Of a DNA stretch of 64,000 nucleotides, positions 1-64,000 are shown piece after piece. The DNA is from Candidatus Planktophila sulfonica (GTDB lineage Bacteria; Actinomycetota; Actinomycetes; Nanopelagicales; Nanopelagicaceae), in contig NZ_CP016773.1 of NCBI RefSeq assembly GCF_002288065.1, positions 558,001-622,000 of the forward strand. The letters run 5' to 3'. Each line of letters opens with the position of its first letter. Position 1 is the first letter of the stretch. The position numbers and the translations under genes were made by a program. The notes beneath the pieces were generated by a model, which saw nothing but the letters and a program-made list of their open reading frames with translations, was not told the DNA's origin and did no database searches.

Positions 1-483
1 ACTTCAACTCAGCTTGCGAAAGATGTTGAAGTTGAACTTGAGAAGCGAGTTGCGGCCACTAAGCACTCCGAACGTATTCGCACTGCGCTTACTGGAATCC
101 AATCAGCAATCGTCTTGGTGGATTCAGTTGAACAAGGTCTCGATGTTGTAAATGCTTATGCAGCGGAGCACCTCGAAATTCAGACCAAGAATGCTGCGCG
201 CGATGCTGCACAGATTCGCAATGCTGGTGCAGTTTTCATTGGTCGCTTCTCGCCAGTTTCACTCGGAGATTATTCAGCTGGTTCAAACCACGTTCTACCT
301 ACCGGTGGATGTGCCTGTCACAGCAGTGGCCTCTCTGTACAAACTTTCTTGCGCGGACTTCACTTCATTGAGTATGACCAGAAAGCATTTACCGACATTC
401 TCGATACCGTCGTCACTCTTGCAAACTCTGAAGATCTTCCTGCTCACGGTGAAGCAATGACCGCTCGTTTGGAAAATCTATGA
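1..483 (+). CDS. hisD: Histidinol dehydrogenase, C-terminal part (5' end outside window)
   Basis: The reading frame is open from the first base, so only the last 160 residues are present. HisD carries out the last two oxidations of histidine synthesis (histidinol to histidine, NAD-dependent, zinc enzyme). Visible family motifs are AAEHLEI, which carries the catalytic Glu-His pair, and [15 protein letters not shown], which carries a metal ligand and a catalytic His, followed by the C-terminal [10 protein letters not shown] region. The TGA stop overlaps the hisC start (ATGA), so the two are translationally coupled as the head of the visible his-trp operon. Truncation is due only to the window edge. 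Confidence 0.95.
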
Positions 484-1568
484 ACCAGTGGCCAGCGTGG
501 CTTCCACTTCGCCAAAATCTTCGCGAACTCTCACCGTACGGGGCGCCGCAACTTCCAGCAGATGCTGTGATGAATACCAATGAGAACCCATATGCGCCTT
601 CGCCCGCTCTTGCAAAGGCGATTGCTGATCGAGTCTCAGAAGTAGCGCTCACTCTCAATCGTTACCCAGATCGCGATGCAGTTGTTCTGCGCACCAAGCT
701 TGCAGGGTTCATCAACGGGCTATCTGGAACGGATTTCGATGCAAAGAATCTATGGGCTGCCAATGGCAGCAATGAGATTATCCAGTCTCTCTTTATGGCA
801 TTCGGAGGCGGCACCGCTCTCGGTTTTACCCCTTCTTATTCAATGCACCCATTGATTGCCAAGGTAACTCAAGTGCAGTGGCTCAATGGAAGTCGCCGCG
901 AAGATTTCAGTCTCGATATCGACTCTGCAATTTCACAGATTCAGCGCGATAAGCCAACGCTCACTTTCATTACAACACCGAACAACCCAACAGGTTCTGC
1001 AGTCACTGTCGATGAAATCGAGAAGATTGCACGTCTCACCTCAGGGCTATTGGTAGTCGATGAGGCTTACGCAGAATTTTCTGAAGAGACCTCAGCGGTA
1101 ACGCTCATCAAGAAGTATCCGCACGTTGTTGTTATTCGCACCATGAGTAAGGCCTTTGCTTTTGCAGGGGTTCGCCTTGGTTATCTGGTTGCAGACCCTG
1201 CAGTCATCGATGCCATGTTCCTTGTTCGCTTGCCGTATCACCTCAGCGCACTCACGCAGGCAGCTGGTGAAGTTGCACTCGATTACAAAGATGAGTTGCT
1301 TGGCACCGTTGCTCAACTTCGCACCGATCGTGATCGCGTTGCAGCTCAACTCACTGAAATGGGCCTGAACGTCATTCCAAGCGCATCCAACTTCCTTCTC
1401 TTCTCAGGATTCGATATGCCATCGGCGCAGCTCTGGCAGGCGATGCTCGATAGGGGAGTTCTCATCAGAGATGTGGGATTATTGGGTTACTTAAGAGTCA
1501 CCATTGGCAATGAGGCCGAAAACACCAAATTTATTACAACGCTATCGGCATGCCTGGGAGAAAAATGA
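480..1568 (+). CDS. hisC: Histidinol-phosphate aminotransferase
   Basis: Class I/II PLP-dependent aminotransferase of 362 residues, normal for HisC. It converts imidazole-acetol phosphate plus glutamate to histidinol phosphate. N-terminal [11 protein letters not shown] is the typical HisC substrate-arm motif. TTPNNPTG and VVDEAYAEF are PLP-contacting segments. The Schiff-base lysine is K224 in [15 protein letters not shown], followed by the phosphate-binding Arg. The start overlaps hisD by 4 bases and the end overlaps hisB by 4 bases. Confidence 0.96.
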
Positions 1569-2152
1569 GCAGAACATCACGAGTCGAACGCACAACTAAA
1601 GAGTCAAGCGTTCTTGTAGAACTCAATCTCGATGGAACTGGCGAGATCTCAGTAGATACTGGCGTCCCATTCTTTGATCACATGCTCAGTCAACTGGGTA
1701 AGCACTCTGGCTTTAACCTTACGGTAAAGACAACAGGTGATGTCGATGTCGATTCACACCACACTGTTGAAGATACTTCCCTCGCATTTGGCCAAGCACT
1801 TCGCGAAGCACTTGGTGATAAGGCAGGCATTCGCCGCTTTGGCGATGCGATGGTGCCACTTGATGAAGTTCTCGTGCAGGCAGCTGTCGATCTTTCTGGT
1901 CGTCCATATCTTGTCCATCGTCAACCTGAAATCGTCGAACTCATCGGAACATTTGATACAACTCTCGGAAAGCACATCTGGGAATCCATCGTTGCTGAAG
2001 CGCGCATCGCACTCCACGTGCGAGTTCTCGAAGGCCGTAATGCTCACCACGTCTTTGAAGCGCAGTTCAAAGCTGTTGCGCGTGCACTTCGTGATGCGGT
2101 TGCACTCGATGGACGCGTTGCGGGTATTCCTTCTACAAAGGGCTCTCTCTAA
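1565..2152 (+). CDS. hisB: Imidazoleglycerol-phosphate dehydratase
   Basis: Monofunctional IGP dehydratase of 195 residues, without the phosphatase domain found in enterobacterial HisB. It dehydrates imidazole-glycerol phosphate, using Mn ions held by His-rich motifs. Two such motifs are visible: [10 protein letters not shown] and [11 protein letters not shown], with FFDHML near the N-terminus. I chose ATG 1565 (protein starts [11 protein letters not shown]) rather than the in-frame ATG at 1550, because GGGAG at 1556-1560 lies just upstream and 1565 makes the same ATGA overlap with hisC seen elsewhere in this operon. No histidinol-phosphatase gene is seen in the window. Confidence 0.95.
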
Positions 2153-2157
2153 CGTTC

Positions 2158-2751
2158 GTGATTGCAATTCTCGATTATGGATCTGGCAATCTACGTTCAG
2201 CGCAGCGTGCATTTGAAACTTCTGGCAAAGAGGTAGTGCTGACATCTGATTACGAAGTTGCACTGAAAGCCGATGGTCTCGTAGTTCCTGGCGTGGGTGC
2301 ATTCGCTGCCTGCATGCAAGGACTTGCCGGTGTTCGCGGAGATCAACTTGTTCGCGAGCGAATTTCCTTAAAGCGTCCTACTTTAGGTATCTGCGTTGGT
2401 ATGCAGATTCTCTTTGCACGTGGCGTCGAACATGGCAACCATGAAGGCGTTGGCGTCTGGGATGCAACGGTAGAAAAACTTGAAGCACCGATTTTGCCTC
2501 ACATGGGCTGGAACACCGTTTCTGCCCCAGGCGGAAGTTCACTCTTTAAAGGCGTTGAAAATGAATCGTTCTACTTCGTTCATTCGTACGCAGTAAAGAA
2601 GAAGGTGGGTGCAATCGCGACGATGGCGCACCACGGTGAAGATTTCCTGGCAGCAGTTGAAGATGGAGTTATTGCGGCGACGCAATTTCATCCAGAAAAA
2701 TCCGGAGATGCAGGACTACATCTGATTAAGAATTGGACGGACTCACTATGA
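2158..2751 (+). CDS. hisH: Imidazole glycerol phosphate synthase, glutaminase subunit
   Basis: Class I glutamine amidotransferase of 197 residues that supplies ammonia to HisF. The triad is visible: C79 in [11 protein letters not shown], and H178/E180 in ATQFHPEKS near the C-terminus. GTG is the start; the next residues [14 protein letters not shown] match the usual HisH N-terminus. It lies 5 bases after hisB and overlaps priA by 4 bases. HisF is two genes downstream, so both synthase subunits come from one transcript. Confidence 0.95.
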
Positions 2752-3473
2752 GCTACCTCGAACTTTTACCTGCTGTCGATGTTAAAGATGGACGCGCTGT
2801 TCGCCTCGTTCAAGGCGAACTTGATGCTGAAACCGCATATGGAAACCCACTTGAAGTTGCCCTCGAATTCCAAGCAGCTGGCGCTGAATGGCTCCACCTT
2901 GTTGATCTCGATGCAGCATTTGGTCGTGGAGAAAATAGCGCACTGCTTGCTGAGGTAGTGGGAAAACTTGATATCAAAGTCGAGCTCTCTGGTGGAATTC
3001 GCGATGACGAATCACTTCGTCGCGCACTTGCAACTGGTTGCATTCGTGTAAACCTAGGTACTGCTGCGCTTGAAAATCCCGAATGGACTGCGCGCGTTAT
3101 CGCAGAACATGGAGATCGCATCGCAGTGGGCCTAGATGTTCGCGGACATGTTCTTGCAGCTCGCGGCTGGACTAAAGAAGGCGGCGACCTCTTTGAAACC
3201 ATAGAACGCCTTGAGCGCGATGGTTGTTCCCGTTATGTAGTTACAGATGTAACGAAAGATGGCACTCTTAAAGGACCAAACCTAGAATTACTTCAAGAAG
3301 TCTGCGCAGTCACCAAAAAACCAGTTGTTGCATCTGGTGGTATTTCTTCCCTTGATGACATTGCAGCCCTTGCTTCCCTTAACGCAATCGGTGTTGAAGG
3401 CGCAATCGTTGGTAAAGCTCTCTATGCCGGCGCATTCACACTCGAAGAAGCTTTAGAGCTCACACGTCGATGA
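2748..3473 (+). CDS. priA: PriA: bifunctional HisA/TrpF-type isomerase
   Basis: TIM-barrel isomerase of 241 residues. In most actinobacteria PriA isomerises both ProFAR (histidine pathway, HisA activity) and phosphoribosyl-anthranilate (tryptophan pathway, TrpF activity). Catalytic Asp residues are D11 ([10 protein letters not shown]) and D167 ([10 protein letters not shown]). The loop containing [11 protein letters not shown] keeps the Arg-Gly-Trp of dual-function PriA enzymes such as that of M. tuberculosis. No separate trpF lies in the adjoining trp genes, which fits the dual role; dual function is inferred, not shown. I chose ATG 2748 ([11 protein letters not shown]) over ATG 2733 because it forms the ATGA overlap with hisH. 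Confidence 0.93.
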
Positions 3474-4243
3474 CACTATCTGTTCGCATCATTCCTTGCC
3501 TCGACGTCACCGACGGTCGAGTTGTAAAGGGCGTTAACTTCACCGACCTTGTTGATGCTGGAGACCCCGTTGAGATGGCTTCGCTCTACGGACGAGAAGG
3601 TGCAGATGAACTTACCTTTCTTGATATCTCAGCAAGTGTCGCAGGTCGTGAAACAACTCTTGATGTAGTTCGCAAAACTGCCGAACAAGTATTTATCCCG
3701 CTCACAGTAGGCGGTGGAATTCGCACAGTCGAAGATGTGGATCGCTTACTTCGCGCAGGCGCTGACAAAGTTTCAATCAATACCGCAGCTCTTGCTCGCC
3801 CTGAATTAATCGCCGAAATTGCAGATCGCTTCGGTTCACAAGTATTGGTGCTTTCTGTTGATGCGCGTCGCGCACGTACCGATTCAGGTTTTGAAGTGAC
3901 AACACATGGCGGCCGCGAGTCCGCGGGCGTTGATGCACTCGCCTGGGTAGAAAAAGCCTGCGCACTTGGCGTTGGTGAAATCCTTCTCAACTCTATGGAT
4001 GCTGACGGCACTCGCGCCGGATATGACATCGGAATGATTACCGCCGTCCGCGCTGTCTCAAAGGTTCCGCTGATAGCCAGTGGCGGTGCCGGCACTCTCG
4101 AAGATTTCGCATCAGCGCTCGATGCTGGAGCTGATGCACTCCTCGCAGCCAGCGTCTTTCACTTCGGAATTCACCGCATTGGCGATGTGAAGAAGTACCT
4201 TTCTGGTCATAATTATTCAGTGCGCAATGCGCATACGGTCTAA
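3470..4243 (+). CDS. hisF: Imidazole glycerol phosphate synthase, cyclase subunit
   Basis: TIM-barrel cyclase of 257 residues that joins with HisH to make imidazole-glycerol phosphate and AICAR from PRFAR. The two catalytic Asp residues are visible: D12 in [15 protein letters not shown] and D131 in LSVDARR. Phosphate-binding loops VGGGIRT and [11 protein letters not shown] are present. It overlaps priA by 4 bases. After its TAA stop the DNA carries a possible leaderless promoter for hisI. Confidence 0.96.
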
Positions 4244-4245
4244 GG

Positions 4246-4251
4246 CAGAAT
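4246..4251 (+). promoter_or_regulatory. Candidate -10 box for leaderless hisI mRNA
   Basis: CAGAAT ends exactly 6 bases before the hisI ATG at 4258, the spacing that puts the transcript start at or next to the start codon. It would give the hisI-trpE section its own internal promoter. The surrounding CTAAGGCAGAAT recurs upstream of rapZ. The first base departs from TANNNT, so support is moderate. Confidence 0.4.
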
Positions 4252-4257
4252 ACGCAT

Positions 4258-4602
4258 ATGAGCACAGAACTGAGTCCAGAGATTTCTGCGCTCCTCAAAG
4301 ATCCCTCAGCTCTTATTCCAGCTATTGCTCAAGATATTCACTCAGGTGAAGTCTTAATGCTCGCCTACGTCAATGCGCAATCACTTGCTGCAACTCTTGC
4401 CACAGGGCGCGCAACATATTGGTCACGTAGCCGTAATGAACTCTGGGAAAAGGGCGCCACTTCTGGCCATACCCAACTTGTTCACTCCATCGCTCTTGAT
4501 TGCGACGGAGACGCTCTTCTATTTAAGGTTGAACAAACCGGGGCTGCTTGCCACACAGGCGATCGCACCTGCTTCCATAGAAATATCGAGATTGCGCGAT
4601 GA
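4258..4602 (+). CDS. hisI: Phosphoribosyl-AMP cyclohydrolase
   Basis: Monofunctional cyclohydrolase of 114 residues, without a HisE fusion. It opens the purine ring of PR-AMP in the third step of histidine synthesis. Zinc-binding Cys and metal-binding Asp residues are in [22 protein letters not shown] and the [12 protein letters not shown] segment typical of the family. It overlaps trpE by 4 bases, so it is the bridge between the histidine and tryptophan halves of the superoperon. hisE and hisG are not in this window. Confidence 0.95.
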
Positions 4603-6083
4603 AGCTTGAAGAATTTCGCGAATACGCGAAGAACAACAACGTCATCCCCGTTTATCGCAAACTCCTAGGCGATGGCGAAACCCCGCTCAATATTTATAAG
4701 AAGCTTGCCAAGAACTTGCCCGGAACTTTTCTTTTGGAATCTGCCGAGCATGGGGGAGTCTGGTCTCGTTACTCATTTATCGGTGCACATAGCCAGACAA
4801 CGTTGACTGAAAAAGATGGCGTAGCGGTATGGCTTGGAAAACCACCTGCTGGAGTTCCGCAAGGAATGAATCCACTTGAAGCTCTGCGCAAAACAGTGGC
4901 ACACCTGAAGTCTCCAAAGATTGAAGGGCTTCCAACTCTTACAGGTGGCCTTGTTGGATATATGGGATATGACTCTGTGCGCAGACTAGAAAAGATTTCA
5001 AACCTTTCAACAAAGGATATCGATCTGCCAGAAATCGCATTTATGTTAACGAGTGATTTAGCCGTGATGGATCACAGCGAAGGAACCATCACGTTGATTG
5101 CAAATGCCATTAACTGGGATGGCTCAAACGAACGTATCGATGAATCCTATGCAGATGCGGTATCTCGTCTTGATCGCATGCAAGCAGAACTTCTGGCACC
5201 CCTTGCTGGAGATGTCTCAAAGATTCCGGCAAAGACAGCGCCTCAATTTGATCGCAACATGAGCGCCGAAGAATTCATGTCTAAGGTAGAAATTGCCAAA
5301 GAAGAGATTCGCGCGGGCGAAGCTTTCCAAATAGTTCTTTCGCAGCGATTCTCAATGCCATGCGCAGCCGATGCACTCGATGTATATCGCATGCTTCGTC
5401 TCAATAATCCAAGCCCATATATGTACCTCTTCAGATTTGAAGATGGAATCGAAGTCGTTGGTTCAAGCCCGGAAGCGCTCGTCAAGGTAACTGGTACCGA
5501 AGTAATGGTCCATCCAATCGCTGGAACACGTCGTCGTTCTGCATCCGTTGAAGAAGATATTCGCCTTGGAGAAGAGCTTCTTGCCGATCCTAAAGAGCGA
5601 GCAGAGCACTTGATGCTCGTTGACTTAGGTCGAAATGATCTTGGCCGTGTCTGCGCACCCGGAAGCGTTGAAGTAATCGACTTCATGCACATTGAACGTT
5701 ACTCACACGTTATGCATATTGTTTCCACAGTCATCGGAAAGCTTGGAAAAGATTCCACTCCTATAGATGCGCTCTTCTCAGTCTTTCCAGCCGGAACACT
5801 TTCTGGAGCACCTAAACCACGCGCTATGGAGATTATCGAAACTCTCGAACCAACTCGTCGCGGACTTTATGGCGGCGCTATTGGTTACTTCGACTTCACT
5901 GGAAATATTGATGCCTGTATTGCCATTCGTACTGCACTGCTTCACAAGGGGACTGCATATGTTCAAGCGGGAGCAGGACTCGTCGCAGATTCAGATCCAG
6001 CATCTGAAAATGAAGAGACTCTCAACAAGGCAGCTGCCGTTCTTGGCGCAATCACGGCTGCTAATGAATTGAAGCGCAGCTAA
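4599..6083 (+). CDS. trpE: Anthranilate synthase component I
   Basis: Chorismate-binding enzyme of 494 residues making anthranilate from chorismate with ammonia from a separate TrpG. The N-terminal half includes LLESAEHG, related to the tryptophan-feedback LLES motif. The C-terminal catalytic half has [60 protein letters not shown] and GGAIGY. trpG and trpD are not in the window. The start overlaps hisI by 4 bases and the TAA stop overlaps the next ATG by one base. Confidence 0.95.
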
Positions 6084-6241
6084 TGTTCAAATTAGGACTC
6101 TCCCTCTTCCTTGTCTCCGTTATAGCGATTGCGCTCAGTCGAAGAATTCGTCTCTCTGCACGCTACGAGCGCGAACCCAAGAAGCTCACGCCATGGAATG
6201 CAATGGATAAGGGAATAGATCCAACAGAGGACCGCACATGA
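6083..6241 (+). CDS. Short trp-operon-associated membrane protein (52 residues)
   Basis: ATG 6083 shares one base with the trpE stop, and the TGA stop overlaps the trpC ATG (ATGA), so this frame sits exactly between trpE and trpC. One hydrophobic segment (about residues 4-18) is followed by SRRIRLSARYERE and a C-terminal W38-N-A-M-D-K-G-I-D-P-T48 motif. Actinobacterial trp operons often carry here a longer membrane protein (Trp_oprn_chp/TIGR02234 type, roughly 200 residues, several helices) ending in a similar W-x-A-L-D-x-G-x-D-P-T motif. I infer this is a minimal version that kept only the last helix and tail. Its function is not known to me. Confidence 0.8.
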   Translation: MFKLGLSLFLVSVIAIALSRRIRLSARYEREPKKLTPWNAMDKGIDPTEDRT

Positions 6242-7011
6242 GCGTTCTTGATTCCATCATCGAAGGCGTTCGCGAAGATCTTGCCGCTCGTCGCATTCCA
6301 CTGGGGCAAATTCATAAGCGTATGGAAGAGACTGCGCCGGCACTTGATGCGCATTCATTCCTTTCTCGCGACGATATGAATGTGATTGCAGAAGTAAAGC
6401 GTTCATCTCCAAGCAAGGGAGAACTTGCCACAATCACCGACCCAGCTTCTCTTGCTGGGCAATATCAAGAAGCAGGCGCTGCTGCTGTCAGCGTTCTGAC
6501 CGAACGCCGTCGCTTCGGTGGCTCACTCGAAGATCTCGACGCCGTGCGAAAGCGCATCACAATTCCCGTGCTTCGCAAAGATTTTATGGTCGATGAATAT
6601 CAATTCTTAGAAGCGCGCGCACATGGCGCAGATATCGTTCTTCTTATCGTGGCTGCACTTTCAAAGAGCCAGCTCAGAGATTTCTACGATCTTGCAACTG
6701 AATTAGGAATGGCTTCTCTCATTGAAGTACATACCGCGCAAGAACTCGAGAGCGCGATGGATATCGAACCGCGCATCATCGGAGTTAATTCACGGAATCT
6801 GAAAACCCTCGATGTCGATAGCGCCGCATTTGCAGACCTCATTCCGCGTATCCCAGCTGATGTGATTCGGGTCGCCGAATCAGGTATCGCAACTCGCTCA
6901 GACGTTGAGTTCGCTCAGAACGCTGGTGCAACAGCGATCTTGGTCGGGGAAACTCTTGTGAAATCTGGGAATCCAATTTCCGCCATGCAGGAACTACTGG
7001 GTCGCAGGTAG
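6238..7011 (+). CDS. trpC: Indole-3-glycerol phosphate synthase
   Basis: Monofunctional TIM-barrel enzyme of 257 residues closing the indole ring from CdRP. Family motifs are visible: AEVKRSSPSKG (substrate-binding Lys), LRKDFMVDEYQ (catalytic Lys), VNSRNLKT, and AESGIATRSD near the end. There is no TrpF fusion; PriA upstream is the likely source of phosphoribosyl-anthranilate isomerase. It overlaps the small membrane-protein gene by 4 bases. Its TAG stop is the first half of the candidate trpB -10 box. Confidence 0.96.
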   Translation: MSVLDSIIEGVREDLAARRIPLGQIHKRMEETAPALDAHSFLSRDDMNVIAEVKRSSPSKGELATITDPASLAGQYQEAGAAAVSVLTERRRFGGSLEDLDAVRKRITIPVLRKDFMVDEYQFLEARAHGADIVLLIVAALSKSQLRDFYDLATELGMASLIEVHTAQELESAMDIEPRIIGVNSRNLKTLDVDSAAFADLIPRIPADVIRVAESGIATRSDVEFAQNAGATAILVGETLVKSGNPISAMQELLGRR

Positions 7012-7014
7012 TCT
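7009..7014 (+). promoter_or_regulatory. Candidate -10 box for leaderless trpB mRNA
   Basis: TAGTCT is followed by 6 bases and then the trpB ATG at 7021. The first three bases are the trpC stop codon. There is no purine-rich ribosome binding site between the two genes (only TCTTTCGCC). This suggests an internal promoter giving a trpBA transcript that begins at the ATG. Confidence 0.5.
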
Positions 7015-7020
7015 TTCGCC

Positions 7021-8214
7021 ATGACGACTGTCGATGATCTCGCAGGACACTTTGGCCCCTATGGCGGTCGCTTCGTTCCTGAAGCTCTCATCGGGGCGCT
7101 TGAAGAACTCGATGCTGCTCGCATCAAAGCGCAGACAGATCCAACATTTATTGAAGAGTTAGCTGAACTACACCGTACATACACGGGTCGCCCAAGCATC
7201 ATCACCGAAGCTAAGCGTTTTGGCGAACATGCTGGGGGAGCGGGCATTCTTCTTAAGCGCGAAGATCTCAATCACACCGGCAGCCACAAGATTAATAACG
7301 TGCTTGGTCAAGCACTCCTTACAAAGCGCATGGGCAAGAAGCGCATCATCGCTGAAACTGGTGCGGGACAACATGGCGTTGCATCTGCAACTGCTGCAGC
7401 TCTGATGGGTCTTGAGTGCGTTGTATACATGGGCGAAGAAGATACAAAGCGACAGGCTCTCAATGTTGCTCGTATGAAATTGTTAGGCGCAGAAGTAGTT
7501 CCCGTCACTTCAGGTTCGCGCACACTCAAAGATGCAATCAACGAAGCAATGCGCGACTGGGTTACCAATGTTGAAACTACTCACTACATGCTCGGAACCG
7601 TTGCCGGTCCGCATCCTTTCCCATCTATGGTCCGCGATTTCCATAAGATCATCGGCGAAGAATCTCGCGAACAAGTTCTCGCACTGACGGGCCGACTTCC
7701 TGACGCAGTTCTTGCCTGCGTTGGCGGAGGCTCTAACGCAATCGGAATCTTCCATCGTTTTATTGGTGATAAAGATGTCCGTCTCATTGGACTCGAAGCC
7801 GCTGGAGATGGTGTTGAAACTGGACGCCATGCGGCAACTATCACGGGTGGATCACCAGGCGTTCTTCATGGAAACCGCACATATGTTCTGCAGGATGAAA
7901 ATGGTCAGACCATTGAATCTCACTCAATCTCTGCGGGCTTGGATTACCCAGGCGTTGGCCCAGAACATGCTTATCTTCACGACATTGGCCGCGCCGAATA
8001 TCGTGCAGTCACTGACGCGGAAGCGATGCATGCATTTGCACTTCTCTGTAAGACTGAAGGAATCATCCCTGCAATCGAAACAGCGCACGCTCTTGCTGGC
8101 GCGCTTCAAGTAGGAAATGAATTAGGCAAGGATGCAATCATCTTGATCAATCTCTCTGGGCGCGGAGATAAAGATGTTCACACAGCAGCGCAATACTTTG
8201 GAATTCCTCTCTAA
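7021..8214 (+). CDS. trpB: Tryptophan synthase beta chain
   Basis: PLP enzyme of 397 residues that condenses indole with serine. The PLP lysine is K90 in [14 protein letters not shown]. The phosphate-binding loop [10 protein letters not shown], the N-terminal [11 protein letters not shown] and AETGAGQHG are all present. The gene is immediately followed by trpA with no gap, as expected for the alpha2-beta2 complex. No Shine-Dalgarno sequence is evident; see the TAGTCT box overlapping the trpC stop. Confidence 0.97.
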
Positions 8215-9018
8215 ATGACAACTGCTCTCGATGATCTCTTCGTAAAAACTCGCGCCGAAAATCGCGCTGCGCTCATCGCATATATCCCTGCAGGTTTTCC
8301 CAGCATCGAAGGTTGCAAGAAAGTCATTCAAGCTTTTGTCGATGGCGGAGTCGATGCCATCGAAATCGGATTTCCCTACAGCGACCCAGTTATGGATGGC
8401 CCAACGATTCAAGCAGCAGCTGATCAATCACTTGCTCAAGGCACTGGCGCTAAAGAAGTTTTTGAAGCTCTGAAAGTTGCCACCGATGCGGGTGTTCCAG
8501 CAGTTGTAATGACGTACTGGAATCCCATTGAAAAGTACGGCGTCGAGAAGTTTGCTCAGTCGATTTCAGATAATGGTGGGTCTGGCGTTATTACCCCCGA
8601 CCTCACCATTGAAGAATCTGCACCTTGGAAAGATGCTGTTGAAAAGAGTGCAATCAATCCGATCTATGTTGTCGCACCGAGTACAACTGACTCTCGTCTG
8701 CCTCAAGTGACTTCACGCTGTGGAGGATTTATCTACGCTGCTAGCTTGATGGGCGTTACCGGAACACGCACCACAGTCTCATCCGGAGCACCTGACTTAG
8801 TCGCACGAATCCGTAAGACATCTCAACTTCCTATCGCGGTGGGACTCGGAGTTTCTACGCGCGAACAAGCTAAAGGTGTTGCAGGTTATGCCGACGGTGT
8901 CATCGTGGGTTCAGCATTTATTAAAGCCTTACTCGATGCACCTGATGAAGCAACAGGTTTGGAAGCGGTAAAGAACCTTGCCAGCGAATTATCGTTAGGA
9001 GTACGTGAAGGTCGATGA
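8215..9018 (+). CDS. trpA: Tryptophan synthase alpha chain
   Basis: TIM-barrel lyase of 267 residues that releases indole from indole-glycerol phosphate and passes it to TrpB. The catalytic Glu and Asp lie in AIEIGFPYSDPVMDGP. The Gly-rich phosphate-binding segments are VGLGVSTREQ and IVGSAFIKAL. The ATG follows the trpB stop directly. The stop overlaps the next gene, a MauE-like membrane protein, by 4 bases, so the redox genes downstream may be co-transcribed with trp. Confidence 0.96.
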   Translation: MTTALDDLFVKTRAENRAALIAYIPAGFPSIEGCKKVIQAFVDGGVDAIEIGFPYSDPVMDGPTIQAAADQSLAQGTGAKEVFEALKVATDAGVPAVVMTYWNPIEKYGVEKFAQSISDNGGSGVITPDLTIEESAPWKDAVEKSAINPIYVVAPSTTDSRLPQVTSRCGGFIYAASLMGVTGTRTTVSSGAPDLVARIRKTSQLPIAVGLGVSTREQAKGVAGYADGVIVGSAFIKALLDAPDEATGLEAVKNLASELSLGVREGR

Positions 9019-9503
9019 AGAAATATCTTCCATGGATTGGACTGGTGGCCCGCCTCGTTCTAGGCGGAACCCTGATTGTTGCCGGATACCTAAAATTTGA
9101 TGAGCTCGATAAGTCGCAGATGGCAGTTCGCGCTTACGAACTTCTTCCGATCCCGCTAGCGAATTTCATGGGCGTCTTCCTCCCATTCTTTGAATTAGCT
9201 GTCGGAATTCTTCTTGTCTTAGGTGCTGCAACTCGTCTATCTGCTCTCGCAAGCGGGTTACTGATGTTCGCCTTCATGATTGGAATCTCACAAGCATGGG
9301 CACGCGGACTTTCCATCGATTGCGGCTGCTTCGGCGGCGGGGGACAGGTTGACCCAGGTGAGGCGGATTACTTAACACCGCTACTGCGCGACACGGGCCT
9401 CACACTGCTTGCCGTGTACCTAACTCTCTTCCCACACACTAAATTTGGTCTCGATGAAGAACCGAAATCTCTCACCCAACCAGGAGAAGGCAATAATGAC
9501 TAA
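9015..9503 (+). CDS. MauE/DoxX-family redox membrane protein
   Basis: Membrane protein of 162 residues with about four hydrophobic helices (roughly residues 5-25, 45-70, 75-95 and 115-140). A conserved SIDCGCFGGGG motif follows the third helix, as in MauE/DoxX-like proteins that move electrons to extracytoplasmic thiol proteins. The gene overlaps trpA by 4 bases and the DsbA-like gene by 8 bases, so it is probably the membrane partner of that thioredoxin-fold protein. The redox role is inferred from family and context. Confidence 0.82.
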   Translation: MKKYLPWIGLVARLVLGGTLIVAGYLKFDELDKSQMAVRAYELLPIPLANFMGVFLPFFELAVGILLVLGAATRLSALASGLLMFAFMIGISQAWARGLSIDCGCFGGGGQVDPGEADYLTPLLRDTGLTLLAVYLTLFPHTKFGLDEEPKSLTQPGEGNND

Positions 9504-10167
9504 ACAACAACCAGGCAAAGATAACTTCACTCGCAATCTCGTTGTTGCAGTAGTTGTAGGCGTACTTCTCATCATGTTGGTACCAACACTTCTTTCGAAG
9601 CAGACAGATTCATCTGCAAAGACTCCAGCAAGCGTTTCAGCTGATCGCGGTTACGGAATCGTCTTCAATGACGAACTTACGGGTGTTCCGGTAATCGATA
9701 TCTATGAAGATTTCCAATGCCCGGTCTGTGCGCAATTTGAAGGCCTCCAGGGCGATTACATTGAATCCCTTATCGCTGATAAGAAGGCAACTGTTGTTTA
9801 TCACACCCTTTCATTCCTCGGACAAGAATCTGTGAACGCTGCAAATGCAGCAGCATGTTCAGCTGATGAAGGAAAGTTCTTGCAATACCACCGCGCTCTG
9901 TACTCAAATCAGCCAGCTGAAAATACCGGCGTCTGGTCAACCGATGTACTTGTAGTACTTGGTCAGGCCGCAGGCATCACATCGAAGAAGTTCTCATCAT
10001 GCGTTAATGACATGGCATACCAGGGCTGGGTATCAAATGCTGCAGCTGCCGGAGCCAAGGCAAATGTAAATTCAACTCCAACCGTCTTTATCAACGGTAA
10101 AGAGATTGATCGCAATGGCGAATACTTCAACGCCGATAAGTTCAAGGCAGCAGTCGAACGCGGATAA
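9496..10167 (+). CDS. Membrane-anchored DsbA-like thioredoxin-fold protein
   Basis: Protein of 223 residues with an N-terminal membrane anchor (about residues 14-34) and an extracytoplasmic thioredoxin fold. The active site is CPVC in YEDFQCPVCAQFE, and the cis-Pro loop is NSTPTVFINGKEI, as in DsbA_4-type proteins. It likely oxidises or isomerises disulfides in exported proteins. I chose ATG 9496 over the in-frame ATG 9445 because AGGAGAAGG at 9482-9490 is well placed for it and the protein then begins with a short cytoplasmic tail and the anchor. It lies between MauE and lgt. Confidence 0.88.
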   Translation: MTKQQPGKDNFTRNLVVAVVVGVLLIMLVPTLLSKQTDSSAKTPASVSADRGYGIVFNDELTGVPVIDIYEDFQCPVCAQFEGLQGDYIESLIADKKATVVYHTLSFLGQESVNAANAAACSADEGKFLQYHRALYSNQPAENTGVWSTDVLVVLGQAAGITSKKFSSCVNDMAYQGWVSNAAAAGAKANVNSTPTVFINGKEIDRNGEYFNADKFKAAVERG

Positions 10168-10169
10168 AT

Positions 10170-10976
10170 ATGAAGTACGCCTTCCCAACTCCGACAACGT
10201 CGGCAGTTGAGATTGGTCCGCTGACTGTTCACTTTTACGCACTCTGCATCATTGCGGCAATCGCCGTAGCAATTTGGGTCGCTGACAAACGCTTTACTTC
10301 TGCGCACTCGGGCGTCGAGGGCGTTGTCGGCGATATTGCTGTCATCGCTGTTCCTTCTGGAGTTATTGGTGGACGGCTCTATCACGTCCTTACATCTCCA
10401 GAAAATTACTTTGGAAGTAATGGATCAATCTCTAACGTCTTTAAAATCTGGGAAGGCGGTCTCGGAATTTGGGGCGCTATCGCACTCGGTGCAGGTGGTG
10501 CCTATCTGGCATATAGAAAGCGCGCTCAGCAGATTCAACTTCCACCATTTTCAGAGTTTGCTGGCGCACTGGCTCCAGGGTTACTGCTTGCACAAGCGAT
10601 TGGTCGTTGGGGCAATTGGTTTAATGGCGAACTCTTTGGACGCCCACTCACTGCGCCGTGGGCCCTCGAGATTCCTCAATATCTTCGCCCAGATGGTTTT
10701 AGAGAGTTCTCAACTTTTCATCCCACATTTCTCTACGAATCGATCTGGTGCGCTGTCCTTGCGATCGTCTTGATTTGTCTCACCCCTCGTCTTTCTGGGA
10801 GCTCCATCTTCGCTCTCTACTTCTGCGGATACAGTCTTGGGCGATTCTTCATCGAGGGACTTCGCATAGATGAAGCGCATGCCCTGGGTGGTCTTCGTCT
10901 CAATCAATATGTTGCCGCGCTGATTTTTGCTGCAGGGCTCGTTGCCTTCAGCCGAATTATGCGACGCACGAGGTAG
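10170..10976 (+). CDS. lgt: Prolipoprotein diacylglyceryl transferase
   Basis: Multi-pass membrane enzyme of 268 residues that adds diacylglycerol to the lipobox Cys of lipoproteins. The family signature GRWGNWFNGELFGRP is present near residue 146, with an early GGRLYHVL segment, HPTFLYES, and the C-terminal GRFFIEGLRIDEAH. It lies 2 bases after the DsbA-like gene. Its TAG stop overlaps the candidate -10 box of the next gene. Its presence shows that lipoprotein maturation exists, which makes the unlipidated livK product below stand out. Confidence 0.96.
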   Translation: MKYAFPTPTTSAVEIGPLTVHFYALCIIAAIAVAIWVADKRFTSAHSGVEGVVGDIAVIAVPSGVIGGRLYHVLTSPENYFGSNGSISNVFKIWEGGLGIWGAIALGAGGAYLAYRKRAQQIQLPPFSEFAGALAPGLLLAQAIGRWGNWFNGELFGRPLTAPWALEIPQYLRPDGFREFSTFHPTFLYESIWCAVLAIVLICLTPRLSGSSIFALYFCGYSLGRFFIEGLRIDEAHALGGLRLNQYVAALIFAAGLVAFSRIMRRTR

Positions 10977-10979
10977 GCT
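10974..10979 (+). promoter_or_regulatory. Candidate -10 box for leaderless VIT1-like mRNA
   Basis: TAGGCT, then 6 bases, then ATG 10986. Its first three bases are the lgt stop codon, the same arrangement as at trpC/trpB. No good ribosome binding site is present. Confidence 0.5.
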
Positions 10980-10985
10980 AGAAAT

Positions 10986-11696
10986 ATGGCGCTCGAAGAT
11001 GTCTATCAACGCAATCTCCACCACCGCACTCATCGTGCGGGTTGGTTGCGCGCCGCCGTTCTTGGCGCAAATGATGGGCTCGTCTCAACAGCAAGCTTGA
11101 TGATTGGCGTTGCTGCGGCGCGAAGCGAACAGAGTTTTCTAGTAACTGCAGGTGCTGCAGGAATTGCAGCAGGTGCGATGTCGATGGCTGTTGGAGAATA
11201 TGTCTCAGTACGTTCTCAAAATGATATTGAAGAATCAGATCGACTTCTTGAAATCGAACACCTTGCCATCGATCCTGAGGGTGAGTTTGAGGAACTCGTA
11301 CATATTTATATTGAACGCGGATTAACTCGCGAACTTGCAGTGCAAGTTGTCACCGAGATGCATAAGAAAGATCCACTTGAAGCACATTTGCGTGATGAGC
11401 TCGGCCAATTTCCCCACACCAAGGCACGTCCAGTTCAAGCAGCAGTTGCTTCGGCTTGCGCATTCACTGCAGGCGGGTTGGTTCCATTTGCCGGAGCATT
11501 TGCTCCGACTGCCGGCGCCGCGGCTTCGAGCATTATTGGGTTCACACTTGTTGGTTTACTTGCAACAGGCATCATCAGCGCCAAGACTGCTGGATCAAAG
11601 ATTCTCATCCCTACTTTGCGCGTGATGGCCGGTGGCTGCCTCGGTATGGCAATCACCGCTGGAATCGGCCAGCTCTTGCATGTGAGTGGCATCTAG
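10986..11696 (+). CDS. VIT1/CCC1-family transporter
   Basis: Membrane protein of 236 residues. The N-terminal HRAGWLRAAVLGANDGLVSTASLMIGV block and the MAVGEYVSVRSQNDIEE segment are typical of the VIT1/CCC1 family (Fe/Mn transport or related proteins). A central charged stretch (about 85-145) corresponds to the cytoplasmic metal-binding region, and three further hydrophobic helices follow. Substrate is not certain from sequence. The gene stands between lgt and gltB and probably has its own leaderless promoter. Confidence 0.85.
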   Translation: MALEDVYQRNLHHRTHRAGWLRAAVLGANDGLVSTASLMIGVAAARSEQSFLVTAGAAGIAAGAMSMAVGEYVSVRSQNDIEESDRLLEIEHLAIDPEGEFEELVHIYIERGLTRELAVQVVTEMHKKDPLEAHLRDELGQFPHTKARPVQAAVASACAFTAGGLVPFAGAFAPTAGAAASSIIGFTLVGLLATGIISAKTAGSKILIPTLRVMAGGCLGMAITAGIGQLLHVSGI

Positions 11697-11759
11697 CCCA
11701 CCCCCTTGCTACCCTTTCGCTACTGATTTACCGTTTCACCCACGCTTCACCGGGCCAAA

Positions 11760-11792
11760 GTTGTCCCTTTTGATTCACTAAAAAAGGACAAC
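11760..11792 (+). promoter_or_regulatory. Hairpin that includes the gltB ribosome binding site
   Basis: GTTGTCC (11760-11766) pairs with GGACAAC (11786-11792), and a T run next to it can add pairs with the A run at 11780-11785. The likely Shine-Dalgarno AAGGA (11784-11788) is in the 3' arm, 9 bases before ATG 11798. In RNA this could hide the gltB ribosome binding site. A regulatory role is inference only. Confidence 0.45.
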
Positions 11793-11797
11793 GGGTT

Positions 11798-14700
11798 ATG
11801 GCACTTTCATCGAACTATCCCGCAGCGCAAGGTCTCTACGATCCTGCAAACGAACACGATGCATGCGGCGTCGCGATGGTGGCTACCCTCAATAAAGTTG
11901 CAACGCACGAAATCGTAGAGAAGGCGCTCACCGCCCTTCGCAATCTCGAACACCGTGGTGCATCAGGAGCTGAACCTGATTCAGGTGACGGTGCAGGAAT
12001 CCTGATTCGCGTTCCCGATGCTTTCTATCGCGCAGAAACAAAGTTTGATTTACCAGCTGAAGGTTCATATGCCACCGGTATCGCATTTATTGCACAAGGT
12101 GCAGATGTCACAGCAGAAATAGCAAAGATTGCAGAAGAAGAAGGCCTCACCATTCTTGGTTGGCGCGAACTTCCGATTAACGCTTCTTCACTAGGAAAGA
12201 CTGCAGTTTCAGTGATGCCCCAGTTCGAGCAACTCTTTGTTGCTGGCAAAAACGGCGAATCCGGAATTGTTCTCGATCGCTTAGCTTTCGCTCTTCGTAA
12301 GCGCGCAGAACACGCTCTCGATCTCTACTTCCCATCACTTTCTTCTCAGACAATTGTCTACAAGGGAATGCTTACAACTGGTCAGCTGGAAGAGTTCTTC
12401 CCCGATCTCAGCGATGTGCGCGTTGTCTCTCCACTTGCACTCGTTCACTCACGCTTTTCAACAAATACCTTCCCTTCTTGGCCGCTGGCGCACCCTTACC
12501 GCTTTATTGCACACAACGGTGAAATCAATACCGTTAAGGGAAACCGTAACTGGATGCGCGCCCGCGAATCACTTCTTGAAAGCGATTTGATTGGTGGAGA
12601 TCTCAAGCGACTCTTCCCAATCGTTGAAATGTCAGGTTCGGACTCTGCTTCTTTCGATGAAGTTCTCGAGCTTCTCTATCTTGGTGGTCGTTCACTTCCA
12701 CATGCAGTTTTGATGATGATTCCAGAAGCGTGGGAGAACCATGCAACGATGTCTGCAAAGCGTCGCGAATTTTATGCATTCCATGCTTCCCTCATGGAGC
12801 CATGGGATGGTCCTGCATGTGTGACATTTACCGATGGACATCAAGTAGGTGCAGTTCTCGATCGCAACGGGCTTCGTCCGTCACGTTTCTGGGTAACCGA
12901 TGACGGTCTCGTAGTTCTTGCATCAGAAGTTGGTGTTTTGGATTTCCCTGCAGAAAAGATTGTCCGTAAGGGCCGTCTACAACCAGGCAAGATGTTCTTA
13001 GTTGATATCGAAGCAGGACGCATCATCGAAGATGATGAAATCAAGGATTCTCTTGCAGATGCTGCTCCATATGGCACATGGCTCAAAGATGGAATGATCA
13101 AGCTTTCCGATCTTCCATCACGCGAACACATTGTGTACCCACATAAATCGGTTATTCGTCGCCAAAAAGCATTCGGCTATACAGAAGAAGAAATCAAGAT
13201 CATCGTCACACCGATGGCAAAGGGTGGGGGAGAAGCACTTGGTTCTATGGGAACCGATACTCCAATTGCTGCGCTCTCTGCTAAGCCACGACTTCTCTTT
13301 GATTACTTCACACAGCTCTTTGCACAGGTTACAAACCCACCACTCGATGCAATCCGTGAAGAGTTGGTAACAAGCCTTGGCGGATCAATTGGTCCAGAGC
13401 ACAACTTGCTCGATCCAGGCCCAGAATCTTGCAAGCAGATCTCTCTTGCATTCCCAGTTATTGATAATGATGAACTTGCAAAAATTATTCACGTTAACGC
13501 AGATGATGACTATCCAGAGCTCGAGGCATATGTTGTTCGTGGCCTATTCCCAGTAACAGGAGATGGAAACACACTTCGTACTCGCCTTGAAGAAATCAAG
13601 CGCGAAGTTTCAGATGCAATTTCCAATGGCGCACGCGTCATTGTTCTCTCTGACCGCGATGGCGATGCAGAAGATTGCCCAATTCCATCACTCCTACTTA
13701 CAGCAGCAGTCCACCACCACCTCATCCGCGAGAAGACACGTACCAAGGTCGGTCTCGTTGTTGAAGCTGGCGATGTGCGCGAAGTTCATCATGTTGCTCT
13801 TCTTATTGGTTACGGCGCAGCAGCGGTAAACCCATATCTTGTTATGGAGACTGCAGAAGATCTCGTCAATCAAGGAATCATCACAGGCATTGCTCCTGAA
13901 AAGGCAGTTCGCAATGTCATCAAGGCGCTCGGTAAGGGTGTTCTTAAGGTGATGTCCAAGATGGGTATCTCAACTATCGCTTCTTACACAGGCGCGCAGG
14001 TATTTGAAGCGATCGGTCTCGCACAAGATGTTGTCGACGAATTCTTCGTTGGAACAACGTCACGACTTGGTGGCGTCGATCTCGATGTGATTGCAGAAGA
14101 GACCATTAAGCGCCACCACTTTGCATACCCTGTAGGCGGAGAAATTCCTGGCGCAAAGCGTCTTGCTGTAGGTGGCGAGTACCAGTGGCGTCGCGATGGC
14201 GAACCACACTTGTTCAACCCTGAAACTGTCTTTGCGCTTCAGCACTCAACTCGTAATAAGCGTTATGACATCTTCAAGCGCTACACAGATAAGGTCAATG
14301 ATCAGAGCAAAACGCTCATGACTCTACGCGGACTCTTCAAATTTAAAGATAGAGAACGCGCACCAATTTCTATCGATGAAGTCGAGCCAATCTCTGAAAT
14401 CGTAAAGCGCTTCTCAACTGGTGCGATGTCATACGGTTCTGTTTCACAAGAAGTTCACGAAACACTTGCCATCGCTATGAATCGTTTGGGCGCAAAGTCC
14501 AATACCGGCGAAGGTGGAGAAGATCCTGCTCGCTTTATTCCCATGGCAAATGGTGACTCTAAGAAGAGCGCAATCAAGCAGGTTGCATCTGGTCGTTTCG
14601 GTGTAACCAGTAATTACCTCATCAATGCAACAGATATTCAGATCAAGATCGCACAAGGAGCGAAGCCTGGCGAAGGCGGACAGCTTCCTGGCTACAAGGT

Positions 14701-16315
14701 CTATCCATGGGTAGCGAAAGCTCGTTACTCAACTCCGGGTGTGGGACTTATTTCTCCACCACCTCACCACGATATTTATTCGATTGAAGATCTTGCTCAA
14801 TTGATTCACGACCTTAAGAACGCAAATAAGGATGCACGTGTCCACGTCAAACTTGTTGCTGAAGTTGGCGTCGGAACAGTTGCAGCTGGTGTTTCAAAGG
14901 CGCATGCAGACGTTGTCTTGATTTCAGGTCACGATGGCGGAACTGGTGCATCACCTCTGACATCTCTTAAGCACGCTGGTGCTCCTTGGGAGCTCGGCCT
15001 TGCTGAGACGCAACAGACTCTTCTTCTCAACAACTTGCGTGATCGCATCGTTGTTCAGGCAGATGGCCAGCTCAAGACAGGTCGCGATGTTGTTATCGCA
15101 GCACTTCTTGGCGCTGAAGAATATGGATTTGCAACAGCTCCACTCGTTGTTTCAGGTTGCATCATGATGCGCGTCTGCCACTTAGATACATGTCCAGTCG
15201 GCGTCGCAACACAGAATCCAGAGCTTCGCAAAAAGTTCTCCGGAAAGCCTGAATTCGTTGAAACCTTCTTCGAATACATCGCAGAGGAAGTTCGCGAAAT
15301 CTTGGCTTCCCTTGGTTTCCGCACATTGCAAGAAGCAATCGGACATGTCGAATATCTCGATACTCGCGATGCCGTCGATCACTGGAAGGCGAGCGGTCTT
15401 GATCTCTCTCCACTTCTTGTTCGTCCAGATGTTGATTCACCACTACACAACACAACGAAGCAGGATCACGGTTTAGCTGCAGCGCTCGATAACCAGCTCA
15501 TCGAACTTTCGAAGGCAGCCCTTGAAAAGAAGGAAGCTGTTCGAATCGATCTTCCTGTCCGTAACGTGAACCGCACCGTCGGAACGATGTTGGGCGCCGA
15601 AGTTACTCGTCGCTATGGCGCCGAAGGACTTCCTGTCGGAACAATCGATGTCACTCTGCATGGTTCAGCGGGTCAATCACTCGGTGCATTCTTGCCACAA
15701 GGTGTATCAATCCGCCTCTACGGTGATTCAAATGACTATGTCGGCAAGGGCATCTCTGGTGGACGCGTTGTTGTTCGCCCAGATGAGAAGGCAACCTTTA
15801 AATCCGAGAAGAACGTCATCGCAGGAAACGTCATTGGCTATGGCGCAACATCAGGTGACATCTTCATCCGTGGTTTAGCTGGAGAACGTTTCTGTGTACG
15901 TAACTCAGGAGCCATTGCAGTCGTCGAAGGCGTGGGCGATCACGCACTCGAATACATGACTGGCGGAACTGTTGTCATCCTCGGACAGACTGGTCGCAAT
16001 ATTGCAGCAGGTATGTCCGGTGGTCGCGCATTTGTTCTCGATCTCAATACAGCAGTGGTTAACACCGAGATGGTTGATATCTTGGCTGTTCCTGCAGATC
16101 AACGCGAGAATCTCAAAGCAATCGTCTCTTCATTCCATGTTGAGACTGGTTCAGAAGTCGCAGCAGCGTTACTTTCTAACTGGGATACAGAAATCTCACG
16201 CTTCTCACTCATCATGCCTCGCGATTACGCAAAGGTACTTGCAGCAATTGAGCGTGCAACTAAAGAAGGTTTACCAGTCGATGAATACATCATGGAGGTA
16301 GCAGCAAATGGCTGA
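11798..16315 (+). CDS. gltB: Glutamate synthase, large (alpha) subunit
   Basis: Full-length GltB of 1505 residues: NAD(P)H-dependent transfer of the glutamine amide to 2-oxoglutarate. The N-terminal class II amidotransferase domain is made with a short propeptide; the mature N-terminal nucleophile should be C23 in HDACGVAMV. The central and FMN-binding synthase domains follow (about 480-1210), with the 3Fe-4S cluster motif C-x5-C-x4-C in [18 protein letters not shown]-terminal GXGXG beta-helix follows (about 1250-1480). It overlaps gltD by 8 bases. A hairpin may mask its ribosome binding site. Confidence 0.97.
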
Positions 16316-17762
16316 TCCAAAGGGTTTTATGACCACACCTCGCGAGACTCCAAAGCGACGTCCCGTAGATATTCGTATTCAAGATTGGCGTGAAGTCTAC
16401 GAACCGCAATCTTTCGAGCACTTGCAGAAGCAAGCTGGTCGTTGCATGGATTGCGGCATTCCTTTCTGTCATAACGGTTGCCCGCTCGGTAACCTCATCC
16501 CAGAATGGAATGACCTCATCTATCGTGGAGATAAGAACGAGGCAATTGATCGTCTTCACGCAACAAATAACTTCCCAGAGTTCACAGGTCGCCTCTGTCC
16601 AGCTCCTTGCGAAACCGCATGTGTTGTTGGAATTAACCGCGATGCAGTCACCATTAAGCAGGTCGAACTTCGCACCATTGAAGAGGCATTCGATGCCAAC
16701 AATGTGAAGCCGCTTGCACCAGACCGTCTCTCTGGAAAGACAATCGCAGTCATTGGTTCAGGTCCTGCAGGACTTGCAGCAGCGCAACAACTCACACGCG
16801 CAGGTCACACAGTTGCCGTCTACGAGCGCGCTGAGAAAATCGGCGGACTTCTACGTTACGGAATTCCTGAATTTAAGATGGAGAAGCACATCGTTGACCG
16901 TCGCCTTGCTCAGATGGAGCAAGAAGGAACTCGCTTCCGCCCAGGCGTAAATGTCGGCGTTGAACTTACAGGTTCTGATCTTCGCTCTAAGTACGATGCA
17001 ATCGTTCTTGCTATGGGTGCAACCCAATGGCGCGATCTTCCGATTCCTGGCCGCGAAAATAAGGGCATCTATCAAGCGATGGAGTTCTTGCCATGGGGCA
17101 ATAAGCAGGCGCTCGGTGAAATCGAAGTACCACCGATTAACGTTGCAGGGAAGCACGTCATCATCTTGGGTGGTGGAGATACCGGAGCAGATTGTCTTGG
17201 TACATCTGTACGTCAAGGCGCAGCGAGCGTAACTCAACTTGAGATCATGCCTCGTCCAACTGAAGAGCGTCCATCTTCACAGCCATGGCCTACATACCCA
17301 ATGATTTATCGCGTCTCAAGCGCACATGAAGAACTCGATAACCGAATCTTCTCTGTGAGCACTCAAGAGTTTGTTGGCGATGGAAATGGAAATCTCAAAG
17401 CCCTCAAGATTGTTGAAACAAAGTTCGAAAACGGAAAGTTCGAGCCAGTTCCAGGAACTGAAAAAGAACTCCCAGCAGACTTCGTATTCCTCGCAATGGG
17501 ATTCACGGGTCCTGAAAAGTCAGCGCTTATCGATCAGCTCGAGGTTGAACTCGACGAACGTGGAAATATTCGTCGCGATGAAAACTTCCAGAGCAGCGAA
17601 GAAGGAATCTTCGTTGCAGGAGATGCCGGCCGTGGTCAATCTCTCATTGTGTGGGCAATTGCAGAAGGTCGCTCTGCGGCAGCTGCAGTGGACCGATATC
17701 TCGCAGGGGAGACTCAACTTCCTGCACCTATCGAGCCAACAACTCGCCAACTCATGGTCTAA
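16308..17762 (+). CDS. gltD: Glutamate synthase, small (beta) subunit
   Basis: FAD/NADPH oxidoreductase of 484 residues feeding electrons to GltB. The N-terminal part has Cys motifs for two 4Fe-4S clusters ([15 protein letters not shown] and [10 protein letters not shown]). Then come the FAD fold [13 protein letters not shown] (about 145), the NADPH fold [13 protein letters not shown] (about 285) and the C-terminal [17 protein letters not shown] segment. It begins inside the end of gltB (8-base overlap), so the two subunits are coupled. Confidence 0.97.
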
Positions 17763-17787
17763 CTTCTAAGTAACTACTAAGCACAGA

Positions 17788-17793
17788 TAAGGT
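17788..17793 (+). promoter_or_regulatory. Candidate -10 box for leaderless pyk mRNA
   Basis: TAAGGT is followed by 6 bases and then ATG 17800. The AAGG inside it could instead be read as a weak ribosome binding site, so the leaderless reading is not the only one. Confidence 0.42.
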
Positions 17794-17799
17794 ACCGAC

Positions 17800-19239
17800 A
17801 TGCGCCGCGCCAAAATTGTTTGCACGATGGGTCCAGCAGTTGAATCTCCCGAGAAGGTTAAGGAGCTCATCGCCGCTGGCATGAATATGGCTCGACTCAA
17901 CCTTTCCCATGGTGGTTATGAAGAGCACCAGGCTCGCCTTGATCGCGTGCGCTCTGCAGCAAAAGAAGCTGGCAAAGCTGTGGCAATCCTCGTTGACCTA
18001 CAAGGACCAAAGATTCGTCTCGGTCGCTTTGCTGATGGTCCTCATGATCTTGCTCGTGGAGATATTTTCACAATTACTACTGATGAGATTTCAGGAACAA
18101 AAGAGCGCGTCGGAACTACGTACAAAGGTCTTCCCGGAGATTGCAAAGCAGGAGACCGCATTCTTATCGACGATGGAAAAGTTACCGTCGAAGTTATTGA
18201 AGTAAAGGGCAACGATGTTGTCACCAAGTGCATTCAGCCAGGAGCAGTAAGCAACAACAAGGGAATCAACCTTCCTGGTGTTGCCGTATCAGTTCCCGCA
18301 ATGTCTGAAAAAGATGAAGATGATCTTCGTTGGGGACTTCGCGCAGGCGCAGATTTCATCGCGCTCTCATTCGTTCGCGATGCGGCAGACGTTAAGGATG
18401 TTCACGCAATCATGGATGAAGTCGGTATTCGCGTTCCGGTCATCGCAAAGATTGAAAAGCCACAGGCAGTCGAAAACCTTGTAGAGATTGTTGCAGCATT
18501 CGACGGCATCATGGTTGCTCGCGGCGATCTCGGTGTTGAACTTCCTATCGAAGATGTCCCAATGGTCCAGAAGCGTTGCGTCGAGCTTGCTCGCGATGCT
18601 GCAAAGCCTGTCATCGTTGCAACCCAGATGCTTGATTCCATGATCACTAACTCTTCACCAACTCGCGCCGAAGCCACAGACTGTGCAAATGCTGTTCTTG
18701 ATGGCGCAGATGCACTCATGCTTTCAGGCGAAACTTCAGTCGGAGAATTCGCTATTCAGGCAGTTGAAACGATGGCTCGCATCATCGAGCGCACTGAAGA
18801 ACTCGGTCTCGATCGCATTCGCCCATTGATGAGTAATCCACGTACAAAGGGCGGCGCGATCACCAAAGCTGCAGCTGAAGTTGGACTGATTGTTGGAGCA
18901 AAGTTCCTTGTGACATTTACACAATCCGGTGACTCTGCGCGCCGTATCTCGCGCCTTCGTTCACCCATTCCAATCCTTGCAATTACTCCTGAAGAAGGCA
19001 CATATAACCGCCTTGCTCTCTCATGGGGCGTTGAACCGTTGGTAACTCCAATGGTCAAGCACACCGATGAGATGGTTCTTCAGGCAGACAAGATGCTTAT
19101 CGATGGTAAGCGCGCTGAAATCGGTGAATCCGTGATGATCGTTGCTGGTTCACCTCCAGGAATTCCTGGATCTACAAACGCTATGCGCGTACACACAGTA
19201 GGCGATGCCGTTAACGGCGTAGTCGCTGCGTATCGCTAG
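17800..19239 (+). CDS. pyk: Pyruvate kinase
   Basis: Pyruvate kinase of 479 residues, converting PEP and ADP to pyruvate and ATP. The N-terminal RRAKIVCTMGPA and NMARLNLSHG are family motifs. The barrel active site includes the signature VIAKIEKPQAVEN, with its catalytic Lys, followed by IMVARGDLGVELP. Domain B interrupts the barrel (about 70-165), and the C-terminal domain carries TQSGDSARRISRLR. It follows gltD after 37 bases and precedes the tRNA. Confidence 0.97.
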   Translation: MRRAKIVCTMGPAVESPEKVKELIAAGMNMARLNLSHGGYEEHQARLDRVRSAAKEAGKAVAILVDLQGPKIRLGRFADGPHDLARGDIFTITTDEISGTKERVGTTYKGLPGDCKAGDRILIDDGKVTVEVIEVKGNDVVTKCIQPGAVSNNKGINLPGVAVSVPAMSEKDEDDLRWGLRAGADFIALSFVRDAADVKDVHAIMDEVGIRVPVIAKIEKPQAVENLVEIVAAFDGIMVARGDLGVELPIEDVPMVQKRCVELARDAAKPVIVATQMLDSMITNSSPTRAEATDCANAVLDGADALMLSGETSVGEFAIQAVETMARIIERTEELGLDRIRPLMSNPRTKGGAITKAAAEVGLIVGAKFLVTFTQSGDSARRISRLRSPIPILAITPEEGTYNRLALSWGVEPLVTPMVKHTDEMVLQADKMLIDGKRAEIGESVMIVAGSPPGIPGSTNAMRVHTVGDAVNGVVAAYR

Positions 19240-19279
19240 TACACAGCCCAACTCGTTTCTCGTATCCGCTCTTCTCTAA

Positions 19280-19285
19280 TACGAT
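19280..19285 (+). promoter_or_regulatory. Candidate -10 box for the tRNA gene
   Basis: TACGAT lies 10 bases before the first tRNA base. TTCTCG at 19257-19262, 17 bases upstream, is a weak -35. This promoter may also supply the pdtaR mRNA. Confidence 0.4.
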
Positions 19286-19295
19286 AGGGGAGTAC

Positions 19296-19368
19296 GCCTC
19301 GGTACTCCAACGGTAGAGAGGGCAGTCTCAAACACTGCATAGTGTCGGTTCGAATCCGACTCGAGGCA
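19296..19368 (+). tRNA. tRNA with anticodon CAA (Leu codon UUG), class I shape
   Basis: A 73-base cloverleaf can be drawn by hand. The acceptor stem is GCCTCGG with TCGAGGC (one G-U pair) and discriminator A. The D arm is closed by CTC/GAG. The anticodon stem is GCAGT/ACTGC around loop CTCAAAC, giving anticodon CAA. The variable loop has only 5 bases (ATAGT). The T arm is GTCGG-TTCGAAT-CCGAC with perfect pairing. No 3' CCA is encoded. Bacterial tRNA-Leu normally has a long class II variable arm, so the short loop is unusual. Identity as leucine rests only on the anticodon. Confidence 0.8.
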
Positions 19369-19369
19369 C

Positions 19370-19969
19370 ATGAGCAACGAAGCTACATCGAAGATAGCAG
19401 TGCGCATTCTCGTCGCCGAGGATGAAGCGCTCATTCGCATGGACCTTGTCGAAATGTTGCAAGAAGCTGGTTATGAAGTTGTAGCGCAAGCAACCAATGG
19501 CGAAGAGGCAATTGCACTCGCAACTGAACATCAACCTGACTTAGCAATCCTCGATGTCAAGATGCCAGTACTCGACGGAATTTCAGCAGCGGAAAAAATC
19601 ATTTCAATCGCACCTGTTTTAATGTTGACTGCATTTAGTCAAAAAGAACTCGTTGATCGCGCACGTGATGCCGGAGTCATGGCCTACGTTGTAAAGCCAT
19701 TTACTATCGGTGATCTTGTTCCTGCAATTGAAATTGCAATTAGTCGCCATACTCAGATGAGATCACTCGCTGAAGAAGTTGCCGACCTTCACGAACGTCT
19801 TGAAACGAGAAAGATTATTGATCGTGCAAAGGGCATCTTGATGAAGGCCCTCAATCTCTCAGAGCCTGAAGCTTTCTCATGGATTCAAAGGGCGGCAATG
19901 GACCGCCGCTTGACCATGAAAGAGGTCGCAAATGCAGTCATTTCCCCTGAGGCAGCCCTCGATAAGTAG
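19370..19969 (+). CDS. pdtaR: ANTAR-domain response regulator, PdtaR type
   Basis: Receiver plus ANTAR protein of 199 residues. The receiver (about 11-125) has the acidic pair in VAEDEALIRMDL, phosphoacceptor D62 in AILDVKMP, and Lys in YVVKPFTIGDL. A coiled segment (AEEVADLHERLETRK) leads to the C-terminal ANTAR RNA-binding domain (about 140-195: AKGILMKALNLSEPEAFSWIQRAAMDRR). Such proteins act as antiterminators on RNA hairpins, and M. tuberculosis PdtaR is a close match by motif. No sensor kinase is nearby. The ATG is two bases after the tRNA's last base; GTG 19400 is a weaker alternative start. Confidence 0.9.
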   Translation: MSNEATSKIAVRILVAEDEALIRMDLVEMLQEAGYEVVAQATNGEEAIALATEHQPDLAILDVKMPVLDGISAAEKIISIAPVLMLTAFSQKELVDRARDAGVMAYVVKPFTIGDLVPAIEIAISRHTQMRSLAEEVADLHERLETRKIIDRAKGILMKALNLSEPEAFSWIQRAAMDRRLTMKEVANAVISPEAALDK

Positions 19970-20053
19970 CCCGTTGTGCAGCTGCCCAGCCCACAGGAAA
20001 GTCTCTAAATTTCGTAATCAAAAAGTGACCTCCCACGCCCGATTTAAGACCAT

Positions 20054-20059
20054 TTGACC
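20054..20059 (+). promoter_or_regulatory. Possible -35 box upstream of livK
   Basis: TTGACC is the best -35-like hexamer in the 171-base gap between pdtaR and livK. No convincing -10 box is at the right distance (TGAGCA at 17 bases is poor), so the promoter is only partly defined. I see no gene in this gap. Confidence 0.3.
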
Positions 20060-20100
20060 TTGTCTCAAGGGTGAGTTGAGCATTACTCTTCACACCTCCC

Positions 20101-20112
20101 TGTCCCGGGACA
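20101..20112 (+). promoter_or_regulatory. 12-bp perfect palindrome in the livK leader
   Basis: TGTCCCGGGACA is a perfect palindrome about 19 bases before the livK ribosome binding site (AGGAAGG near 20130). It has no loop, so a dimeric repressor site is more likely than an RNA hairpin. No regulator can be named. Confidence 0.4.
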
Positions 20113-20140
20113 CAAGCAAGAAAAAACAGGAAGGCTATAA

Positions 20141-21292
20141 ATGAACAAGAAGCTCATTAGCGGTCTTGCTATTGCTGCTGCAACAACTATCGCTCTTGGC
20201 GTAGTTGCTACAGCTCCAGCAACAGCTGCTGCAAAGAAGTCTGTAACACTCGCATTCCAGGGTCCACTAACAGGTCCTGATGCTCAGCTCGGTCAGGATC
20301 AATATCCTGGTGCAGAGTGGGCAATTGCGGTTTACAACGCAAAGAACCCAGCTGTAAAGATCAACCTTATTAAGGCTGACTCACAGTGCGACGGAACAGT
20401 TGCTGCAAACATCGCTCCTGGTGTTGCTGCTAACAAGGCAGTTATCGGCGTTATCGGAACATCATGTTCAGGTGAAGCACGTAACTCATTCCCTGCATAC
20501 AAGGCTGCTGGCCTCACAATGGTCGCACCTTCAGCATCAGCTGTATCACTTACAGATCCAAAGGCTCCAGACCGTGGATTCCCAATCTTCCACCGCGTCG
20601 TAGCTCACGATGGATTCCAGGCACCAGCTCTAGTTCGTTACGCAACTAAGGGTGTCTCATCACCAAAGATCTACCTCGTTGATGACCAGACCACATACGG
20701 CGCAGGTCTCATCAAGTACGCACTTGCACCAGCAAAGAAGATCGGTGTTGCAGGTACAGATTCAGTTCCACGCGGAACTGCTGACTGGACTTCAGTAGCA
20801 TCAAAGGTCAAGGCTTCAGGCGCTAACGTTGTTATCTACGGTGGTTACACTGCAGAAGCAGCGAAGTTCTTCAAGGCTCTTCGCGACGGTGGCTACAAGG
20901 GCATCCTTGCAGCTGGAGATGGTGTTAACACATCAGACTTCCCAGATCTAGCAGGTTCAGCAGCTGACGGCGTTCGCCTCACAGCAGCTGACGTTCCTTT
21001 CGACTCACTTCTTACTGCAGCAGAACTTGCTTCATTCCAGAAGATCACAGGCGTAAAGGTTCCAGGTCTCTACTCAGCAACTGCTTACAACGCAGCACAG
21101 GTGTTCATCACATGTATCGAACAGGGCAAGCTAACTCGCCCAGCGATTCAGTCATGTGTTAACAACACAACATTCAAGGGTGCAGGCGGATCAACAATCA
21201 AGTTCAACCGTTATGGAGACATCATCGGTGGAGCTGACGTCGGTGGTTACCTTGTAAAGAACGGAAAGATCGTCTACGACGCAATTGCTTAA
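20141..21292 (+). CDS. livK: Branched-chain amino-acid-type ABC transporter, substrate-binding protein
   Basis: Periplasmic-binding-protein type I (Leu/Ile/Val-BP, Peripla_BP_6) protein of 383 residues. A Sec signal peptide covers about residues 1-31, with an Ala-rich AxA cleavage region (ATAPATAAA). The mature protein starts near KKSVTLAFQGPLTGPDAQLGQ. Four Cys residues (SQCDG, TSCSG, FITCIE, IQSCVN) could form two disulfides. No lipobox Cys is present, which is unusual for a binding protein in a single-membrane cell. Substrate may be branched-chain or other amino acids or urea-like compounds. A strong hairpin separates it from the permease genes. Confidence 0.93.
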   Translation: MNKKLISGLAIAAATTIALGVVATAPATAAAKKSVTLAFQGPLTGPDAQLGQDQYPGAEWAIAVYNAKNPAVKINLIKADSQCDGTVAANIAPGVAANKAVIGVIGTSCSGEARNSFPAYKAAGLTMVAPSASAVSLTDPKAPDRGFPIFHRVVAHDGFQAPALVRYATKGVSSPKIYLVDDQTTYGAGLIKYALAPAKKIGVAGTDSVPRGTADWTSVASKVKASGANVVIYGGYTAEAAKFFKALRDGGYKGILAAGDGVNTSDFPDLAGSAADGVRLTAADVPFDSLLTAAELASFQKITGVKVPGLYSATAYNAAQVFITCIEQGKLTRPAIQSCVNNTTFKGAGGSTIKFNRYGDIIGGADVGGYLVKNGKIVYDAIA

Positions 21293-21331
21293 TTAGCAAC
21301 TGCTTCTAGCAACACTTTCACTATGTAGTAG

Positions 21332-21373
21332 GGAGTGGCCACTTCCGCAATAAAATGCGGGGGTGGCCACTCC
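21332..21373 (+). terminator. 18-bp hairpin between livK and livH
   Basis: GGAGTGGCCACTTCCGCA (21332-21349) pairs fully with 21356-21373 (two G-U pairs) around the loop ATAAAA. There is no T run after it. It is either a terminator that lets part of the transcription into livHMGF, or an RNA-stabilising 3' end for the livK mRNA. Both would make the binding protein more abundant than the permease. Confidence 0.7.
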
Positions 21374-21409
21374 TCATAACACTCTCATTGCTTTCATAGA
21401 TCGGTAGAT

Positions 21410-22363
21410 ATGAATCTTTCAGTCGTAACGACCCAGTTCTGGTCCCTTGTTCTTCAGGGTCTAGCTCTCGGTCTTATTTATTCTCTCGTCTCGCTCGGGT
21501 ACACCATGGTGTACGGAGTTTTGAGACTCATTAACTTTGCAAACTCAGAAGTATTTATGCTCGGAACCTTTGCGGTTCTCTGGGTTGAAATCACGGTCCT
21601 CGGACATCCAGTAAATGCTCAGCCACTACATGGCTTTGAGCTGGTCTACACAATGGTCATCGCCCTCGTTGGTTCGATGATTGCATGTGCGGTACTGGCT
21701 GTACTCGTAGAACTCGTTGCATATCGACGATTGCGAGCTCGCGGTGCAAACCGTCTCGCATCTCTGATCTCTGCAATTGGTGTATCAATCTTCCTTCTCG
21801 AAGGAATGCGCATGATCACCGAATCACGTCCTGCAACTGCTCCTCGTCTTCTCGAGAAGTGGTCATTCGGCGAGATTGCAGGAGCTAACTTCCGCATCGA
21901 TACAGTCCTTGCGATTGTTGCTCCCATCATCATCTTCGTTGCCCTCGATCAATTCGTTAACCGATCACGTCTTGGTAAGGCAATCCGCGCTGTATCGATG
22001 TCAGAAGAGAATGCGAAGTTGATGGGTATCAACATCAACCGCGTTATTTCAATGACATTCCTTATCGGTGGTCTCACTACAGGAGCCGCAGCATTCCTCT
22101 ACACAACTGTCTATGAAAACACCGTCTTCAACGTCGGATTCAACATGGGTATCGCAGCATTTACTGCAGCGGTCCTCGGTGGAATCGGAAACCTTCGCGG
22201 CGCTTTCTACGGCGGTCTTGCGCTAGGAATGATGGAGCAATTCGCTTCGGCAGTCCTTGGTTCGCAATGGAAGGCAGTAACTGTCTTCGTAGTCCTAGTT
22301 CTTATTCTTCTCTTTAAACCTAATGGCCTCTTTGGTGAGGCAGTACAGCAGACGAGGACATGA
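21410..22363 (+). CDS. livH: Branched-chain amino-acid ABC transporter permease LivH
   Basis: Inner-membrane permease of 317 residues with about eight hydrophobic helices. The N-terminal SLVLQGLALGLIYSLVSLGYTMVYGVLRLINFAN is typical of the LivH branch. The cytoplasmic coupling segment is RAVSMSEENAKLMGININ, and AVLGGIGNLRGAFYGG follows. It pairs with LivM to form the membrane channel. The end overlaps livM by 4 bases. Confidence 0.95.
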   Translation: MNLSVVTTQFWSLVLQGLALGLIYSLVSLGYTMVYGVLRLINFANSEVFMLGTFAVLWVEITVLGHPVNAQPLHGFELVYTMVIALVGSMIACAVLAVLVELVAYRRLRARGANRLASLISAIGVSIFLLEGMRMITESRPATAPRLLEKWSFGEIAGANFRIDTVLAIVAPIIIFVALDQFVNRSRLGKAIRAVSMSEENAKLMGININRVISMTFLIGGLTTGAAAFLYTTVYENTVFNVGFNMGIAAFTAAVLGGIGNLRGAFYGGLALGMMEQFASAVLGSQWKAVTVFVVLVLILLFKPNGLFGEAVQQTRT

Positions 22364-23406
22364 TGAACGCATTAAGAAACTTCAACCTTCGCGATAAAGG
22401 CGCCGAGATCTGGTCAGGCTGGAGCCGTCCGGTTCGTACTGCCTTTGTTCTCACAATGATTCTCATCGTTGGCCTGCTTCCATTCTCAGCTGAGTGGGGC
22501 CCAACGAGCTTCCTTAATACTCCAATCACTTCATTCCAGAACGTACTTGTCTACCCAGTTGGAATGTTTATCTTGATGGCCCTCGGTCTCAATATCGTGG
22601 TTGGTAAGTCTGGTCTTCTTGACCTCGGCTTCGTTGCATTCTTTGCGATCGGTGCCTACTCACAAGCAATTCTTTCAACGCTTTACGGTTGGAATACTTG
22701 GGAGATTCTTCCTTTCGGAATCATGTTCGCAATGATCTCTGGTGTCATCCTTGGTCTTCCAGCGCTACGTCTTCGTGGCGATTACCTAGCAATCATCACG
22801 CTCGGATTCGGTGAGATCGTACGTATCGTCGCTCTCAACATCTCAGTTACTGGTGGTCCTAACGGAATCGCTGGTATTCCAAACCCACCAACAATCTTCG
22901 GATTTGAATTCAATCTGATGTTCCCAGAGCACTTCTTCTGGTTGGTCTTTGCAATGATCTTGCTCGTCATCTGGATGATTCGTCGCTTCACAGTGCGCCG
23001 TCCAGGTCGCGCATGGGAAGCAATCCGCCAGGATGAAGATGTTGCAGCTCTTATGGGCGTTAACACCCTCATCTACAAGCTCTGGTCATTCGTGATCGGT
23101 GCAGCAGTAGGTGGAGCCGCCGGCGTTCTCTACGCATCGAAGGTCATGGTTATCTCACCAGATATGTTCAAGTTTGATGTTTCGATTTTGATTCTTGCCT
23201 GCGTGGTATTCGGTGGAATCGGAAATATCTGGGGCGTAATTCTCGGTGCAGGAATCTTGGCTTACCTGCCAGAGCGCATCCGATTTATCTCTGATGCACG
23301 TCAGGTTATCTTCGGCCTTGTTCTCATCTTGATGATGAACCTTCGCCCAGATGGACTGCTCCCACGTAAGAAGCGTGAAAAAATTGAAGAGAAGAGGTCA
23401 ATGTAA
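22360..23406 (+). CDS. livM: Branched-chain amino-acid ABC transporter permease LivM
   Basis: Second permease, 348 residues, with about nine or ten hydrophobic helices. Family segments are LNIVVGKSGLLDLGFVAFFAIGAY, LRLRGDYLAIITLGFGEIVRI and the coupling helix RPGRAWEAIRQDEDVAALMGVN. Two adjacent ATGs (22360 and 22363) can serve as start. GAGGA at 22354-22358 is very close to the first, so the second may be used. The TAA stop shares one base with the livG ATG. Confidence 0.95.
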   Translation: MMNALRNFNLRDKGAEIWSGWSRPVRTAFVLTMILIVGLLPFSAEWGPTSFLNTPITSFQNVLVYPVGMFILMALGLNIVVGKSGLLDLGFVAFFAIGAYSQAILSTLYGWNTWEILPFGIMFAMISGVILGLPALRLRGDYLAIITLGFGEIVRIVALNISVTGGPNGIAGIPNPPTIFGFEFNLMFPEHFFWLVFAMILLVIWMIRRFTVRRPGRAWEAIRQDEDVAALMGVNTLIYKLWSFVIGAAVGGAAGVLYASKVMVISPDMFKFDVSILILACVVFGGIGNIWGVILGAGILAYLPERIRFISDARQVIFGLVLILMMNLRPDGLLPRKKREKIEEKRSM

Positions 23407-24182
23407 TGTCTGAGAAACTTCTCGAACTTAAGAACGTCACCATCAAGTTCGGTGGTGTGACAGCTCTCAACGAAGTTAACTTCCATGTTAACAAAGGTGA
23501 AATCTGCGCACTCATCGGACCTAACGGCGCTGGAAAGACAACAGTCTTTAACGTCGTCACAGGTGTCTACCCAATTACTTCAGGCGAAATCACCTTCAAG
23601 GGCGAAAACCTTGCAGGCAAGAAGCGCCACCAAGTAACTAAGTCAGGCCTTGCGCGTACATTCCAGAACGTTCGCCTCTTCGGAGATATGACCGCTCTCG
23701 AAAACGTCATCACAGCAACCGATGTACATAAGAAGACTGGTCTTCTCCGTGCACTTATCGGAACACCTCTTAACCGTCGCGAAGAGAAGGAGAGCAAGGC
23801 GCGCGCGCACGAGCTCTTGGCTCTCATGGGTATCGATCACCGCGCAGACCAACTTGCAAAGAATCTTCCTTACGGAGATCAGCGTCGTCTCGAAATCGCT
23901 CGCGCTCTTGGAACAGAGCCTGAGCTTCTTCTTCTCGACGAACCAGCAGCTGGCTTCAACCCTGCGGAAAAGGTAGAGCTCGCGAAGCTCATCAAGAAGA
24001 TTCGCGATAAGGGCTACACAGTTCTTCTCATTGAACACGATATGTCGCTCATTATGGGAATCTCAGATCGCGTTGCAGTTCTCGACTTCGGTCAGAAGAT
24101 TGCAGATGATCTTCCATCAGTTGTACAAAACGACCCTCGAGTTATCGAGGCTTACCTAGGAGTGCCAGCAGATGCGTCTTGA
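23406..24182 (+). CDS. livG: Branched-chain amino-acid ABC transporter ATPase LivG
   Basis: ABC ATPase of 258 residues. Walker A is GPNGAGKTT (near 38). The signature region is replaced by the LivG-type LPYGDQRRLEIARAL, and Walker B is LLLLDEPAAGFNP, followed by the H-loop His in LLIEHDMSLIMG. The C-terminal AYLGVPADAS is typical of LivG. It overlaps livF by 11 bases. Confidence 0.95.
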   Translation: MSEKLLELKNVTIKFGGVTALNEVNFHVNKGEICALIGPNGAGKTTVFNVVTGVYPITSGEITFKGENLAGKKRHQVTKSGLARTFQNVRLFGDMTALENVITATDVHKKTGLLRALIGTPLNRREEKESKARAHELLALMGIDHRADQLAKNLPYGDQRRLEIARALGTEPELLLLDEPAAGFNPAEKVELAKLIKKIRDKGYTVLLIEHDMSLIMGISDRVAVLDFGQKIADDLPSVVQNDPRVIEAYLGVPADAS

Positions 24183-24891
24183 AATTAAAGATCTTCGCGT
24201 TCACTACGGCAAGATTGAAGCCATCAAGGGCGTATCAGTCGTTGTAAACCAAGGTGAGATCGTCACGCTCATCGGCGCTAACGGTGCCGGTAAGACAACT
24301 ATCCTTAAAACCATCTCAGGACTTCGCCCCGTATCAAGTGGCGACATCACATTCGATGGCACAAGCATCAATAAGATCCCTGCCCACGAGCGCGTTGATC
24401 TTGGTATTTCACAGGTTCCAGAAGGCCGCGGAATTTTCCCAGGCATGACAGTCCTTGAAAACCTAGAGATGGGTAAGTTCAACCGCAAGGATCGTAAGCA
24501 CGAGATGCAAGAAGATCTCGACCGCATCTACACCTTGTTCCCACGTCTTAAGGAGCGCACAGCGCAAGCTGGTGGAACTCTTTCAGGTGGAGAGCAGCAG
24601 ATGCTTGCAATGGGTCGCGCACTTATGGCACGCCCTAAGGTCTTGTTGCTTGATGAGCCTTCAATGGGTCTTGCTCCTCAGATGATTGCAAATATCTTCC
24701 GCATCATCACAGAGATTAACAAGCAGGGCGTAACGATTCTCTTGGTAGAGCAGAATGCACAGCAAGCGCTTCAGCGCGCACACCGTGCATATATTCTCGA
24801 AACAGGAAGCGTTACAAAGGAAGCAGCAGCTTCTGACCTACTTAATGACCCAGCTGTACGCGAGGCTTACCTCGGAACAGGTGCTCACTAA
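24172..24891 (+). CDS. livF: Branched-chain amino-acid ABC transporter ATPase LivF
   Basis: Second ATPase of the transporter, 239 residues. Walker A is GANGAGKTT, the signature is LSGGEQQMLAMGRAL, and Walker B is VLLLDEPSMGLAP. VPEGRGIFPGMTVLENL is a LivF hallmark. It pairs with LivG under the LivHM channel. It is the last gene of the liv operon and converges on the thioesterase gene with 8 bases between the stops. Confidence 0.95.
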   Translation: MRLEIKDLRVHYGKIEAIKGVSVVVNQGEIVTLIGANGAGKTTILKTISGLRPVSSGDITFDGTSINKIPAHERVDLGISQVPEGRGIFPGMTVLENLEMGKFNRKDRKHEMQEDLDRIYTLFPRLKERTAQAGGTLSGGEQQMLAMGRALMARPKVLLLDEPSMGLAPQMIANIFRIITEINKQGVTILLVEQNAQQALQRAHRAYILETGSVTKEAAASDLLNDPAVREAYLGTGAH

Positions 24892-24899
24892 GTAAGTAC

Positions 24900-25310
24900 T
24901 TACTCCTTATTTAAAATGAGGCAGGTTATGCGAGCTGTACAAGTTCGCTGACCTGCCTCGTTTGTTATAACGATCTCATAGACACAGAGAGTGCGACCGA
25001 GTGAAACTGGTGTCGCAACTGCGGTGACGTAGCCACTCGTTGCTGATTTGTGGTGAGTTGCATTGATATCAACACCAACAATCTTGCGATCAGGCCCGGC
25101 ATGTAACTGAGTGCCGATAGAACCTAAAGACTCAGCAAGAACTACGTTTGCACCGCCGTGAAGGAGGCCGATAGGTTGCGTATTGCCTTCTACAGGCATG
25201 CGAGCAACCAAGCGCTGTGGCGACACTTCGAGCATTTCGATACCCATCTTGATATCGAGAGCCCCTTGGCCGCGCTCTTTGATGATTGCTAAGTAATCAG
25301 GTTCAGTCAT
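24900..25310 (-). CDS. Hotdog-fold acyl-CoA thioesterase, YdiI/EntH type
   Basis: Thioesterase of 136 residues. The motif LLHGGANVVLAESLGS, with its catalytic Glu, and the VGVDINATHHKSATSG segment closely resemble YdiI/EntH (PaaI superfamily). One possible role is hydrolysis of DHNA-CoA in menaquinone synthesis, but the substrate cannot be told from sequence. I chose the ATG at 25310 (MTEPDYLAIIKERG). The longer frame from 25442 would run across the polA start. A TAAACT box 8 bases upstream (complement of 25319-25324) fits a near-leaderless mRNA. Confidence 0.85.
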   Translation of the reverse strand: MTEPDYLAIIKERGQGALDIKMGIEMLEVSPQRLVARMPVEGNTQPIGLLHGGANVVLAESLGSIGTQLHAGPDRKIVGVDINATHHKSATSGYVTAVATPVSLGRTLCVYEIVITNEAGQRTCTARITCLILNKE

Positions 25311-25328
25311 AGTTGCAGAGTTTATATC

Positions 25329-25334
25329 TATGAT
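25329..25334 (+). promoter_or_regulatory. Candidate -10 box for leaderless polA mRNA
   Basis: TATGAT is followed by 7 bases and then ATG 25342. It lies only a few bases from the opposing thioesterase -10 (complement of 25319-25324), so the two promoters overlap back to back. Confidence 0.5.
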
Positions 25335-25341
25335 GAGCGCC

Positions 25342-27969
25342 ATGGCTACGAAGAGCAATTCGACGCAAAAGAGATTGCTACTTATCGATGGCCACTCAAT
25401 GGCATATCGAGCCTTCTTTGCACTTCCTGCCGAAAACTTCACAACAGCGCAAGGTCAGCACACAAATGCAATCTATGGCTTTGCCACGATGTTGATCTCA
25501 CTGCTCAAGGATGAAAAGCCAACACACGTAGCTGTCGCTTTCGACGTCTCACGAAAGACTTTTCGAACAGAGATTTTTCCAGAGTACAAAGCTAACCGAG
25601 CAAAGACCCCTGATGAGTTCCGCTCTCAGATGTCTTACTTGCATGATCTCGTAAAGGGTTTTGGAATTAACCAATTTGAAATCGAAGGCTTCGAAGCCGA
25701 CGACATCATCGCAACCATTACTAAGCGCGCAGAGAAAGAGGGCGCTGAGGTTCTCATCTGTACAGGAGACCGAGACAGTTTCCAACTTGTAACTCCGCAG
25801 ACGACAGTTCTCTACCCAAAGCGCGGAGTCTCTGAAATGGCGCGCATGACTCCCGATGCAGTGCAAGAGAAGTACGGGATGTCACCTGATCAGTATCCAG
25901 ATTTTGCAGCGCTGCGCGGAGATCCCAGTGATAACTTGCCATCGATACCTGGTGTCGGTGAAAAGACTGCAGCAAAGTGGGTTGTTGAATATGGCTCACT
26001 CATCGAACTTCTTGCTCAGGCCGACAAAGTGGGTGGCAAGGTAGGAGAATCACTACGGGCGAATATTGATAATGTAAAGCGCAACCGTGAATTGACTCAA
26101 CTAATTCATGACGCCCCAATTGATTTTACGATTGATGCCTTGGCCTGGAACGGTGTTACTGAATCTGACCTCACGGCGCTCTTCGAGCAACTTGAATTCC
26201 GTACTCTCAAAGATCGCCTTAAAGTTATTTCATCCGGTGTAGAAAGTGTTCCTGCAAAGAAATCCGCAAAGAGCGCCGAGCCTGAATTTTCACTCTTTGG
26301 TTCAGATATTGATTCAGCAGTGATTACGGCAGATGAAGTGAGCAAGAAAATCTCAGCGTATACAGGCGCTATCTCCATTGCATACGAACTTGTCGATGAT
26401 CGCCTTCATCGTTATGCAGTTGCCCTCGATAAGAAGACAGCTTTTCTTATTCACACATCTGAAATGGGGGAGTGGGCGACTAATCCAGCCATTGAGAAGA
26501 TTGCTCATGATGCGAAAGCAATTGCGCGTGAAAACGGCCTCACTGGAATTACCTTCGATACATCCCTTGCCGCCTACCTAGTGAATCCAGGAGTGCGTGC
26601 GCAAGAGGTGAAGGATTTACTCGAACGATGGGGCGATGGAAGTCAGATTGATGAGTCTTCACCCGAGCAAGTACTTCTCACGACCGCATGCGCACTCTTC
26701 GGACTCCGTGATTCGCTCACCAAAGAACTCGCTGACCGTGGATTAACAAAGCTCTATCAAGAACTTGAACTTCCCATCGCTGACTTGTTGGCGTTGATGG
26801 AGAACCGTGGAATCGCAGTAGATAAGAAGGGTCTTGAAACCCTTGCGACTTTCTTTGACGGTGAAGTCGCTCGCGAAACGAAGGCAGCACATGAAGCAGC
26901 TGGCCATGAATTTAATGTGGGTTCACCGAAGCAATTACAGGTAGTTCTCTTTGAAGAGCTAGGTCTTCCAAAGACTAAGAAGATTAAGACCGGCTACACA
27001 ACAGATGCCGATGCTCTCAACTGGCTATTTGAAAAGACATCGCACCCCTTGCTTGCTTCCCTTCTTCGCATCCGAGAAACAAAGAAGCTGGCTACAACAA
27101 TCGAAGGCTTACTTGTAGAAATCCAGAAAGATAAGCGAATTCATACCCACTTTGCGCAAACTGTTGCAGCTACCGGCCGACTCTCATCGGTAGGTCCTAA
27201 CCTCCAGAACATTCCCGTGCGCACAGAAGAAGGCCGCAAGATCCGTGGATGCTTTATCGCTGGTAGCGGATACGACGCACTTCTAACTGCCGATTACAGC
27301 CAAATCGAAATGCGCATCATGGCCCACCTTTCCAATGACGCACATCTTCTGAAAGCTTTTGAATCCGGTGAAGATTTGCACGCAACCGTTGCTGCTGAAG
27401 TTTTTGGCGTAAAGCCAACTGATGTCGATCCCGAAATGCGACGTCAGATTAAGGCGATGTCCTATGGCCTTGCCTATGGGTTAAGTTCTTACGGTTTAGC
27501 TGTACAACTTGATCTAACTCCACCAGCGGCTCAAGATCTGATGGATCGCTATTTCGAACGCTTTGGCGGAATCCGTGATTACCTCAAGACTGTAGTTGAT
27601 GATGCTCGCAAAGTTGGTTACACCGAGACTGTTATGGGGCGTCGCCGTTACCTGCCAGATTTAATGCACGATAACCGCCAACGTCGTGAAGTAGCAGAGC
27701 GCATGGCGCTTAATGCTCCAATTCAAGGATCAGCTGCCGACATCATAAAGCAAGCGATGCTCAATGTTCAGAGCGCACTTGTCGCGGGTAAATTCACTTC
27801 TCGACTTTTGCTTCAGGTCCACGATGAATTGATTCTTGAAGTAGTGACAAAGGAAATTGATGAAGTATCCGAATTAGTGCGAGTTCAGATGGGTAAGGCG
27901 TATCCGCTTCGTGCACCACTTGATGTTTCAGTGGGAATTGGAAAGAGCTGGAACGAGGCCGCTCACTAA
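25342..27969 (+). CDS. polA: DNA polymerase I
   Basis: PolA of 875 residues. The N-terminal 5'-nuclease domain covers about 1-300 (LLIDGHSMAYRAFF, EGFEADDIIAT, CTGDRDSFQL, PSIPGVGEKTA). The middle 3'-5' exonuclease-like domain (about 310-480) lacks the D-x-E catalytic motif; the matching stretch reads AISIAYELVDDRL. The polymerase domain has ADYSQIEMRIMAHLS, the O-helix RRQIKAMSYGLAYGL, and LQVHDELILEV. I chose ATG 25342 (MATKSNSTQKRLLLIDG) over 25330 and 25333 because of the -10 box. The end overlaps the convergent MFS gene by 4 bases. Confidence 0.95.
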   Translation: MATKSNSTQKRLLLIDGHSMAYRAFFALPAENFTTAQGQHTNAIYGFATMLISLLKDEKPTHVAVAFDVSRKTFRTEIFPEYKANRAKTPDEFRSQMSYLHDLVKGFGINQFEIEGFEADDIIATITKRAEKEGAEVLICTGDRDSFQLVTPQTTVLYPKRGVSEMARMTPDAVQEKYGMSPDQYPDFAALRGDPSDNLPSIPGVGEKTAAKWVVEYGSLIELLAQADKVGGKVGESLRANIDNVKRNRELTQLIHDAPIDFTIDALAWNGVTESDLTALFEQLEFRTLKDRLKVISSGVESVPAKKSAKSAEPEFSLFGSDIDSAVITADEVSKKISAYTGAISIAYELVDDRLHRYAVALDKKTAFLIHTSEMGEWATNPAIEKIAHDAKAIARENGLTGITFDTSLAAYLVNPGVRAQEVKDLLERWGDGSQIDESSPEQVLLTTACALFGLRDSLTKELADRGLTKLYQELELPIADLLALMENRGIAVDKKGLETLATFFDGEVARETKAAHEAAGHEFNVGSPKQLQVVLFEELGLPKTKKIKTGYTTDADALNWLFEKTSHPLLASLLRIRETKKLATTIEGLLVEIQKDKRIHTHFAQTVAATGRLSSVGPNLQNIPVRTEEGRKIRGCFIAGSGYDALLTADYSQIEMRIMAHLSNDAHLLKAFESGEDLHATVAAEVFGVKPTDVDPEMRRQIKAMSYGLAYGLSSYGLAVQLDLTPPAAQDLMDRYFERFGGIRDYLKTVVDDARKVGYTETVMGRRRYLPDLMHDNRQRREVAERMALNAPIQGSAADIIKQAMLNVQSALVAGKFTSRLLLQVHDELILEVVTKEIDEVSELVRVQMGKAYPLRAPLDVSVGIGKSWNEAAH

Positions 27970-29192
27970 CTTGTAGTTGGAGAGTTATCTTTCATCGCTT
28001 CAAGATCTTCCTCATCGCTTGGGATTCGATCCGCTGCTACAAGTCGTGATTTACCGATTGCAAGGATGATGTAACCAATTCCGATACATGCTGTGGTGAT
28101 ACAGAGCGCAATTGTCGGCGAGAGATGTTCTGAGATAACTCCGCCCGCGGCAGATCCGATAGACATCAAAGTTCCTTCAACAGTCCAGAGCCAACCCATC
28201 ATGGCAGTCGGTGAACCCTTAGGTCTGATTGCTTCCATAACTTCCCAATAGAAGACCATGATCGCTCCACCAAGAAGACCCAGGAGTGCGGCAGCGATAA
28301 TCATCGACCAACCCGGATATGAGAGAGCCATTGGAATTGATGCAAAGAACCAAATGCCATATGTGCGTCGCATCGCGCGCAGCGAAGATGTTCGCTTAGA
28401 TACGAGGCCCGCAAGAAGACCACCCAAAATGTTGGCAATTCCCATTGATGTAAAGATCCACGCGGTTAGATGTGGGACCTTCTCGATAGTTGTAAAGGCT
28501 GGAACTGCAACATCGAAGACACCCCAACCGAAGCCAAGGAAACAGCCTTCAATCATTAAGAGTTGAAGTGGCTTATGGCGCCAGAGCGGTTGGTAATCTG
28601 CTGCTTTCTTCTCTGGAACCCAACTGCGTGAAACTTTTGTTAGAGCGAGTGCGCCTCCGCCAAGCAACATCAGACCACCAACAATATTAAGCGGAAGAGA
28701 TGGATTGGATGAGAGCGCCAATGAAGTTGCAACGACCGGACCAACAACACCAGCTGCGCTCATGATTGCTGTATCCATTGCATATGCAGTGCGAAGGAAA
28801 TCTTCAGGAACAACAATCTTCCACAATGGGCGCACAGATAAATTAATTGGGGGAGCGCTCAGCCCCATGACAAATGCAAGAATCAGCATCCACGGTTTTG
28901 ACTCCACCGCGTTGAGAGCAAATGCGAGTCCAGCATAAGTAGGAACCATGACGCGAAGTGGCCATGTTTGGCCGTACTTATCCATAATCGATCCGCGAAT
29001 TCCTGCTGTGAAAGATCCGGCTGCAGCATTTAATCCAATGGCAATACCAGCGAATGCGACGGAACCTGTTGACTGTTCAGCTTTAAAGAAGATCGACAAT
29101 CCGACCATTCCATATGCAACGCGAGCAGGAAAACAAGCGATGAGCAGGGTCCAGACATTAGGAATCCCGAATAACTCGATATATCGCTTCAT
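27966..29192 (-). CDS. Major facilitator superfamily transporter
   Basis: Membrane protein of 408 residues with about 12 hydrophobic helices, in the MFS arrangement of two bundles around a charged loop near residues 195-215 (SRSWVPEKKAADYQ). An MFS motif-A-like segment SIMDKYGQTWPLRV is in the first half. Substrate unknown. Many family members of this kind export small molecules. The stop region overlaps polA by 4 bases. TAGAAT 9 bases before its ATG (complement of 29202-29207) is a possible -10. Confidence 0.8.
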   Translation of the reverse strand: MKRYIELFGIPNVWTLLIACFPARVAYGMVGLSIFFKAEQSTGSVAFAGIAIGLNAAAGSFTAGIRGSIMDKYGQTWPLRVMVPTYAGLAFALNAVESKPWMLILAFVMGLSAPPINLSVRPLWKIVVPEDFLRTAYAMDTAIMSAAGVVGPVVATSLALSSNPSLPLNIVGGLMLLGGGALALTKVSRSWVPEKKAADYQPLWRHKPLQLLMIEGCFLGFGWGVFDVAVPAFTTIEKVPHLTAWIFTSMGIANILGGLLAGLVSKRTSSLRAMRRTYGIWFFASIPMALSYPGWSMIIAAALLGLLGGAIMVFYWEVMEAIRPKGSPTAMMGWLWTVEGTLMSIGSAAGGVISEHLSPTIALCITTACIGIGYIILAIGKSRLVAADRIPSDEEDLEAMKDNSPTTS

Positions 29193-29340
29193 TTGCCTGC
29201 AATTCTATTGGGTAGGCCATCTTTCTAAGCGGGGATTTGCCTGTAAATCACCCCCGCCCGTACTCTTACGCTCCTGGTAATTCATTATCGGGAAAATTTC
29301 ATAGTCCTATCCCTACTACTTTCTATCCCTACGGAGCATC

Positions 29341-30672
29341 TTGACTACACAAATTGCAGTAAATGACATTGGATCAGCAGAAGATTTTCTAGCCGCAATC
29401 GAAGGCACAATCAGAAATTTCAGTGACGGAGACCTCGTCATTGGCACAGTCGTTCAAATTGATCGCGAAGAAGTACTCCTAGACGTCGGTTACAAGACTG
29501 AAGGCGTAATTCCATCACGCGAACTCTCTATCCGCCACGATGCAGATCCAAATGACATCGTAAAAGTTGGAGATAAAGTCGAAGCTCTTGTTCTTCAGAA
29601 GGAAGATAAAGAAGGCCGCCTCATCCTTTCTAAGAAGCGTGCTCAGTACGAGCGTGCGTGGGGAGAGATCGAAGGCAAGAAGGAACGCGACGAAGTTGTC
29701 GTCGGTACAGTTATTGAAGTTGTTAAGGGCGGACTTATCGTCGACATCGGGTTGCGCGGCTTCTTGCCAGCGTCCCTCGTCGAAATGCGTCGCGTTCGTG
29801 ACCTCACTCCTTACATCGGTAAGCAGGTTGAGGCTCGCATCATCGAGCTCGACAAGAACCGCAACAACGTTGTGCTCTCACGTCGTGCATTCCTTGAGCA
29901 GACACAGTCACAGTCACGCACTGAATTCCTTAACCAGCTCCAAAAGGGTCAGGTTCGTACAGGCGTTGTCTCATCAATCGTTAACTTCGGTGCATTCGTT
30001 GACCTTGGTGGCGTAGATGGTCTCGTTCACGTTTCAGAACTTTCATGGAAGCACATCGATCACCCAGGTGAAGTTGTTGAAGTTGGCGATGAAGTAACAG
30101 TCGAAGTTCTCGAAGTTGATTTCGAGCGCGAGCGTGTTTCTCTCTCACTCAAGGCGACACAAGAAGATCCATGGCAGGCATTTGCACGCACACACACAAT
30201 TAACACTGTTGTGCCAGGCGTCGTAACAAAGCTTGTTCCATTCGGTGCATTTATCCGTGTTCACGAAGGAATTGAAGGCCTCGTTCACATCTCAGAGTTG
30301 GCAGAACGCCACGTTGAGATTCCAGAGCAGGTTGTTGCAGTAGATGACGAACTCTTCGTCAAGATCATCGATATCGATCTTGAGCGTCGTCGCATCTCAC
30401 TCTCATTGAAGCAAGCTAATGAAGGAACTGAAGTTGAGATCGAAGCATTCGATCCAACACAGTACGGAATGGCTGCTCGCTACGATGCTGAAGGAAACTT
30501 CATCTATCCAGAAGGTTTCGATCCTGATACACAGGAATGGAAGCCAGGCTTTGATGCACAGCGTGAAGAGTGGGAGCGTCAGTACGCTGTTGCTCAAGAG
30601 CGCTTCATGGCACATAAGAAGCAGAAGGCAGAAGCAAAGGCAGCCGAAGAAGCTGCTGTTGTTGCCGAGTAA
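29341..30672 (+). CDS. rpsA: Ribosomal protein bS1
   Basis: S1 protein of 443 residues with four S1 RNA-binding repeats (about 30-105, 120-187, 205-273 and 290-360). GAFVDLGGVDGLVHVSELSW marks repeat 3 and GAFIRVHEGIEGLVHISEL marks repeat 4. The tail is rich in Lys, Ala and Glu. It helps the 30S subunit bind structured or weak-SD mRNAs. TTG is the start, with GGAG at 29333-29336 just upstream. The 148-base gap before it contains a 9-base direct repeat TATCCCTAC (29308 and 29324) but no gene. Confidence 0.95.
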   Translation: MTTQIAVNDIGSAEDFLAAIEGTIRNFSDGDLVIGTVVQIDREEVLLDVGYKTEGVIPSRELSIRHDADPNDIVKVGDKVEALVLQKEDKEGRLILSKKRAQYERAWGEIEGKKERDEVVVGTVIEVVKGGLIVDIGLRGFLPASLVEMRRVRDLTPYIGKQVEARIIELDKNRNNVVLSRRAFLEQTQSQSRTEFLNQLQKGQVRTGVVSSIVNFGAFVDLGGVDGLVHVSELSWKHIDHPGEVVEVGDEVTVEVLEVDFERERVSLSLKATQEDPWQAFARTHTINTVVPGVVTKLVPFGAFIRVHEGIEGLVHISELAERHVEIPEQVVAVDDELFVKIIDIDLERRRISLSLKQANEGTEVEIEAFDPTQYGMAARYDAEGNFIYPEGFDPDTQEWKPGFDAQREEWERQYAVAQERFMAHKKQKAEAKAAEEAAVVAE

Positions 30673-30681
30673 TACTTAACG

Positions 30682-30743
30682 AAAAATCCGGCTGGGCCGC
30701 GAGCTGCTCCTTAACCTCGCGTTACCCAGTCGGATTTTTCTTT
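30682..30743 (+). terminator. Terminator after rpsA
   Basis: AAAAATCCGGCTGGG (30682-30696) pairs with CCCAGTCGGATTTTT (30725-30739) with one G-U pair, followed by more T residues. The inner part holds a second stem (CGCGAG with CTCGCG). The A-run/T-run symmetry means it would work in both directions. Confidence 0.85.
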
Positions 30744-30784
30744 GCCCAAAAACAGACAACAACAGCTTATTCGGCTGGAAAAGG

Positions 30785-30790
30785 TAGAGT
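30785..30790 (+). promoter_or_regulatory. Candidate -10 box for leaderless coaE mRNA
   Basis: TAGAGT, 6 bases, then ATG 30797. It lies downstream of the strong rpsA terminator, so coaE needs its own promoter. No Shine-Dalgarno sequence is present. Confidence 0.6.
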
Positions 30791-30796
30791 GCTCAC

Positions 30797-31393
30797 ATGT
30801 TGGTGGTGGGGCTTACTGGTGGAATTGGTGCAGGTAAATCAACTGTCGCCGAACTCTTTGCACGTTTAGGTGCGCTGGTTATTGATGCCGATCAACTTGC
30901 ACGCATGGCTATTGAACGCGGGTCTGATGGATTTGCAGATGTCATGCTTCGTTTCGGTGAAGAAGTCATCATAAATGGAGACATAGATCGTAAGAAGTTA
31001 GCTGAGATTGTCTTTAGCGATGTGCAAGCTCGCAAAGATTTAGAAGCGATTATCCATCCGCGGGTACAGGCGCTCTTCGCTGAAGCTGTTGCGGATTTAG
31101 ACCACGATGACATTTTGATCTACGAGATCCCGTTACTTGTTGAGACCGGTGCTGCTGAGAAATTCGACTATGTCATCACTGTCGAATCCGAGATTGAACT
31201 CCGTAAGTCACGGCTTCTCAAGAAGGGGCTCTATATCTCTCAGATTGAAAAGCGGATGGCTTCACAGGCTTCCGAGGAAGCCCGCACTGCGGTTGCGGAT
31301 TCGGTAATTCGTAACGATGGAGATGAAGACTCCTTGCTCAGACAGGTCGAAAATCTCTGGGAGAGCGTTCTCGTTCCGCAATCGCTAGGCTAA
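30797..31393 (+). CDS. coaE: Dephospho-CoA kinase
   Basis: P-loop kinase of 198 residues for the last step of coenzyme A synthesis. Walker A is [13 protein letters not shown] at the N-terminus. VIDADQLAR is the substrate-binding DAD motif, and the lid region has EIPLLVETG and [19 protein letters not shown]. There is no fusion to a DUF4089/GrpB-type domain. It lies 4 bases before uvrB. Confidence 0.95.
31386..31391 (+). promoter_or_regulatory. Candidate -10 box for leaderless uvrB mRNA
   Basis: TAGGCT, 6 bases, then GTG 31398. The box overlaps the last codons of coaE, whose TAA stop starts at its final T. This fits a leaderless uvrBA transcript. Confidence 0.52.
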
Positions 31394-31397
31394 CCAC

Positions 31398-33473
31398 GTG
31401 CGCCCAGTAACCGATTTACAGCGAAAGGTCGCACCCTTTCAAGTCATCAGCGATTACGTTCCTGCCGGCGATCAGCCCGCTGCAATTGAAGAAATCACAC
31501 GCCGCATCAATGCCGGCGAACAAGATGTTGTTCTCTTAGGAGCGACAGGTACTGGAAAGTCAGCAACAACTGCATGGTTGATTGAACGCCTGCAGCGCCC
31601 CACGTTGGTGCTGGCTCCTAACAAGACTCTTGCTGCTCAGCTTGCAACCGAGTTCCGCGAACTTCTTCCTAACAACGCTGTCGAATACTTCGTCTCGTAT
31701 TACGACTATTACCAACCCGAAGCCTACGTTCCACAGACCGATACCTTTATCGAGAAGGACTCCAGCGTCAACGATGAAGTCGAGCGCCTACGTCACTCTG
31801 CTACTAACTCACTTCTGACTCGTCGCGATGTCATCGTTGTCGCAACCGTCTCGTGTATCTATGGTCTTGGAACCCCGCAGGAGTACATCGACCGCATGAT
31901 TCGCCTCAAAGTTGGCGATGAAATCGAGCGAAATGCTCTCTTACGTAAATTTGTCGATGTTCAGTACAAGCGAAACGATATGGCTTTCGAGCGTGGAACA
32001 TTCCGTGTCCGTGGAGATACTGTCGAAATCATTCCGATGTATGAAGAGCTCGCGGTTCGTATCGAGATGTTTGGCGATGAGATCGAAAAGATCATGACTC
32101 TCAATCCGCTCACCGGTGAAATCGTGCGTGATGAAGAAGAGATCTACATCTTTCCTGCTACGCACTATGCAGCAGGTCCTGAAACTATGAAGCGCGCGAT
32201 GAGCGATATTGAAGATGAACTTCAAATCCAGCTCAATCTCTTTAAGAAGCAGGGGAAGTTGCTGGAAGAACAGCGCCTTCGTATGCGCACGACCTTTGAT
32301 CTTGAAATGATGCAGCAACTGGGATTCTGTTCAGGGATCGAGAACTATTCACGACATCTCGATGGTCGTGAACCTGGGTCAGCACCTAACTGCCTGCTCG
32401 ACTACTTCCCAGAAGATTTCCTTGTCGTCATCGACGAAAGCCACGTCACCGTTCCACAGATCGGTGCGATGTTTGAAGGCGATTCAGCACGTAAGCGCAC
32501 ACTTGTTGAACATGGTTTCCGCTTACTAAGCGCGCTCGATAACCGACCACTGAAATGGCCTGAATTTCTAGAACGCACTGGCCAAACTATTTATCTCTCG
32601 GCAACACCTGGAAAGTATGAGATGGCGAAAGTAGATGGAGATGTTGTCGAGCAAGTAATTCGCCCTACAGGTCTGGTCGATCCACAAATCGTTATCAAAC
32701 CAATTAAGGGTCAAATCGATGACCTCTTGCACGAGATCAATATTCGCGCCGAGCGCAATGAACGCGTTCTTGTCACAACGCTTACTAAAAAGATGTCAGA
32801 AGATCTCACCGATTACCTTCAAGAGAAGGGTGTGCGAGTTCGCTATCTACACTCAGAAGTAGACACCCTTCGCCGCGTCGAACTTCTGCGTGAACTTCGC
32901 AGTGGTGAATACGACGTTCTTATCGGTATCAACTTGCTCCGTGAAGGACTCGATCTTCCTGAAGTATCTCTCGTGGCAATTCTCGATGCAGATAAAGAAG
33001 GCTTCTTGCGTTCTGCAACATCTCTCATTCAGACTATCGGTCGAGCTGCTCGAAATGTTTCGGGTGAAGTTCATATGTATGCCGACAATATGACCGCATC
33101 AATGACTAAGGCGATTGATGAGACCAACCGCCGCCGCGCAAAGCAGGTCGCCTATAACCTTGAACGAGGCGTCGACCCTCAACCGCTACGTAAGAAGATT
33201 TCAGATATCACCGATCTCATCGCGCAAGAGAGCGATGACACAGATGACATCATGGCCGCGCTCAAGGGAAAGAAATCCAGCTCCGCTCTTCCGTTCTCTT
33301 CGAAGCCAACCGACTCTATGCCGCGCCAAGAACTCATTGCGTTGATAGGCTCCCTCACCGAGCAGATGCGTGCCGCCGCTGATGAACTTCAATTTGAACT
33401 CGCAGCGCGCTTACGTGATGAACTGAAAGATTTAAAGCGCGAACTTCGCGGAATGGATGAGGCTGGCACATGA
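31398..33473 (+). CDS. uvrB: Excinuclease ABC subunit B
   Basis: UvrB of 691 residues: the damage-verifying helicase of nucleotide excision repair. Walker A is [10 protein letters not shown] (near 49). The beta-hairpin segment [12 protein letters not shown] follows, then [11 protein letters not shown] and QTIGRAARN. The C-terminal UVR coiled motif, which binds UvrC, is about 635-680 ([24 protein letters not shown]). The start is GTG. It overlaps uvrA by 4 bases. Confidence 0.97.
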
Positions 33474-36370
33474 GCATCGATAAGTTGGTTGTCCGCGGAG
33501 CCCGCGAACATAACCTCAAAGATGTCTCTATCGAACTTCCACGCGATGCGCTGATTGTCTTTACTGGCCTTTCAGGTTCAGGTAAATCAAGCCTTGCCTT
33601 CGACACAATATTTGCTGAAGGTCAGCGCCGCTATGTTGAATCACTTTCCGCTTATGCGCGCCAATTCTTGGGCCAAATGGATAAGCCCGATGTTGATTTC
33701 ATCGAAGGACTTTCACCTGCTGTCTCAATCGATCAGAAGTCCACGAACCGCAACCCTCGTTCGACAGTGGGAACCATCACCGAGGTCTATGACTATTTCC
33801 GCCTGCTCTTTGCGCGCGCAGGTCGTCCGCACTGCCCAAAGTGCAGCAAGGCCGTTTCTCGGCAGAGTCCACAGCAAATCGTTGATCAGATTCTTACAAT
33901 GCCGGCAACCACAAAGTTTCAGGTTTTAGCTCCTGTCATTCGCGAACGTAAAGGTGAGTTCGTCGATCTCTTTGCAGATCTCGTAACGCAGGGCTATTCC
34001 CGTGCTCGCGTGGATGGCGAAACCATTCAGCTCACCGAACCTCCCAAGTTGAAGAAGCAAGAGAAGCACACCATCGAAGTCGTTATCGATCGACTTACAG
34101 CGAAAGCTGAGAGCAAGTCTCGCCTGACTGATTCCATTGAGACGGCTCTCAAGCTCGGTAATGGTTTAGTGCTTCTCGACTTCGTTGATGCCAAGGGTCC
34201 TGATAAAGAACATACATACAGCGAGCACCTAGCTTGCCATGATTGCAACCTCTCCTTTGAAGAGCTCGAACCCCGTTCATTCTCATTTAACTCACCCTTC
34301 GGTGCATGCGCTGAGTGTTCAGGTATCGGAACCAAGCTAGAAGTCGATGAAGATCTCATCATTCCCGATGACACAATCTCAATTAATGAAGGTGCAATCG
34401 CTCCGTGGGCTGGGGGACAGTCATCTGAATACTTCCTTCGTCTCCTCGAAGCCCTCGCTGAGGAACTTCGCTTCTCTCTCGATAACCCTTGGAAGAAACT
34501 TTCCGCAAAAGCCAAAGATGCAATCATCAATGGTTTTGAGTATGAAGTGCACGTTAAATTTAAAAACCGTTACGGTCGCGTCCGCAACTACTCAACCGGT
34601 TTCGAGGGCGTAGTTCCATTTATTCATCGTCGCCATAGCGAAACCGATAGCGATTACAGCCGTGATAAGTACGAGGCTTATATGCGTGAGACCCCATGTC
34701 CTGCATGTAAGGGAGCTCGTCTTAAGCCTGAAGTTCTTGCCGTAACTCTTGGCGGAAAGAGCATCGCCGAAGTCTGCGCGCTCTCCATCGATGATTGTGC
34801 AACCTTCCTTAAGCAAGTAACTCTCAATAAGCGTGAGGCACAGATTGCTGAACGCGTGATGAAGGAAGTCCATGCGCGCCTCGGTTTCTTGCTTGATGTT
34901 GGACTTGATTACCTTTCACTTGATCGCCCAGCGGCAACGCTCTCTGGTGGTGAGGCGCAACGTATTCGTTTAGCAACACAGATCGGTTCAGGTCTTGTTG
35001 GCGTGCTCTACGTTCTCGATGAACCTTCAATCGGACTTCACCAACGCGATAACCGCCGCCTGATTGACACTCTTACTCGCCTTCGCGATCTTGGAAATAC
35101 TCTCATCGTTGTTGAACACGATGAAGAAACGATTCGCACCGCTGACTGGGTGGTTGATATCGGCCCAGGAGCTGGCGAACACGGTGGCAAAGTTGTCGTC
35201 TCTGGCTCTTACGAAGAACTTATTGCATCCGAAGAATCAATTACTGGCGCCTACTTGTCAGGCCGCAGATCTATTGAGATTCCTGATTCTCGCCGGCCTG
35301 TTGATCCAAAGCGACAGCTTGTCATCAAGGGTGCAAAAGAGAATAACCTGAAAGATATCGAAGTATCGATTCCTCTCGGACTCTTTGTATCTGTCACTGG
35401 CGTTTCTGGTTCCGGAAAATCGACACTGGTAAATGACATTCTCTATACAACTCTTGCCAACAAACTCAATGGTGCTCGTCTTGTTCCTGGTCGTCACCGC
35501 ACCGTTACCGGAATCGATCAACTCGATAAAGTTGTACACGTTGATCAATCTCCAATCGGTCGTACTCCGCGTTCAAACCCAGCTACCTACACAGGCGTCT
35601 TCGACAAAGTGCGCGCGCTCTTCGCTGAAACAACTGAAGCAAAAGTTCGTGGATACCAGCAAGGCCGCTTCTCATTTAACGTCAAAGGCGGCCGCTGCGA
35701 AAACTGTTCAGGTGATGGAACCATCACAATCGAGATGAACTTCCTGCCAGATGTCTATGTTCCATGCGAAGTTTGTCACGGTGCGCGCTACAACCGCGAG
35801 ACACTTGAAGTTCATTACAAGGGTAAGACAATTGCTCAGGTTCTCGATATGCCAATCGAGATCGCACATGAATTCTTCGAATCTGTTCCCACTATCGCGC
35901 GCTATCTCAAGACGCTCTGCGACGTGGGTCTTGGCTATGTCCGTCTAGGGCAATCTGCACCAACGCTTTCGGGAGGAGAAGCGCAACGCGTCAAGCTTGC
36001 TACCGAACTGCAGCGACGTTCTACCGGTCGCACTATTTACGTATTGGACGAGCCAACGACGGGACTTCACTTCGAAGATGTCAATAAACTCTTAGGAGTT
36101 CTCAAGCGCCTTGTTGAGTCAGGAAATACAGTCATTGTGATTGAACACAACCTTGATGTCATCAAATCATCCGACTGGGTTATCGATATGGGACCTGAAG
36201 GCGGTTTCCGTGGCGGAACTGTTGTTGCCGAAGGAACACCTGAAGAAGTTGCGAAGGTAAAGGCAAGCTACACGGGTCAATACCTTGCCGAAATTCTTGC
36301 GACCAATTGCAAGGCAACTCCTACAAAGACTCCAGCAAAAGCTGCAGCTAAGACTCCTGCAAAGAAGTAA
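33470..36370 (+). CDS. uvrA: Excinuclease ABC subunit A
   Basis: UvrA of 966 residues: the damage-sensing ABC ATPase dimer. The first Walker A is [11 protein letters not shown] (near 33) and the second is [11 protein letters not shown] (near 645). Zinc-type Cys pairs are CHDC..CAEC, CPAC and CENC..CEVC. The signatures are TLSGGEAQR (twice), with LDEPSIGLH and LDEPTTGLH. The last about 18 residues are a basic Lys-Thr-Pro-Ala tail ([17 protein letters not shown]), resembling histone H1 tails and not part of the catalytic core. It is coupled to uvrB and lies 2 bases before uvrC. Confidence 0.97.
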
Positions 36371-36372
36371 CA

Positions 36373-38307
36373 ATGGCTGAGCCATCCAGTTATCGCCCCA
36401 AGGAGATTCCTGAAGAGCCTGGCGTCTATCGTTTCTATAACGGCAGCGACAAAGTTATCTATGTCGGTAAGGCAAAGAACTTAAAGAATCGACTCACAAC
36501 CTACTTCGGATCAAATCTGGCACAGAAGACGTACCGCATGGTTCATGAAGCAGTACGCGTCGACTGGACAATTGTTGGCACCGAACTTGAAGCACTCGCT
36601 CTCGAATTCTCTTGGATCAAGCAGTATCACCCGACCTATAACGTGCAATTTAAAGACGATAAGTCATATCCATATTTAGCCATTTCCATGGCCGATGAAT
36701 TTCCTCGCATCTTCATTACTCGTAAAGAGAAGCGACCTGGGCTTAAATACTTTGGACCATATACAAATGCTTGGGCGCTTCGAAATACGTATGAAGTACT
36801 TCTCAAGGTATTCCCAGTTCGTTCTTGCAGCGCCGGAAACTTTCAGCGAGCTCAACGCACCAAGCGCCAATGTCTCTTGGGGGATATCGGAAAGTGTGCA
36901 GCTCCATGCGTTGGTTGGGTGACCCCAGAAGAACATAAAGAGATTGCCGTAAAGCTCGATGCCTTTATGGAGAAAGGTATGGAGAACCTTCTTCCAACCC
37001 TGCGCGCCGAAATGGCGACAGCATCTGAAAAGGAAGAGTTTGAACGTGCAGCTCGTCTACGCGATCAGATCGAATCATTCGAAAAGGCGCAACGATCTAC
37101 TCAAGGAAATCTCTCTGATGATCTCGACGGAGATTTCATCTCGCTCCATGAAGAAGGCCTGCATGCCGCTGGCTCAATCTTCATTGTTCGTCGCGGTTCG
37201 ATTAAGGGATCGCGCTCATGGATTGTTGATCAAGAACGTGCCCTTGAAGGTGATGATCAAATTGGCTCGCTCTTCTTCTCAATCTATAGCCAGAGCGCAC
37301 CTGCCGATATTCCATCTGAAATTTATCTCAACGCCGAACCTGCTGATCGCATAGCGCTAGAGGAATGGTTGACCTCTCTGCGTGGTGCGCGAGTATCAAT
37401 CAAGGTGCCGCAACGTGGGGAAAAGGTGGAACTTCTGCAAACTGTCGAGCGCAATGCTCACTACGCACTCGTCCAATACTTGAGCAAGCGAGCAACAGAT
37501 GCAGCCGTATCTGGCAAAGCCCTTCTTGAACTTGAAGAAGAGCTCCAACTTTCTCGGACACCACTTCGCATTGAGTGTTATGACATCTCAAATATTTCCG
37601 GTACAACTGTCGTTGCATCTATGGTGGTCTTTGAAGATGGCCTAGCCAAGAAGAGCGAATATCGCAGATTCATCATCGATACCGATACTGCCCAAGATGA
37701 CACTCGTGCGATGCATCAGGTGATTACGCGCCGCATGAAACGACTGCTGGCTGATCGCAATGTAAATCAAAGTGAGGTGGCTGAGACCGGTGGCAAACTC
37801 GGTAAATTTGCATATCCGCCACAACTCATCGTTGTTGACGGTGGAGCGCCACAAGTTGCCGCCGCGCAGCGAGCACTTGATGAACTTGGAATAACAGATG
37901 TCGCTCTCTGCGGTTTAGCTAAGCGACTTGAGGAAGTGTGGATGCCGGGGGATAAGGACCCACTGATCTTGCCGCGCACATCTGAAGGAATGTATCTACT
38001 TCAACGCATCCGCGATGAGGCGCATAGATTCGCCATCACTTTCCATAGATCGCGTCGCTCAAAGGTTATGCTCGAATCTCTGCTGGATGAGATTCCACAA
38101 CTAGGAGAAACACGGCGCGCAGCGCTCCTCGATAGGTTCGGATCAGTAACTGCAATGCGCAAGGCGACCGCCGACGAGCTTGCATCTACTCCCGGCATTG
38201 GCGCAACGATTGCATCCATCATCTTTACCCACCTGCAGAGCTTGTCCCAGTCGGGCGTTGAATTGGCAGGCGTTGATATGGCAACAGGCGAGATACTTGA
38301 CACCTAA
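36373..38307 (+). CDS. uvrC: Excinuclease ABC subunit C
   Basis: UvrC of 644 residues: makes both cuts in nucleotide excision repair. The N-terminal GIY-YIG nuclease is about 12-95 (GVYRFYN, VIYVGKAKNLKNRL). A UVR motif that binds UvrB is near 215-245. The C-terminal RNase H-like nuclease has ECYDISNISGT and VVDGGAPQV. A helix-hairpin-helix pair follows at the end (LDRFGSVTAMRKATADEL and STPGIGATIAS). All three uvr genes lie together here. Confidence 0.97.
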   Translation: MAEPSSYRPKEIPEEPGVYRFYNGSDKVIYVGKAKNLKNRLTTYFGSNLAQKTYRMVHEAVRVDWTIVGTELEALALEFSWIKQYHPTYNVQFKDDKSYPYLAISMADEFPRIFITRKEKRPGLKYFGPYTNAWALRNTYEVLLKVFPVRSCSAGNFQRAQRTKRQCLLGDIGKCAAPCVGWVTPEEHKEIAVKLDAFMEKGMENLLPTLRAEMATASEKEEFERAARLRDQIESFEKAQRSTQGNLSDDLDGDFISLHEEGLHAAGSIFIVRRGSIKGSRSWIVDQERALEGDDQIGSLFFSIYSQSAPADIPSEIYLNAEPADRIALEEWLTSLRGARVSIKVPQRGEKVELLQTVERNAHYALVQYLSKRATDAAVSGKALLELEEELQLSRTPLRIECYDISNISGTTVVASMVVFEDGLAKKSEYRRFIIDTDTAQDDTRAMHQVITRRMKRLLADRNVNQSEVAETGGKLGKFAYPPQLIVVDGGAPQVAAAQRALDELGITDVALCGLAKRLEEVWMPGDKDPLILPRTSEGMYLLQRIRDEAHRFAITFHRSRRSKVMLESLLDEIPQLGETRRAALLDRFGSVTAMRKATADELASTPGIGATIASIIFTHLQSLSQSGVELAGVDMATGEILDT

Positions 38308-38309
38308 GG

Positions 38310-38315
38310 CAGAAT
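38310..38315 (+). promoter_or_regulatory. Candidate -10 box for leaderless rapZ mRNA
   Basis: CAGAAT, 7 bases, then ATG 38323. The same CTAAGGCAGAAT string precedes hisI at a nearly equal distance, in both cases starting within the stop region of the upstream gene. Confidence 0.38.
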
Positions 38316-38322
38316 GTTAGGT

Positions 38323-39189
38323 ATGGCGACACAAGAACTTCTGATTCTTACAGGCATGTCAGGTGCTGGGCGCTCAACAGTTGCCCACGCACTAGAAGAT
38401 CTCGGTTGGTATGTCGTCGATAACCTGCCTCCGGCGCTTTTGCCGCAACTCACCGAACAGAGCCTTGATACCCATGCTGCTCTCGCTGTCGTTGTCGATG
38501 TTCGCGGCGGAAAATTCTTTGATGAACTCAATAACGCACTTTCACAGCTGAAGAGTTCATCTACTCCCTACCGTCTACTCTTTCTCGACGCCACAGATCA
38601 AGCGCTCGTTCAGCGCTTTGAATCAACGCGTCGTCCCCATCCATTGCAGGCAAAAGATCGCATCGTTGACGGAATTGCACGCGAACGCGCAAAGCTTGAG
38701 GAAATCCGCGCACAAGCCGATGTCGTCATTGACTCTTCCAACCTCAACGTTCATCAACTAGAAAAGCGCACTTCTGAGATCTTTGCAGCAGGAATGCTGC
38801 CAAGCCTTCGCGTCAATGTTCTCTCATTCGGTTACAAGTACGGAATTCCGGTTGATTCAGATCTCGTTCTTGATTGTCGCTTCATTCCGAATCCGCATTG
38901 GATTCCTGAACTTCGTCCATTGAATGGTCTGGATAAACCTGTCTCTGACAAAGTCCTCGGCAGTGATGGTGTCGAAGATTTCGTGAAGAGTTACGTCGGC
39001 GTCGTGCAGAAGATGATTCCTGGATATTTCCGCGAAGGTAAGAAGTACGTAACAATTGCGATTGGTTGTACAGGTGGAAAGCATCGCTCTGTCGCAATCG
39101 CTGAAGAAATTGCTCGTCAGTTGACGACCTCATCTAAGGATCTTGAGATCACAGCTCATGCAACACACCGCGATGTAGGACGGGAATGA
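38323..39189 (+). CDS. rapZ: RapZ-family P-loop nucleotide-binding protein
   Basis: RapZ/YvcJ-family protein of 288 residues. Walker A is LTGMSGAGRSTVAHAL at the N-terminus, YVVDNLPPAL follows, and the C-terminal domain has SFGYKYGIP, DCRFIPNPHW and IGCTGGKHRSV. Family members bind nucleotides and, in E. coli, glmZ RNA; the role in actinobacteria is not well known. The conserved rapZ-yvcK-whiA cluster is intact. I prefer ATG 38323 (MATQELLILTG) to 38314. It overlaps yvcK by 4 bases. Confidence 0.93.
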   Translation: MATQELLILTGMSGAGRSTVAHALEDLGWYVVDNLPPALLPQLTEQSLDTHAALAVVVDVRGGKFFDELNNALSQLKSSSTPYRLLFLDATDQALVQRFESTRRPHPLQAKDRIVDGIARERAKLEEIRAQADVVIDSSNLNVHQLEKRTSEIFAAGMLPSLRVNVLSFGYKYGIPVDSDLVLDCRFIPNPHWIPELRPLNGLDKPVSDKVLGSDGVEDFVKSYVGVVQKMIPGYFREGKKYVTIAIGCTGGKHRSVAIAEEIARQLTTSSKDLEITAHATHRDVGRE

Positions 39190-40133
39190 GTCAAGAAAGA
39201 AAAGTAGTAGCCCTCGGTGGAGGACATGGCTTAGCCGCAACTCTCACCGCGCTCCGTAGTTTTACTTCGAGCATCACTGCAGTTGTTACCGTTGCAGATA
39301 ATGGTGGATCTAGCGGGCGTCTTCGTACTGAGTTTCCTATTCTGCCTCCAGGTGATTTACGTATGGCACTGGCAGCGCTCTGCAGCGATGATGAGTGGGG
39401 CAGAAGCTGGGCTGAGATCATGCAATATCGCTTTACCAGCGAAGGCGAACTCAATGGCCATGCAGTTGGCAATCTTTTACTCGCAGCGTTATGGGATCGC
39501 GATGAAGATACCGTCGCTGGTTTAGATCGCGTTGGAGCACTTCTTAAAGTGATTGGCCGCGTGCTGCCGATGGCATCAGAACCTCTGGATATCGAGGCCA
39601 CCTTTGAGAATTCCATCGGGACAAAGATTGTTCGTGGCCAAGCTGAAGTTGCCACAACAAAGGGAAGACTTAAATCAATCCGCATCATTCCTGAAAATCC
39701 AACTGCTTATCCAGAAGCGCTCACTGCAATCGCTGATGCTGAGTGGATAACGATGGGACCTGGTTCTTGGTTCTCGAGTGTTATTCCGCATCTTCTGGTT
39801 CCCGCACAACGTGATGCCATCGTTGCATCTCAGGCAAAGAAGATTCTGCTACTCAATCTCGATACTGCAGATAAATCAGCAGGGGAGTACGCAGGTTATT
39901 CACCACTCGAACACCTTCGCATCTTGTCCGAATATGCCCCGGAACTTCACTTTGATTGCGTTGCGATCGACAGCTCTGCCGATGGGCAGGACGAATTACG
40001 TGCACATCTTTCAACCATAGGTTCAGAGTTGGTGGTCGCAGATTTACGCAGTGCAGGGTCGCCTCTGCACCATGATGTGAAAAAATTAGGTCAACTTTTC
40101 TCACACATTGACTCCGAAATACTGGTTGGATAA
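39186..40133 (+). CDS. yvcK: YvcK-family protein (gluconeogenesis factor, UDP-sugar binding)
   Basis: YvcK/CofD-like protein of 315 residues. The N-terminal [18 protein letters not shown] and [14 protein letters not shown], then [13 protein letters not shown], are family motifs. [13 protein letters not shown] and the [18 protein letters not shown] segment follow. In Bacillus and mycobacteria (CuvA) it binds UDP-GlcNAc and affects cell-wall growth on gluconeogenic carbon. It is middle gene of rapZ-yvcK-whiA, just upstream of the lower-glycolysis genes. Confidence 0.93.
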
Positions 40134-40138
40134 CCCCC

Positions 40139-41119
40139 ATGGCAATGACAGCGGCAGTGAAGGATGAGCTCAGTCGTCTCTCCGTGACCAAGCCTTGTTG
40201 TCGCAAAGCTGAAGTTTCCTCACTCTTGCGTTTCGCTGGCGGACTTCATATCGCGGCAGGAAAAGTTGTTATTGAAGTCGAGCTCGATACCTCACAGAGC
40301 GCACGACGTCTTAAGAAAGATATCGCCGATATTTACGGCCACGACAGTGATTTAGCGGTGCTTTCTTCAAGTGGGCTTCGTAAAGGATCGCGCTACGTGG
40401 TTCGGGTTATTGAGGCAGGAGATGCTCTTGCTCGCCAGACAGGCTTGATTGATGCAAATGGTCGCCCAGTTCGTGGACTCCCACCGCAAGTTGTTGCAGC
40501 AAATGTCTGCGATGCCGAAGCTGCATGGCGTGGCGCATTTATTGCACATGGTTCATTGACTGAGCCAGGTCGCTCTTCATCTCTCGAAATTACCTGCCCA
40601 GGTCCAGAAGCAGCTCTTGCTCTTGTTGGCGCAGCGCGTCGACTCAATATCGTTGCAAAGGCACGAGAAGTTCGTGGCGTAGATCGTGTTGTTATTCGCG
40701 ATGGAGATGCGATTGGTGTTCTGCTCACTCGCCTCGGCGCACATGAGAGCGTCCTTGCCTGGGAAGAACGTCGCATGCGTCGTGAAGTGCGGGCAACAGC
40801 AAACCGTCTTGCCAACTTTGATGATGCAAACTTGCGCCGTTCTGCGCGAGCAGCTGTTGCAGCTGCAGCACGAGTACAACGTGCCATGGAAATCCTCGGT
40901 CCAGAAATTCCAGATCACTTGAAGGAAGCTGGCGAACTTCGAATTTCTCACGGACAAGCAAGTCTTGAAGAACTCGGTTCACTTGCGACCCCGCCAATGA
41001 CTAAGGATGCAATCGCAGGTCGCATCCGCCGCCTCCTTGCTATGGCAGATAAGCGCGCACAGGAGCTCGGAATTCCTGACACTGAAGCGGGACTTTCTCC
41101 AGATCTACTCGGCGAGTAA
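40139..41119 (+). CDS. whiA: Sporulation/cell-division regulator WhiA
   Basis: WhiA of 326 residues. The N-terminal part ([12 protein letters not shown]...[14 protein letters not shown]) and the LAGLIDADG-derived domain cover about 1-220, with GRGSLTEP replaced here by [15 protein letters not shown]. The C-terminal helix-turn-helix is about 225-315 ([35 protein letters not shown]). It acts as a DNA-binding regulator of division genes in Streptomyces. The starts at 40139 and 40145 are both possible. Confidence 0.94.
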
Positions 41120-41137
41120 TACTCAACTCGCATCGAA

Positions 41138-41159
41138 AGTGAGCCTTCGCACGCTCACT
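41138..41159 (+). terminator. Hairpin after whiA
   Basis: AGTGAGC and GCTCACT form a 7-bp stem around an 8-base loop, 19 bases after the whiA stop. No T run follows. A second, imperfect inverted repeat (ACTGACC-GGCCAGT, 41157-41170) adjoins it. A weak terminator is the simplest reading. Confidence 0.45.
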
Positions 41160-41212
41160 GACCGGCCAGTAGCAATCCACAGGCTGATAGACTTCGGACC
41201 AAGCCCCCAATG

Positions 41213-42273
<1,061 letters not shown>

Positions 42274-42274
<1 letters not shown>

Positions 42275-43461
42275 TGTCTTCTTTGGCTGACCTAGATGTA
42301 GCTGGTAAGCGCGTATTTTTGCGTTGCGATCTCAACGTTCCTTTGAAAGAAGGAAAGATCACTGATGATGGCCGTATTCGCGCTTCACTTCCGACTATCA
42401 ATGCCCTCCTTGCAAAAGGTGCAAGCATTGTTATTGCAGCTCATCTAGGTCGACCAAAAGGCGAGGCAAAACCTGAACTTTCACTTGCACCTGTTGCAGT
42501 TCGACTCTCTGAACTTCTTGGAAAGCCTGTGCAATTCGCAGGTGCAATCACTGGTGCAGATGTCACAGCAAAAGCTGAGGCACTTGCAGCAGGTGAGGTT
42601 CTCCTCCTAGAAAATATCCGATTCAGCTCAGCCGAGACATCCAAGGATGAATCAGAGCGCGCTGCACTTGCTTCAGAGCTTGCAAAGTTAGCTGACTTCT
42701 ACGTCGGCGATGGCTTCGGCGCAGTGCACCGCAAGCACGCCTCTGTATTTGATTTAGCGAAACTTCTCCCGCATGCAGCAGGAACTCTCGTTGCCGCAGA
42801 AGTTGAAGTTCTCAAGAAGCTCACCATTGATCCTGTACGTCCATATGGCGTGGTTCTTGGTGGTTCAAAAGTTTCAGACAAGATTGGTGTTATCTCAAAC
42901 CTTCTTGGAAAAGTTGATGTCATGGCTATCGGTGGCGGAATGCTCTTCACATTCCTTGCAGCGCAAGGCAAAGAGATTGGTTCTTCACTTGTAGAACGCG
43001 ATCTCATTGATACCGTCAAGGGCCTCATTAAGCAGGCCGAAGATTCTGGCGTAAAGCTCTTGCTCCCAACAGATATCGTCGTTGCTCCAACGTTTTCTGT
43101 AGATGCGACACCAACTTTGGTAAGTGCTGATGCAATTCCTGCAGATCAAATGGGCCTCGATATTGGACCTGAAACTGCAGCCGCATTTGCTGCAGCAATC
43201 AAAACATGCAAGACAGTCTTCTGGAATGGTCCAATGGGCGTCTTCGAATTTCCTAACTTTGCACATGGAACAAAGGTTGTCGCGCAGGCACTGACTGAGG
43301 TTCCTGGAATCTCCGTTGTTGGCGGTGGCGACTCAGCAGCAGCTGTTCGTGCACTTGGTTTTGCAGATTCTGCATTCGGTTACATCTCAACTGGCGGTGG
43401 AGCTTCACTTGAATACCTCGAAGGCAAGGAACTTCCAGGTCTGACAGCGCTCGATCTCTAA
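42274..43461 (+). CDS. pgk: Phosphoglycerate kinase
   Basis: Pgk of 395 residues making ATP from 1,3-bisphosphoglycerate. The N-terminal [12 protein letters not shown], then [15 protein letters not shown] and [13 protein letters not shown], are substrate-side motifs. [23 protein letters not shown] and GGGDSAAA form the nucleotide side. It is translationally coupled to gap (TAATG) and followed by tpiA after 37 bases. Confidence 0.97.
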
Positions 43462-43498
43462 TCATTAATTTTCACGTAACAACGACGAAGGAGTAACA

Positions 43499-44272
43499 AT
43501 GCGTAAACCACTCATGGCTGGTAACTGGAAGATGAACCTCAATCACCTCGAGGCGATTGCAGTTGCACAGAAGCTTGTCTACTCACTCGAAGATAAGGAT
43601 TACGACGCAGTAGATGTCGCAATCATTCCTCCCTTTACAGATATCCGCTCAATCCAAACTATGGTCGACGGTGATCGCCTCCGCCTGCAGTATGGTGCGC
43701 AAGATCTTTCACCTGAGGCATCCGGTGCATTTACTGGTGATATCTCTGGCTCAATGCTCGCAAAGCTCGGCTGTACATTTGTTGTCATTGGACACTCAGA
43801 GCGTCGCGCAATCCATCATGAAGATGATGCACTGATTAATCGCAAGATTAAGGCCGCCCTTGCCAATGAACTCACACCTATTTTCTGTGTTGGTGAAGAG
43901 CTAGCAATCCGCGAATCCGGAACCCATGTGTCACATGTCATCCGACAGGTACGTGCAGGCCTTGAAGGCTTCCATAAGCCAGACCTCAAGAAGATTGTTA
44001 TTGCATACGAACCTGTCTGGGCAATCGGTACAGGCAAGACAGCAACACCTGAAGATGCACAAGAAGTATGTGCAGCTATCCGCGAAGAAGTAGAGCAGAT
44101 CGGCTCATCCGAGATCGCAGCAAATATGCGCATTCTTTATGGCGGTTCCGTGAAGTCTGCAAATATCGTCGAAATCATGAAGCAGACCGATGTCGATGGC
44201 GCCCTCATTGGGGGAGCAAGCCTTGACCCTGAAGAGCTGGCAAAGATCGTTAAGTTCCACGCTCAGGCGTAG
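43499..44272 (+). CDS. tpiA: Triosephosphate isomerase
   Basis: TIM of 257 residues. N-terminal GNWKMNLN carries the catalytic Lys, VIGHSERR the His, [14 protein letters not shown] the Glu (start of the mobile loop), and YGGSVKSAN the phosphate site. A strong ribosome binding site (GAAGGAG, 43487-43493) precedes the ATG. It completes the gap-pgk-tpiA triose block. Confidence 0.97.
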
Positions 44273-44354
44273 TTCGTATCTAATTCCTATCTAATTCAAA
44301 GCTTTCCAGTTCATTCGGGTATCCTGTACCCCTACCTCTAGAGGAGTTTTACGC

Positions 44355-44585
44355 ATGGCTTTAGCTCTATCAATCTTTCTTGTCATCACAAGCGTCTTGA
44401 TGATTCTTCTCGTCTTGCTTCACAAGGGCAAAGGTTCAGGCCTCTCCGATCTATTCGGTGGTGGCGTCTCATCAAATTACGGCGGATCATCTGTCGTCGA
44501 GCGAAACCTTGATCGAATCACAATCGTTGTAGGCGGACTCTGGTTCGCTGGCGTTGTTAGCCTCTCACTCGTTTTGAAGGGTTAA
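44355..44585 (+). CDS. secG: Preprotein translocase subunit SecG
   Basis: SecG of 76 residues with two hydrophobic helices (about 2-22 and 53-74) and a Gly/Ser-rich loop containing GKGSGLSDLFGGG. It assists SecYE in protein export. The 82-base gap before it holds a tandem 11-base repeat (TATCTAATTC at 44277 and 44288) and a GGGTA-TCCTG-TACCC inverted repeat, and GAGGAG just before the ATG serves as ribosome binding site. Confidence 0.93.
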   Translation: MALALSIFLVITSVLMILLVLLHKGKGSGLSDLFGGGVSSNYGGSSVVERNLDRITIVVGGLWFAGVVSLSLVLKG

Positions 44586-44588
44586 TCC

Positions 44589-44930
44589 ATGGCAAGTGCA
44601 ATTCGCGGAAGTCGTGTCGGCGCCGGCCCAATGGGCGAAGCAGAGCGCGGAGATCAAATTGAGCGCGCAACAGTTTCGTACTGGTGTGCCAATGGCCATG
44701 AAGTTCGTCCATCATTCGCAGTTGAAGAGACCGTCGTAATTCCAGATCAGTGGGATTGCCCTAAGTGCGGTCTTCCTGCAGGTCGCGATAAGAACAACCC
44801 ACCGAGTGCTGTAGTCAATATTCCTTACAAGACTCACCTTGCTTATGTAAAAGAGCGTCGCTCAGATAAAGAAGGCGAGAAGATTCTAGAAGATGCTCTT
44901 CGCAAACTTCGTGGAGACGATATCGAGTAA
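44589..44930 (+). CDS. rbpA: RNA polymerase-binding protein RbpA
   Basis: RbpA of 113 residues, an actinobacteria-specific factor that binds the sigma factor and RNA polymerase and stabilises the open complex. The N-terminal IRGSRVGAGPMGEAERGD is the tail and basic region. The zinc-type core has YWCANGHE and WDCPKCGLPAG, and the C-terminal sigma-interacting helix is in HLAYVKERRSDKEGEKILEDAL. It lies 3 bases after secG and converges with pgi. Confidence 0.96.
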   Translation: MASAIRGSRVGAGPMGEAERGDQIERATVSYWCANGHEVRPSFAVEETVVIPDQWDCPKCGLPAGRDKNNPPSAVVNIPYKTHLAYVKERRSDKEGEKILEDALRKLRGDDIE

Positions 44931-44931
44931 T

Positions 44932-44949
44932 CGATCTCTAAAGAGATCG
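44932..44949. terminator. Inverted repeat between convergent rbpA and pgi
   Basis: CGATCTCT-AA-AGAGATCG is a perfect 8-bp inverted repeat that overlaps the pgi stop codon and begins one base after the rbpA stop codon. It may act as a compact two-way terminator. There is no T run, so strength is doubtful. Confidence 0.45.
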
Positions 44950-46473
44950 GGCAGCTGCCAAGATTTCATCAATACCCGCACTTCGTTTCTGCAGATGCAG
45001 ACGAAGGAGCGGGTATTTTCTTGTAGCTAGCGCACGGTTATCACCGATTGCCTGAGCAAAGAGAAGAGTGCGAAGGCTGTAGCGACGACCTGGAATCTCG
45101 TAATCAATGGAAGTCTCACCCGTAATTTGAAGGAAGGATCCGTTCTTCTGTCCACCTTTATGGAATTGACCTGTCGAGTGCATGAAACGTGGACCCCAAC
45201 CAAATGAAGTTGGATGGCCAGATTTTTCTGCAAGTATCGAACGAAGCTCTGCAATCTTTACATCATCGCGGCGATCCAGATACGCCATGATTGCGATGTA
45301 ACCACCATCTTTCACATCTTCAATAAAGGTAGCAAGTGCATCCTTAAGTGATTGTCCATCGCCGAAGATTTCAACAGACTTCTCAGAACAGGCAGGAGTA
45401 AGTACAGGTACAGAGTTATTCCATTCAGTTAAACAAGCCGCTGTCTGCTCTTTTGCTTCAGTCACATTTGGTTGATTGAAGGGATCGATCTTCAGCGCTG
45501 CTCCGATGAGAGCGGTGACCCACTCCCAAAAAATAAAGTGTGCTCCAAGTGGGCCTTCAACAGTGAGATCGGTAGATGATCCTGCGTAGGCCACAGTGAA
45601 AGATCCACCAACTTTGGCTCGAGGACTATCTTCGGTAGCGATAGGTAAGCGCCCAATCGAATCTTTACCGGTTGATTCAGCAATCAACTGTTCAATCCAA
45701 TCGGAAAGTCCAGGAACTGTTGAACCTGCATCTGTGAACGCTATGTACTGCTCTGCTTGGGTAACGAGAAGGTATGCAACGTCGAGAATCGCTTGATCCT
45801 CTTCAAGAAAGGCGCTTTTTTCGGCACGAGCATCTGCAAGTAAGTCAGCAATGGGTGCACCAACAAGAGCAGATGGAAGCAACCCAAATGCGCTCAATAC
45901 GCTAAATCGTCCACCAACATTGGGATCTGCATTGATGACCGAATATCCACCTGCGCGAACTTCGATATCAAGCGGAGAGTCAGGATCGGTAACAAAGAGC
46001 ATGTGGTCTACAGGGCTAAGTCCTGCCTTTTCGAATTGTGATTGAAAGAGTGCGCGCTGAGATGAAGTTTCAATTGTTGAACCAGATTTCGAACTTACGA
46101 CAACGACCGTCTTAGCTAAATCGCTGCCGATTGCATGCTGTGCATAGTTGGGATCTGTTGAATCGAAGATGAAGATATCTTTCTTATAGGTAAGAGCAAT
46201 TACTTCAGGCCCGAGGGATGAGCCACCCATGCCACAGAGAACCACTCGTGAATGTGAAGAGAACTTCGCAACAAGATCTGCAATCTGGGGGAGTAGCGCT
46301 TGCGATGCTTCAGGTAGATCGATCCAGTTAAGGCGAACGGCAGCTTCAGCAGCTGCCTTCGAACCCCACGTCTGCGAATCCTTCTTTGCAATACGTGGGT
46401 GTGTTTCGCGAAGCTTGCGATAGATATCGCTCTCGCGATCAACTGCAGAAAGCGATGGACCCGAAATCTTCAT
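44938..46473 (-). CDS. pgi: Glucose-6-phosphate isomerase
   Basis: Pgi of 511 residues. Visible SIS-type segments are CGMGGSSLGPEV, VVVSSKSGSTIET and FVTDPDSPL, with GGRFSVLSAFGLLP and GPRFMHSTGQFHKGG toward the end. This is the actinobacterial form often next to transketolase, sometimes fused to transaldolase; no transaldolase part is present here. I chose ATG 46473 (MKISGPSLSAV), which overlaps the tkt stop by one base, over a longer frame from 46566. Confidence 0.9.
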   Translation of the reverse strand: MKISGPSLSAVDRESDIYRKLRETHPRIAKKDSQTWGSKAAAEAAVRLNWIDLPEASQALLPQIADLVAKFSSHSRVVLCGMGGSSLGPEVIALTYKKDIFIFDSTDPNYAQHAIGSDLAKTVVVVSSKSGSTIETSSQRALFQSQFEKAGLSPVDHMLFVTDPDSPLDIEVRAGGYSVINADPNVGGRFSVLSAFGLLPSALVGAPIADLLADARAEKSAFLEEDQAILDVAYLLVTQAEQYIAFTDAGSTVPGLSDWIEQLIAESTGKDSIGRLPIATEDSPRAKVGGSFTVAYAGSSTDLTVEGPLGAHFIFWEWVTALIGAALKIDPFNQPNVTEAKEQTAACLTEWNNSVPVLTPACSEKSVEIFGDGQSLKDALATFIEDVKDGGYIAIMAYLDRRDDVKIAELRSILAEKSGHPTSFGWGPRFMHSTGQFHKGGQKNGSFLQITGETSIDYEIPGRRYSLRTLLFAQAIGDNRALATRKYPLLRLHLQKRSAGIDEILAAARSL

Positions 46474-48521
46474 TACGCAAGAGCCTTCTTTACATCTGAC
46501 ACCACGCGCTCTGATGTAAGGCCGAACTCTGTGAAGAGCTTGCCAGCTGCAGCCGATGCGCCCCAATGATCGAGTGAGACGATGATTCCTGAATCGCCGA
46601 CATATTCACGCCAACCGAGTGCGATACCTGCTTCGATACTGACGCGAAGAGTCGAAGTCGAAATAACCGACTCGCGATAAGAGACAGGCTGTTCGTTAAA
46701 CCATTCAAGACATGGAGCGCTCACTACTCGTGTTGCCACGCCTTCTGCTTCTAGAGCGATCTGGGCATCGAGTGCGATTCCAACTTCAGAACCTGTCGCA
46801 ATGATTGTCACCTTTGCAGCAGTCGATGACTCTTTGAGGATGTAAGCACCCTTTTCTACGCCGCTTGCCGCGCCATGTGTTGTGCGATCGACGGTACGAA
46901 GATTCTGACGTGAGAGCAGGAATCCAGCAGGCTTATTTCGCTTAATGACAGCTTTCCAAGCTTCAGCAACTTCATTGGCATCAGCCGGACGAAGCACTGC
47001 AAAGTTAGGGATAGCGCGAAGGGCGGCAAAGTGTTCGATTGGCTGGTGTGTTGGACCATCTTCACCAACGCCTATTGAATCGTGAGTCCATACAAATGTT
47101 GATGGAATATCCATGATTGCAGCAAGGCGTACCGATGGACGCATGTAATCGCTAAAGACAGCGAAGGTTCCGCCGAATGAACGCGACAAACCGTGAAGTG
47201 CAATTCCATTGAGAATCGAACCCATTGCATGTTCACGAATACCGAAGTGGATGATGCGACCGTATGGATCTGCGCTCTTCATATCACTCGTTGCGGGCAA
47301 GAATGAATTGCCGCCTTCGATTGTTGTCATATTTGAATCAGCAAGGTCTGCCGATCCTCCCCAGAACTCTGGGAGCGCCTTAGCAATTGCATTAATGACA
47401 TGACCTGATGCAGTACGTGTAGCAACATCTTTTCCGGATTCAAAGACCGGAAGAGTTGCTTCCCAACCTGCTGGAAGTTCACGAGCGACAAGTCGCTTGA
47501 GAAGTGATGCGCGCTCTGGATGAGCGCTCTGCCACTGTGCAAACTTTCCATCCCATTCCTTGCGAACTGCAGCGCCGCGCTCTTTGACCGAACGAACATG
47601 GGCAAAGACATCTGCCGGCATTGCAAACTTCTCATCAGGGTTAAGGCCTAATTCCTTCTTTGTCGCCGCAATCTCTTCATCGCCGAGGGCTGATCCATGT
47701 GACTTTGCAGTGCCGCGAAGTTTTGGTGCTGGCCACGCAATAGTTGAGTGCATGCGAATAAGTGATGGTTTTGTCAGTTCAGCTTTTGCCGCCAACATCG
47801 CCTTGTCGAGAGATTCCAAATCAACGTTTCCATCAGCAAGTGCCGCAACTTCAATAACGTGCCAGCCATATGCGCGGTAGCGAGCTGCAACATCTTCTGT
47901 AAATGAAACGTGTGTGTCGCCTTCAATTGAAATTCTATTGTCATCATAAATAACGTTGAGATTACCGAGCGCTTGAGTTCCGGCGAGAGATGATGCTTCT
48001 CCTGATACGCCTTCTTGCAGGTCGCCGTCAGAACAGATGACCCAGATTGAGTGATCGAAGATAGATTCGCCAACTGCTGCTTCAGGGTCAAGCAAGCCGC
48101 GTTCATAACGTGCCGCCATTGCAAAACCAACAGACGTAGCAACGCCTGCGCCCAATGGACCCGTTGTCATTTCAACGCCTGCGGTGTGGCCAAACTCTGG
48201 GTGTCCGGGAGTGAGCGAGCCCCAGGTACGGAAAGACTGAATATCTTCCATCTCAAGTCCGTAGCCGCTGAAGAAGAGTTGTGTGTAGAGCGTCATGGAA
48301 GAGTGACCGCATGACAAGATGAAGCGATCGCGACCTAGCCATTGTGGGTCTGATGGATCGTGGATGAGATGACGTTGAAAGAGGTTATAGGCAACAGGAG
48401 CAAGTGCCATCGCTGTACCTGGGTGGCCATTGCCAACCTTCTGAACCGCATCCATTGCAAGTGCGCGAGCGTATGCAACTGCGCGATCGTCTAGTTCGGT
48501 CCAACCATTGATCTTTGTCAT
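46473..48521 (-). CDS. tkt: Transketolase
   Basis: Transketolase of 682 residues, the non-oxidative pentose-phosphate enzyme. The N-terminal VGNGHPGTAMALAP, the TPP motif CSDGDLQEGVSGEAS..DDN, and HDSIGVGEDGPTHQPIEH are visible, with LSRQNL near the end. I chose ATG 48521 (MTKINGWTELDDRAVAYARALAMDA), preceded by a strong AAGGAGAAGAAG ribosome binding site on the minus strand, rather than the longer frame from 48599 that enters ctaA. pgi follows at once. tal, zwf, opcA and pgl, commonly found here, are absent. Confidence 0.96.
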   Translation of the reverse strand: MTKINGWTELDDRAVAYARALAMDAVQKVGNGHPGTAMALAPVAYNLFQRHLIHDPSDPQWLGRDRFILSCGHSSMTLYTQLFFSGYGLEMEDIQSFRTWGSLTPGHPEFGHTAGVEMTTGPLGAGVATSVGFAMAARYERGLLDPEAAVGESIFDHSIWVICSDGDLQEGVSGEASSLAGTQALGNLNVIYDDNRISIEGDTHVSFTEDVAARYRAYGWHVIEVAALADGNVDLESLDKAMLAAKAELTKPSLIRMHSTIAWPAPKLRGTAKSHGSALGDEEIAATKKELGLNPDEKFAMPADVFAHVRSVKERGAAVRKEWDGKFAQWQSAHPERASLLKRLVARELPAGWEATLPVFESGKDVATRTASGHVINAIAKALPEFWGGSADLADSNMTTIEGGNSFLPATSDMKSADPYGRIIHFGIREHAMGSILNGIALHGLSRSFGGTFAVFSDYMRPSVRLAAIMDIPSTFVWTHDSIGVGEDGPTHQPIEHFAALRAIPNFAVLRPADANEVAEAWKAVIKRNKPAGFLLSRQNLRTVDRTTHGAASGVEKGAYILKESSTAAKVTIIATGSEVGIALDAQIALEAEGVATRVVSAPCLEWFNEQPVSYRESVISTSTLRVSIEAGIALGWREYVGDSGIIVSLDHWGASAAAGKLFTEFGLTSERVVSDVKKALA

Positions 48522-48531
48522 CTTCTTCTCC

Positions 48532-49410
48532 TTATGCCGCTTTACGAACCACTGAAAGTCGGATGCGCCACGCTGCGATCCATACGAGTACTGAACCAAG
48601 TAAATGAAGGACTACAAGCCCTTCGGGAACACCGAGGAAATATTGAATGTAGCCAAGACCGCCTTGTGCAAATGCAAGAACGAGAAAAACTCTTAACCAA
48701 CGCTTAGTCTCGAAGTTCAAACTTTTTGAAAGTAAGAAGACAATCGTGATGCCCATCAAAAGCCAGACAAAAGCGCTGTGAAAACGTGTGATGGTGGTGA
48801 TTGCAAAATCTAACCGGGGTGCATCGACATCGCCAGCATGAGGACCGCTACCAGTAACCAAGGTTCCGATGCTGATTGCAATAAATGCGACGTTGATGTG
48901 CGCAAGTGATAGACGTGAAATTCGAACTTGAGAAGATGAAGTTCGTACATATGGATGATGACGTCGTGAGTGCAGAGATGTTGCGGCTGCGATGAGAAGA
49001 ATGGAAAGAAGTAGATGTGAACCAACAGCTAACGGGTTGAGATCGGTTAAAACCGTGATCCCACCCAAAACGCCTTGACCGAGAATTCCAAGAACTTGTG
49101 TTGCTCCAAGGAATCTGAGATCGCGCCGTCCAGCTCGGAAAATTGCAATGACTGTTGCAAGAGCTGCAAAGAGCAGTGCGAAGGTCAGCAACCTATTTCC
49201 AAATTCAATCCATGCGTGCAACGCACCTTCAGCTTGTCCCGGAACCGGTGTGTACGAGCCTGGGGTGCATTCAGGCCAAGTGGGGCAGCCAAGTCCAGAA
49301 CCAGTTACTCGAACGGCACCGCCAGTAATAACGAGCGCCGATTGAAGAAAGAGAAGTAATCCAGAGAGCGCAGGAAGGGCTCGGGTGGCTAACGATCTGG
49401 TTCGACTCAC
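48532..49410 (-). CDS. ctaA: Heme A synthase (COX15/CtaA family)
   Basis: Membrane protein of 292 residues with about eight helices. The N-terminal helix is followed by GGAVRVTGSGLGCPTWPEC, the CtaA hallmark with its Cys-containing loop. Helix-borne His residues (HAWIEFGNRL, GSHLLLS, TRFHSAFVWL, LHLLGSVLVW) bind heme. It makes heme A for cytochrome aa3 oxidase, in line with the SURF1 gene downstream. The start is GTG, with a leaderless -10 box 6 bases upstream. ctaB is not adjacent. Confidence 0.93.
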   Translation of the reverse strand: MSRTRSLATRALPALSGLLLFLQSALVITGGAVRVTGSGLGCPTWPECTPGSYTPVPGQAEGALHAWIEFGNRLLTFALLFAALATVIAIFRAGRRDLRFLGATQVLGILGQGVLGGITVLTDLNPLAVGSHLLLSILLIAAATSLHSRRHHPYVRTSSSQVRISRLSLAHINVAFIAISIGTLVTGSGPHAGDVDAPRLDFAITTITRFHSAFVWLLMGITIVFLLSKSLNFETKRWLRVFLVLAFAQGGLGYIQYFLGVPEGLVVLHLLGSVLVWIAAWRIRLSVVRKAA

Positions 49411-49416
49411 GCTCGT

Positions 49417-49422
49417 AGCCTA
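49417..49422 (-). promoter_or_regulatory. Candidate -10 box for leaderless ctaA mRNA
   Basis: Read on the minus strand: TAGGCT, 6 bases (ACGAGC), then GTG at 49410. It would drive ctaA-tkt-pgi. It lies back to back with the sufR promoter. Confidence 0.5.
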
Positions 49423-49455
49423 TGACCCGTAGCCGTACGACGCGGACCTTTTGGA

Positions 49456-49485
49456 TTGGCGAGGCTCAGCGAATTACGACACAAT
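49456..49485 (+). promoter_or_regulatory. sufR promoter (-35 TTGGCG, -10 CACAAT)
   Basis: TTGGCG (49456-49461) and CACAAT (49480-49485) are 18 bases apart, and the -10 ends 6 bases before GTG 49492, giving a leaderless suf transcript. The CACAA of the -10 is also the left arm of the candidate SufR operator. Confidence 0.5.
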
Positions 49486-49494
49486 ACTGTTGTG
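49480..49494. promoter_or_regulatory. Candidate SufR operator CACAA-N5-TTGTG
   Basis: A perfect 5-bp inverted repeat with a TACTG spacer. The left arm is in the -10 box and the right arm includes the GTG start codon of sufR. SufR-type regulators bind comparable short inverted repeats. Binding here would block polymerase. Inferred. Confidence 0.5.
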
Positions 49495-50178
49495 AAAATC
49501 GATGACCTCAGCACCCGCGAAGCTATCGCGCGTTCCGTCCTCGAAAATGGCCCCTCTACAGCGGTCGTTCTGGGGGAGCGCCTTGGGCTGACTCCCGCTG
49601 GTATCCGCAGACACCTCGACCTCTTGGTCGCTGACTCAATTCTCGAAGCCCGCGAACCGCATCAGGCGATAAGCCGTGGGCGCGGACGACCATCCAAGGT
49701 ATTTGTGATGACCGATTCTGGCCGCGAAAAGTTTGAACATTCCTATGACGATCTCGCAGTTGCAGCCTTGAAATTTATGTCAGCACAATCTGGCGAACAT
49801 TTAGTCAAAGCATTTGCGCAATCTCGCGCCGACGATATCGAACGTAAAGCAACGCTCGCTCTGGCAAAACGTGCCAATAAATCAGAAGCACTCGCAACTT
49901 TTCTTACTGAACAAGGTTACGCAACAAGCATTGAAAGCCGTCCTTTAGGCGAGCAGTTATGTCAGCACCACTGCCCAATTGCGCACGTTGCCGCAGAATT
50001 CCCGCAACTCTGTGAGGCAGAGACTGAAGCTTTCTCCCGTGTTCTTGGAACACACGTTCAACGTTTAGCAACTATCGCTCATGGCGATGGCGTTTGCACT
50101 ACTTACATCCCCAACCTCACCAAGCAACCAAAGAAGATCAATTCAGGAAAACTAACCGCTGGAAAGGCGTCCTCATGA
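49492..50178 (+). CDS. sufR: SufR-like Fe-S-sensing transcriptional regulator
   Basis: Regulator of 228 residues. The N-terminal winged helix is about 1-80 ([34 protein letters not shown]). The C-terminal half holds Cys residues in [25 protein letters not shown], the cluster-binding set of SufR. It probably represses the suf operon when Fe-S clusters are plentiful. I chose GTG 49492 because the TTG at 49456 would lie in the -35 box. It overlaps sufB by 4 bases. Confidence 0.87.
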
Positions 50179-51584
50179 CAACAGCACACCCAGAGCTCGA
50201 TGGCCTCGGAAATTACGAATACGGTTGGTCAGATAATAATGAAGCCAGCTCTAACGCGAAGCGCGGTCTCAGCGAAGAAGTTGTTCGTGACATCTCAGCG
50301 AAGAAGAGCGAACCTCAGTGGATGCTCGACCTTCGCCTCAAGGGCTTAGATCTCTTCTATAAGAAGCCGATGCCATCATGGGGATCAGATCTTTCCGGAA
50401 TTTTCTTCGACACCATCAAGTACTTCGTGCGCTCAACTGAGAAGCAGGCGACAACATGGGATGACTTGCCTGATGACATCAAGAACACATATGACCGTCT
50501 TGGAATTCCAGAAGCAGAAAAGCAGCGCCTTGTTTCAGGTGTAGCAGCTCAGTACGAATCAGAGGTTGTTTACCACTCAATCCGTGAAGATCTTGAGAAG
50601 CAAGGCGTTATCTTCCTTGATACAGATAGCGGTCTAAAGCAGCACCCAGAACTCTTCAAGGAGTACTTCGGTTCAGTTATTCCTGTTGGCGACAACAAGT
50701 TTGCAGCTCTCAACACATCTGTATGGTCTGGTGGATCATTTATCTATGTACCAAAGGGCGTACATGTAGATATTCCATTGCAGGCTTACTTCCGTATCAA
50801 TACCGAAAATATGGGTCAGTTCGAACGTACTTTGATTATTGCGGATGAAGATTCATACATTCACTATGTAGAAGGTTGCACAGCTCCAATCTACAAGTCA
50901 GATTCACTTCACTCAGCAGTTGTTGAAATCATCGTCAAGAAGGGTGCACGTGTTCGTTACACAACCATCCAAAACTGGTCGAACAACGTTTATAACTTGG
51001 TAACAAAGCGCGCAACATGTGCAGAGGGCGCAACCATGGAATGGGTCGATGGAAATATCGGCTCGAAGGTCACCATGAAGTACCCAGCTGTCATGTTGAT
51101 GGGTCCACATGCAAAGGGTGAAACTCTTTCACTCGCATTTGCAGGTCCTGGTCAGCACCAGGATTCAGGAGCGAAGATGGTTCACGCAGCTCCTTACACA
51201 TCATCTTCAGTTATCTCTAAATCTGTAGCTCGCGGAGGCGGACGTACTTCATACCGCGGACTTGTTCAGGTACAAGAAGGCGCTCACCACTCTGCCAGCA
51301 CAGTTAAGTGCGATGCACTTCTTGTCGACACAATCTCTCGTTCAGATACATACCCTTATGTTGATATCCGCGAAGATGATGTCTCTATGGGTCACGAAGC
51401 AACCGTTTCGAAGATCTCCGATGACCAACTCTTCTATCTCATGTCACGTGGACTCAATGAAGATGAAGCGATGGCGATGATCGTTCGTGGATTCATCGAA
51501 CCAATCGCTCGCGAACTTCCAATGGAGTACGCACTCGAACTTAACCGCCTCATCGAACTTCAGATGGAAGGCGCAGTCGGATAA
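50175..51584 (+). CDS. sufB: Fe-S cluster assembly scaffold SufB
   Basis: SufB of 469 residues, the scaffold on which clusters are built with SufC and SufD. Motifs include the N-terminal [46 protein letters not shown], and [12 protein letters not shown]-terminal are [26 protein letters not shown] and VRGFIEPI. It has no intein, unlike some actinobacterial SufB. I chose ATG 50175 over a longer frame from 50094 because of the ATGA overlap with sufR. Confidence 0.96.
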
Positions 51585-52675
51585 TGTCTACATTGCAATC
51601 AAATCTTCTTGAAAACCATACGCCTACGGGCCGTGAAGAAGCGTGGCGCTTTACACCGCTCAAGCGTCTCGGTGGAATGCACGATGGAACAGCAACAGCT
51701 GTCGAACGTAATTCACTTGCGGTTAAAGGTTCACTTCCAACAGGTGCAACATTTACTCATCAAGATATCGATGCTGTTACCGAAAGCGATGATGCAATTG
51801 TTAACCGTATTCGCCAGTTCACAAGTAAAGGTGCAGTTCTTTCGATCGCTGCTAATGCAGAGATTGCAGAACCAGTCTTTCTCAATCGCGCAGCTTTCGG
51901 TACAGATTCAGCTGAACTCTCACGCGTACTGATCAAAGCTGGCAACCACTCGAAATCAGTAGTTGTTATTGAGAACTCGGGAGATATGCACCTCGCTGAA
52001 GACCTTGAAATCGTGGTCGAGCCAGGCGCTCATCTGACTCTCATCGCTCTACAAGAATGGGGATCAAAAACCATTCATGCAGCGCGACACCATGCAATCG
52101 TTGATCGCGATGCCACATTTAAGTCAATCGTTGTCACTGTTGGGGGAGATGTAGTTCGTCTACTTCCAACCGTTGACTTCATTGCACCAGGCGCGTCTTG
52201 CGATCTCTCAGGTGTTTACTTTGCAACAGCCGGACAATTCTTCGAACACCGCATGTTCGTTGATCACAAGGTTCCCAATGCAAAGTCACGCGTTAACTAC
52301 AAGGGCGCACTTGCTGGCGATAAGGCACACACTGTCTGGATCGGCGATGTCTTTATCCGCGCCGCCGCTGAAGGCACAGATACCTATGAGCTCAACCGCA
52401 ACTTGTTGCTCTCTGATGGAGCACGCGCGGATTCAGTACCTAACCTCGAAATCGAAACTGGTGAAATCGTTGGAGCAGGTCACGCCTCTACAACTGGTCG
52501 CTTCGATGATGAACAACTCTTCTACTTAATGTCACGCGGAATCAATATGGACGATGCGCGTCGTCTTGTTGTTCGTGGCTTCTTCAATGAGATTGTCTCT
52601 GAAATCGGTATCGAAGAAGTTCAGGAGCGCATCATGGCTCGCATCGATGATGAACTGGCAAAGGCAGGTAAGTAA
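51584..52675 (+). CDS. sufD: Fe-S cluster assembly protein SufD
   Basis: SufD of 363 residues, a SufB paralogue that completes the SufBC2D complex. N-terminal GREEAWRFTPLKRL and C-terminal [34 protein letters not shown] are family motifs. HRMFVDHKVPNAKSRVNYKG is the beta-helix core. The ATG shares one base with the sufB stop, and the stop shares one base with the next gene. Confidence 0.95.
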   Translation: MSTLQSNLLENHTPTGREEAWRFTPLKRLGGMHDGTATAVERNSLAVKGSLPTGATFTHQDIDAVTESDDAIVNRIRQFTSKGAVLSIAANAEIAEPVFLNRAAFGTDSAELSRVLIKAGNHSKSVVVIENSGDMHLAEDLEIVVEPGAHLTLIALQEWGSKTIHAARHHAIVDRDATFKSIVVTVGGDVVRLLPTVDFIAPGASCDLSGVYFATAGQFFEHRMFVDHKVPNAKSRVNYKGALAGDKAHTVWIGDVFIRAAAEGTDTYELNRNLLLSDGARADSVPNLEIETGEIVGAGHASTTGRFDDEQLFYLMSRGINMDDARRLVVRGFFNEIVSEIGIEEVQERIMARIDDELAKAGK

Positions 52676-52971
52676 TGTCTGATTTAGCTTTCTCATCACT
52701 TCAAGCGGGCAAGCCTGTCCGTATCGAAAAGAATGGTGAATCCATCTGCGTCACTCGCGTGGGCGATGAAGTATTTGCTATCAACGATATCTGCAGCCAT
52801 TCGGATGCATCCCTTTCAGAAGGCGATGTCACAGATTTCAAGATCGAATGTTGGCTCCATGGCGCTGAGTTCGATCTACGCACAGGAGAGGCGCTAACAC
52901 CTCCTGCAGTAGCCCCAGTAAAGACCTATTCAGTAACTGTCGACGGAGACTCCGTCACGGTAGAGATGTAA
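52675..52971 (+). CDS. Rieske-type ferredoxin in the suf operon
   Basis: Small Rieske protein of 98 residues. The 2Fe-2S ligands are C-S-H (in DICSHSDAS) and C-W-L-H (in ECWLHGAEF), about 17 residues apart, as in non-heme oxygenase ferredoxins. It lies between sufD and sufC, a place that is conserved in many actinobacteria. It may supply electrons for cluster assembly or be an early client; the exact role is inferred. Confidence 0.92.
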   Translation: MSDLAFSSLQAGKPVRIEKNGESICVTRVGDEVFAINDICSHSDASLSEGDVTDFKIECWLHGAEFDLRTGEALTPPAVAPVKTYSVTVDGDSVTVEM

Positions 52972-52982
52972 CGGAGATAGAT

Positions 52983-53735
52983 ATGAGCACTCTAGAAATT
53001 CGCGGATTGAAAGTATCTGTCGATACCGAACAAGGTTCGATTGAAATCCTTAAGGGCGTAGACCTCACCATCAAGTCTGGTGAAACACACGCAATCATGG
53101 GACCAAACGGTTCAGGAAAGTCAACACTTGCTTACTCAATCGCCGGGCATCCTAAGTACACAATTACAGGTGGAACAGTCACACTCGATGGCGCAGATGT
53201 TCTCGAGATGTCTGTTGATGAGCGCGCTAAGGCGGGCCTCTTCCTAGCGATGCAATACCCAGTGGAAGTTCCTGGCGTATCAGTTTCAAATTTCTTGCGT
53301 ACAGCAGCTACAGCACTTCGCGGAGAAGCTCCAAAGCTTCGCGAGTGGGTAGGCGAAGTAAAGAGCGCAATGGAATCACTCAAGATGGATGCATCTTTTG
53401 CGCAACGTAACGTCAACGAAGGATTCTCTGGCGGCGAGAAGAAGCGCCACGAAATCATGCAGCTTGAGCTCCTCAAGCCAAAGTTTGCGATCCTTGATGA
53501 GACAGACTCAGGTCTCGATGTTGATGCGCTACGTATCGTCTCTGAAGGTGTTGTCCGCGCAAAGGCTGCCAACAACCACGGAATTCTCTTGATCACTCAC
53601 TACACACGCATCTTGCGTTACATCAAGCCTGACTTCGTACATGTATTTGCTAACGGTCGCATTGTTGAAGAAGGCGGACCAGAGCTTGCAGATAAGCTCG
53701 AAGCTAATGGTTATGCGGAGTACGTCACCGCTTAA
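52983..53735 (+). CDS. sufC: Fe-S cluster assembly ATPase SufC
   Basis: ABC-type ATPase of 250 residues, soluble, working with SufB and SufD. Walker A is GPNGSGKSTLAY (near 40). The signature is replaced by the SufC-type GFSGGEKKRHEIMQ, and Walker B is ILDETDSGLDVDAL. ITHYTRILRYIKPDFVHVF is a SufC hallmark. It lies 11 bases after the Rieske gene with GGAG before the ATG. Confidence 0.96.
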   Translation: MSTLEIRGLKVSVDTEQGSIEILKGVDLTIKSGETHAIMGPNGSGKSTLAYSIAGHPKYTITGGTVTLDGADVLEMSVDERAKAGLFLAMQYPVEVPGVSVSNFLRTAATALRGEAPKLREWVGEVKSAMESLKMDASFAQRNVNEGFSGGEKKRHEIMQLELLKPKFAILDETDSGLDVDALRIVSEGVVRAKAANNHGILLITHYTRILRYIKPDFVHVFANGRIVEEGGPELADKLEANGYAEYVTA

Positions 53736-53737
53736 CT

Positions 53738-54985
53738 ATGACATTTGACGCTCACACTATCGCTAAGGATTTTCCGATTCTTGATCGGACAATCCGCGAT
53801 GGCAAGCGCCTTGTTTATTTAGATTCTGGAGCAACGAGCCAGAAGCCAAATGTGGTGATTGATGCAGAATCTGATTTCTACAGACTTCACAACGCCGCTG
53901 TCCACCGTGGCGCCCATCAATTAGCTGAAGAAGCTACTGATGCCTATGAAGGTGCGCGCACCATCGTGGCCAACTTCCTCAACGCACATGTTGATGAAGT
54001 TGTCTTCACAAAGAGCGCTACTGAATCACTTAACTTAGTTTCCTATGCGATGGGTAATGCCGCTCCTGGTAATCGCTTCCACCTGAAGGCAGGGGATTCC
54101 ATTGTCATCACCGAGATGGAACACCATGCCAACCTCATACCTTGGCAACAGCTTGCAGCGCGCACAGGTGCAACGCTTAAGTGGTTCTCGGTAACTGAAG
54201 AGGGTCGTCTAGATCTTTCTAATATTGATTCAGTGATTGACTCGTCCACCAAGGTTGTTGCACTCACTCATCAATCAAATGTTCTCGGAACCATTAACCC
54301 ACTTGATGTAATCACGCGCCGTGCGCACGAAGTTGGCGCTGTTGTTGTGCTTGATGCCTGTCAGTCAGTTCCACATATGCCAGTCGATGTGAAGGCACTC
54401 GATATTGATTTCTTGGCATTCTCTGGGCATAAGGCAGTGGGGCCAACTGGAATTGGAATCTTCTGGGGGCGTTTAGAACTACTGGCAGATCTTCCACCGT
54501 TTCTTACTGGCGGTTCCATGATCGAAAACGTCACTATGGAATCTGCATCATGGGCTCAGGCTCCGAAGAAGTTTGAAGCAGGCGTTCCTAATATGGCGCA
54601 AGCCGTTGGATTGGGCGCTGCACTTAATTACTTAACGCAGATTGGCATGGATAACATCCATCGCCACGAAGTTGAACTCACTTCATATCTTCTCAATGGA
54701 CTTTCAGAGATTAAAGATCTGCGAATCATTGGACCAAAGACAACAGAGTTACGTGGGGGAGCCATCTCATTCACTCTCGGAGATATTCACCCACATGATC
54801 TAGGACAGTATCTCGATAGCCAAGGAATTGCCGTTCGTACTGGTCACCACTGTGCGTGGCCGCTTACTCGCAAACTTGGCGTTCCTGCAACTACTCGTGC
54901 TTCCGTTTATTTGTACAACACAACCGATGACCTTGATGCGCTCGTTGAGGGCGTACAAGGCGCACAGAAATACTTTGGTCGCTAA
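53738..54985 (+). CDS. sufS: Cysteine desulfurase SufS
   Basis: Group II cysteine desulfurase of 415 residues that takes sulfur from cysteine for clusters. N-terminal LVYLDSGATSQKPN, then HRGAHQLAEEATDAYE, are typical. The PLP Lys is in FSGHKAVGPTGIG, and the active-site Cys is in RTGHHCAWPL. Sulfur should pass to SufU, encoded next. The TAA stop shares one base with the sufU ATG. Confidence 0.96.
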   Translation: MTFDAHTIAKDFPILDRTIRDGKRLVYLDSGATSQKPNVVIDAESDFYRLHNAAVHRGAHQLAEEATDAYEGARTIVANFLNAHVDEVVFTKSATESLNLVSYAMGNAAPGNRFHLKAGDSIVITEMEHHANLIPWQQLAARTGATLKWFSVTEEGRLDLSNIDSVIDSSTKVVALTHQSNVLGTINPLDVITRRAHEVGAVVVLDACQSVPHMPVDVKALDIDFLAFSGHKAVGPTGIGIFWGRLELLADLPPFLTGGSMIENVTMESASWAQAPKKFEAGVPNMAQAVGLGAALNYLTQIGMDNIHRHEVELTSYLLNGLSEIKDLRIIGPKTTELRGGAISFTLGDIHPHDLGQYLDSQGIAVRTGHHCAWPLTRKLGVPATTRASVYLYNTTDDLDALVEGVQGAQKYFGR

Positions 54986-55428
54986 TGCAACTAGATAATC
55001 TCTATCAAGAGGTAATTCTTGATCACTATAAGAACCCACAGAACAAGAAGCTCAATCCGGTTTTCGATGCTCAGGTGCATCACATCAATCCAAGTTGTGG
55101 TGATGAAATCACTCTCAATGTGACGCTCGACGGCCAAACAGTGAAGAGCGTTTCATGGGATGGCGTCGGTTGCTCTATCTCTCAGGCAAGTGTTTCGATT
55201 TTGACCGATCTCTTGATCGGTAAAGACCTCACGCAGGCGCAAGTGATTGCTGATTCATTTATGCATTTGATGCAGAGCAAGGGCGCTGAAAAAGGAGATG
55301 AAAACCTTCTCGAAGATGCCGTAGCCCTGGCTGGTGTTTCTCAATACCCGGCACGAATTAAGTGTGCCCTCCTTGGTTGGATGGCCTTTAAAGATGCAAG
55401 CGTCCAAGCGCTAGCGAAGCAGAATTAA
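54985..55428 (+). CDS. sufU: SufU: Zn-dependent sulfur-transfer protein
   Basis: SufU of 147 residues. N-terminal LYQEVILDHYKNPQNKK is the family start. Conserved Cys residues are in NPSCGDEI, VGCSISQAS and IKCALLGW, with zinc-binding Asp in the first. It accepts persulfide sulfur from SufS in Gram-positive-type suf systems. Confidence 0.95.
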   Translation: MQLDNLYQEVILDHYKNPQNKKLNPVFDAQVHHINPSCGDEITLNVTLDGQTVKSVSWDGVGCSISQASVSILTDLLIGKDLTQAQVIADSFMHLMQSKGAEKGDENLLEDAVALAGVSQYPARIKCALLGWMAFKDASVQALAKQN

Positions 55429-55448
55429 CCAGCACCGTAAAAAGAAAG

Positions 55449-55454
55449 TAGGAT
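55449..55454 (+). promoter_or_regulatory. Candidate -10 box for leaderless sufT mRNA
   Basis: TAGGAT, 6 bases (GGCCAC), then ATG 55461, in the 32-base gap after sufU. It suggests that sufT can be made apart from the SufR-controlled operon. Confidence 0.5.
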
Positions 55455-55460
55455 GGCCAC

Positions 55461-55772
55461 ATGGTTGCAAAGATTGAAGATATCAACGAGGCGATGAAAG
55501 ATGTTGTCGACCCAGAACTTGGTATCAACGTTGTTGACCTTGGTCTCATCTACGACATGATGGTCGACGATAACAACATTGCAGTACTCAATATGACCCT
55601 CACTTCGGCGGCTTGCCCACTTCAAGATGTCATTGAAGATCAAACTCGTCAGGCACTTGCTCCATTTACCGACGATGTAAAAATCAACTGGGTATGGATG
55701 CCACCCTGGGGCCCTGACAAGATTTCAGACGATGGTCGCGAACAACTTCGCGCTCTCGGCTTCACTGTCTGA
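55461..55772 (+). CDS. sufT: SufT-type (DUF59/MIP18) Fe-S assembly factor
   Basis: DUF59 protein of 103 residues. VVDPELGINVVDLGLIYDM is the family motif, and the conserved Cys is in LTSAACPLQDV. WMPPWGPDKISDDGREQLRALGF is the usual tail. It is thought to help deliver Fe-S clusters to target enzymes. It ends the suf cluster. Confidence 0.93.
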   Translation: MVAKIEDINEAMKDVVDPELGINVVDLGLIYDMMVDDNNIAVLNMTLTSAACPLQDVIEDQTRQALAPFTDDVKINWVWMPPWGPDKISDDGREQLRALGFTV

Positions 55773-55778
55773 TCCGCA

Positions 55779-55784
55779 TAAACT
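55779..55784 (+). promoter_or_regulatory. Candidate -10 box for leaderless ABC exporter mRNA
   Basis: TAAACT, 6 bases (TTTCTT), then ATG 55791. It favours this first ATG over the in-frame ones at 55812 and 55827. Confidence 0.5.
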
Positions 55785-55790
55785 TTTCTT

Positions 55791-57656
55791 ATGTCACAAC
55801 ATGCAGTCTGGATGACCTTTCGGTCGATGACTGCAGATCCTTCAGTGAAATCTCAAAAGCTAAAGCCAGGCACAATCAAAAGAATCATTTCCTATGGTCG
55901 TCCCTATAAATCTCAGATCACAATCTTTCTTATCACTGTTGTCATTGAGGCGCTCTTGGTTGTCTCATCACCTCTCTTACTGCGCGAACTGATTGATAAG
56001 GGCGTCATTCCAAAGGATGCAGGTTTAGTAACAAAGCTTGCTCTTGCTGTTGGACTTCTTGCAGTCGTTGATGCCTTCTTCAATATCTTCGGCCGGTGGT
56101 ACTCAGCTCGAATTGGTGAAGGCCTCATTTACGATCTTCGTTCCCAAGTCTTTGCTCATATTCAACGGCAATCCATTGCATTCTTTACTCGCACCCAAAC
56201 AGGCGCTCTCATTTCACGTATCAACTCTGATGTCATGGGCGCACAGCAAGCCTTCACCGGCACCCTCTCGGGCGTCGTTAGCAATGTGGTCTCACTCGTT
56301 CTTGTAGTGACGACGATGCTCATTCTTTCTTGGCAAATCACAATTGTTTCTCTCTTGCTCTTGCCTGCTTTCTTGCTGCCAACTAAATGGGTTGGAAAGC
56401 GAATTCAGGCTTTGACTCGTGATGCTTTCAATCTCAATGCGACTATGTCGAGCACAATGACAGAGCGATTTAACGTTTCTGGTGCGCTCCTGGTCAACCT
56501 TTATGGAAAACCTGTGAAGGAGGAGAACTTCTTCCGTACGCGCGCACGAAAAGTCGCTGACATCGGAATTCAGACTGCGATGCTCAACCGGGTCTTCTTT
56601 GTTGGAATCACCAGCGTTGCAGCAGTTGCCACCGCTTTTGCCTATGGCATTGGTGGCCACCTCGCCATTAGCGGATCAATTTCCGTCGGAACTTTGCTTG
56701 CTATTACTGCCCTGTTGGCTCGTCTCTATGGACCGCTTACTGCGCTCTCAAATGTTCGTATCGATGTCATGACAGCACTCGTCTCATTTGAACGAGTATT
56801 TGAAGTGCTCGATCTACATCCCATGATCACTGATAAACCAGGCGCAAAAGAACTTAAGGATAAGAACTTACAGATTGATTTCGAAGATGTTGTCTTCACT
56901 TATCCAAAAGCTGAAGAAATTTCATTGGCTTCTCTTGAATCCGCTGCTAAGCCAGAAACCATTGATAGTGGCGAAGTCCTTCAAGGAATTTCATTTACTG
57001 CCCCCGCAGGCACGCTGACAGCGATTGTTGGTCCGTCAGGTGCTGGTAAAACAACGATGAGCGCGCTTCTTCCACGTTTATATGATGTAACGCGTGGTGC
57101 GATAAAGATTGATGGTCAAGATATCCGTGACTTCACGGCCCAATCACTTCGAGATTCCATCGGCGTAGTAATGCAAGATGCGCACTTATTCCACGAGACG
57201 ATCGCCGAGAACCTTCGCTACGCAAAAGAAGATGCGACTGAAGCTGAAATGATTGAAGCGTGTAAGGCTGCGCAAATCTGGGAACTAGTCTCATCCTTAC
57301 CCAATGGATTCGACACCATGGTGGGCGAAAGAGGACATCGTCTTTCCGGGGGAGAGAAGCAACGTTTAGCGATTGCCCGACTTCTGCTTAAGGCTCCTGC
57401 GATAGTTATTCTCGATGAAGCAACGGCACACCTCGATTCTGAGAATGAATCGCTCGTACAAGCTGCTCTTAAGGAAGCGCTCAAAGGTCGCACATCAATC
57501 GTTATTGCACACAGACTTAGCACTGTGATGGAAGCAGATCAGATTCTCGTTCTTGAGAAAGGTCTGATTGTCGAACGGGGCAAGCACGAAGAGTTAATTA
57601 CCACTAACGGCCTTTACTCAGAGCTCTTTAACCGACAGGACCTCACGGCGAATTAA
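55791..57656 (+). CDS. ABC exporter, fused membrane and ATPase domains
   Basis: Half-size ABC exporter of 621 residues: six membrane helices (about 40-340), then an ATPase domain. Walker A is VGPSGAGKTT (near 410), the signature is LSGGEKQRLAIARLL, and Walker B is IVILDEATAHLDSE, with the H-loop His in VIAHRLSTV. It belongs to the MdlB/MsbA-like family of lipid or drug exporters; substrate unknown. A short acidic insert sits before Walker A (ESAAKPETIDSGEV). The end overlaps the convergent SURF1 gene by 39 bases. Confidence 0.9.
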   Translation: MSQHAVWMTFRSMTADPSVKSQKLKPGTIKRIISYGRPYKSQITIFLITVVIEALLVVSSPLLLRELIDKGVIPKDAGLVTKLALAVGLLAVVDAFFNIFGRWYSARIGEGLIYDLRSQVFAHIQRQSIAFFTRTQTGALISRINSDVMGAQQAFTGTLSGVVSNVVSLVLVVTTMLILSWQITIVSLLLLPAFLLPTKWVGKRIQALTRDAFNLNATMSSTMTERFNVSGALLVNLYGKPVKEENFFRTRARKVADIGIQTAMLNRVFFVGITSVAAVATAFAYGIGGHLAISGSISVGTLLAITALLARLYGPLTALSNVRIDVMTALVSFERVFEVLDLHPMITDKPGAKELKDKNLQIDFEDVVFTYPKAEEISLASLESAAKPETIDSGEVLQGISFTAPAGTLTAIVGPSGAGKTTMSALLPRLYDVTRGAIKIDGQDIRDFTAQSLRDSIGVVMQDAHLFHETIAENLRYAKEDATEAEMIEACKAAQIWELVSSLPNGFDTMVGERGHRLSGGEKQRLAIARLLLKAPAIVILDEATAHLDSENESLVQAALKEALKGRTSIVIAHRLSTVMEADQILVLEKGLIVERGKHEELITTNGLYSELFNRQDLTAN

Positions 57657-58340
57657 GTAACGGCCATATACAACAAGGCCACCGAAGAAAACCCACTGCA
57701 GCGCATAGGCCATGTGTGGTCCATCAGAAAGTTCAGGTAGTTGCGCAGGCACTGCCGGAGTAAGTGAGCTTTGCGATCCTTCGAGTAAATCAATATAGAA
57801 GTTTTCAGATGTTGAATTAGATCGAGCATTGGCCATCGATATCAATCCATCGCTTTTGTCGGCAGGAAGTGCGAAGAAGGAGCCCCGGGGAAGTGAAGAG
57901 TCGAGACGCAAGCGGCCCACGATACTGATTTGGCCAGTTGGCAGTTCTGGAAGTGTTGGAGCAGTCAGTGCGTTGATGCCAGCTTTGACCCATCCGCAAT
58001 CAACCCAGAAACTCTTTCCATCTTCCGAAGTAAATCGCGTCAGTAATTCAAAGCCATAGACGCCTTCGAAATATCTATTGCGAAGCAAGATTTGTTTGCT
58101 GATATCGAATTGCCCCGTAACTGATACCGGCTTCCACTCGTGTTTGACTGGTTCAGATTGGACGAGGGCAAGAGCAACGGGCGCTAACGACGAGTTGGTT
58201 TCGATAATTGAGTTTCGTGCGTGTCGATCAAGACCTCTATGGAATTGCCACTGTGCGGCCCATAAGCAAGCTGCGATTAAAAGTAGAGCGACAAGCGATT
58301 TGAGAAGCGAGAACTTCTCTTTCTTCTGAGACTTATTCAA
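57618..58340 (-). CDS. SURF1-family cytochrome oxidase biogenesis protein
   Basis: SURF1-like protein of 240 residues with two membrane helices, near the N-terminus (about 14-30) and the C-terminus (about 205-225). The loop holds PVSVTGQFDISKQILLRNRYFEG, FWVDCGWVKAG and the C-terminal GPHMAYALQWVFFGGLVVYG, all SURF1 motifs. It helps assemble cytochrome c oxidase, in line with ctaA in this window. It overlaps the DUF3099 gene by 8 bases. Confidence 0.92.
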   Translation of the reverse strand: MNKSQKKEKFSLLKSLVALLLIAACLWAAQWQFHRGLDRHARNSIIETNSSLAPVALALVQSEPVKHEWKPVSVTGQFDISKQILLRNRYFEGVYGFELLTRFTSEDGKSFWVDCGWVKAGINALTAPTLPELPTGQISIVGRLRLDSSLPRGSFFALPADKSDGLISMANARSNSTSENFYIDLLEGSQSSLTPAVPAQLPELSDGPHMAYALQWVFFGGLVVYGRYLIRREVLSVKEL

Positions 58341-58605
58341 TTCCTCGCGGCCTCTTCTTCAAGATGGCAGCTCCTGGAAGTACGGTTTCACGTCCGGCAT
58401 TTGCAACAACAACTGCAATATATGGAAGCACTACAGCTCCAAGAAGAGCGATCCATCGATATGGGCTTGGAAGAACGACGGTGAGAATGAAACAAGCCGT
58501 ACGCAACATCATTGAAAAGAAGTAACGGCGTTGTCTCGCAGACTGGTCAGTAGTTAAGCCTTTAGGCGCACTTGTGATGTCGTAAACGTCATCTTCTTTA
58601 GCCAT
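58333..58605 (-). CDS. DUF3099 membrane protein
   Basis: Protein of 90 residues of the actinobacterial DUF3099 family: N-terminal YDITSAPKG, then RQRRYFFSMMLRTACF and two hydrophobic helices, with VVLPYIAVVVANAGRE between and after them. No function is known. It is upstream of and overlaps the SURF1 gene, so a link to respiration is possible but only by position. Its start is 27 bases from the divergent fabG start. Confidence 0.88.
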   Translation of the reverse strand: MAKEDDVYDITSAPKGLTTDQSARQRRYFFSMMLRTACFILTVVLPSPYRWIALLGAVVLPYIAVVVANAGRETVLPGAAILKKRPRGIE

Positions 58606-58611
58606 AGCGCA

Positions 58612-58617
58612 ACAGTA
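58612..58617 (-). promoter_or_regulatory. Candidate -10 box for leaderless DUF3099-SURF1 mRNA
   Basis: On the minus strand: TACTGT, 6 bases (TGCGCT), then ATG at 58605. It lies inside the 27-base gap to fabG. Confidence 0.52.
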
Positions 58618-58620
58618 GGG

Positions 58621-58626
58621 TAGTTT
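58621..58626 (+). promoter_or_regulatory. Candidate -10 box for leaderless fabG mRNA
   Basis: TAGTTT, 6 bases (TCTCTC), then ATG 58633. Only 3 bases separate it from the opposing DUF3099 -10 box. Confidence 0.52.
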
Positions 58627-58632
58627 TCTCTC

Positions 58633-59346
58633 ATGAGCGACTCGACATCAATCGCACTAGTAACCGGCGGAAATCGCGGTATCGGTTTAGCAATCGCTAC
58701 CGCCCTCAAGGCTGCAGGTCACCGAGTTGTCATCACATACCGAAGCGGAACTCCACCCACTGGATTCGATGCAGTTCAGATGGATGTTACGGATTCAGCC
58801 AGTGTTGATGCCGGCTTTGCAAAGATTGAAGCCGAGATTGGTCAACCAGAAATCATCGTGGCTAATGCGGGAATAACTAAAGACACTCTTGTAATGCGAA
58901 TGAGCGATGAAGATTTCGAAAGCGTCATTAACGCAAATCTCACTGGTGCATTCCGCGTTTCAAAGCGAGCGACCAAAGGGCTACTGAAATTAAAACGCGG
59001 TCGTCTTATTTTTATCGGCTCAGTAGTCGGGGGAGTAGGCGCTGCCGGACAAGTAAATTACTCGGCTTCGAAATCTGGTCTCGTTGGAATGGCGAGATCA
59101 TTTGCGCGCGAACTCGGAAGTCGCGGAATCACTGCAAACGTTATCGCTCCAGGGTTTGTTGAAACTGATATGACAGCCGAGCTCGATGAAAAGCGCCGCT
59201 CAGATATCGCGGCGCAAGTTCCGGTGGGTCGTTTCTGCTCAGCTGAAGAGATTGCAGATGTTGTTGCATTTATTGCATCGCCACAAGCAAGTTATATAAC
59301 GGGTGCCATCATTCCTGTCGATGGCGGATTAGGAATGGGTCACTAA
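58633..59346 (+). CDS. fabG: 3-oxoacyl-ACP reductase
   Basis: Short-chain dehydrogenase of 237 residues for the first reduction in fatty-acid elongation. The cofactor motif is TGGNRGIGLA, and the catalytic set is Ser in GSVVGG, Tyr and Lys in YSASKSGLVG. FVETDMTAELDE and ITGAIIPVDGGLGMGH close the fold. It is the MabA-type partner of the next gene, two bases downstream, as in mycobacterial mabA-inhA. Confidence 0.95.
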   Translation: MSDSTSIALVTGGNRGIGLAIATALKAAGHRVVITYRSGTPPTGFDAVQMDVTDSASVDAGFAKIEAEIGQPEIIVANAGITKDTLVMRMSDEDFESVINANLTGAFRVSKRATKGLLKLKRGRLIFIGSVVGGVGAAGQVNYSASKSGLVGMARSFARELGSRGITANVIAPGFVETDMTAELDEKRRSDIAAQVPVGRFCSAEEIADVVAFIASPQASYITGAIIPVDGGLGMGH

Positions 59347-59348
59347 AT

Positions 59349-60116
59349 ATGGGCATACTCCAAGGAAAAAATATCCTCGTTACCGGTGTTCTCACCGATG
59401 GATCTATCGCTTTCCATATCGCCAAGATTGCCCAAGAAGAAGGCGCCAACGTTGTGCTTACTGGCTTCGGTCGCGCACTCAGTCTTACGACTCGCATCGC
59501 GGGCCGCCTGCCACAACCTGCGCCAATCATCGAACTCGATGTCACGAGCCAAGAACACCTCGATGGTTTGGCAGATGAAGTGCGCAAGCATGTTCCTCAT
59601 CTCGATGGTGTAGTGCACTCGATTGGTTTTGCTCCCGAAGCAGCACTTGGGGGCAACTTCCTCAACACTGCTTGGGAAGATGTCGCAACTGCAGTTCATA
59701 TCTCTGCCTACTCGCTCAAATCTCTGACAATGGCATGTCGTCCAACATTTAAGGATGGCGCATCTGTTGTGGGCCTCGATTTCGACGCTCAGGTTGCATG
59801 GCCCAAGTACGACTGGATGGGTGTTGCTAAGGCAGCGCTTGAATCAACTTCACGCTACTTAGCTCGTGATCTCGGTGCTGAAAATGTTCGCATCAATCTC
59901 GTTGCCGCAGGCCCAATCCGCACCATGGCTGCAAAGTCGATTCCGGGCTTCGATGAATTTGAAAAGGTCTGGAACGATCGCAGTCCACTTGAATGGGATG
60001 TCACAGATCCAGTTCCTGCAGCTAAAGCTGCTGTTGCCTTGTTGAGTGATTGGTTCCCAAAGACCACAGCCGAGATCATCCATGTCGATGGCGGGCTTCA
60101 CGGCATGGGTGCCTAG
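59349..60116 (+). CDS. fabI: Enoyl-ACP reductase, InhA/FabI type
   Basis: Reductase of 255 residues for the last step of the elongation cycle. The N-terminal NILVTGVLTDGSIAFHIAK is the atypical cofactor loop of FabI/InhA. SVVGLDFDAQVAWPKYDWMGVAKAAL has the Tyr and Lys, arranged as in InhA. AAGPIRTMAAKSIPGF is the substrate loop. It lies directly after fabG. Confidence 0.95.
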   Translation: MGILQGKNILVTGVLTDGSIAFHIAKIAQEEGANVVLTGFGRALSLTTRIAGRLPQPAPIIELDVTSQEHLDGLADEVRKHVPHLDGVVHSIGFAPEAALGGNFLNTAWEDVATAVHISAYSLKSLTMACRPTFKDGASVVGLDFDAQVAWPKYDWMGVAKAALESTSRYLARDLGAENVRINLVAAGPIRTMAAKSIPGFDEFEKVWNDRSPLEWDVTDPVPAAKAAVALLSDWFPKTTAEIIHVDGGLHGMGA

Positions 60117-60334
60117 TTACGCTCGGATTTTTCATTCCCAGCCCCCTCAGGTAACCTTTACCCCAGACCAGTAGCCCAGCTACTGCAAGAGGAGCTCACC
60201 GCTCCCACCTCTTCTGCTTAGGCGGATTGGTTCGTCGGTAAGTAATTCGGTCCTTGCGGGCCAATTGCTTCCTATGTGCGGTGCGCAATTTCATGCAGCG
60301 ACTTGGATACTCAAGAACAAACATAGGAGCAGAA
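60117..60334 (+). promoter_or_regulatory. Structured leader of infC
   Basis: This 218-base gap holds no gene. It contains AGTAGC-CCA-GCTACT (60170-60184) and, right after it, a larger stem (GCA plus AGAGG with CCTCT and TGC, 60185-60213). AGGAG at 60325-60329 serves infC. Leaders of infC-rpmI-rplT operons often bind L20 or respond to IF3, so an RNA control element is plausible; I cannot match it to a known class. Confidence 0.45.
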
Positions 60335-60922
60335 ATCACAACAGAACCGCGCATCAATGACCGTATCCGCACACCCCAAATTCGTCTCATCAATTACACC
60401 GGTGAACAAGTTGGAGTTGTAGATATCGAAGCAGCGCTAGCTATGGCAGATGAAATCGGACTCGATCTCGTAGAGATCGCACCCGAAGCTAATCCACCAG
60501 TGTGCAAGATCATGGACTTCGGCAAGTACAAGTACCAGGAAGCACAGAAGGCTCGCGAAGCACGTCAGAACCAGACCCACATCGTGGTGAAGGAAGTGCG
60601 CATGACGCCAAAGATCGAAAATCACGACTACGAGACAAAGCGCTCAGCAGTCGAGAAGTTCCTCAAGGGTGGCGACAAGGTGAAGATCACGATGAAGTTC
60701 CGTGGCCGTGAACAAACACGTCCAGAGCTTGGATTCAAACTCTTGCAGCGTCTTGCAGAAGATGTGAAAGAGATTGCATTCGTGGAGTTCGCTCCTAAGC
60801 AAGAAGGTCGTCAGATGACGATGGTTCTAGGACCAACGAAGAAGAAGACCGAAGCGGTAGCTGAACAGAAAGCAGCGCGAGCTGCCAAGGAAAAGGCTGC
60901 TGAAGAAGCAGCTGCACAGTAG
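60335..60922 (+). CDS. infC: Translation initiation factor IF-3 (ATC start)
   Basis: IF-3 of 195 residues. The N-domain starts [19 protein letters not shown] and includes [25 protein letters not shown]. The C-domain has [18 protein letters not shown] and [14 protein letters not shown]. The tail is Ala/Lys/Glu-rich. No ATG fits the N-terminus: ATG 60254 would add 27 unrelated residues. ATC 60335 is 5 bases after AGGAG and gives the expected protein. Rare start codons (AUU/AUC) for infC are a known basis of self-control by IF3. Confidence 0.9.
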
Positions 60923-60956
60923 TTTTTAACAACGACGAAGTAACAGGAGAAGATAA

Positions 60957-61154
60957 ATGCCAAAGATGAAAACCCACAGTGGTGCGAAGAAGACCTTCCG
61001 CGTCACAGGTTCAGGAAAGATCATGCACGAGCGTGCAGGCAAGCGCCACCTTTTGGAGCACAAGTCATCACGCGTTACTCGTCGTTTGAGCCAAGAGTCA
61101 TCAGCAAAAGCAACAGTCACAATGACAGCCAAGCGCATGCTTGGTTTGAAGTAA
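60957..61154 (+). CDS. rpmI: Ribosomal protein bL35
   Basis: L35 of 65 residues, highly basic: [20 protein letters not shown] and [13 protein letters not shown] are family motifs. It is a small protein of the 50S subunit. AGGAG precedes the ATG. Gene order infC-rpmI-rplT is the common bacterial one. Confidence 0.96.
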
Positions 61155-61166
61155 GGGAGTCGACCA

Positions 61167-61526
61167 ATGAGAGTAAAGCGCGGAGTACACGCAGCAAAGA
61201 AGCGTCGCACAACCCTCGAGCGCGCAGCCGGATATCGCGGTCAGCGTTCACGTCTTTTCACAAAGGCGAAGGAGCAAGTAACGCACTCAATGGTTTATGC
61301 CTTCAATGACCGCAAGGACAAGAAGGGCGATTTCCGTCAGCTATGGATTCAGCGTATTAACGCTGCAGCTCGCGAAAACGGAATGACATACAACCGCTTC
61401 ATCCAGGGCCTTAAGGCATCTGGTCTTGAAGTAGATCGTCGCGTTCTTTCGGATATCGCAACAAACGATCCAGCAGCATTTAAGGTTCTCGTGGATGTTG
61501 CACGTAAGAACCTTCCTGCAGCTTAA
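61167..61526 (+). CDS. rplT: Ribosomal protein bL20
   Basis: L20 of 119 residues. N-terminal [30 protein letters not shown] is the RNA-binding extension, and [23 protein letters not shown] the core. It is a 23S rRNA assembly protein and may also control its own operon through the infC leader. It lies 12 bases after rpmI. Confidence 0.97.
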
Positions 61527-61539
61527 GTAATTCATACCA

Positions 61540-62325
61540 ATGATTGAGAGCCTTCATTCGCCGCACGTTGGGCGAGTGAAGGCTCTTATTGGTTCTAAAG
61601 GCGCAAAAGAACGTCGCGAACAAGGACTCTTCGTTGCCGAAGGTGTGCAATGCGCACGAGAAGCATTGACCTCAAGTAACGGTCCGCAGCTCAAGATTCT
61701 CTATGCAACTGAAAATGGTCTCTCGAAAATTTCTGAGTTAGATTTTGGCTCCGTTGAAATCGTTGAAGTAAGCGATGCGGTCATGAAGGCGATGTCTGAC
61801 ACCGTCTCACCACAGGGTCTTATCTCACTCTGCTACAAGCCAGAATCTACTTTCTCTGAACTCGGTGCGACCGGAAGATCGACTTTTATTTATCTCCATG
61901 AAATTCAAGATCCAGGAAATGCTGGAACCATTCTTCGTACTGCAGATGCGATGGGCATTTCGGCCATCATCACTTCCCCTGATTCAGTCGATATGTTTTC
62001 GCCAAAGGTGGTGCGTTCAACTGCTGGTTCTTTATGGCACATCCCGGTCTATGAAGGCGTTGCATTCGACCGTGTCGAAAAGCAATTCCCAGGGATTAAA
62101 AAGTTTCTACTCTCTTCACATGCCCGCACTTCAATTCTTGATCTCACAATTCCAGGAGATTGCATCGCAATCTTCGGAAATGAAGCAAGGGGAGTAAGCG
62201 CTGCAGATCTTGGCGTAGAGGTAACTGAAGTGACTATTCCTATGGCAGGACGTGCTGAAAGCCTCAACTTATCTGCAGCCGCTTCCATCGTAATGTTCAC
62301 CCTTTCTTCAAAGGTCGCAGGTTAG
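61540..62325 (+). CDS. SpoU-family (TrmH-like) RNA 2'-O-methyltransferase
   Basis: SPOUT methyltransferase of 261 residues. The N-terminal substrate-binding part has SPHVGRVKALI and GLFVAEGVQCAREAL. The knotted catalytic domain has IYLHEIQDPGNAGTILRTADAMG, AIFGNEARGVSA and ESLNLSAAASIVMF, the three SpoU motifs. It likely methylates a 23S rRNA ribose; the exact site is not clear. A 16-bp hairpin covers codons 3-16. Its TAG stop starts the pheS -10 box. Confidence 0.92.
   Translation: MIESLHSPHVGRVKALIGSKGAKERREQGLFVAEGVQCAREALTSSNGPQLKILYATENGLSKISELDFGSVEIVEVSDAVMKAMSDTVSPQGLISLCYKPESTFSELGATGRSTFIYLHEIQDPGNAGTILRTADAMGISAIITSPDSVDMFSPKVVRSTAGSLWHIPVYEGVAFDRVEKQFPGIKKFLLSSHARTSILDLTIPGDCIAIFGNEARGVSAADLGVEVTEVTIPMAGRAESLNLSAAASIVMFTLSSKVAG
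61547..61586 (+). terminator. 16-bp hairpin inside the start of the SpoU gene
   Basis: AGAGCCTTCATTCGCC (61547-61562) pairs with GGCGAGTGAAGGCTCT (61571-61586) with one G-U pair and an 8-base loop. It is 21 bases after the rplT stop but lies within translated codons. It may end most infC-rpmI-rplT transcripts or reduce translation of the methyltransferase. Confidence 0.6.
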
Positions 62326-62328
62326 AAT
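62323..62328 (+). promoter_or_regulatory. Candidate -10 box for leaderless pheS mRNA
   Basis: TAGAAT, 7 bases, then ATG 62336. Its first three bases are the stop codon of the SpoU gene. I see no T-box or leader peptide here. Confidence 0.5.
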
Positions 62329-62335
62329 TACCCCC

Positions 62336-63343
62336 ATGAATCCGGCAGATATTGCATCGTGGATAAGCGATGCCCAGAAGGCTTTTGCTGCCGCGCCTGA
62401 TCTCGACGCTCTCAAAGTTGCCCGCCTTGCACATACAGGCGACAAAGCCCCGGTCTCTCTGGCTAGTCGTGCACTCGGCTCATTGTCACCTGAGGAAAAA
62501 GCATCCGCTGGAAAGCTCATAGGAGATGCGAAGGCTGAAATCGCAAAGGCGCTTGCATCAGCAACGGAAAAGCTTGAAGCAGAGCGCGATGCCAAGGTTA
62601 TTCTTGAAGAAGTCGTAGACATTACATTGCCAGTTCAACGCACGCATCGCGGGGGACTCCATCCCATTTCCATCATTAAGAATGAGGTTTCAGATTTCTT
62701 TATTGAACAAGGATTCTCAGTAGAAGAAGGTCCTGAACTTGAATCGGGTTGGCTCAACTTCGATGCTCTCAATATTCCAGCAGATCACCCAGCTCGAACC
62801 ATGCAAGATACATTCTTCATCGAGCCCATTGATTCGGGTGTAGTTCTACGTACTCAAACTTCGCCGGTGCAGATTCGATCAATGCTTACTCAGGAACCAC
62901 CGATTTATATGATCTGCCCTGGTCGCACATTCCGTGCCGACGAACTCGATGCAACTCATAGCCCCGTCTTTCATCAGGTTGAAGGTCTAGTCATCGATAA
63001 GGGCATCACAATGGCGCACCTCAAAGGGACTCTCGATAACTTTGCTCAGCACATGTTTGGTCCTGATGTCGTAACTCGACTTCGTCCATCTTTCTTCCCA
63101 TTCACCGAGCCAAGCGCCGAAGTAGATATCTTCTTCAACGGCCGTTGGATCGAATGGGGCGGATGTGGAATGGTTAATCCAAAGGTTCTTGCAACCTGCG
63201 GCATCGATACAGAGGTTTACACCGGCTTTGCTTTCGGAATGGGCCTTGAGCGCACTCTCATGGTTCGTCACGGAATCACAGATATGCACGACATTGTCGA
63301 AGGCGACCTCCGCTTCACACGCCAGTTTGGAGTCGGACTCTAA
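62336..63343 (+). CDS. pheS: Phenylalanyl-tRNA synthetase alpha subunit
   Basis: PheS of 335 residues, the catalytic chain of the alpha2-beta2 enzyme. The N-terminal coiled coil is about 1-90. Class II motifs are present: RTHRGGLHPISIIKNEV, HPARTMQDTFFI, LRTQTSPVQIRSM, PGRTFRADELDATHSPVFHQVEGLVID, and motif 3 near FGMGLERTLMVRHGI. It is directly followed by pheT. Confidence 0.97.
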   Translation: MNPADIASWISDAQKAFAAAPDLDALKVARLAHTGDKAPVSLASRALGSLSPEEKASAGKLIGDAKAEIAKALASATEKLEAERDAKVILEEVVDITLPVQRTHRGGLHPISIIKNEVSDFFIEQGFSVEEGPELESGWLNFDALNIPADHPARTMQDTFFIEPIDSGVVLRTQTSPVQIRSMLTQEPPIYMICPGRTFRADELDATHSPVFHQVEGLVIDKGITMAHLKGTLDNFAQHMFGPDVVTRLRPSFFPFTEPSAEVDIFFNGRWIEWGGCGMVNPKVLATCGIDTEVYTGFAFGMGLERTLMVRHGITDMHDIVEGDLRFTRQFGVGL

Positions 63344-64000
63344 ATGCGCGCACCGTTATCTTGGATTAAAGAGTTTGTTGAAATTCCAGCATCAATCACC
63401 GCTGAGGAAATTTCCGATGCGCTCATTCGAGTGGGTTTTGAAGTCGAAGAGATCATCAAGCAAGGTTCTGATCTCACAGGTCCTCTCGTATTTGCAAAGG
63501 TTCTCAGCATTGAAGAACTCACTGAGTTTAAGAAGCCAGTTCGCTACGTCGGCCTCGACTGCGGTGAAAAGGAGACCCGTTACGTCATCTGTGGCGCTAC
63601 CAACTTCGTAGTTGGTGATCTCATTGTCGCGGCCCTCCCGGGTGCCGTACTTCCTGGTGATTTTGCTATCGGTGCGCGCGAGACATACGGCAAAACTTCA
63701 AACGGGATGATCTGCTCAGCTCGCGAACTTGGCTTAGGCGATGATCACTCAGGAATCATGACTTTCGCAGAAGGCACAGTAAAGATTGGCGATGATGCCA
63801 TTGCTGGTCTGATGATTAACGATGTCATCTTCGACGTTGCAGTTAACCCTGATCGTGGTTACGCACTGAGCATTCGCGGAATTGCTCGCGAAGTAGCTGG
63901 TTCATTGGGTCTGAAATTTACCGACCCTGTTGATGCACTTCGCACTCTTACCTTCCCAGAAACAGGAAAGGGAGTCAGCGCGAAGATTGCAGATACCTCA
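63344..64000 (+). CDS. pheT: Phenylalanyl-tRNA synthetase beta subunit, N-terminal part (cut by window end)
   Basis: ATG 63344 follows the pheS stop with no gap, and the frame stays open for 219 codons to the last base. MRAPLSWIKEFVEIP is the PheT start. The tRNA-binding (EMAP/OB) domain is about 40-150 (VICGATNFVVGDLIVAALPGAVLPG, SNGMICSARELGLGDDHSGIM). DVAVNPDRGYALSIRGIAREVA begins the B3/B4 region. Truncation is due only to the window edge. Confidence 0.96.
   Translation, partial: MRAPLSWIKEFVEIPASITAEEISDALIRVGFEVEEIIKQGSDLTGPLVFAKVLSIEELTEFKKPVRYVGLDCGEKETRYVICGATNFVVGDLIVAALPGAVLPGDFAIGARETYGKTSNGMICSARELGLGDDHSGIMTFAEGTVKIGDDAIAGLMINDVIFDVAVNPDRGYALSIRGIAREVAGSLGLKFTDPVDALRTLTFPETGKGVSAKIADTS

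Follow-up and report, generated by a model that had tools for sequence, protein, structure and literature searches.

The short inverted repeat at the start of sufR very probably forms part of a larger, deeply conserved element, a predicted SufR operator. The repeat, CACAATACTGTTGTG (CACAA-TACTG-TTGTG), lies exactly at positions 49480-49494 of the + strand of the window, i.e. the whole 64 kb stretch of DNA that was analysed, and spans the -10 and the GTG start, as a sequence-only reading had described. There is a high likelihood that the element serves a leaderless sufR-suf operon as its SufR operator and that SufR also represses iron import of the efeU/fbpA type, where the identity of the binding protein, the lack of a leader and the direction in which control acts are what we infer from sequence comparison.

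The sufR gene, its promoter and the suf operon

The sufR gene (49492-50178, + strand) encodes a SufR-type regulator of 228 aa with cysteines at positions 157, 161, 174 and 202, i.e. C-X3-C-X12-C-X27-C, the arrangement of actinobacterial 4Fe-4S ligands, and C-X12-C-X27-C is found in 96 of 96 full-length SufR proteins. The same spacing is given for the C. glutamicum SufR cysteines 171, 175, 188 and 216 (PMC11995493). Against NCBIfam TIGR02702 (SufR_cyano) the protein (P0001) scores 72.3 bits, below the cut-off of 178.8, and hence is not filed in that equivalog; it shows no Pfam family match, and no solved structure was matched at E 0.1. In family f32 SufR seems to have been lost, the class search giving no sufR match in 10 of the 11 genomes searched (G304, G313, G322, G340, G349, G366, G382, G389, G397, G405 and G428) and a marginal match in the other.

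Downstream, and on the same strand, sufR is followed by sufB (50175-51584, with an ATGA overlap with the sufR stop), sufD (51584-52675), a Rieske-type ferredoxin (52675-52971, every match below its cut-off), sufC (52983-53735), sufS (53738-54985), sufU (54985-55428) and a SufT-like protein (55461-55772, below cut-off), the five genes sufB, sufD, sufC, sufS and sufU being assigned above cut-off. The genes overlap or lie close together, and sufR is a member of the suf operon.

The -10 element CACAAT (49480-49485, + strand) occupies -12 to -7, 6 nt from the GTG start codon (49492-49494, + strand), which is also the putative start of transcription. A possible, weak -35 element, TTGGCG (49456-49461, + strand), was picked out by eye with an 18-nt spacer. 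No ribosome site was seen by eye upstream of sufR, there is no other in-frame ATG, GTG or TTG within the first 40 codons, and sufR of the window is probably leaderless judging from this layout. All 125 sites of the family and 82 of the 85 others have GTG as start codon, and this near invariance fits a codon that doubles as operator; the proposal of an operator shared with the start codon of a leaderless mRNA gains support.

Taken on its own, the repeat is not significant, since the bare CACAA-N5-TTGTG is near chance in the genome: there is a single copy in the window (0.14 expected, at least one copy in 13 of 100 shuffles), and the whole genome (1.34 Mb) holds 2 copies, compared with 3 for the reversed control. 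The second genomic copy was rejected as a target, as it lies inside a coding region (L002, NADH dehydrogenase subunit-like, named by eye).

Conservation and symmetry of the predicted operator

Conservation was followed in a non-random sample of 217 sufR loci, one per genome and with our own genome included, of which 67 were best-scoring, 120 were hand-chosen from match lists for genus and family spread, and 30 came from 32 hand-picked genomes. An iterated matrix finds the block AATTACGnnACAnTnnTGTTGTGAAA in 210 of the 217 loci across the class, with its GTG in the SufR frame in 209 of the 210; the seven loci where it is missing comprise two cut by contig ends, two of family f5, two of f29 and one of f41. 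In the window the full operator frame, GAATTACGACAC-AATACT-GTTGTGAAAATC, takes up 49471-49500 of the + strand (GAATTACGACACAATACTGTTGTGAAAATC), so that CACAA-N5-TTGTG is an off-axis reading within it. An operator in this place would be suited to direct self-repression of the suf operon, as had been suggested, and this part of the suggestion is supported.

Numbering the G of the sufR GTG as +1, the most constant positions among the 210 loci are A-11 (210), C-10 (203), G-3 (207), T-2 (209), G+1 (210), T+2 (210), G+3 (207) and A+5 (210), while -13, -12, -8, -6 and -5 are variable. The conserved stretch runs from -20 to +6 across the class and is wider than a -10; the operator covers the -10 and the putative start site, and is conserved together with sufR. 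The sequence GTTGTGAAA is exact in 125/125 family sites and 63/85 others, and AC-N6-GT in 125/125 and 74/85, respectively. The exact core CAAC-N6-GTTG is present at sufR in 47/125 family sites and 17/85 others and is absent from the window sufR site, which reads ACAC-AATACT-GTTG (ending at 49492), i.e. its left half-site is ACAC compared with CAAC in the reported SufR core.

The place of the repeat is conserved in relatives. Within our own genus 49 of 57 sites keep the exact CACAA-N5-TTGTG; for the whole family, with our own genus counted, the figure is 56 of 125, and for other families it is 9 of 85. These counts indicate that the conserved unit is the wider block rather than the repeat; the alignment of sufR upstream regions, proposed earlier as a check, upheld the operator but not the exact repeat.

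The symmetry proposed for the repeat also had to be revised. Its axis falls at -5, whereas that of the S. avermitilis operator falls at -6.5, and on average 7.81 of 15 pairs are complementary at -6.5, the best axis (206 unique operators, 37 axes tried), against 5.83 at -7.5 and 5.67 at -5. The dyad axis supported by the relatives thus lies between 49485 and 49486, with a spacer of 6, and the original symmetry was off by 1.5 bp. Within family f29, -6.5 wins over -5 in 25 of 30 loci, loses in 4 and ties in one (L236, where the site is seemingly misplaced). In family f5 (L198, L201, L220 and L221) the operator is a long palindrome carrying no GTG, hence the sufR start of this family must be elsewhere. 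The right half of these sites mirrors the left, e.g. GAATTACGTCACAATAGTGTCACCTAATTC in L198, and the four f5 genomes without GTG at the site show 12, 9, 9 and 9 of 15 pairs at -6.5 versus 4, 4, 3 and 4 at -5. Five relatives from the same genus carry TACATT instead of CACAAT, which keeps a TAnnnT -10 and loses the left arm of the repeat. On the axis scores and this loss of the left arm, CACAA-N5-TTGTG was rejected as the functional dyad; axis scores, f5 sites and TACATT relatives together indicate that it is a by-product of TGTTGTG, which holds TGT twice.

Sites in front of efeU and other iron-uptake genes

With up to 3 mismatches, the operator block occurs at three places in our own genome, so the genome search that had been called for yielded two more operator-like sites besides sufR, one of them in front of efeU. 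The efeU site, at 816652-816681 of the genome (computed from locus coordinates), is GAATTACGCAAC-ATCAGA-GTTGCGTAATTC, a perfect 12-bp palindrome with a spacer of 6 that contains the exact CAAC-N6-GTTG and ends 24 nt 5' of the efeU ATG. The promoter of efeU reads TTGCGT, 17 nt, TACTCT at -12 to -7 and then ATG, and since TTGCGT comes from the right arm of the palindrome, the operator covers the -35. The encoded EfeU iron permease passes NF041756 (321.7 bits, cut-off 255) and matches Pfam FTR1.

The palindrome GAATTACGCAAC-N6-GTTGCGTAATTC, with up to 3 mismatches, is found in 143 of 151 family genomes and in all 17 genera, mostly once per genome, and the reversed control is rarely found. Among the family-scan matches listed, 68 sites (own included), 42 lie before efeU, 21 before an FbpA-like gene and 5 have no iron gene assigned. 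The 118 sites among the public-scan matches listed divide into efeU (76), FbpA-like (20), Arthrobacter FbpA-like (5), siderophore-type binding proteins (3, one by weak similarity) and none assigned (14), and among these listed matches the palindrome stands before efeU or fbpA in records titled Candidatus Planktophila, Nanopelagicaceae or acI. In 110 of the 118 efeU sites among the matches listed, 39, 40 or 41 nt separate the centre of the palindrome from the start of efeU. Two FbpA-like proteins, one of the family and one of Arthrobacter, match solved ferric-iron binding proteins (best E 4.7e-71 and 2.3e-138, respectively), and in NCBIfam the FbpA-like proteins have matches below cut-off only. 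Iron-uptake genes of the acI lineage are preceded by a cleaner version of the sufR site, which suggests that one sensor may serve both iron import and Fe-S cluster building.

The scans also returned matches of other kinds. In seven loci (L281, L285, L286, L320, L342, L357 and L368) genes for ferric or siderophore binding proteins are preceded, at other distances, by AATTACG..AC-N6-GT..CGTAATT, and the contigs among them whose titles were seen are Arthrobacter; the link with iron may extend outside the acI family. Five records (L266, L279, L289, L295 and L308) are titled Bifidobacterium breve, yet carry acI-type palindromes together with iron genes, and their titles look wrong. In L269 (titled Henriciella) and L348, AATTACGAAAC-N6-GTTTCGTAATT adjoins TonB-dependent receptor-like genes. 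By eye, some unassigned matches adjoin TetR-type genes in Bacillaceae, cyanobacteria and Achromobacter, and these are probably unrelated.

A matrix built from 62 unique efeU operators, our own genome excluded (6 of 103 efeU upstream regions, lacking CAAC-N6-GTTG, were dropped), gives the sufR site the top score of the 64 kb window, 16.1, the next best being -6.8, while 30 random windows reach at most 5.6; about 0.02 sites scoring at least 16 are expected per genome of this size (order-2 random sequence). In all 210 sufR loci no dyad scores higher than the sufR site, and the own efeU site scores 44.9. There is some circularity in this test, as a sufR-derived pattern served to find the efeU sites, which were then filtered for CAAC-N6-GTTG; free of that circularity are the perfect right arm in our own genome and the gene downstream of each site.

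The third site, L250:1500-1529 (approximately 1126002-1126031 of our genome), is TTACGAAAC-AGAGTT-GTTGCGAAA and scores 16.2, about the same as sufR. It is flanked by a sulfonate-transporter-like gene (below cut-off) and an O-acetylhomoserine sulfhydrylase gene (above cut-off). Five relatives were sampled in 20 stretches of 20 kb each, placed by guessed gene order; the sulfhydrylase gene was not found there, and no dyad scoring at least 8 occurs in these 400 kb.

Alternative explanations and known SufR systems

Conservation at sufR might reflect no more than the -10, transcription start and start codon that belong to any leaderless gene, the repeat being accidental, which would agree with the exact repeat being no commoner in the genome than the reversed control and with the five own-genus relatives that keep TAnnnT and lose the repeat. 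We consider this very unlikely, given that conservation extends from -20 to +6 across the class, beyond a -10, that the half-site recurs elsewhere as a palindrome, and that sufR starts with GTG in 207 of 210 loci whereas efeU, also leaderless by its promoter layout, has ATG in 89 and GTG in 15 of 104. A dyad acting in RNA, as hairpin or terminator, is more improbable still: although the efeU palindrome could fold as a 12-bp stem with a 6-nt loop, pairs 2 to 8 of 114 unique palindromes show 47 one-sided changes versus 3 two-sided (pairs 9 to 12 were fixed by selection), hence pairing is not kept by compensation. A leaderless sufR transcript would moreover leave most of the site upstream of the RNA, and for the initial 100 nt of the sufR mRNA folding is no better than in shuffled sequences (z -0.20); the hairpin was rejected on the one-sided changes and this folding value.

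A different division of labour, with SufR acting at sufR and a separate iron regulator, a Fur-family protein being the likeliest, at the efeU/fbpA palindrome, is a less remote alternative, which we nevertheless regard as unlikely. Fur boxes are AT-rich and different in form, and the outer half GAATTACG is common to the efeU palindrome and the sufR operator. Of 101 family genomes only 3, from a single genus, have a DtxR-type regulator above cut-off, and our own has none. The Fur family is present in 97 of the 101, with two copies in our own genome, and could act on efeU; thus a Fur-type rival for efeU stands, against the exact CAAC-N6-GTTG core and spacer that the palindrome shares with reported SufR sites (PMC8593673, PMC11995493).

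In S. avermitilis, SufR recognizes CAAC-N6-GTTG, whose first half overlaps the -10 and whose final G is the transcription start (PMC11995493), and the window operator resembles it in the spacer-6 dyad, the overlap of the first half with the -10, the position of the final G at the putative start site and sufR as first gene. It differs in the left half-site, ACAC instead of CAAC, in the outer half GAATTACG and the right half shared with the start codon, neither of which appears in the S. avermitilis description as excerpted from PMC11995493, and in the second target, efeU, predicted here. For C. glutamicum the predicted site is GAAC-N6-GTTG, and mutating the -10 inside it lowered expression, no derepression being seen (PMC11995493). 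The cyanobacterial SufR site is also CAAC-N6-GTTG (PMC8593673), core and spacer being common to the lineage studied here, but cyanobacterial sufR is divergent from the suf operon (PMC7058544), whereas here it is the operon's first gene. In M. tuberculosis, sufR (Rv1460) has a leaderless transcript, and a ChIP site is located 20 bp ahead of its start codon (PMC6034842); a leaderless transcript, a suf operon repressor and a site close to the start codon are also what is proposed here, while the iron-uptake target that we predict is not named for M. tuberculosis in the excerpt. Given the S. avermitilis and M. tuberculosis counterparts, the architecture of the sufR operator is already known, and the window contributes one further member. 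Repression is ascribed to holo-SufR and derepression to apo-SufR (PMC10848736), and the excerpt of PMC6255865 holds nothing on a SufR site.

In the open literature we found no paper on SufR in Planktophila or on SufR together with efeU, and the iron link may be reported elsewhere. IscR belongs to a protein family unrelated to that of SufR and its site is likewise unrelated. As an Fe-S regulator with a wide regulon, it is alike in that a single cluster sensor may link Fe-S assembly with further functions (PMC8593673).

In the proposed mechanism, a SufR dimer with its 4Fe-4S cluster would bind the dyad centred at 49485/49486 (half-site GAATTACGnnAC, spacer 6), covering the -10 and the start site and so blocking RNA polymerase; once clusters are lost, SufR would release the DNA and the suf operon would be transcribed. 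The right half-site would double as the start codon region (GTTGTGAAA), and therefore departs from the ideal half-site, yet is nearly invariant. SufR would also bind the ideal palindrome GAATTACGCAAC-N6-GTTGCGTAATTC over the efeU -35, which in other lineages of the family would precede the gene of a ferric ABC binding protein, so that Fe-S assembly and the import of iron would be repressed and released together.

A separate observation concerns the loci L168, L169, L172 and L188, which carry upstream of sufR sequences such as TTAGGCGGACCTTACTTGAA (L172). We take these to resemble DtxR/IdeR boxes, which suggests a second iron input to suf in the family of these loci.

The efeU and sufR sites give exact sequences for gel shift. 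A shared operator would explain why the GTG start of sufR is kept across a class, and would be a case of operator and start codon sharing bases. The acI lineage is among the commonest freshwater bacterial groups. That SufR is the main iron-economy regulator of acI-type freshwater actinobacteria, governing Fe-S assembly, efeU/fbpA import and, in this genome, perhaps sulfur supply via the third site, in a family nearly without DtxR-type regulators, is to us about as plausible as its opposite. If true, SufR would be an iron as well as Fe-S regulator in a common freshwater group, against the view of a 2021 review, as excerpted, that SufR is dedicated to the suf locus (PMC8593673).
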